Shown here: positions 1-26,852 of the stretch, one piece after another | Numbering within the stretch: position 1 is the first letter of the stretch | How the letters are laid out: every line of letters begins with the position of its first letter | Virus record (IMG/VR): IMGVR_UViG_3300017917_003225 | Coordinates: 1 to 26,852 of that record | DNA length: 26,852 nt | Origin: a virus | Strand: one strand, 5' to 3' | The notes under the pieces: model-generated | Seen by the model: the letters and a program-made list of their open reading frames with translations, nothing else | The model's database searches: none | Told to the model about the DNA's origin: nothing | Translations under genes and position numbers: made by a program

Positions 1-73
1 ACGCTACAAAGAAGCCTAGAAATGTAAAGTTTTCACTTAGAATCGCCATGATTCTTTTCTTTAACCAGTTCAT
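1..73 (-). CDS. N-terminus of small hydrophobic (membrane) protein, cut by window edge
   Basis: Only the first 24 codons are present (MNWLKKRIMAILSENFTF, then LGFFVA). A basic start is followed by a hydrophobic stretch, which fits a small membrane protein; a holin-like lysis protein is one guess, with no further support. The start is well supported: AAGGAG lies six bases before the ATG, and the ATG overlaps the TAA of the preceding gene as TAATG, so translation is probably coupled. The Shine-Dalgarno sequence sits inside the last codons of the upstream gene. The rest of the gene lies beyond position 1. Confidence 0.6.
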   Translation of the reverse strand, partial: MNWLKKRIMAILSENFTFLGFFVA

Positions 74-2490
74 TATCTTCTCCTTATCATTGCACTACCG
101 ACTATAACCTGTCCAACTAGCACTGCTGCTACAAGGACTTCTTTAGCCTTTTGTCTTTCTTGTGGAGACATATCAGCACCAATACTTGCTAGTGCTAAGA
201 ATACCTCACATTTTTGTTCTTCTGTTAAACCTTCAATAGCCTCATCTGGATTAAAGCATCCAGCAATTGCTGCTACTAATGCAGCAGGAGATTCTAATGT
301 TGTAAGTGCTGATGCAACTTCTGCAGTAATAACTACAGGATTACCATTTAAATCAGTTCTAACTTCCACTGGAATTTGTGGAGGAAGATCACGATATTCA
401 AGTCCTGCTGCTGCTATATTTGCTGCAGTTACTGGTTCTCCGTCTGCTGCTGCAATAAGAGCATCTGCAACTAATGCTTTTTCTGCAAGCGTAAATGTTC
501 CATCTGCTGTTAATGCATCAGATAAATTATTTACTTCAGAAGATGTTATTTCTCCATCTGCCATTAAAGCATTTAATACCGCTTCAGCATCTGCTGCAGT
601 CAAATTTCCATCAGCAATAAGATTTTCTACTACAACAATAACCTCTTCTACTGTTAATGGTGGCTCTTCTACTGGTGCTGGAGGCTTTTCAACTGGCGTA
701 GGTGGCTCTTCTGCAGGTGGTTCTTCTGCAGGTGGTTCTTCTGCAGGTGGCTGCTCGGCTGGAGGTTCTTCTGCAGGAGGTTGTTCTGCTGGTGGTTGCT
801 CAGCAGGTGGCTCTGAGATTCTCCCACCACTTAAATTTGCACTTTGTGTGGCAGGTATAGAAATAACAGTCTCTGTATAATTACTTACAGGTCCAGACCA
901 ATTAGCAACTCTAATAGTATATGTTGCACCTTCTGTCAAACCAGTTAATTGAATAGAACTTGGAGCACCATCTGTATTTAATGTTTGTCCAGCATAGGGG
1001 TTTGCTGCTGTTGGATCATTTGAAACAACCTGATAAAACCATGTATTTGCTGTATATCCTTCTGGTAATTCTGGTGTAATTGTAACTGTTGTTCCTTCGA
1101 TAATTGGCTCTGCAAGAATTGGAGCAGGAGTTGGAATATTATTATTAATAGCATTAATTAATGTAGTGGCTTTTGTATTTAGTGATGTTTGTAAAGATGT
1201 TTTTGTTGATATAGCAGAATTAATTGTATTGGTTAATGATGTTGTATTAATAGCATTTATTGCAGCAGTATTTAATGTATTTTGTGCAACAACTGGAGAA
1301 AGACTTTGATTAAGTTGTGTAATTGTTGCATTTGCTGCATCTACTGCTGCCTGTACTGCTGATGTATTTGGATCAACTAATGGTGTAAAAGAATTTCCCT
1401 GACTTATTTGTCCAGCAAAACCAGATCCAGAATTTGTATCTAAAATAGGTGTAATTGCGCCATTAGTTGTTTGTCTATAATTAAATCTAGCACCATTTGG
1501 AATTGGACCAGTAGCAGTTACATTTGCCATCCAAGCACCATCTACTGGATTGACATCAGCATTAAATCTAATCTGAACCATTTGAGTAGAAGCATCTTGT
1601 TGTGGATAAGGACGAACATCCCAAGCAATATCTAATGAAGAACCTGTTGTTGCATATGTAATTCCAGTTCCAGTACTCCATGTAGTCCAGTCCCATCCAG
1701 CAATAGAAATTGATGGGGCATTTGGAGTTGTATAATAAACCCAACCTTCATCTACACCAAATGTAATTGTGGCATTTGAACCAACATAAACATTATTATA
1801 TAAAGTTCCACCCATCTGTAAACCAAATGGAAGATTCATTCGAATTCCAGCATCATCTACTCCAGCCAAAACATTTGTGCTTGTTCCAATTGTTGCTTGT
1901 AATGCATTTACCGCATTTTGAGCATTATCAATTGCTATATTGGCTTGAGTAAGTTCTGTTTGTGCCGTTGCTTGTGCTGTAACTGCTTCTGATCTTGCTG
2001 TAATTGTTTGAGAAATTTCTGTCTGTGCTGTGGTTGTATTAATATTATTAATTGCAGTTTGAGCAGTTGTTATAGTTGTTTTAGCATCTTGAATAATTGT
2101 AGAACTTTGATCTACTGCATTTACTGTTAAATCAATAGCATTAATTGTATTAATAGCATTTTGAACATTATTTACACTTGTTTGCGCTACAGAAATTGCA
2201 GGCGTTATTTGAGATACCGCTGATTGTGCCTGAGATAATTCTGTTTGTGCTTGTGAAATTTCTGTAGCAGAATTTGCAGTGGCATCTATAGCCTGCTGAA
2301 CTTCTGTAGTGGCTGTTCCAAGTGCTGTGTTAACTGCTTGCTGAGCGGGACTTACAATAACTTGAACAACCTCATCAACGGCATGAGCACGATCTGGTGC
2401 CATAATACTAAAAACTGTTATACATAGCCCTACCCCAAAGCCTATTAATAATTTACGCTTTAGGTTATTCAATTTAGGGGCTGTCTCCAA
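73..2490 (-). CDS. Large exported, membrane-anchored coiled-coil/adhesin-like protein
   Basis: Not assigned to a named family. In order (residues counted from 2490): a signal peptide with KRK, a hydrophobic core and an AHA cleavage site near residue 37; a long Ala/Thr/Gln/Asn-rich helical coiled-coil region (about 45-205); a beta-rich domain (about 207-350) whose LPFGLQMGGTLYNNVYVGSN segment resembles nidogen-type (NIDO) domains; a second helical stretch (375-450); a fibronectin-III-like domain (455-548); a proline-rich PPAEE/PPAEQ spacer (561-597); a helical region with repeated ADG units (613-690) that loosely recalls EF-hands; a two-Cys segment (C745, C761); and a C-terminal transmembrane helix ending in RRR. 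This is the layout of a protein exported and held in the membrane by its tail, with no LPXTG sorting motif. The start is uncertain: 2490 is a TTG without a ribosome site, while the TTG at 2472 has GGAGA 11 bases upstream and gives a cleaner signal peptide. Confidence 0.75.
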   Translation of the reverse strand: METAPKLNNLKRKLLIGFGVGLCITVFSIMAPDRAHAVDEVVQVIVSPAQQAVNTALGTATTEVQQAIDATANSATEISQAQTELSQAQSAVSQITPAISVAQTSVNNVQNAINTINAIDLTVNAVDQSSTIIQDAKTTITTAQTAINNINTTTAQTEISQTITARSEAVTAQATAQTELTQANIAIDNAQNAVNALQATIGTSTNVLAGVDDAGIRMNLPFGLQMGGTLYNNVYVGSNATITFGVDEGWVYYTTPNAPSISIAGWDWTTWSTGTGITYATTGSSLDIAWDVRPYPQQDASTQMVQIRFNADVNPVDGAWMANVTATGPIPNGARFNYRQTTNGAITPILDTNSGSGFAGQISQGNSFTPLVDPNTSAVQAAVDAANATITQLNQSLSPVVAQNTLNTAAINAINTTSLTNTINSAISTKTSLQTSLNTKATTLINAINNNIPTPAPILAEPIIEGTTVTITPELPEGYTANTWFYQVVSNDPTAANPYAGQTLNTDGAPSSIQLTGLTEGATYTIRVANWSGPVSNYTETVISIPATQSANLSGGRISEPPAEQPPAEQPPAEEPPAEQPPAEEPPAEEPPAEEPPTPVEKPPAPVEEPPLTVEEVIVVVENLIADGNLTAADAEAVLNALMADGEITSSEVNNLSDALTADGTFTLAEKALVADALIAAADGEPVTAANIAAAGLEYRDLPPQIPVEVRTDLNGNPVVITAEVASALTTLESPAALVAAIAGCFNPDEAIEGLTEEQKCEVFLALASIGADMSPQERQKAKEVLVAAVLVGQVIVGSAMIRRR
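700..810 (-). repeat. 15-bp tandem repeat coding for PPAE(E/Q)
   Basis: About seven imperfect copies of a 15-base unit lie in frame and encode PPAEQ or PPAEE, followed by looser PTPVEKPPAPVEEPP. On the plus strand the unit reads ggtggttcttctgca with small changes. It makes a stiff, acidic, proline-rich spacer between the fibronectin-like domain and the C-terminal helical part of the protein, a design typical of cell-wall-spanning linkers. Such repeats change copy number easily by slippage. Confidence 0.85.
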
Positions 2491-2493
2491 TGT

Positions 2494-2526
2494 TTAATTA
2501 TATAATGAATTATATCATATAATTAA
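2494..2526. repeat. AT-only 10-bp perfect inverted repeat
   Basis: The arms ttaattatat (2494-2503) and atataattaa (2517-2526) are exact reverse complements separated by 13 bases. They fill most of the 48-base gap between the RmlB-like gene and the long exported protein gene. All pairs are A:T, so a hairpin would be weak and no U-tract follows. It could be an operator, or chance in AT-rich DNA. Confidence 0.45.
2497..2514 (-). promoter_or_regulatory. Candidate -10 boxes upstream of the long exported protein gene
   Basis: Two exact TATAAT hexamers occur on the minus strand at 2514-2509 and 2502-2497, both inside the inverted repeat region. The first would place a transcript start near 2502, leaving room for the GGAGA site. 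No good -35 is seen at 16-18 bases, only TCTTTA, so this is a weak call. An internal promoter would make sense because a terminator lies upstream at 3568-3602. Confidence 0.3.
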
Positions 2527-2538
2527 TTAATTAAAGAT

Positions 2539-3552
2539 TTATAACCACATTGGATTACTTAAACTCCATTTAACTGTTTTTTCTAATGCTTCATTAAAAG
2601 AAAATGGTTGTAACCAACCCAATGATTGTAATTTATTTCCATTAAGACCATATTTTAAATCAAGTCCAGGTCTGTGTTCTGTCGGATCAATATATTTAAT
2701 ATTAACTGGTTTACCAATTATCTTGCCAATTTCAAAAGCAACTTGATCATTATACATTTCAATATCTCCAGCAACATTAAACTTTTCAATTTTATTTAAA
2801 CCATCTGAAAATCTGTGTGGTAAATTATTAAACCTTTCTATTAAAAATTTAATTGCATCAACCTGGTTTTGTGTATACAAATAATATCTACTACTTATTT
2901 TTACTTCATTATTAATTATTTTGGAATGTATTGGCAAGACTTTATCATTATTAATATATTCAATGGCTCGTGGAATAAATGCTTTTGAATCTTGTCTTTC
3001 TCCAAACATATTTGTGGTATTTGTAATAATAATTGGAAGATCATAAGTCCTCCAGTATGCTTGGGCTATTGCTTCTTGACTAGCCTTTGATGCAGAGTAT
3101 GGATTAGATGGTACTAACGAGTCCCATTCTGAATGATTTGTACCGTCACCAAATACCTCATCTGTAGAAACCTGTATAAATGTTTTTAAATTATCTAAAG
3201 TTTTAGCATATTCAAACATATTTAATGCAAGATTAATATTATTTTGAACAAATGGAATAGGTTCTTTAATTGAATCATCTACATTTGCAAGCGATGCTGT
3301 ATTAATAATTATATTAATATCACCAAATTCAGATCTTGTTATTTTATCAATTGGTGTGGCAAGATCATGTGTAATTATTTTAACACGATTTCTATGTTCT
3401 GGAACTTCATTAAATACTGCTCTTAATCTAGCAGATATACCAACATGATTAAAAGAATCTGTTAAAACAAATTCCCAATCTGTATTTTTTAACAAATACA
3501 ACAGAGTATGATGACCCATAAAGCCACCACCACCAGTTAGTAAAACTTTCAT
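2539..3552 (-). CDS. NAD-dependent sugar-nucleotide epimerase/dehydratase (RmlB-like)
   Basis: Short-chain dehydrogenase of the extended type, closest to dTDP-glucose 4,6-dehydratase. Visible motifs are the N-terminal nucleotide-binding GGGGFMGHH, the STDEVFGD strand carrying the catalytic Thr/Asp/Glu set of RmlB enzymes, and the YSASK catalytic Tyr-x-x-x-Lys. About 337 residues is normal for the family. The expected reaction is NAD-dependent oxidation and 4,6-dehydration of a nucleotide sugar in the cytoplasm, feeding glycan synthesis. RmlB and UDP-sugar epimerase relatives cannot be separated by eye, though the STDEVFGD pattern favours a dehydratase. A GTG at 3558 is also open, but the ATG at 3552 follows GGGGTGGA at good spacing. 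The gene sits between two genes for exported proteins, which suggests sugar decoration of surface or virion material. Confidence 0.85.
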   Translation of the reverse strand: MKVLLTGGGGFMGHHTLLYLLKNTDWEFVLTDSFNHVGISARLRAVFNEVPEHRNRVKIITHDLATPIDKITRSEFGDINIIINTASLANVDDSIKEPIPFVQNNINLALNMFEYAKTLDNLKTFIQVSTDEVFGDGTNHSEWDSLVPSNPYSASKASQEAIAQAYWRTYDLPIIITNTTNMFGERQDSKAFIPRAIEYINNDKVLPIHSKIINNEVKISSRYYLYTQNQVDAIKFLIERFNNLPHRFSDGLNKIEKFNVAGDIEMYNDQVAFEIGKIIGKPVNIKYIDPTEHRPGLDLKYGLNGNKLQSLGWLQPFSFNEALEKTVKWSLSNPMWL

Positions 3553-3567
3553 GTCCACCCCATCTAT

Positions 3568-3602
3568 AAAAATGGGGGACAGGTTTTATCCCATCCCCCA
3601 TT
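3568..3602 (-). terminator. Rho-independent terminator after the S-layer-like gene
   Basis: On the minus strand AATGGGGGA (3602-3594) pairs perfectly with TCCCCCATT (3579-3571) around a 14-base loop, followed by TTT, which gives a run of five T at 3572-3568. The 9-bp stem with five G:C pairs begins 10 bases after the stop codon of the gene at 3613. It is the only clear intrinsic terminator I see in the window. Confidence 0.8.
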
Positions 3603-3612
3603 CATTTAAAGA

Positions 3613-5217
3613 TTACTTCTTTAGAAGTGCCTTTTGAAGTGCTGCAATTTGCTTAGTAATTTGTGCAATCAAAGCAACGATTGCGCTAAGAACCTGAGCA
3701 TTAGTTACCGCACCGTCAGCAATGCTATATGAAATAGTTTTTGCTGAATCAGTTGATGCATATGCTGGTAGATCTACAACCATATTATAGTTTCCATTAA
3801 CATTATTAACAGTAAACTTATATGTCTTTGATCCATTAGCAAATGTGTCTGCAGATGTAGCAGCAGCAACTGCTGTTAATCCACCACCAGAAATAGCAAC
3901 GCCACTTCCTATTGTAGATGAATCTGCAACCTTTGCACCATTAATATCTGTAGCAGAAATTGTTAGTGTAGCAATTTCTCCTGGAACATAAGAATTCTTA
4001 TCAAGAGAAATCTTATATTTATTCACTCCAAGACCACATGCTGCAACAAACTCATTTGAGTAAATTGTAGTTAGATCTGAAAGAACATGCTTAATGCGGA
4101 TAATAGATGATCCAGATGTTGAAGCACATGTCCATCCACCAGTTTGAACTACTGTTGCAGATGATGCTCCAGCAATAGAAACTGAAGTTACTTGTGAAGT
4201 ATACTTTGTTGTATCAGCAACTGGGGTGACTCCAGCAAGTTGATTTCCAGCAGCATCCTTGACTACAAAGTCAAAAGTGCCTGTACGTGCTCCACCAGCA
4301 AGTGCAATGTCTTCTCCAGTTACTGAAATAGATGCTGCACGACCTGTAAATGTAATGCTCTTTGTTGCAAGCACTACACCATTAAATGAAACTGTAATTA
4401 CAGTATTTACTGGTTTATCTGAATTAGCAGTTCCCTGCTTAACATAAAGTACTCCACCAACACCAGTCTTTGCTGCAAATGAAACTTGTGTTGAAGGTGT
4501 TCCATCCCAAGCAACTACTGCACCATTTGTTGCTGTTGCTTGCAAAACACCATTTGTTGAAAGTGTTGCTTCATAAGCATCTTTTGTAAGAACATTTACA
4601 TAACCTGTTCCATCATTAACAACAGTTGTTGATCCAGTAATATCTACATTTGAAGCAAGAGTTCCTGCAGTTGATGTATCTTGTACACGAACAAATGAAT
4701 TTGCAACAGAAAGAATATCTGTCTTAGCAGTTGTTCCTGCATAAATGGTCTTAATGTCAATAGTAGAAGTTGTTGCTCCTACCTTTTTCTTTTGAGTAAT
4801 TGTAACTGTACCCTCACCATTAATAGTAGCCTTAATATTTGTTGGCAAACCAACATCTGATGATGTTGTTGCTGTAAATGTAAAAGTCTTACCCAAGTTA
4901 GTTAGAGTAGTAGTTGCTGGATTAGAACCTGCTGCTGTAAAATCAGTAAAAGTTGCTGGTCCAGAAATTTCAAGAGATACATTATCTCCAGCAGTTGCAG
5001 CGAGTGTGTCTGATGTTGTAAGAACAGCAATAGCATTCACTCCAGCCTCAGCCTTTGTAGTATCCGTTAGTACGGTTACACCACGAGCACCAGCAGACAG
5101 TGAACCAGATAATACGTATCCGTTCGAAACTGCTGCAGAAGCCTGCGGAATTGCAACCAAAAATGTGCTTGATACGGCTGCAGCCATAATCAAGGCGACC
5201 TTTTTAAATGAATTCAT
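3613..5217 (-). CDS. Secreted S-layer-like/Ig-like repeat protein of host type
   Basis: 534 residues. A textbook signal peptide (MNSFKKVALIMAAAV, ending in QASA near residue 28) is followed by a Thr/Ala/Ser/Val/Gly-rich beta-sandwich body with several Ig-like strands (for example the segment ISLDKNSYVPGEIATLTISA) and two cysteines (WTCAS, AACGLG) that could form a disulphide. The last about 27 residues form an amphipathic helix (VLSAIVALIAQITKQIAALQ, then KALLKK) that resembles the C-termini of surface proteins in freshwater Nanopelagicales, from memory. AAGGAG lies four bases before the ATG. A perfect TATAAT lies just upstream and an intrinsic terminator just downstream, so the gene is probably transcribed alone. 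G+C is clearly higher than nearby: 32 of 60 bases at 5041-5100 against 13 of 60 at 2881-2940. This suggests acquisition from a host. Role unknown: receptor masking, exclusion of other phages or virion decoration are possible. Confidence 0.75.
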   Translation of the reverse strand: MNSFKKVALIMAAAVSSTFLVAIPQASAAVSNGYVLSGSLSAGARGVTVLTDTTKAEAGVNAIAVLTTSDTLAATAGDNVSLEISGPATFTDFTAAGSNPATTTLTNLGKTFTFTATTSSDVGLPTNIKATINGEGTVTITQKKKVGATTSTIDIKTIYAGTTAKTDILSVANSFVRVQDTSTAGTLASNVDITGSTTVVNDGTGYVNVLTKDAYEATLSTNGVLQATATNGAVVAWDGTPSTQVSFAAKTGVGGVLYVKQGTANSDKPVNTVITVSFNGVVLATKSITFTGRAASISVTGEDIALAGGARTGTFDFVVKDAAGNQLAGVTPVADTTKYTSQVTSVSIAGASSATVVQTGGWTCASTSGSSIIRIKHVLSDLTTIYSNEFVAACGLGVNKYKISLDKNSYVPGEIATLTISATDINGAKVADSSTIGSGVAISGGGLTAVAAATSADTFANGSKTYKFTVNNVNGNYNMVVDLPAYASTDSAKTISYSIADGAVTNAQVLSAIVALIAQITKQIAALQKALLKK

Positions 5218-5234
5218 CTTTCTCCTTGTTAGTT

Positions 5235-5263
5235 ATTATATTAGATTGAACTTATCAAGGTAA
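5235..5263 (-). promoter_or_regulatory. Candidate promoter for the S-layer-like gene
   Basis: An exact TATAAT lies on the minus strand at 5240-5235, overlapping the stop region of the terminase gene. The hexamer 17 bases upstream is TTACCT (5263-5258), three of six matches to TTGACA. A closer TTGATA at 5258-5253 is spaced only 12 bases away. A transcript would begin near 5228, directly at the AAGGAG ribosome site (5227-5222). The paired terminator at 3568-3602 makes a dedicated promoter more likely than the hexamers alone would. Confidence 0.4.
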
Positions 5264-7008
5264 TCCCTTACATTATCAGGAACTGGCCTTGTATCTAATT
5301 TTAGCATATCTTCGTCTTCTTCGTCAAGTGACCTTGATGATGACCAAGTATGAATTTCTATTTCATTATTCATATCTTTTGGTGTATGAGATATTGCATT
5401 AAATACAGCACCACATACAGCATCTGCAAGGTCTTTAGATTTTTTTCTAGGGTGATCGACCTTGTTATTATTCATAATTTTTAATTCTGCCATTTCATCC
5501 AGCAATAGTGAGATTAATGGAATGGCAATACGTTCTTCATAAATCATCATTGCTAGATCTTCATAATGTTTTTTTCCAACAGAAACAGTATCAGTTCTCA
5601 TTCCTACTGCCTTTAATTCTTGTTGAATATCAAATGATTGCCAACGGTCAAAGGTTACTAATCCTATATTAAATCCTTGACGCCTTAAATTTTGAATCCA
5701 TAGTTTCACTTCAGATAGATTAACTGGTCCTTCTGTTTTTGGTTCCCACCAAGCAACTGCATCTACAATTACAACTGGAGCAACTTGTTCATAATCTTTA
5801 ATTACCTGAATATTAACCCATTTATCTACATGTGCAATTGCTACAGCACATTTATCGTGTTTTTGTGCAAGGTCAGCATGAACATAATATAGTTTATCAG
5901 GATCTGGTTTAAATGATTCATCAAATCTTCTAAAAGCATCTACTGGATTTCTTAATGTCATACATTTTTCAAGTTTATCTCTTTGTTTAAAAAATGCATC
6001 GGATGAATATGTAGGGGTACATAGAAAACGCATCATGGCATCTCCCATATCAGTAAGAAATGCAATTTTAAAATCATCAATTTTTCTTGTTGGGTTTACT
6101 TCCCATGTTGGACGTTTTAATGCTAATACTTTTGGAATTTTATATGAAAGGATATGATCTTCTTCCCATGTAATTTCAAATTCATTATCTGGTCCTAATG
6201 GTAATTCGTCATTAATAATAAATTTATATCTACGCTCTACCGTTTCTTTTTCAGCAATTACTGAATCATAACGTTGTGAAATAAAATCACCTTGATAACG
6301 AGGAAATGAAAGAAGAACCACTTTACCAAGATCAGGAAAACGAGAATCTACGGTGCCACGAAATGCTTTATAAATGTTATCAGCAGTTTTTCCTTGTTCA
6401 TTGCCAGTGCCAACCTCTGTAGCAAAACCAGAAATTTCATCAAGCACTGCAAGAAATAAGTTCAAACCTTCATGTGATTCTCTTTCAGAATGTCCAGAAT
6501 AAACAGTAATTGCTTTATCAAATTCAATTGAATCTGCTTTTGGATTATATTTTCCAGCAAACCAAGGAGATTTTTCAATTTTTGTTTTAAATCCTTTAAA
6601 GAAAACATTCTTCGCTTGTTGTGCGTTAATAGCAACGTTAATAATATCTATAGCATCTCCAGCAGGTTTACCATAGTATGATGCTGGTTCTTTTAAACAT
6701 AATAGTTTATATACTACGTATGCACATGCTACAGTAGAAACAAAATCTTTTCCAGATCCTTTGCCAAGTTGCAGAATAATTTCATTTTTTGTATATTTTG
6801 AAAAATATGTTGCACCCTCCGATTCACCCATAATTTCCATCAAATCTTCTTTACGATAAATTTGACTCATTGCTTCTACAATATCATATTGAATATCAGA
6901 TAATGGTGGTTGACCTAAATAATCTGGAGACTCAACAAATGTTTTAGCATTAACAGGAGTTTCATTAAAATGATTTTCTTTTAGTACTTCAAAAAAATCA
7001 TTGAACAT
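5236..7008 (-). CDS. Terminase large subunit (packaging ATPase-nuclease)
   Basis: Motor that cuts concatemeric phage DNA and pumps it into the prohead. Residues are counted from the ATG at 7008. The ATPase part has a Walker A GKGSGKD (82-88, Lys87) and a Walker B LFLAVLDE (Asp190, Glu191). The RNase H-like nuclease part has acidic residues at HADLAQ (Asp379), TFDRW (Asp454) and the KDLADAV helix (Asp529). Walker A ends in GKD instead of GKT/S, a variant I associate with actinophage terminases. About 590 residues is normal. A TTG at 7017 is also open; the ATG at 7008 is preferred although no good ribosome site precedes either, and the overlap with the small terminase suggests coupling. No portal gene follows downstream: an S-layer-like gene comes next. 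Confidence 0.93.
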   Translation of the reverse strand: MFNDFFEVLKENHFNETPVNAKTFVESPDYLGQPPLSDIQYDIVEAMSQIYRKEDLMEIMGESEGATYFSKYTKNEIILQLGKGSGKDFVSTVACAYVVYKLLCLKEPASYYGKPAGDAIDIINVAINAQQAKNVFFKGFKTKIEKSPWFAGKYNPKADSIEFDKAITVYSGHSERESHEGLNLFLAVLDEISGFATEVGTGNEQGKTADNIYKAFRGTVDSRFPDLGKVVLLSFPRYQGDFISQRYDSVIAEKETVERRYKFIINDELPLGPDNEFEITWEEDHILSYKIPKVLALKRPTWEVNPTRKIDDFKIAFLTDMGDAMMRFLCTPTYSSDAFFKQRDKLEKCMTLRNPVDAFRRFDESFKPDPDKLYYVHADLAQKHDKCAVAIAHVDKWVNIQVIKDYEQVAPVVIVDAVAWWEPKTEGPVNLSEVKLWIQNLRRQGFNIGLVTFDRWQSFDIQQELKAVGMRTDTVSVGKKHYEDLAMMIYEERIAIPLISLLLDEMAELKIMNNNKVDHPRKKSKDLADAVCGAVFNAISHTPKDMNNEIEIHTWSSSRSLDEEDEDMLKLDTRPVPDNVRDYLDKFNLI

Positions 7009-7534
7009 CGTGGACAACTGTAATCACTTCGCCTTCTTTAGCAATTGCAGAAAGACGTTCCATAATTAAATTTCTTACTTCTGGATGAGAAGATGCTATA
7101 TCTCTAAGAATTCCAACAAGAACTTCTTGTCTGCGTTCAATTTCTACCATTTCTTCTGCAAGTTCTTTATTTTCTAGTAATCCTGCTTTTTGAAGCATAT
7201 CAATTCTTTTAGATTCAATATCCATGACTAATTTAATTGCTGCAGTTTTTGCACTAAGATTATTAGTCATTGATGCTTCATCGATTACTTCATATGATTT
7301 GCTAATTAATTTCCCATAATGTGCATCTGCAGCAGCAAGTGCTTCTTTTGCACGAGCACGTATTGCATCGTTAGCAGATGCCATAACTTTCCACTCATTA
7401 ATTAATGAAACAACTTGTGTTCTAGGAATAGACAACTCTTTAGAAATTTTTGTTGGATCATTACCTTTTAGGTATTCTTCTACAACCTTGTTGACTTGAT
7501 CAAGGTGTTGAATTAATTCATTTTCCGTTGTCAT
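6998..7534 (-). CDS. Terminase small subunit (DNA-recognition)
   Basis: Called from position directly before the large terminase and from layout. It has an N-terminal helix-turn-helix (about residues 25-50, DPTKISKELSIPRTQVVSLI) followed by a long, highly charged helical region suitable for oligomerisation. 178 residues fits small terminases, which bind the pac or cos site and load the large subunit. AAGGAA lies six bases before the ATG. The 3' end overlaps the large subunit start by 11 bases. No sequence family beyond the HTH could be recognised by eye, so the name rests on context. Confidence 0.75.
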   Translation of the reverse strand: MTTENELIQHLDQVNKVVEEYLKGNDPTKISKELSIPRTQVVSLINEWKVMASANDAIRARAKEALAAADAHYGKLISKSYEVIDEASMTNNLSAKTAAIKLVMDIESKRIDMLQKAGLLENKELAEEMVEIERRQEVLVGILRDIASSHPEVRNLIMERLSAIAKEGEVITVVHDVQ

Positions 7535-7856
7535 TATTTTCCTTTGCTATCTTCAATAATACCAGATAACCTATTAAATCATCAATATCATTATCTCCAA
7601 CATACTCTGTACCCTTCATTAAACGACTTAATTTATCATCAATTCTAACCCTAAGTTGCTCAACTGGATCTGCTTTACTAAAAATTCTTACAGGATCTAG
7701 AGCAGAATCTCCATAGGCAATATTTTTTTCAATAAGCATATGTGCTATTTCATGACAGGTAGCCCAAATTGCTGGTCCAGATGGAGCACCAACAGAGTGA
7801 AGATAAAGGTCTTGACATCTAAATTCTTTTGCATCTTTCCAAATTGGTTTAAGCAT
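7518..7856 (-). CDS. Nmad1/DUF1599-like nucleotide-modification-associated protein
   Basis: A 112-residue, mainly helical protein. The central and C-terminal parts carry the pattern of the nucleotide modification associated domain 1 (DUF1599): CHEIAHMLIEKN, YGDS, IFSKADPVEQLRVR, IDDKLSRLMKG and DDLIGYLVLL. The domain has been linked by comparative genomics to phages with altered DNA bases and to MazG-like nucleotide hydrolases. The biochemical activity here is not known. The N-terminal 30 residues are unlike the core and unassigned. AAGGGAGA precedes the ATG at good spacing. It overlaps the upstream glycosyltransferase gene by 8 bases and the small terminase gene by 17 bases, so it belongs to the same operon. 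A MazG-like gene occurs separately at 12180-12503. Confidence 0.6.
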   Translation of the reverse strand: MLKPIWKDAKEFRCQDLYLHSVGAPSGPAIWATCHEIAHMLIEKNIAYGDSALDPVRIFSKADPVEQLRVRIDDKLSRLMKGTEYVGDNDIDDLIGYLVLLKIAKENNDNGK

Positions 7857-8547
7857 TTTTCTCCCTTATATACTTTAGTTCTTCTTTTTGCCATTGAATA
7901 TATTTGCCATCATTCCAATTAATACTTGCAGTAAGATGTCTAAATCCTTCATTAAAATAAGAGACAACTCTATCTTCTAAAAATACAATAGATTCTTGTG
8001 AATAACAAAAAATATCATCTATTGTATTGTTTGAAAAATATTCATTAATTGCTTTTGTCCAAACTTTTACTCCAGTCATTTTATCTACAAATGCTTGGTC
8101 TGTATATTTAATATTTAAAAATTCTTTTTTTACTTTCTCAATAACAGCATTTAATAGTTTATGTTGTGGCACTGATGCAAATGTTAGTTGATTGTAATTA
8201 ATACCATCATCATCTTTTGATATTACAACACTATATTTTTTGGGTATCCACTCATTTATTGGTTTTTGACATATAGTATCTAAATCACAATATATTCCAC
8301 CATAAGTATACACAACTAGATATCTCCATATATCACTACGCATTACACCTATTGGACAATTATCAAAAATATCCAACCATTCTTGTCCAAATTGTTTTTC
8401 AATAAAAATTCTAATATCGTTATCATCCATATATATATATTTATATTCTGGATTTAAATCTTTCCATGTTTGAGCAGCATCTTTTGCATATTGTGGAAGT
8501 TGATCAAATGGGTCTTTATATGTTTGCCAAATAATTTTAGGAATCAT
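7849..8547 (-). CDS. GT32-type glycosyltransferase (DXD, OCH1-like)
   Basis: A 232-residue retaining-type sugar transferase of the GT32/Gly_transf_sug group. It starts with IPKIIWQTYKDP, the typical N-terminal strand, and has MRSDIWRYLVVYTYGGIYCD followed by LD, where the DLD (residues 88-90) is the metal- and nucleotide-sugar-binding DXD motif. It should transfer a hexose from an activated donor to a glycan, lipid or protein in the cytoplasm or at the inner membrane face. No signal or membrane segment is seen. The ATG overlaps the TGA of the small HTH gene as ATGA. With the RmlB-like gene at 2539-3552 it gives the phage two sugar-handling enzymes. DNA or virion glycosylation and host surface modification are both open. 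Confidence 0.85.
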   Translation of the reverse strand: MIPKIIWQTYKDPFDQLPQYAKDAAQTWKDLNPEYKYIYMDDNDIRIFIEKQFGQEWLDIFDNCPIGVMRSDIWRYLVVYTYGGIYCDLDTICQKPINEWIPKKYSVVISKDDDGINYNQLTFASVPQHKLLNAVIEKVKKEFLNIKYTDQAFVDKMTGVKVWTKAINEYFSNNTIDDIFCYSQESIVFLEDRVVSYFNEGFRHLTASINWNDGKYIQWQKEELKYIREKNA

Positions 8548-8699
8548 CGTTTTGATTTTCTTAATCCAAACTTAGCAAGATATACATAAATTGTTTCTAC
8601 ACTAACACCACACTCTTTAGCAATATCTTCTGGAGATTTTTTATCCATTATATAACGCTTTCTCATATAAACTTCACTTGTATATAGTTTACTAGCCAT
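8544..8699 (-). CDS. 51-residue helix-turn-helix (homeodomain-like) protein
   Basis: A short gene found by reading the gap between the RuvC-like and glycosyltransferase genes. It begins MASKLYTSEVYMRKRYIMDK and continues KSPEDIAKECGVSVETIYVY, then LAKFGLRKSKR. The part from SPEDIAKECGVSVETIYVYL is a clear helix-turn-helix like those in resolvase C-termini and sigma-like HTH_23 proteins, with a basic tail. The start is supported by AAGG six bases before the ATG, only three bases after the RuvC-like stop, and by the ATGA overlap with the next gene. It is probably a small DNA-binding regulator, or an accessory protein for packaging or recombination; the target is unknown. Confidence 0.8.
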   Translation of the reverse strand: MASKLYTSEVYMRKRYIMDKKSPEDIAKECGVSVETIYVYLAKFGLRKSKR

Positions 8700-8702
8700 A
8701 TA

Positions 8703-9257
8703 CTACCTTGTCAATTTTTCCCAATTATTAATTGCCCAATGACCAATACCACAGGCATCTGCAACATCATTATCAGTAATTGTTTTATCATAATTCATAT
8801 TAATATATTTAATAGTTCTTTCTTTTCTAATATTACGTTCATAAGATTTAAGCCAAGAGATAGATTTATCTGGATTGTTTGATTTAATTAATAATTTTTC
8901 TTCTTTGGTTAACTTCTTATTTCCTATATAACTTTGCCAAGTAATAGGAGAAACTGATGCTATTTCTTTTGTACCACATTCCCAAAATGCAGCAAGTATT
9001 CCACCTTGTATAAGTGCAAGATCTGCTGCAGTACGTGGACTATTCATAAATACTGTATGTTCAATAACAACAGAATCTATTTCATATAAATCAAATAATG
9101 CTCTAGTTTTTGCATAAGCATCACCAATTTTTTCATATGTGGTTTTACCAGTAAAATTTAATTTACCAAAATACTCAAGATTTTTATCATAAAAAACTGC
9201 AAAAGCAATACTATTTGTACTTGCATCAACGGAACAAACTTTCTTAATCTTGTTCAT
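8703..9257 (-). CDS. RuvC-like Holliday junction resolvase
   Basis: A 184-residue RNase H-fold nuclease. The acidic residues of RuvC-type enzymes can be placed at CSVDAST (Asp11), DSVVIEH (Glu66) and the C-terminal helix TDNDVADACG (Asp164, Asp167), in the usual order and spacing. It should cut branched recombination or replication DNA, here probably before packaging. A TTG at 9266 is open, but the ATG at 9257 gives the natural start MNKIKKVCSVDAST; a weak GTGGAAT precedes it. It overlaps the zinc-finger gene upstream by 14 bases. It sits with RecA-like, Cas4-like and PD-(D/E)XK genes in one recombination cluster. Confidence 0.85.
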   Translation of the reverse strand: MNKIKKVCSVDASTNSIAFAVFYDKNLEYFGKLNFTGKTTYEKIGDAYAKTRALFDLYEIDSVVIEHTVFMNSPRTAADLALIQGGILAAFWECGTKEIASVSPITWQSYIGNKKLTKEEKLLIKSNNPDKSISWLKSYERNIRKERTIKYINMNYDKTITDNDVADACGIGHWAINNWEKLTR

Positions 9258-9534
9258 ATTCCACAAATCCCTTAATTTGTTTTAACATTTTTGCAACCTG
9301 CTTTGCATTTACATTACAATTAGGACAAAATCCAGAATCATTATAAATAGATAATTTTTCACCACATCCACTAAGACATAGTCTAATTTTACCTTTGCGC
9401 TTTTGTCTGCGAGTAATTTGATATCTTTCTGCAATCTTTTCTTTTGTAGATATTTCTCTACATTCTTCACTGCAGTATATCTGATAAGTTACTTTTGGTT
9501 TAAAGTGCTTATCGCATCTCTCACAAAGTTTCAC
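9244..9534 (-). CDS. Small zinc-finger protein with GTG start
   Basis: 96 residues with two cysteine clusters. An N-terminal finger has CERCDKHF then CSEEC (Cys4, Cys7, Cys21, Cys25), followed by a basic stretch RRQKRKGK. A second set is CLSGCG and CPNCN. The pattern predicts two zinc sites and nucleic-acid binding. The GTG start is decided by GGAGG six bases upstream, within the end of the Cas4-like gene, which it overlaps by 14 bases. I do not recognise the family. The context is the recombination cluster, so a DNA-binding accessory role is plausible but unproven. Confidence 0.75.
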   Translation of the reverse strand: MKLCERCDKHFKPKVTYQIYCSEECREISTKEKIAERYQITRRQKRKGKIRLCLSGCGEKLSIYNDSGFCPNCNVNAKQVAKMLKQIKGFVEYEQD

Positions 9535-10366
9535 TCAATTCCTCCAAGGGTTTGATTTTAATTACCCCTGCTTCTGCCTCTGCACAAGCCTTTTGAATTG
9601 GACAACCTTTACATATTTTTGAGTTTGATCTATATGTTTTTACTGGAAGAGTTCTATCTACCCATGCTTTTCGAACTTCTCGCATCCAGTTAAATGCATA
9701 ATCAATCCAACCAATATAAGCATCATTAACTTCTACTGGTAATGTAAGTAATTCATGATTATTTTTATTTTCATAAATTAATACACCCTTATCTTTTTTA
9801 AGAATTTTCATATACATAAGTAGTTGCATTAAATGACCATTTTTAGGTTTTCTGCTTATTTTTCTAAATTCAAAACCATCATTTGGCATTGTTTTAATTT
9901 CACCAAGAATTGATTGACCATTATAATTGAGCATAACATCGCCATAACCAAAAATTGGTGGATCATCATATTTAACAGAAAATTCTAATGCTGGATGTTT
10001 TTGTTTTCCATATTTACGTTCTGTTTCAAGTTCCATTGTTTCATCAAGAATGCCTGCGTTTATCATGGCATCTTGAATGCGATCATGACTTAATGTTCCA
10101 CTTGTTCTATTGGCAACACCATAAGCATCAGCATCATCATGAAAGACTGCCCCATCAAATGCTAAATACCAAAATCTTGCACATTCTCCAGCACCCCAAG
10201 TTAATGTAGATGGAGAAAAATATTGCTTTTTGGTAAACTTAGGTTTAATTTTTGCAGTATATCCATTTTCAATTGCTTTAATAAGACCATCTGTATAAGT
10301 AACATCGCCATTATGTTTTTCTTCTGATGCCTTAACCATTACCTGCTTTAATAAGTTACGTGTCAT
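9521..10366 (-). CDS. Cas4/RecB-like PD-(D/E)XK exonuclease with Fe-S cysteines
   Basis: 281 residues. The nuclease core shows a conserved His after GTLSH (His94), the Asp of GYGDVML (143), the ExK of GEIKT (Glu156, Lys158) and the Gln of HLMQLLMYM (181), as in the RecB/AddB/Cas4 group. The cysteine at GECARFW (62) together with CKGCPIQKAC (252, 255, 261) forms the four-cysteine set that holds an iron-sulphur cluster in these enzymes. There are no cas genes nearby, so this is a phage recombination nuclease, probably 5' end-processing, not a CRISPR adaptation protein. AGAGAGAAG precedes the ATG, and an extended -10-like site lies 20 bases upstream. Confidence 0.85.
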   Translation of the reverse strand: MTRNLLKQVMVKASEEKHNGDVTYTDGLIKAIENGYTAKIKPKFTKKQYFSPSTLTWGAGECARFWYLAFDGAVFHDDADAYGVANRTSGTLSHDRIQDAMINAGILDETMELETERKYGKQKHPALEFSVKYDDPPIFGYGDVMLNYNGQSILGEIKTMPNDGFEFRKISRKPKNGHLMQLLMYMKILKKDKGVLIYENKNNHELLTLPVEVNDAYIGWIDYAFNWMREVRKAWVDRTLPVKTYRSNSKICKGCPIQKACAEAEAGVIKIKPLEELSETL

Positions 10367-10385
10367 ATCTTCTCTCTTTTATATA

Positions 10386-10394
10386 AGTATATCA
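10386..10394 (-). promoter_or_regulatory. Candidate extended -10 promoter element
   Basis: In the 32-base gap before the Cas4-like gene the minus strand reads TGATATACT, matching the extended -10 form TGnTATAAT except for one base. TTGAAA lies 22 bases upstream, too far for a usual -35. A start near 10379 would give a short leader carrying the AGAGAGAAG ribosome site. This is a weak call in AT-rich DNA. Confidence 0.25.
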
Positions 10395-10398
10395 GGAA

Positions 10399-10713
10399 TC
10401 AGCGTGTTATGTATTTCAATGCCGAAACTAAATCATTTACTGCTTCTGCTGCTGTGTAATATATATTTTTCTTTGCTCTATTTGCTTTATCAACATTTGC
10501 CATCCATGTAGCCTTTAATGAAAGTTTAGCAGCAATTGCCTGTAATCTAACAATTTCAAGAGTAGCAACTTGAATTGGTACATCTGGTTTTAAAATTAAC
10601 TTAGCAATCATTGTTAATGCTACAGTTAATTCTTCATCTTCCATAAATTCTGCAATTTCAGATAATCCATTAACCATTTCTAGTGTTGTTTTTTGTGGAC
10701 TAGCGTCACTCAT
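10399..10713 (-). CDS. Small helical protein of unknown function
   Basis: 104 residues, almost wholly alpha-helical by composition, with no cysteine, signal or membrane segment. It has an acidic first part (EIAEFMEDEELTVALTMIAK) and a basic middle (KANRAKKNIYYTAAEAVNDL). I do not recognise a family. It is a real gene by context: GAGGGG lies seven bases before the ATG, the start overlaps the TGA of the PD-(D/E)XK gene, and it lies inside the recombination operon. It could be a partner of one of the neighbouring nucleases. Confidence 0.7.
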   Translation of the reverse strand: MSDASPQKTTLEMVNGLSEIAEFMEDEELTVALTMIAKLILKPDVPIQVATLEIVRLQAIAAKLSLKATWMANVDKANRAKKNIYYTAAEAVNDLVSALKYITR

Positions 10714-10999
10714 TTTTATACCCCTCTGTTAATTGTTCTAACATATCCATTTCAATTATAGCAAGTCTTGTTTTTGTATTTGCTTCACCAATTATAACCA
10801 CTATTGCTGGATCTGCATTTTTTTTAAGAGCATCAGTTACTGCTTTTGCCCACACATCTTTATTTAAAGTAAAAGACTTTCCTACTTCTTTAAAGTCAAT
10901 TACAAAATTTTTCCAGGAGGCATCTCCCTTTGTATTATTTCTACCAGAATTCTTATGCTGTTTAGCACCAATTCTTTTAGACTCGCTTTTTTCAGTCAT
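10706..10999 (-). CDS. Small PD-(D/E)XK nuclease, Hjc/VRR-like resolvase candidate
   Basis: 97 residues. The N-terminal half reads KRIGAKQHKNSGRNNTKGDA, then SWKNFVIDFKEVGKSFTL. This fits the small phage resolvase-like pattern in which a GD (Asp26) on one strand is followed by (D/E)xK (Asp35, Lys37) on the next, preceded by a basic, Gly/Ser-rich approach that contacts DNA. DFK replaces the more common ExK, which is allowed in the superfamily. The likely role is cutting branched DNA or nicking. It sits between a zinc-finger gene and an unknown small gene, downstream of RecA. By length and motif it could also be a structure-specific nuclease of Hjc type. No test of activity can be made from sequence. 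Confidence 0.6.
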   Translation of the reverse strand: MTEKSESKRIGAKQHKNSGRNNTKGDASWKNFVIDFKEVGKSFTLNKDVWAKAVTDALKKNADPAIVVIIGEANTKTRLAIIEMDMLEQLTEGYKNE

Positions 11000-11174
11000 T
11001 AATAAAATCTTTCTTTTTCTTTTTATGTGGAATTAACCCAACTTTAGAAATATGTTTTTTAGAACACATCCATGTTGCCTCTCCACTTGCTATCCATAAT
11101 CTTAAAGATTTTACTTCTTCTTGACATTCCTTACAAGGAAACTTTCCTGGATAAACTGAAAAATCTTTAGACAT
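10992..11174 (-). CDS. 60-residue zinc-finger protein
   Basis: A short protein with a CKEC pair (Cys14, Cys17), a middle segment SLRLWIASGEATWMC and then KKH. It ends in a basic patch HKKKKKDF. Together this suggests a single, possibly Cys3His zinc site and nucleic-acid binding. It overlaps the RecA-like gene stop by 8 bases and the next start by 8 bases, the same spacing as its neighbours, which supports a real gene. Family not recognised. Confidence 0.7.
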   Translation of the reverse strand: MSKDFSVYPGKFPCKECQEEVKSLRLWIASGEATWMCSKKHISKVGLIPHKKKKKDFIND

Positions 11175-12180
11175 TCTTAAGTTTATTCTTTAGATCTTCT
11201 TGTAAAGTTAAATCTTCTTTAAGTCTATTAATAAAACCATCACGACCCTGTACTTTAGTACCGTCATCAAGTTGATACCATGCTCCAGTTCTATTAACTA
11301 AACCCAACGACTCAGCAGTATCAGCAAGATCGCCGATAGAGTCAAGACCAACATTGTCACCTCTAAAATAAAAATCATATTCACCAGACTGAAAACCAGG
11401 AGAAGTCTTAGAAAACTGGAGTTCCCATCTAATTTTTCTACCAATTTTTTCTTCAATAAGTTTGTCACCAACATGTATTTTTCCTTTAATTGCTTGATTA
11501 TCTGATTCAGAAGAAAATAATTTAATAACGCAAGATGAATAAAATTTTGTTGCCTGTCCACCTGATGGTTGTTGACTTGTATACATAGCACTAATATTAT
11601 TTCTAGATTGTGAAATAAGAACTAATAGAGTAGGCTTAACTTTGTTATTTGCATAATTAAGCATTTTCCATGCATTACTAAAGTCACGAGACTCTGCACC
11701 AATTTGTTTAGTATTTTCAAGTGCCTTCATTTCATCTGTATCTTTTTCAAAATAAATAGCGGGAAGCATAGAAGTAATTGAGTCAACAACAATAAGATCT
11801 ACTCCAGCATTCATTAGTCCAACACCAACATCTACCATATCACTAATTGTTCTTGCTTGAGAATAAATAAGTTTACTTGGATCTACCCCAAGTTGCTTAG
11901 CCCAATCTTCTGAATATGACATTTCTGAGTCAATCCAAGCACAAGTTTTTCCTTCTTTTTGTGCCAATGCAATCATTTGCAAACACATAGATGATTTAGC
12001 ACTTGACTTGCTACCCCAGATAAGAACCTGTCTACCATACGGCAAACCACCCCCTAGAGCACGATTTAAGCCATAACTAGGTGTAGGCTGATATTCAAAG
12101 GTTATGCCTTCTCCTGTTCCTAAACGTTTACGTAGTTTAGGATCTAACTGTGCTAAAACTTCTTCTGTGGTTAATGTCAT
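11167..12180 (-). CDS. RecA-like recombinase (UvsX/RecA type)
   Basis: 337 residues. It has the RecA core: Walker A GSKSSAKSS (residues 56-64, Lys62), the catalytic Glu in WIDSEMSY (Glu86), Walker B DLIVVDSI (Asp133), the L2 region with QPSGGQATKFYSS, and QSRNN as sensor. It forms filaments on single-stranded DNA and drives strand exchange, supporting recombination-dependent replication and repair. One oddity is that the P-loop has Ala where GxxxxGK normally has Gly. It starts by TAATG overlap with the MazG-like gene. The C-terminal about 50 residues are basic and acidic helices without a known domain. Confidence 0.93.
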   Translation of the reverse strand: MTLTTEEVLAQLDPKLRKRLGTGEGITFEYQPTPSYGLNRALGGGLPYGRQVLIWGSKSSAKSSMCLQMIALAQKEGKTCAWIDSEMSYSEDWAKQLGVDPSKLIYSQARTISDMVDVGVGLMNAGVDLIVVDSITSMLPAIYFEKDTDEMKALENTKQIGAESRDFSNAWKMLNYANNKVKPTLLVLISQSRNNISAMYTSQQPSGGQATKFYSSCVIKLFSSESDNQAIKGKIHVGDKLIEEKIGRKIRWELQFSKTSPGFQSGEYDFYFRGDNVGLDSIGDLADTAESLGLVNRTGAWYQLDDGTKVQGRDGFINRLKEDLTLQEDLKNKLKNV

Positions 12181-12503
12181 TAAAATCTTACTCCATGTTT
12201 CTCTGGTCTAGTTTTGTTGTATTCTGTTTTTTCTTCAAACATTTCATCAAGTGAATGATCAACATATCCGTGAGCATACATTCCTTGATATAAGTCTAAT
12301 GTTCTAATTAATATATCTGCAATTTCTTTTGTAACCTCTTCACTACCTTTTGATTTTCTAACTGCTTCCATTACTTCTGTTACTTCAGAAACAATCATCA
12401 TACACTGTTTAGCAATAAAAATATCATTAACCTCGCTTGGTTCAGGCCAAAATCTTTTTGCTTGTGCGGTGTCATGAATTTTCATTGATAGTTGATCAAA
12501 CAT
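12180..12503 (-). CDS. MazG-like nucleotide pyrophosphohydrolase
   Basis: 107 residues, all helical, with the metal-binding pattern of all-alpha NTP pyrophosphohydrolases. SEVTEVMEAVRK gives the ExxE(x)E helix, and EEVTKEIADILIRTLDL gives the second ExxD helix. It likely hydrolyses (d)NTPs to monophosphates, cleaning the nucleotide pool or lowering alarmone levels, as proposed for other phage MazG proteins. GGAGG lies nine bases before the ATG, within the polymerase 3' end, with an 8-base overlap. It is placed directly after the polymerase gene, which fits dNTP pool control. Confidence 0.8.
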   Translation of the reverse strand: MFDQLSMKIHDTAQAKRFWPEPSEVNDIFIAKQCMMIVSEVTEVMEAVRKSKGSEEVTKEIADILIRTLDLYQGMYAHGYVDHSLDEMFEEKTEYNKTRPEKHGVRF

Positions 12504-15500
12504 TTACTACATCCTCCATAATTACTGTTCCGTCTTTTGTTTTGCCAAAACTAAATGAATAAACATTACCTTCTTGAATATTCATATATGCTTTTGGAAA
12601 TGCTGTGGGAAATACTGTTATAGCATGTAATCCTCTTGATGCATCTGCTACTGTCAAAGATGCCATTTTTTTGCCTGCTTTTGTAACCCTTGGCTTAAAA
12701 GAGACTACAAAATGTTCTCCATCTTTATATGGAAGCATTCTATAATTTAAAAATTTAATTAAAGAGTTTTTTGATTCTTTAACTTCATCAGCAGGTACCG
12801 CAGAAACAATCCTATTATCGTTAACCAAAACGATATAAGTCCTGCCTGCTTCAATCGTGGTCTGTTCTTCATCAAAAATACCTACACTTCCTGTTTTATC
12901 TAGTAATTCTACTCTTGACCAACCCTTACTTCTCTTAATAGATTTTATCATACCCATTAAAACAAAAGCACCCTTTTCTTCATATTCTTCAACATCATTA
13001 ATATATGCATAATAGTGTTGTGGAATTGAAGTATTAAATTCGGGTAGGTTTAAATATTCATATAAGTTTTCTTTTACCTTTTCAGGGTTCGCTGGATTAT
13101 CATTAAATGTTAATGCTCCAACAGCATTCATAGCCTGCAATGCTCGACTATTTACTCCATTACCTTTTGTAAATGTGAATTCTTCAACTTCTTTAAACGA
13201 ACGGAATGGTCGTGCTGAAATATATCTTTCTGCAATTTTGTCAGATATGAACTTGATAGCACTGAGACCAAACCGAATACCTTTACCCTCAATTTTAAAA
13301 TCCATATCCGAATCGTTAATGTGAGGTAGTTTAACGCTAATCCCCATTCTTTTTGCTTCAATAAGATATTCAGTTCTTGCATCTTTATCCTTTTCATTTT
13401 TTAATAATGCAAACATAAATTCTAGAGGGTAGTGATATTTTAACCACGCCGTCCAATACGAGAGAGTAGAGTAAGCAACCGCATGGCTTTTATTGAACGA
13501 GTATCCTGCGTGTGCTTCAAAGTCGTGCCAAAGGTCCAAAGCCTGATTAGGAGAGATGAACTTACTCGCCCCAGCCACAAACCGATCTTGAAAAACATTG
13601 AATTCTTTTGCATCTTTCTTCTTTCCAATAATCTTACGAACTTTATCTGCTTCTGCCATAGTCATACCACCAAGATACACACAGGCCTGCATAACTTGTT
13701 CCTGATAAAGAATGCATCCATATGTATCTGATGTAAACTCTTTCATAGTAGTGTGAATATAGTCAATATTCTGTCTACCATGTTTTCTAGCAATATAGTC
13801 TTTACCAATGGTATTCATAGCACCTGGACGAACTAAAGCATTAGATGCAGCAAGTTCAGATAAATTTTTTACACCCATCTTAATTAAAAGATTTGTATAT
13901 GGTGCTGCTTCACACTGAAAGACTCCTTTTGTATATCCATCAGAAAGCATTTGATAAACATTTTTATCATCCATATCAATTTCTAAAAGATTGATTTTTT
14001 TCTTATCTCGTTCTTCAATCATATCCAAAGTATCTTTAAGAACACTTAAAGTTTTTAAACCAAGTGCATCAATTTTAATTAGGCCAATCTTTTCGGCCTC
14101 TTCCATATCTACCGCAACAACAGGAATGCGCTCATCGCTACCAGTAACAGAGCGTGTTTCCATTGGGGCAAAACGGAAAATTGGATCTTTACTAGTAACA
14201 ACGCCTGCAGCATGAATACCAGTACCTCTAATACGTCCACGGAGTTGATCGCCATATATTTCTACCTCTGGATACTTATCTCTAAACCACTGTGTTGACT
14301 TGGAAGAACAGTATTCATCCCAAGTATCAACTAATTTTAACACTTTGTTAACATCTGTTAATGGAATATTTAATGCACGAGCAACGTCTCGCACAACACC
14401 CTTGTCTTTAAATTGTAAGAATGTAGCAATAGATGCAACATGTCTATATTGTCTTACTAAATAATCTTTAACTTCGTCTCGTCTTGAATCTTGAATATCT
14501 GAATCAATATCGGGAAAGTCATTACGTTCTGGATTAATGAATCGGAAAAATAAAAGTCCATGCTCAATTGGATCAATATCTGTAATTCCAAGAACATAAC
14601 ATAAAAGAGATCCAGCAGAAGATCCACGACCAGGACCAACCATAATTCCTTCTTTTTTAGCCCAATTTAACATATTTCTAACTACAAGAAAGTATGGACC
14701 AAACTTTTTTTCATTAATAATTTCTAGTTCTTCATCAAGTCTTTTTTCATAAATATCATTACCCAACCAAGACGAAGTAAGTTTTTTATCTTCAAGACCT
14801 TGCCAAGCCAATTCTTTTAATTCTTTGTCTGGATCTTTATATTGAACTGGAAGTAAGTTAAGTCCTTCTTTAATATCATAATCATCTACCTTATTTGCAA
14901 TTTCAAGTGTAGAGGTAAACATGTCTTCACGTTCAATCCCCTGTTTGGACATTGCTGTTTTCATTTCTTCATATGATAACAAATGAATATCAAATTTATT
15001 AAAACTCATCATTCTATCAGCGCCATATAAATAATCAAGACGCTCCATAAAGTCTTCTTTCTTTTTTGACTTTTCATATGTAACATCTTTTTGTAATTTG
15101 GCATGTGTATTTAAAATAAGCATTAATTCTTGAATTTCTTTTTGACTTGAATCAGAATGATGACAGTCTGGAGTGACTACTATTTTAATATTCATGGCAT
15201 CAGCCAATTCAATAATACCTTTATTAACTTCTGCAGAGTTATGTGGCATTACTTCAATATAGTAGTCATCCCCAAATTCTGTTTTAAACCATTGCATATA
15301 TTTTTTTGCTGTTGCTAATTCTCCTAGTTCAACAGCCTTTGCAACCCATCCACTCAAACAGGCAGATGTTACAATGATTCCTTCTTTATATTTTTTTAGT
15401 GTTGCAAAATCAAATCTTGGTTTGCTAAAAAATCCATCAGTCCAAGCAATTTCATTGATCTTGTTAAGATTTTCCAAACCTTGTTGATTCTTGGCAAGAA

Positions 15501-15783
15501 GAACTATATGATGATAATTTAGATCAAGAGGATCATTGCGGTCTGCTTTTGATCTCTTATCAGCCATATCTGTAGTCATATAGCCTTCTACGCCAAGAAT
15601 TGGCTTAATACCCTTTGCTTTTGCAATGCGGTACAGTTCACGATGCCCAGATAAAGAACCATGATCTGTGATAGCCAAAGCAGGCATCCCAAGATCTACT
15701 GCACGGTTAACGTATTCTTCTGGAGTAGCGACACCATCCATCAAGGAATAGTGTGTATGGACATGTAAGCCAACGTAGTTCAT
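12496..15783 (-). CDS. dnaE: DNA polymerase III alpha subunit (family C, DnaE-like)
   Basis: 1095 residues, a complete replicative polymerase. The N-terminal PHP domain (1 to about 210) keeps the likely metal ligands: HVHTHYS (His9, His11), TDHG (Asp40, His41), GVEGY (Glu66) and PDCHH (Asp206, His208). The catalytic palm has GPGRGSSAGS (383-392), PDIDSDI (Asp425, Asp427) and the third Asp in IKIDALGLK (Asp572). A helix-hairpin-helix region follows (about 840-910), then an OB-fold near 935-1000 and a possible second one near 1020-1090. No separate epsilon-type exonuclease gene is visible, so the PHP site may proofread as in mycobacterial DnaE1. The start follows the SSB stop by one base with a poor ribosome site, so translation is probably coupled. 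Confidence 0.95.
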   Translation of the reverse strand: MNYVGLHVHTHYSLMDGVATPEEYVNRAVDLGMPALAITDHGSLSGHRELYRIAKAKGIKPILGVEGYMTTDMADKRSKADRNDPLDLNYHHIVLLAKNQQGLENLNKINEIAWTDGFFSKPRFDFATLKKYKEGIIVTSACLSGWVAKAVELGELATAKKYMQWFKTEFGDDYYIEVMPHNSAEVNKGIIELADAMNIKIVVTPDCHHSDSSQKEIQELMLILNTHAKLQKDVTYEKSKKKEDFMERLDYLYGADRMMSFNKFDIHLLSYEEMKTAMSKQGIEREDMFTSTLEIANKVDDYDIKEGLNLLPVQYKDPDKELKELAWQGLEDKKLTSSWLGNDIYEKRLDEELEIINEKKFGPYFLVVRNMLNWAKKEGIMVGPGRGSSAGSLLCYVLGITDIDPIEHGLLFFRFINPERNDFPDIDSDIQDSRRDEVKDYLVRQYRHVASIATFLQFKDKGVVRDVARALNIPLTDVNKVLKLVDTWDEYCSSKSTQWFRDKYPEVEIYGDQLRGRIRGTGIHAAGVVTSKDPIFRFAPMETRSVTGSDERIPVVAVDMEEAEKIGLIKIDALGLKTLSVLKDTLDMIEERDKKKINLLEIDMDDKNVYQMLSDGYTKGVFQCEAAPYTNLLIKMGVKNLSELAASNALVRPGAMNTIGKDYIARKHGRQNIDYIHTTMKEFTSDTYGCILYQEQVMQACVYLGGMTMAEADKVRKIIGKKKDAKEFNVFQDRFVAGASKFISPNQALDLWHDFEAHAGYSFNKSHAVAYSTLSYWTAWLKYHYPLEFMFALLKNEKDKDARTEYLIEAKRMGISVKLPHINDSDMDFKIEGKGIRFGLSAIKFISDKIAERYISARPFRSFKEVEEFTFTKGNGVNSRALQAMNAVGALTFNDNPANPEKVKENLYEYLNLPEFNTSIPQHYYAYINDVEEYEEKGAFVLMGMIKSIKRSKGWSRVELLDKTGSVGIFDEEQTTIEAGRTYIVLVNDNRIVSAVPADEVKESKNSLIKFLNYRMLPYKDGEHFVVSFKPRVTKAGKKMASLTVADASRGLHAITVFPTAFPKAYMNIQEGNVYSFSFGKTKDGTVIMEDVVNV

Positions 15784-15786
15784 TAA

Positions 15787-16440
15787 TTACCAGTCAATGT
15801 TTGTTGAGGTAACAGATGGAGTATCAAAACCAAAGTAGAATGCTTCCTGCTCTGGATATGGCACTTCACGTACAACCTTATCAAGATTGAATGGCTCGAA
15901 ACTTCCCCATGAGAATGGTTCAGTATCTGGTGAACTAGGAATCAAGGTATAGTTTGTTTCTGTACCTTGACCATTACGCTTCAACTTCCACTGAAGATTA
16001 GAAATGCTTCCAGTCTCTAGTGCGTATTCACGAATTGTATTAAAAGCAGATTGCTTGCTGATACCTTGTGACCAAACAGCAATATATGGATCTTCTGTTG
16101 CATCATCAATAAGAACATTTGTATAAAAACGAAGACGTGCTCGCCATCCAGCCTTTGGCTCTTTACGAGACATCTCACAACCAAAGCAACGACCTTCTGA
16201 TTCTTGTGTACATGCAGCCTTGCGCTTGTAATCTTTTGGATTAGTATGTTCAGAAACAACAACTGCTAATCCACGCTCTTCATTATAATTTGCTGAATCA
16301 ACATCAAGTTCGTTCATAAAACGAATCTTTGCTGATTGACCATCCGCTAGTTTAACCCAACGAACCTTTACTCCTGTGCTTTCTGTTTTTGGTTTTTCGA
16401 GCAGGGCATTGATGTTTTTAAGTCCCTTTACTACGCTCAT
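15787..16440 (-). CDS. gp32-like zinc-containing single-stranded DNA-binding protein
   Basis: 217 residues. The pattern His65-x11-Cys77-x7-Cys85-x2-Cys88 closely follows the zinc site of T4 gp32 (His-x12-Cys-x9-Cys-x2-Cys). It is followed by RARLRFYTNVLI, basic and aromatic strands suited to an OB fold. The N-terminus (KGLKNINALLEK) could act as the cooperative-binding arm. The very C-terminus (FGFDTPSVTSTNIDW) is only weakly acidic, unlike classical SSB tails, but ends in an aromatic residue. GAGGAG lies six bases before the ATG, the best ribosome site in the replication block, which fits high expression. The position between primase and polymerase supports the call. Confidence 0.75.
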   Translation of the reverse strand: MSVVKGLKNINALLEKPKTESTGVKVRWVKLADGQSAKIRFMNELDVDSANYNEERGLAVVVSEHTNPKDYKRKAACTQESEGRCFGCEMSRKEPKAGWRARLRFYTNVLIDDATEDPYIAVWSQGISKQSAFNTIREYALETGSISNLQWKLKRNGQGTETNYTLIPSSPDTEPFSWGSFEPFNLDKVVREVPYPEQEAFYFGFDTPSVTSTNIDW

Positions 16441-16462
16441 AGTTTTCTCCTCTTGTTTTCTT

Positions 16463-17395
16463 TTAGTTTAGCATAGAGATAATAGAATTGTCAAACTCAA
16501 ACTTTAATAGTTTGATTGCTTCATCGTCCATATCCCCAATGTCTTTATATTTTTTATCTATATTTATTGTTGTTACTAATTGACCTAGTTTTTCAACTAG
16601 TCTATCTTTCATTATACTACCTGCCTCATCATTGTCTGCAACAAGTACAACATTGGTGAAGTATTTTTCTAACAGTTTCATTTGTGACGATGAAACATTA
16701 GCCCCCAGTGTAGCAACTGCAGGGAATCCTACTTGGTCAAGCCTAATAGCATCAAATGATGATTCAACTACATAAACAGTGCTTGATGCCTTAACTCTAT
16801 GAAGATTAAATAAAATTTTACCCTTAGGAAGTCCAGGAGTGTTTCTAAACTCCTTGCCTTCAATTGTCCTAGCAACAAATCCAATACACATTCCATCTGG
16901 AGTATGCATAGGGATTGTTACCATATCCTGTTTTTCAGAAAAACCTAAAGCAAATTTATTTACTGATTCTTTAGTAATTCTTCGTCCTTGAAAATATGTA
17001 ATTGCTCTAGGAGATTCTAGTGCTTGATTATTTAATCGTTTAATTAATAATTCATCATATTGAACAAAATCAGGTTTTGCATATAATGCTTGATTAATCA
17101 CATCCTCAATATCAGTTTCTTGTTCTTTGCTTTTAATATATCTAACTGCTTCAAAATAGGATCTATCTGAAACATGCATAATAAACTCAACAAGACTTTT
17201 AGTTGTTTGACAGCCAAAACAAAAAAATGTACCATGATGTTTTGAAACTTCTCCAGCAGGAGTTCTATTGTTATTATGATATGGACAAAATACTATATAG
17301 TCAGTCCCATAGACTGCCTCAATATCTATTCCTGCCCCAGTTAAAACTCTTTTAATTTGTTCTTCTGTATATATCTCAGTTGGTTTTGTCTTCAT
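16463..17395 (-). CDS. DnaG-like DNA primase
   Basis: 310 residues from the ATG at 17395. The N-terminal CHC2-type zinc finger is FCPYHNNNRTPA then FFCFGC (Cys37, His40, Cys59, Cys62). The TOPRIM part has VVESSFDAI (Glu211), the VADNDEAG loop (Asp254, Asp256) and GDMDD. It makes RNA primers for the phage polymerase. The helicase-binding C-terminal domain of bacterial DnaG is missing, as expected for a compact phage primase beside its own helicase. A TTG at 17425 is open, but AAGGATT stands right before the ATG at 17395. It overlaps the DnaB-like gene by 20 bases. Confidence 0.92.
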   Translation of the reverse strand: MKTKPTEIYTEEQIKRVLTGAGIDIEAVYGTDYIVFCPYHNNNRTPAGEVSKHHGTFFCFGCQTTKSLVEFIMHVSDRSYFEAVRYIKSKEQETDIEDVINQALYAKPDFVQYDELLIKRLNNQALESPRAITYFQGRRITKESVNKFALGFSEKQDMVTIPMHTPDGMCIGFVARTIEGKEFRNTPGLPKGKILFNLHRVKASSTVYVVESSFDAIRLDQVGFPAVATLGANVSSSQMKLLEKYFTNVVLVADNDEAGSIMKDRLVEKLGQLVTTINIDKKYKDIGDMDDEAIKLLKFEFDNSIISMLN

Positions 17396-18602
17396 AATCC
17401 TTGTATCTGTAATATCCTCTATCAAAATCTGCTTGTACTAAAAAGTCTCCCATAAATCCATTACGATTTTTTCTAAATGCACACTCTATGATATCACTAT
17501 TGGCAGCACGACCAAGTGCCAAAACCCAGTCAGCATCATAAGCAATCTGTCTTGACCATGCTGTTTGACCAAGAGTAGGAACAGTATTTAGGTTACTTAC
17601 ATCATCTGGTGTAGCGGAAGAAATAGCAATAATGGGAACTTCTTCTCCAATAGCCATAAGTTTAAGTTCTCGTGAAAGATTTTTCATTCGTACCGTTTCA
17701 TTATCTGACTTTTGGTTTGGGCTCATAAGTTGAAGATAATCTACAATAACAAAATCTGGCTTATATTGATCAATTTTTCCACGAACAACTGATGGATTAA
17801 CTTCTCCACCACTATCATTTGAAATAATATGAAATGGCGCTTTGCCAGCAAGTTTATCTGAATGCCATTTTTTAAGCATATCAATTTCTACTTCACCATT
17901 ACTTAGTTTTCTGTGTGACCAAAGACCTTCACCCATAATTGCAAAAACACGATTACGCACTTCTGTCTCTGACATTTCAAGACTAATAATTAATGGAGTT
18001 TTACCTTGCTTCCATGCTTGTACTGCAAAATACAGGGCAAGCCAGGATTTACCAATTCCTGGATATGCTAAAAACACACCAAGTTGTCCAGCCGTGATTC
18101 CAGATGGGAGATAATTGTCAAACCCTGGCAAGCCCGTCTTGATTCCAACGCTTCCATTTTCTTGTTGCTTTTTCAAGTTTTCAAAAAAGGCAACGGCAGA
18201 ATCAATATCTATAACATCAATATCTCTAATAGCAGAAGTATTTTTCTTAAGTTCTGCTGTTTTAGTAATAAGATGATTAAGGGCTTCTCCACCATTGCCA
18301 CCTTGTACTTCTGATGCAGCAGACCTTAAAATATCTTTTAGACTATCGTTGAGATATTCTACTTGTAGTTCTTCAAGATGATGTTTTGTTGCGCCAACAT
18401 CTTTGATTGGTTCAAAATCTCTAAACTTTTCTACAACTAATGAAGTTGGTGGAACAACACCATTGTGTTCAGAATAGTTACGAATAAAATTCCAAACATC
18501 GCTATGTGTTCTTAAAAGATTTTCAACATTGGCTTGTAATAATACGTGTACCTGTTTGTCCTCTAATACTGCTGAAAGTAATTTTGCTTCTGTATTATTC
18601 AC
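17376..18602 (-). CDS. DnaB-like replicative helicase
   Basis: 408 residues, RecA-fold hexameric helicase. A helical N-terminal domain (1 to about 125) and a linker lead to the motor: Walker A AYPGIGKSW (Lys185), SLEMSETEVRNR as motif H1a, Walker B DFVIVDYLQLM (Asp288), and FRKNRNG carrying the arginine finger region. The usual SQLNR of motif H4 is replaced by ISSATPDD, a difference also possible in phage helicases. It unwinds DNA at the fork 5' to 3' and works with the primase encoded next. The start is GTG, with only weak GTGG upstream, and overlaps the previous gene by 8 bases. Confidence 0.92.
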   Translation of the reverse strand: MNNTEAKLLSAVLEDKQVHVLLQANVENLLRTHSDVWNFIRNYSEHNGVVPPTSLVVEKFRDFEPIKDVGATKHHLEELQVEYLNDSLKDILRSAASEVQGGNGGEALNHLITKTAELKKNTSAIRDIDVIDIDSAVAFFENLKKQQENGSVGIKTGLPGFDNYLPSGITAGQLGVFLAYPGIGKSWLALYFAVQAWKQGKTPLIISLEMSETEVRNRVFAIMGEGLWSHRKLSNGEVEIDMLKKWHSDKLAGKAPFHIISNDSGGEVNPSVVRGKIDQYKPDFVIVDYLQLMSPNQKSDNETVRMKNLSRELKLMAIGEEVPIIAISSATPDDVSNLNTVPTLGQTAWSRQIAYDADWVLALGRAANSDIIECAFRKNRNGFMGDFLVQADFDRGYYRYKDYEDKTN

Positions 18603-18903
18603 TTAACCACTTCTTTCCTAATGCTCTTCGTTCTGCTCTTTCTTTAATATCTTTTTCAAATTCAATTTTAGCATCTAGTATTTTATCTGCATTATAGGCA
18701 AAATATGTCCAACTAGGATTAATGCTTACATCAAAATAATGATCTAGCAAATCATAACAATTTGGCAAACCATATGATTCAACCAATGCATCAGCAGCCC
18801 ATTGCTCAGTATTTAAATTAAGATTGGCTTTTGCTTCATATTTTTGTAGATGCAGTTTTGCATACCTACTAAGCAAAGCCATACGGTCTTTGCGTTCAGC
18901 CAT
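18595..18903 (-). CDS. Unknown small protein upstream of the helicase
   Basis: 102 residues with a high content of aromatic and charged residues: MAERKDRMALLSRYAKLHLQ, then NLNLNTEQWAADALVESYG, YDLLDHYF and WTYFAYNADKI. It has no cysteine cluster and no signal. It is soluble and helical, with a basic C-terminus. I do not recognise it. It starts one base after the previous stop and overlaps the helicase start by 8 bases, so it is translated with the replisome genes. A helicase-loader or helicase-partner role is possible only by position. Confidence 0.75.
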   Translation of the reverse strand: MAERKDRMALLSRYAKLHLQKYEAKANLNLNTEQWAADALVESYGLPNCYDLLDHYFDVSINPSWTYFAYNADKILDAKIEFEKDIKERAERRALGKKWLSE

Positions 18904-18904
18904 G

Positions 18905-19114
18905 TTATGCTTCTATTTCTGCTTTTGCTTCATTAATTTTTGTTGTAAGTGTATCTTCAACAAACTTATATACACGTTCCATTGCAACGTCTGTTGTTTC
19001 TCCATCACGCTTAGAATCAATTACCCCAAGATCTAATCGCAATGATTGAAAGTTTCCTAAATTAAGCGTGTATCCAAGTGTTACAGATACTTTTGTGTTT
19101 TCGTTTTGTTCCAT
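18905..19114 (-). CDS. Small conserved-type protein of unknown function
   Basis: 69 residues. The core KVSVTLGYTLNLGNFQSLRL predicts two beta strands, followed by a negatively charged helix (VAMERVYKFVEDTLTTKINE). The start is chosen as the ATG at 19114 because GGGAGGGG sits 8 bases upstream. The TTG at 19132 lies inside that ribosome site and is unlikely. It resembles small proteins found near replication genes in other phages, from memory; function unknown. Confidence 0.75.
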   Translation of the reverse strand: MEQNENTKVSVTLGYTLNLGNFQSLRLDLGVIDSKRDGETTDVAMERVYKFVEDTLTTKINEAKAEIEA

Positions 19115-19137
19115 TGTCTCTACCCCTCCCAAGGATA

Positions 19138-19683
19138 TTAATTAATAGATTCTTCCCAAACAGGAATAAATCTTCCATCTTCTGTCTTTGTATAAACCAG
19201 TATACCATCGCCCATTCTTCGTGTCAATTCTTGATTGGTAGGAGTCATATTATTTGTTATGAGTCCATCTTTTCTGGGCTGACCAATATGTATAGTTGCC
19301 AGTATATCACGTATCTCTCTTACATGTGATTCTGAATAATATGCTCTTATTTGAAATCCCGTTTTTCCATCTTTACTAGATCCAATTGGTGCAGGAATTA
19401 TTCCTTGTTTAATTAATCTTGGTAAATATTTTCTATGTCTATTGACAAGTTGTGCAGTTTCTGCTACAGTATATGCACGTTGTCTATTTTTTCTAAAATC
19501 AGAACGCAGACATGTTTCCATTCTTTCTTTATTAATATTATAAAAAGAAACAATACCACTAGAACGTGAACTATGATGAAGTCTAACTAAATCATTATTA
19601 AAAAACCAAATTTTTTGGCTACCTTTAACTATAGGTTTGTTATTGTATATTTCGCTCTGTGTTTTTCTTTTTGAAGTAGCCAT
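19138..19683 (-). CDS. Excisionase/MerR-like helix-turn-helix DNA-binding protein
   Basis: 181 residues. The middle (AYTVAETAQLVNRHRKYLPR, then LIKQGIIPAP) is a winged helix-turn-helix of the MerR/excisionase type, at about residues 69-98. It is followed by a beta segment (TGFQIRAYYSESHVREIRDI) with a conserved-looking Tyr-Tyr-Ser and a C-terminal helix. A basic N-terminus (KRKTQSEIYNNK) precedes it. It could be a transcription switch between early and late genes, given its place between tail and replication modules. A strong GGAGGGG ribosome site lies before the ATG. Its first 18 codons overlap the end of the zinc-ribbon gene in another frame. No integrase is seen, so a role in excision is unlikely. 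Confidence 0.75.
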   Translation of the reverse strand: MATSKRKTQSEIYNNKPIVKGSQKIWFFNNDLVRLHHSSRSSGIVSFYNINKERMETCLRSDFRKNRQRAYTVAETAQLVNRHRKYLPRLIKQGIIPAPIGSSKDGKTGFQIRAYYSESHVREIRDILATIHIGQPRKDGLITNNMTPTNQELTRRMGDGILVYTKTEDGRFIPVWEESIN

Positions 19684-19820
19684 TGCCCCTCCGTGCTTTC
19701 GCTAGGTGGATGAAAAAATTTTCGAGCACCACACCCTAAACAATATGTTTCAATGTGTTCTGATGTTGTATATTGACGATCTACTAGCATACGATTTTTA
19801 CATCGTTTACAAAATATCAT
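19629..19820 (-). CDS. 63-residue zinc-ribbon protein
   Basis: Starts MIFCKRCKNRMLVDRQYTTS and later has YCLGCGARKFF: two CxxC pairs (Cys4, Cys7, Cys27, Cys30) form a classic zinc ribbon, expected to bind nucleic acid or a polymerase partner. AAGGAAA lies before the ATG. The last 55 bases overlap the helix-turn-helix gene in a different frame. Two regulators in overlapping frames at the tail/replication boundary suggest a control point, but this is inference. Confidence 0.75.
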   Translation of the reverse strand: MIFCKRCKNRMLVDRQYTTSEHIETYCLGCGARKFFHPPSESTEGQWLLQKEKHRAKYTITNL

Positions 19821-19831
19821 TAATTTCCTTA

Positions 19832-20275
19832 TTAGTTTGGAATTCCAACAACAATTAGGTTTACTGATACTGATGCTGTTCCACCAGTTCCAAACCTAAC
19901 AACACCTTCAATACGTGATGTAGTAACAGTTTTTAGTACAACAACAACGTCTTGACCTGCAGCGGTATTACCAAAGTTAACTGGGGTTGCAGTAACAATT
20001 GGAGGATATTTAAAATCACTAGGAAAGTCATAAGAAAATGTTTTATCTGTTGCTGCAGTAATTGGAGTATTGTTGGCTACTTCAATATATCCACCAATAA
20101 CTCTTGCTTCTGAAGTTTTAATATTTTGTTTACCTGCACTAACTGTATCAATAGTTGTATAGTTATATGTAGCAGATGAAACCTGTGTAGAAATATCATT
20201 AACTGCATCAGCAAGTTGATATAAATATGTTACATCTAGTGGTTGTCCACGTTCTGGTAGCGGTACTTTTGCCAT
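19832..20275 (-). CDS. Small tail fibre/virion-type protein
   Basis: 147 residues. The N-terminus MAKVPLPERGQPLDVTYLYQ, then LADAVNDIS, is a helical, fibre-attachment-like start that I associate with actinophage virion proteins. The rest is beta-rich (NTPITAATDKTFSYDFPSDF, VVVVLKTVTTSRIEGVVRFG) and resembles trimerising fibre tips or H-type domains. No enzymatic motif is seen. AGGAGG lies five bases before the ATG, the strongest ribosome site in the window, predicting high expression. It is the last gene of the tail block. Confidence 0.6.
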   Translation of the reverse strand: MAKVPLPERGQPLDVTYLYQLADAVNDISTQVSSATYNYTTIDTVSAGKQNIKTSEARVIGGYIEVANNTPITAATDKTFSYDFPSDFKYPPIVTATPVNFGNTAAGQDVVVVLKTVTTSRIEGVVRFGTGGTASVSVNLIVVGIPN

Positions 20276-20300
20276 TATTTCCTCCTATTAAAGTATATCA

Positions 20301-20801
20301 TTAGATGGTATGTGGACCATCTGTATAAACTAATAAAAAAGAAGAGTTTCTAGAAATTGGATCTCCTTTTAAATAAATCTCAGTTGTTAATCGATTTGGC
20401 TCTGATCCTTGTATTACGCCACCAATTGTATAAGTAGAAGGTATTGGTAAAGAAATACTAGTTCCGTCTATACGTTGCTTATAAAGCCAATCACCATTAT
20501 CGTTTCTATCCCACTTTACCCAAATATCATATTCATGTGCTTGTCTAATTAAATTTCCATTTTTAGAAATAGTAACTGCGTCCCATGCTTGCTGTGCAAT
20601 GCTACCATTTTTATTAAAACTAATTGATCCAGGCGTATATGTGTAATCTGTATTTAATGTAATAATTGGTGACCAGTGAGACGATCTGTTTCTATCATCA
20701 GAAACAACTCTATATCTAAATGAATATCCTTCAATATCTGCATTAATTGCTGGAAGATCTTTTTGCAGAACTCTTATCTTTTTAATGCCTGCATCTGCCA
20801 T
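20301..20801 (-). CDS. Minor tail protein with fibronectin-like domain
   Basis: 166 residues. The first half (GYSFRYRVVSDDRNRSSHWS, then PIITL) has the strand and Trp-Ser pattern of fibronectin-III domains, common in phage tail proteins that touch the host surface. The second half contains YDIWVKWDRND and further beta strands. It starts by TAATG overlap with the preceding minor tail gene, so its translation is coupled to that gene. No signal or catalytic motif is seen. Confidence 0.65.
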   Translation of the reverse strand: MADAGIKKIRVLQKDLPAINADIEGYSFRYRVVSDDRNRSSHWSPIITLNTDYTYTPGSISFNKNGSIAQQAWDAVTISKNGNLIRQAHEYDIWVKWDRNDNGDWLYKQRIDGTSISLPIPSTYTIGGVIQGSEPNRLTTEIYLKGDPISRNSSFLLVYTDGPHTI

Positions 20802-21922
20802 TATGAAACACCAATAGAAAATCTAAATTCAATATAATTGCTTGTATTAGTCCTTTTTTCAATTGTTGAACCATCTCCTGTTTGAACAACAGAATATCCA
20901 ACAAGACCATATAATGGGTTTGTTGTTGCTATATTTTCTAATCTCATAGCATCAAGGGCTACATAATATTGGTCTGAAGGTGTTCCTCCATCAATTACAG
21001 AAACATAAATTTTAACTACAGAAACTGTATTCCAAGTAAAGTTAGCAGTTGTATATAACTCTTGTAATTGTTTTGAAACAACATAGTATCTATTATCTAC
21101 AAAAGATACGCCATCAATTCCTTCATTAATTTCTGCTTCAAATCTAGCAAATTCTCCAGAAGTTTCATCTGTAGAAGAAAAATCAATTAATACCCTAACA
21201 GTTTCTGGAATACCAACTGCTTCACCATCTTTATTAATTAATGAAAAACCAAATCTTAATTCATCTGTTGGAGCATTTTTTGTTAAATCAACTGTTGTTC
21301 CAGTTAAATGTATATGCTCTGATCCAGAATTAATGACAAAATGTCCAGCACTTGTAGTTAAATCTGCGGTATCGCCTTGTATTAAAATAGTATTATTTAA
21401 AAATCGTGGTCTTTCATATCTGGCTGCTCTAGGTGATTTATAAAATATTACATTATCTGAGTTTGTTTGAAAGACTGGATCTTCTATTGCAATAACATTA
21501 TCATAAAGAGATGCATCTAGTGCATTTAAGTAGGTTGAAATAGACTCTGTAGCACTTACTGAATGATACTGCCAATTTTCACTTTGAGTAAATCCAAGTA
21601 TGGTCTTACTATCATAGGATCCAGCAGATGGGTTTGATCCCGCTGAATAAATTCCAACTTCAGTAATTTCATATCTTTCTTCTGTTGGTAATTCAGCAGT
21701 TAATACAATTTTATCTAACCCATCTTCATTAACAAAGCCTCGTGAAGAAATTGGTACTCTAAACATTTCAAAGTCTAAATTTTTCTTATTAGAAAAAGTG
21801 CCCAACGGATCGCCAGTTACTAATGGCTTTGGTCCACAACCAACAGCAATATACGATGCATATGCTGGAGCCTGTCCAAGCAAATATTTGCCTATAATTG
21901 ATTTTCCAGTATTAGTTATCAT
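20801..21922 (-). CDS. Minor tail protein (fibre/collar-type)
   Basis: 373 residues. The N-terminus MITNTGKSIIGKYLLGQAPA, then YASYIAVGCG, is a hallmark I recall from minor tail proteins of actinobacterial phages. It is followed by ELPTEERYEITEVGIYSAGS, a segment like the fibre-attachment domain of tail-collar proteins. The C-terminal half is a large beta-sandwich (about 190-340) with EHIHLTG and an alternating Val/Ile pattern, perhaps carbohydrate-binding. It overlaps both neighbours by one base (TAATG). It probably forms part of the tail tip or baseplate that meets the host. Confidence 0.75.
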   Translation of the reverse strand: MITNTGKSIIGKYLLGQAPAYASYIAVGCGPKPLVTGDPLGTFSNKKNLDFEMFRVPISSRGFVNEDGLDKIVLTAELPTEERYEITEVGIYSAGSNPSAGSYDSKTILGFTQSENWQYHSVSATESISTYLNALDASLYDNVIAIEDPVFQTNSDNVIFYKSPRAARYERPRFLNNTILIQGDTADLTTSAGHFVINSGSEHIHLTGTTVDLTKNAPTDELRFGFSLINKDGEAVGIPETVRVLIDFSSTDETSGEFARFEAEINEGIDGVSFVDNRYYVVSKQLQELYTTANFTWNTVSVVKIYVSVIDGGTPSDQYYVALDAMRLENIATTNPLYGLVGYSVVQTGDGSTIEKRTNTSNYIEFRFSIGVS

Positions 21923-22755
21923 TAAATTTCCGCCTCATATATTGTACCATTTATTGAAATTTCTAGTTCTACTTGTTCTCCTCTTGACATATTGATTACC
22001 TCAATTACCAAGTCTCCAGTCTCGCTATCAATATAAACATTTTCTCCATTTACGCCATTTCCTACTGAAGGTATTTTTTCTTCTAGTTTAATCGCATATC
22101 CAGAAAAATGCTTATCTGATGTTTTATCAATATTTAAAATATTATTTGGATTATATTTTTGTTGTATTGTTGTTAAATTTTTAATTGGCTGATAAATAAT
22201 TTTTTGCCCATTAATTGTATCTGTTCGTGCAATATTTAATAATTCTTGTCCACCAATATTTTCAAAAATAAGATCTGACATTATTTCTATTGGCAAAGAA
22301 TCATCATCAAACAAAATTGTATCTATTGGTGCTGTTTTAACTGGTTGAATATTTTCTAAAGTTATTCCCGAAAGCATTGTTGAAGATGGTGGTGTTGCAA
22401 CCAAGTATCCAGAATCTGTTGACGATATTCCTGGAGAAAAATCTTTTAAGCCTTTAGACTGTTTATACTCTGCCTCTTTTTGATTTAAAATTGCAAGCAT
22501 TGCTGCCGTATTAATTGTTCCATTTGCAAGAGTTACAGATTTTCTTTCGTTTGCAGTTAATTGTTGATATGCTGGAACATCATTATAATATCCTTGAGAG
22601 TTTATCCCACCTCTTGACTGAATATATTCTTTTGTAATTCCAGGAACAGATAGTGCCTCTGCTTCTTTTGCAGTACTCCTTGATGTATCAATTTGATTTC
22701 CAGTTGAAGCCTTTTCTAGAAATGCACCATACTCACGATCTCCCATTACAGCCAT
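21922..22755 (-). CDS. Tail-module protein of unknown function
   Basis: 277 residues from the ATG at 22755. A GTG at 22767 is open but lies inside the ribosome site: GAGG is followed by six bases and then the ATG. The first third is helical and charged (GDREYGAFLEKAS, NQKEAEYKQSKGL), the middle is Ser/Pro/Thr-rich, and the C-terminus is beta (DLVIEVINMSRGEQVELEIS). It starts two bases before the stop of the large tail gene ends and overlaps the next gene by one base. Position within the tail block suggests a baseplate or connector part. I cannot name it. Confidence 0.65.
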   Translation of the reverse strand: MAVMGDREYGAFLEKASTGNQIDTSRSTAKEAEALSVPGITKEYIQSRGGINSQGYYNDVPAYQQLTANERKSVTLANGTINTAAMLAILNQKEAEYKQSKGLKDFSPGISSTDSGYLVATPPSSTMLSGITLENIQPVKTAPIDTILFDDDSLPIEIMSDLIFENIGGQELLNIARTDTINGQKIIYQPIKNLTTIQQKYNPNNILNIDKTSDKHFSGYAIKLEEKIPSVGNGVNGENVYIDSETGDLVIEVINMSRGEQVELEISINGTIYEAEI

Positions 22756-22756
22756 T

Positions 22757-25700
22757 TTATACCTCACTCAAATATAATGTCATTTCAGGTCCACCAACTT
22801 TTTTAACATATTCTATATTATAGACTACATATCTAGATGTATCTGGAGTTACTAGATCTAAACCATCTTCATTTTTATAATTAATTGTAACAATATCACC
22901 TAATTGAATAGTGGGTATAGGGAAAATTTTAATACCAATAGCACGTTTTGGAGTCATTAGTTTATTAATAATCCATCCCATTAATTTATTAGCATCATCT
23001 TGAGTTTGAATATATGGAGTTTCAATGGTAAATTCATTTTTTCCATAAGCCATTCTGCTTAGTTTAATCTCATTAAATTTTTCTTGTTCCAATAATGCAG
23101 ATGTAACTTGGTTATTTCCTTGTAAAGATGCATCATAAAGGTTTCCTCTTTTTTGGAAATATTCATCAACGCTAAGTGAGTGTGTTGTATCTTGAGTAAA
23201 AGTAATACCTTGAATTCTTAAGTAATTACCACTAGTTTCATCCAGATTTAAAGCAGTATCAGTTGCATTAAATATTAAAAATTCTGCTCCATAAGAATCT
23301 GCATAAAATCCAGATGTAACATATCCTTTAATTCTATTAAATGTTGGAGAAAGTTGTGCATAAAGAGCAGGCCATGCTCTATCATATTTAATATCAAAAT
23401 AAGCACATTCTCTCATAATAGTACCAAATTCTTCAAAATACATATTATATTTTGGTGGTTGTTGTGAACTTAATCCAGAAAGATACGTAGATTTTATAAT
23501 TCCACTCATTGCGTATTTTCTAAATGATTCATTAACATCAATCTGTTTATCTCCAAAAGCATTTGACAATGTTTCTCCAACTGTAAAAGTTGTATTTTGA
23601 GAATAATTTTCTGAAATTGCATAAATATTTTCAAACATGCATCTTGAAGATCCTCTTACAAAAAGAGCCATATTGTTATAAACTGGTAGTGGATCTTCAT
23701 CATCTACTACTTTAATTAATTTATTATTTATATAAAGATAGAACCTGCGTATTTTACCAATATCCTGATATTCAATAGATAAATCATATACCGTTGGGTT
23801 TTCTTCTCCAGCCATTCTATATTGACCAGTAAATCTTCCATCATCAACAATAATTTTAGATAAGCCACCCCAAAGTTTAACTGGTATAGCATTAGAATTA
23901 TTAGAATCTTTTTTAATTTTATAAAATACAATATTATTTAAAGAAATAGTAGATTGTCCCTGACTATTAGTTTTTAAATATGAAGATATATTGTCTTCTG
24001 TTAATGCCACAATTTCAAAATAATATCCATTATTATTTTCTGGATTAAGCAAAACTGCCATACCACCAGAACCGCCACCAATATTAATATTTTGATCTGG
24101 TGTAGAACCAGTAATTTGGTAATATGTTGTACTTCCAATAGGTGTTTGTGTTCTATTTAAAGTATTTTCAATTTTTCCAATAACACGCATTCGTGTGCCA
24201 AAGTTTTTATAAGCGTTATCTAAATTTTTATATACATATGAAACAAAATTAATTGGTGTTTGAGTTGTGGTAAATTGTGGACCATTCATAACTAATGCTG
24301 AGGATTGAATTGTTCCAGACTGTGTTGTTTTTAATTTATTAACTGTTGTTTCTGTTGCATAATTAGATGACATGAAGTTTTTAATAATACTATTTCGTGT
24401 TGTTTGTCTTGCTGTAACATTGTCAACTCCTGCTGCACCTGTTGTTGTTGAAGGAATTGTTGGATCAATTTCAGTTGTAAATAAATATTGTGTTTGCATA
24501 TTACATCCACGTACATAATCATTATTAGACCAATAATTATTAATTCCTGCTGAATGATATGTTATAGGTGTTCCAAATTGTGCACGTCCATGGCTTTCTA
24601 CTGCACCATTTTTTAATCTAGTAATTCCGTCAACTGTTTCATAATATGGCGTAGATGCAATCCGAATTAATCCTGTTGGGTAAATTTTTCCATTAAATGG
24701 TAATGATTGAAAATAATTCTGATATTCTTGATTATCAGATATCCATACATTTCCAATACCAGTAATATTAAATTCTGCAGCATCATATTTAATAACTTCA
24801 CCATTAGCATAAAAATATCCATTATACCTTGTTAGCCAATATACGTTTTCTCCAAAATCAATTGTATTATTAGTTACTAAATTATTAACAACTGTTGGTG
24901 GAGAGTCTATTAAATCTGAATTTAAAGGCATTGCTCCTAAAACATAACTAGATTGTTTTGAAGCAATTTCATTAATTGTTTTAGTAGCATCTGTACCAGC
25001 AACTTCCCAAAGCAAAACAGGTTTATATATCCATGTTCTATCTTTGTCAATCATGCTTGCTTGTTTAATTGTTCCTGCAGATCTTTGAATATATCTTGTT
25101 GTATAATTAATTTTTCCATCATTATATATTTTTTTGTCTTGAGATGCAATAGATAAAATATTTGGCAATATTCCAGACGTTTGATTTTTTATGATTCCGC
25201 TTTCCGACTGACTGCTTGATCCAGAAAGTATAATATCAGTTTCTCTTAAAGTCTCTGTTGGCATAATATAGTCTTTACTCATTGCAACAAAATTATTATA
25301 TTCATCAAAAAACATTGCTGTTTGTGTTGAAACAGCCAACTGATTTAATATTTCGGCAACATTAGTATCAGGCGGAATAAAGAAATAAGGAATAATTGGA
25401 TCTGTTTCATCTGCTGTTCTATAAAATATATAATTGCTAAAACCAATATAATCAAGAATTATACTAATAGCATAACTAAGAGATACTTGTGTAATTAGTA
25501 TTCTTGGTGCTGGCATTGATTCAAGGAAAAAATAAAAGTCTCTTAACTCTAAAGTTAAATTACCAGCATTTAAATCGGCCTGTGGAAATCCATCAGAATA
25601 TAAAGTTTTGATTGGAACAAAATAGTCGTAGCCTTCTACGTTTACAATTTTTTCATAAAAATTAAATTTAATATTTTTTCTAACATATTTAGAAATAATA

Positions 25701-26852
25701 CTAGATTCATTGTTAATGTTAAATGCATAATCATCATCAAACATATTAAGTGATCCAGTAGACACTAATAATTGTCCAACTGGTAAAGCAGTATTCCCTA
25801 AGTCCGATAAAGATTTTCTAATTGTAAAATCAATAACTTTTTCAGATATATCGGCAACAAGTCTTGGAGACATTTCAATTAAATCAAAAGTAGAATCAAA
25901 CTTATTCATTGTTTCTACTACAAGTCTAATTCCCTGGATATATGCAAATTCTCTATATACAATACCACCATTTGTTGTATCGTTAAAATAATCAGGTGAT
26001 GTTAAATCTGTAACAAATCCAGTTTTGCTTGTAATATTTTCTGACTGTACTGTCCATCCATATGTAGGAATAAAAGTGTTATATTCATTATCTGATGAAC
26101 TCCAAATATAAAATGTTCCTCTATCCCCTTCATTCTCAATAATTAGATATGCATATCCATTAATAGATGTTTCTGGCAAAAGAGCGGTAGATGATAGTTT
26201 TTCTGCAAAAATAAAAATATCTTTATATTCTTCTGGAATTATTAGTCCATATTGCAACTCTACATATCCATCAGAACCGATGATTGGAGTACCGTCTTCT
26301 CTTAATGAGTTTTCATTGAATGAATATAGATCTATCCAACTATCATTTTTTAAATATTGTACTTTCCATCTTGATGGTGTAGTTTTATTAGCATCTCCAT
26401 ATAAAGGGTCGCTAAATGTTGTTGATCCATTATTAAATGTTCCTAAATCAATATCTCCAACATTTGTTTGCATTTTTACAATTACTCTATTGGCTGGCAC
26501 ATTTTCTTTATATACAACAAATGGAACAGCATCATCAATATAATAATTATCATTAATTATATGATTAGCAATTCCATATTCTGTATTATCTTCAGTTCTA
26601 TATGATGTCCAATATTTAAATTGATCATAGCGGGATGGCATATAATATCTTGGCCTTTGTGCAAGATTAACACCAGAATTGGAAAAATATCTATTATTAA
26701 AATATAATGGTTTGTTAATTCCTGATCGTGGTCTAAAAGGTTTTAGACAGTCTTCTAATGAATACAGCATCTTCATTTTTTCTTTATTAGATTTAAAAAG
26801 TTGTGGGGTATTATCATTATTATATCCACCATCAATTGTTACATCTGCATCT
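22757..26852 (-). CDS. Very large tail/baseplate-hub-like protein, 5' end beyond window
   Basis: At least 1364 residues. The first ATG lies at 26776, but the same frame stays open to 26852 and reads DADVTIDGGYNNDN upstream. No ribosome site stands before 26776, so the true start is outside. Residues 1-20 from that ATG contain SLEDCLKPFRPRSGINK, which marks actinophage minor tail proteins. Around residues 900-1055 a glycine hinge (GGGSGGM) leads into a concanavalin/LamG-like sandwich (YYFEIVALTEDN, IRRFYLYINNKLIKVVD). The last about 110 residues (IQTQDDANKLMGWIINKLMT, then IQLGDIVTINY) resemble hub or Tal-type tail proteins. It probably forms the tail tip and may bind glycans. Confidence 0.8.
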   Translation of the reverse strand, partial: DADVTIDGGYNNDNTPQLFKSNKEKMKMLYSLEDCLKPFRPRSGINKPLYFNNRYFSNSGVNLAQRPRYYMPSRYDQFKYWTSYRTEDNTEYGIANHIINDNYYIDDAVPFVVYKENVPANRVIVKMQTNVGDIDLGTFNNGSTTFSDPLYGDANKTTPSRWKVQYLKNDSWIDLYSFNENSLREDGTPIIGSDGYVELQYGLIIPEEYKDIFIFAEKLSSTALLPETSINGYAYLIIENEGDRGTFYIWSSSDNEYNTFIPTYGWTVQSENITSKTGFVTDLTSPDYFNDTTNGGIVYREFAYIQGIRLVVETMNKFDSTFDLIEMSPRLVADISEKVIDFTIRKSLSDLGNTALPVGQLLVSTGSLNMFDDDYAFNINNESSIISKYVRKNIKFNFYEKIVNVEGYDYFVPIKTLYSDGFPQADLNAGNLTLELRDFYFFLESMPAPRILITQVSLSYAISIILDYIGFSNYIFYRTADETDPIIPYFFIPPDTNVAEILNQLAVSTQTAMFFDEYNNFVAMSKDYIMPTETLRETDIILSGSSSQSESGIIKNQTSGILPNILSIASQDKKIYNDGKINYTTRYIQRSAGTIKQASMIDKDRTWIYKPVLLWEVAGTDATKTINEIASKQSSYVLGAMPLNSDLIDSPPTVVNNLVTNNTIDFGENVYWLTRYNGYFYANGEVIKYDAAEFNITGIGNVWISDNQEYQNYFQSLPFNGKIYPTGLIRIASTPYYETVDGITRLKNGAVESHGRAQFGTPITYHSAGINNYWSNNDYVRGCNMQTQYLFTTEIDPTIPSTTTGAAGVDNVTARQTTRNSIIKNFMSSNYATETTVNKLKTTQSGTIQSSALVMNGPQFTTTQTPINFVSYVYKNLDNAYKNFGTRMRVIGKIENTLNRTQTPIGSTTYYQITGSTPDQNINIGGGSGGMAVLLNPENNNGYYFEIVALTEDNISSYLKTNSQGQSTISLNNIVFYKIKKDSNNSNAIPVKLWGGLSKIIVDDGRFTGQYRMAGEENPTVYDLSIEYQDIGKIRRFYLYINNKLIKVVDDEDPLPVYNNMALFVRGSSRCMFENIYAISENYSQNTTFTVGETLSNAFGDKQIDVNESFRKYAMSGIIKSTYLSGLSSQQPPKYNMYFEEFGTIMRECAYFDIKYDRAWPALYAQLSPTFNRIKGYVTSGFYADSYGAEFLIFNATDTALNLDETSGNYLRIQGITFTQDTTHSLSVDEYFQKRGNLYDASLQGNNQVTSALLEQEKFNEIKLSRMAYGKNEFTIETPYIQTQDDANKLMGWIINKLMTPKRAIGIKIFPIPTIQLGDIVTINYKNEDGLDLVTPDTSRYVVYNIEYVKKVGGPEMTLYLSEV

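Follow-up and report, generated by a model that had tools for sequence, protein, structure and literature searches.

An exchangeable gene slot behind terL in freshwater actinophages, predicted to encode exported, host-related surface proteins

What is a gene for an S-layer-like exported protein doing directly behind the terminase gene of an actinophage? The locus that raises this question lies in a stretch of viral DNA of 26,852 nucleotides, here called the window, and all the window features given below are on the minus strand. In the original prediction, made from the letters alone, the gene was taken for a host surface protein captured by a phage and held in a self-contained, moron-like cassette. 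The kinship with host proteins is borne out by the comparisons presented here, while the gene position, referred to as the slot, appears to be more unusual than a moron: the phages seem to keep the export signal and to exchange host-derived surface proteins behind it.

The slot gene of the window is an ORF (3613-5217) for a putative exported S-layer-like or Ig-like surface protein of 534 aa, belonging to the family designated F0. Residues 1-28 (5134-5217) form a predicted Sec-type signal peptide; as read from the translation, this N-terminus is MNSFKKVALIMAAAVSSTFLVAIPQASA, then AVS, with AxA before A29, and its MNSFKK start is common to nearly all slot families. The mature part (3703-5133), defined by an AlphaFold2 model, fold matches and DNA breakpoints, is a predicted tandem Ig-like body and is the part exchanged among phages. 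In the model, which was built from 15 sequences and has a pLDDT of 70.6, the beta-rich tandem domains are followed by an amphipathic C-terminal helix with basic residues at its end (residues 506-533; 3619-3702). The signal peptide, Ig-like body and C-terminal helix first proposed for this protein can thus be seen in translation and model. Matches obtained with Foldseek and VIA-align include the Ig-like surface proteins PrgB, FdeC, invasin, SbsC and Sap; SbsC, SbsB and Sap, with Z of about 8-9, are among many Ig-fold matches. The likeness to Ig-like adhesins, invasins and S-layer proteins is probably that of a shared fold and no more, and none of the VIA or Foldseek matches pointed to a specific function. 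The protein has no family in PHROGs, NCBIfam or Pfam, the last giving weak matches below the cut-off, and a sequence search of the PDB returned nothing significant.

The fixed upstream neighbor of the slot gene is the terminase large subunit gene terL (5236-7017; PHROG terL, E 3e-13), preceded directly by a probable terminase small subunit gene (6998-7534), which is so named from its position (synteny) only. Further upstream, a glycosyltransferase-like gene (7849-8547) is variable or absent in relatives. The fixed downstream neighbor, recognized by synteny in related contigs, encodes a second exported protein, EXP2 (73-2490), with a signal peptide, a coiled coil, a beta domain, a Pro-rich stretch and a C-terminal membrane helix followed by RRR. 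Its predicted fold (pLDDT 62) is too weak for interpretation. The C-terminal membrane tail of EXP2 also occurs in host genomes; a host origin of EXP2 was considered and rejected, the host-genome matches being limited to this tail and short stretches. Neither EXP2 nor the slot protein has a match among 50,697 phage records. Between the slot and EXP2, the window carries a gene for an RmlB-like nucleotide-sugar epimerase (2539-3552; PHROG 540, E 5e-64), which is present in only one other contig (L028, with L227 being the same contig). Another relative, L002, has an unrelated 194-aa gene at that point, so the gap between the slot terminator and EXP2 can be regarded as an insertion site. The epimerase gene thus appears to be an exceptional insert outside the slot.

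When viral contigs were scanned with the slot protein, with terL and with the downstream protein, overlapping sets of 63, 80 and 80 loci, respectively, were obtained. Slot occupancy was assessed in the 172 contigs having terL and at least 700 nt beyond it. A long ORF lies directly behind terL in 162 of them, and in 156 it is an exported slot-type protein (155 with MNSFKK-like starts, plus L233). The order in related contigs is terL, slot gene, then EXP2; in six contigs terL leads straight to EXP2. Where the slot behind terL is empty, a copy can be found elsewhere in 9 of 17 records. The slot gene therefore looks like a near-universal gene of this freshwater actinophage lineage and not a sporadic accessory, with alleles varying in place of presence.

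Regarding expression signals, a ribosome binding site, AAGGAG (5222-5227), lies upstream of the slot gene, and AGGAG is found at this place in 133 of the 143 homologues. An intrinsic terminator (3565-3603), consisting of a hairpin (3570-3603) and a U-rich tail, stands directly 3' of the stop codon and is kept there in all families. The hairpin, originally described as having 9 bp and a U-tract, proves stronger than that, with 14 pairs including G-U (z -3.3), and a terminator-like hairpin occurs 3' of the gene in 143/143 complete homologues, as against 5/143 upstream of it and 2% of random 90-nt windows. The promoter proposed from a perfect TATAAT (5235-5240) is rejected. This hexamer spans the terL stop codon, is as frequent in the window as expected by chance (50 observed, 53.5 expected), is found upstream of the slot gene in just 26 of the 143 homologues, and coincides with no -35/-10 pair among the best 60 of 85 predicted sites. 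The excess in G+C that had been remarked on is real (0.388 for the slot gene, 0.322 for terL and 0.287 for RmlB), but it does not mark the gene as foreign: 0.374 is predicted from its own amino-acid composition with phage codon use, and the higher value is explained by a protein rich in Ala and Thr. Its GC3 of 0.144 falls within the range of the other phage genes (0.11-0.26), and a recent lateral gain deduced from composition is accordingly rejected. Compared with lambdoid morons, the slot gene has its own downstream terminator; an own promoter, a deviant composition and a sporadic presence were not found, and the RmlB gene that was to bound the cassette is a rare neighbor. The idea of a self-contained moron cassette between terL and RmlB is consequently abandoned.

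The window terL is 54% identical to that of the Stanwilliamsviridae (Streptomyces phage Samisti12), with which the order DnaE - MazG - RecA - Cas4 - RuvC - terL is shared. In that family, however, the gene behind terL encodes an HNH endonuclease, and neither an exported protein there nor a match to EXP2 is found. In the related genome G003, the portal, protease, major head protein and tape measure genes are located around 30-47 kb and the slot gene at 70 kb, outside the virion module and about 37 kb from the head genes. The distant relative G007 (terL 55%, DnaE 53%) has the slot protein and EXP2 at 71% and 70% identity, both located away from terL, which indicates that the two genes have moved between phage lineages. 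The mobility expected of a moron is to this extent partly confirmed, the slot gene being better conserved than terL and lying elsewhere. G007 (86.3 kb) also encodes a subtilase (L145:16294-17223; Peptidase_S8, E 1.5e-18) with a signal-peptide-like N-terminus, located about 1.3 kb upstream of its slot protein. In another genome (G549, at 70.1 kb), an exported ORF some 6.8 kb beyond terL has no counterpart in a relative.

The diversity of the slot proteins is large. When the 143 complete homologues and the window protein are grouped, 4 families are obtained at 40% identity, 13 at 60% and 52 at 90%, and the four families look unrelated to one another. Phages with slot proteins of different families can have terL genes up to 98.5% identical, and with the four families mapped on a terL tree of 124 rows, no fewer than 19 changes are required, as compared with 59 for shuffled labels. 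In near-identical pairs of phages, DNA homology covers terL, the ribosome binding site and the first 42-69 nt of the slot gene, is gone over the mature part and is back at the stop codon or terminator. One pair (G552/G551) has 43 kb in common at 94% DNA identity, with 20 of 24 genes matching and the slot gene without counterpart. The exchanged cassette thus appears to be the mature coding part alone, bounded on one side by the conserved sequence for the signal peptide and on the other by the stop codon or terminator. Since every family was recovered many times, in independent contigs and between the same flanks, chimeric assembly is unlikely to have caused these swaps.

Searches of actinobacterial genomes yielded host homologues, and the family is therefore not confined to phages. 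A genome scan found two actinobacterial relatives, a mixed profile matched in 36 of 199 related genomes and a window-type profile in 7 of 296 genomes from the same order; a search with one single host protein gave almost nothing (1/148), and one with the neighboring ECF sigma factor gave no information beyond close kin. The profile match of the slot protein to host surface proteins reached Prob 98.9. The window protein is 33% identical over its full length (589 columns) to the host protein L306, this full-length relative being on a 1.33-Mb contig, and the C-terminal 30 residues of the two proteins are almost alike (...KQIAALQKALLKK). Host relatives are also found for F3 (44% over 512 aa, E 6e-75) and F2 (39% over 594 aa, E 1e-66), and the similarity of F1 is to another exported protein of the host (E 1.4e-65). 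In a joint tree of host and phage proteins, the phage proteins fall into three groups, F0, F2 and F3. F0 is nested with L306, L315 and L305 (98/89) and F3 with L110 and L122 (97/86); well-supported branches force at least three changes between host and virus, and 0% of bootstraps need only one. F0, F2 and F3 thus each seem to take a nested position of their own among the surface proteins encoded in chromosomes of small-genome actinobacteria. At least three separate exchanges would lie behind this, the slot families either descending from exported surface proteins of the host order or being common to phage and host. The proposed capture of a host surface protein is in essence upheld by these profile and full-length matches and by the tree. 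As the similarity between phage and host proteins is at most about 45%, no recent capture can be seen, and the present swapping may be phage-to-phage.

Genomes of the host order (class Actinomycetia) measure 0.8-2.2 Mb, and Nanopelagicales or close kin are suggested as its identity. The host surface protein, which has no family model match in Pfam or NCBIfam, is encoded in the order ECF sigma factor, surface protein, O-antigen ligase (Wzy_C) and sugar-nucleotide (UDP-sugar) dehydrogenase. In host contigs (e.g., L314:6766-12585) the flanks of this locus are kept and the surface protein is strongly different between species. The ECF sigma - surface protein - Wzy_C arrangement looks like a host surface-type locus, and the Ig-like fold, the export and the locus suggest that the protein is of S-layer nature. 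Some F0 phage copies have a 28-aa C-terminal tail (TITCVKGK..KKVT..NPKCPTG.KKK) that also occurs in 204 of 296 genomes of the host order, with as many as 23 copies in one genome and identities reaching 93%; it can be seen in many host genomes, e.g., G374:C4 and G257:C1. This tail is a candidate for an undescribed surface-anchoring or sorting tail of this actinobacterial order.

From the slot, the swapping, the export signal and the host kinship, all of which are read from sequence, we infer that a host-type surface protein would be exported late, alter the surface of the infected cell and block re-adsorption or superinfection; a probability of about 0.45 is given to this reading. The slot protein would be made late from the terminase transcript, lateness being suggested by gene position, with the help of a strong ribosome binding site, and exported by the host Sec pathway. 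It would assemble on, or be shed from, the cell surface like the S-layer-like protein of the host, with anchoring through the same C-terminal helix or through a host-type C-terminal tail. The phage-binding surface would thereby be changed or masked, so that neither progeny nor competing virions would be taken up by the infected cell and its debris any more; receptor masking by the slot protein is plausible, and its function may depend on neighboring genes such as EXP2. Through swapping, a phage could come to resemble the strains that it encounters in surface type, or to differ from them. Somewhat more tentatively, the slot may be a locus dedicated to surface disguise, where the mature domain, repeatedly taken from the host's surface-protein repertoire, is replaceable and the signal peptide and terminator on either side of it are fixed, and by which the phage would set the surface type of the infected cell, change it by recombination and control the next infection.

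Other functions can be considered for the same gene. It is unlikely, but conceivable, that the phage copy acts in lysis and release, being built into the surface lattice of the host, where a poisoned or weaker subunit would loosen the envelope for virion exit. The position behind terL, suggestive of late expression, and the C-terminal helix or tail common to host and phage proteins fit such a role, as does the lack, in most F0, F2 and F3 copies, of the alanine-rich stalk of many host proteins (maximum Ala in 40 aa of 20-26 in most host proteins, about 12-14 in F0, F3 and most F2). Shortening is not a constant phage trait, however, since F1 and some F2 copies have the alanine-rich stretch and the window-type host proteins are without it, and extensive family swapping would be unnecessary for mere lysis. 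A role on the virion, to which the exported protein would be attached outside the cell or during lysis for decoration or adhesion, is slightly less likely. Ig-like domains are common on phage particles, the predicted fold resembles many viral Ig proteins and the slot adjoins a packaging gene; yet a classical signal peptide is conserved in all families, the homology is to host chromosomal surface proteins and not to known virion proteins (no PHROG match), and the virion genes of G003 are clustered about 30-40 kb away. It is the signal peptide and the host homology that make a virion role less likely.

The host homology and the swapping would equally suit a surface change unrelated to adsorption, such as protection against grazers, anti-aggregation or upkeep of the envelope during host shut-down, and a substitute for a shut-down host protein would also favor matching the host type. 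This alternative is slightly more doubtful, given that nothing in the sequence is specific to it and that exchange between near-identical phages is not obviously needed for it. As for a hitch-hiking moron, useless to the phage in lytic growth, its mobility between phage lineages is what such a gene would show, but the presence in 156/172 contigs, a dN/dS of 0.14-0.19 (within the family of the window) indicating purifying selection, the conserved ribosome binding site and terminator, and the copies often found elsewhere in the record where the slot is empty make it very improbable.

Several known systems offer comparisons. The host chromosomal S-layer-like proteins share with the slot proteins a signal peptide, an Ig-like body and a C-terminal basic helix or tail, at 33-44% full-length identity; the phage copies differ in sharing another signal peptide (MNSFKK), in being mostly without the alanine-rich stalk and in sitting behind terL with a terminator. 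Phage gene products exported to the host envelope are also found among morons and superinfection-exclusion proteins, such as T5 Llp and prophage-encoded envelope proteins. Unlike these, the slot appears to be a core gene of its lineage, combining a hypervariable, putatively host-derived mature part with a fixed signal peptide. In Clostridioides difficile, the type of the surface-layer protein SlpA decides phage adsorption (PMC10100898). The resemblance to the SlpA/SLCT system is one of arrangement, with surface-layer types exchanged at a fixed locus, and no sequence relation is claimed; the cassette is bacterial there, whereas the swapping slot is in a phage genome here. No paper describing an S-layer-like protein from Nanopelagicales or from one of their phages turned up in a search of the open literature.

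Little is known about the phages of small-genome freshwater actinobacteria, a very abundant group of hosts. If surface-protein types of the host travel with these phages and are exchanged among them, the surface of the infected cell would be partly written by the virus, and the strain-level variety of host surface loci would be tied, in a testable manner, to competition between phages. The slot type would also be a possible marker for matching phages to host surface types in metagenomes. Should the slot indeed serve to disguise the cell surface, it would be to phages what S-layer cassette switching is to bacteria.
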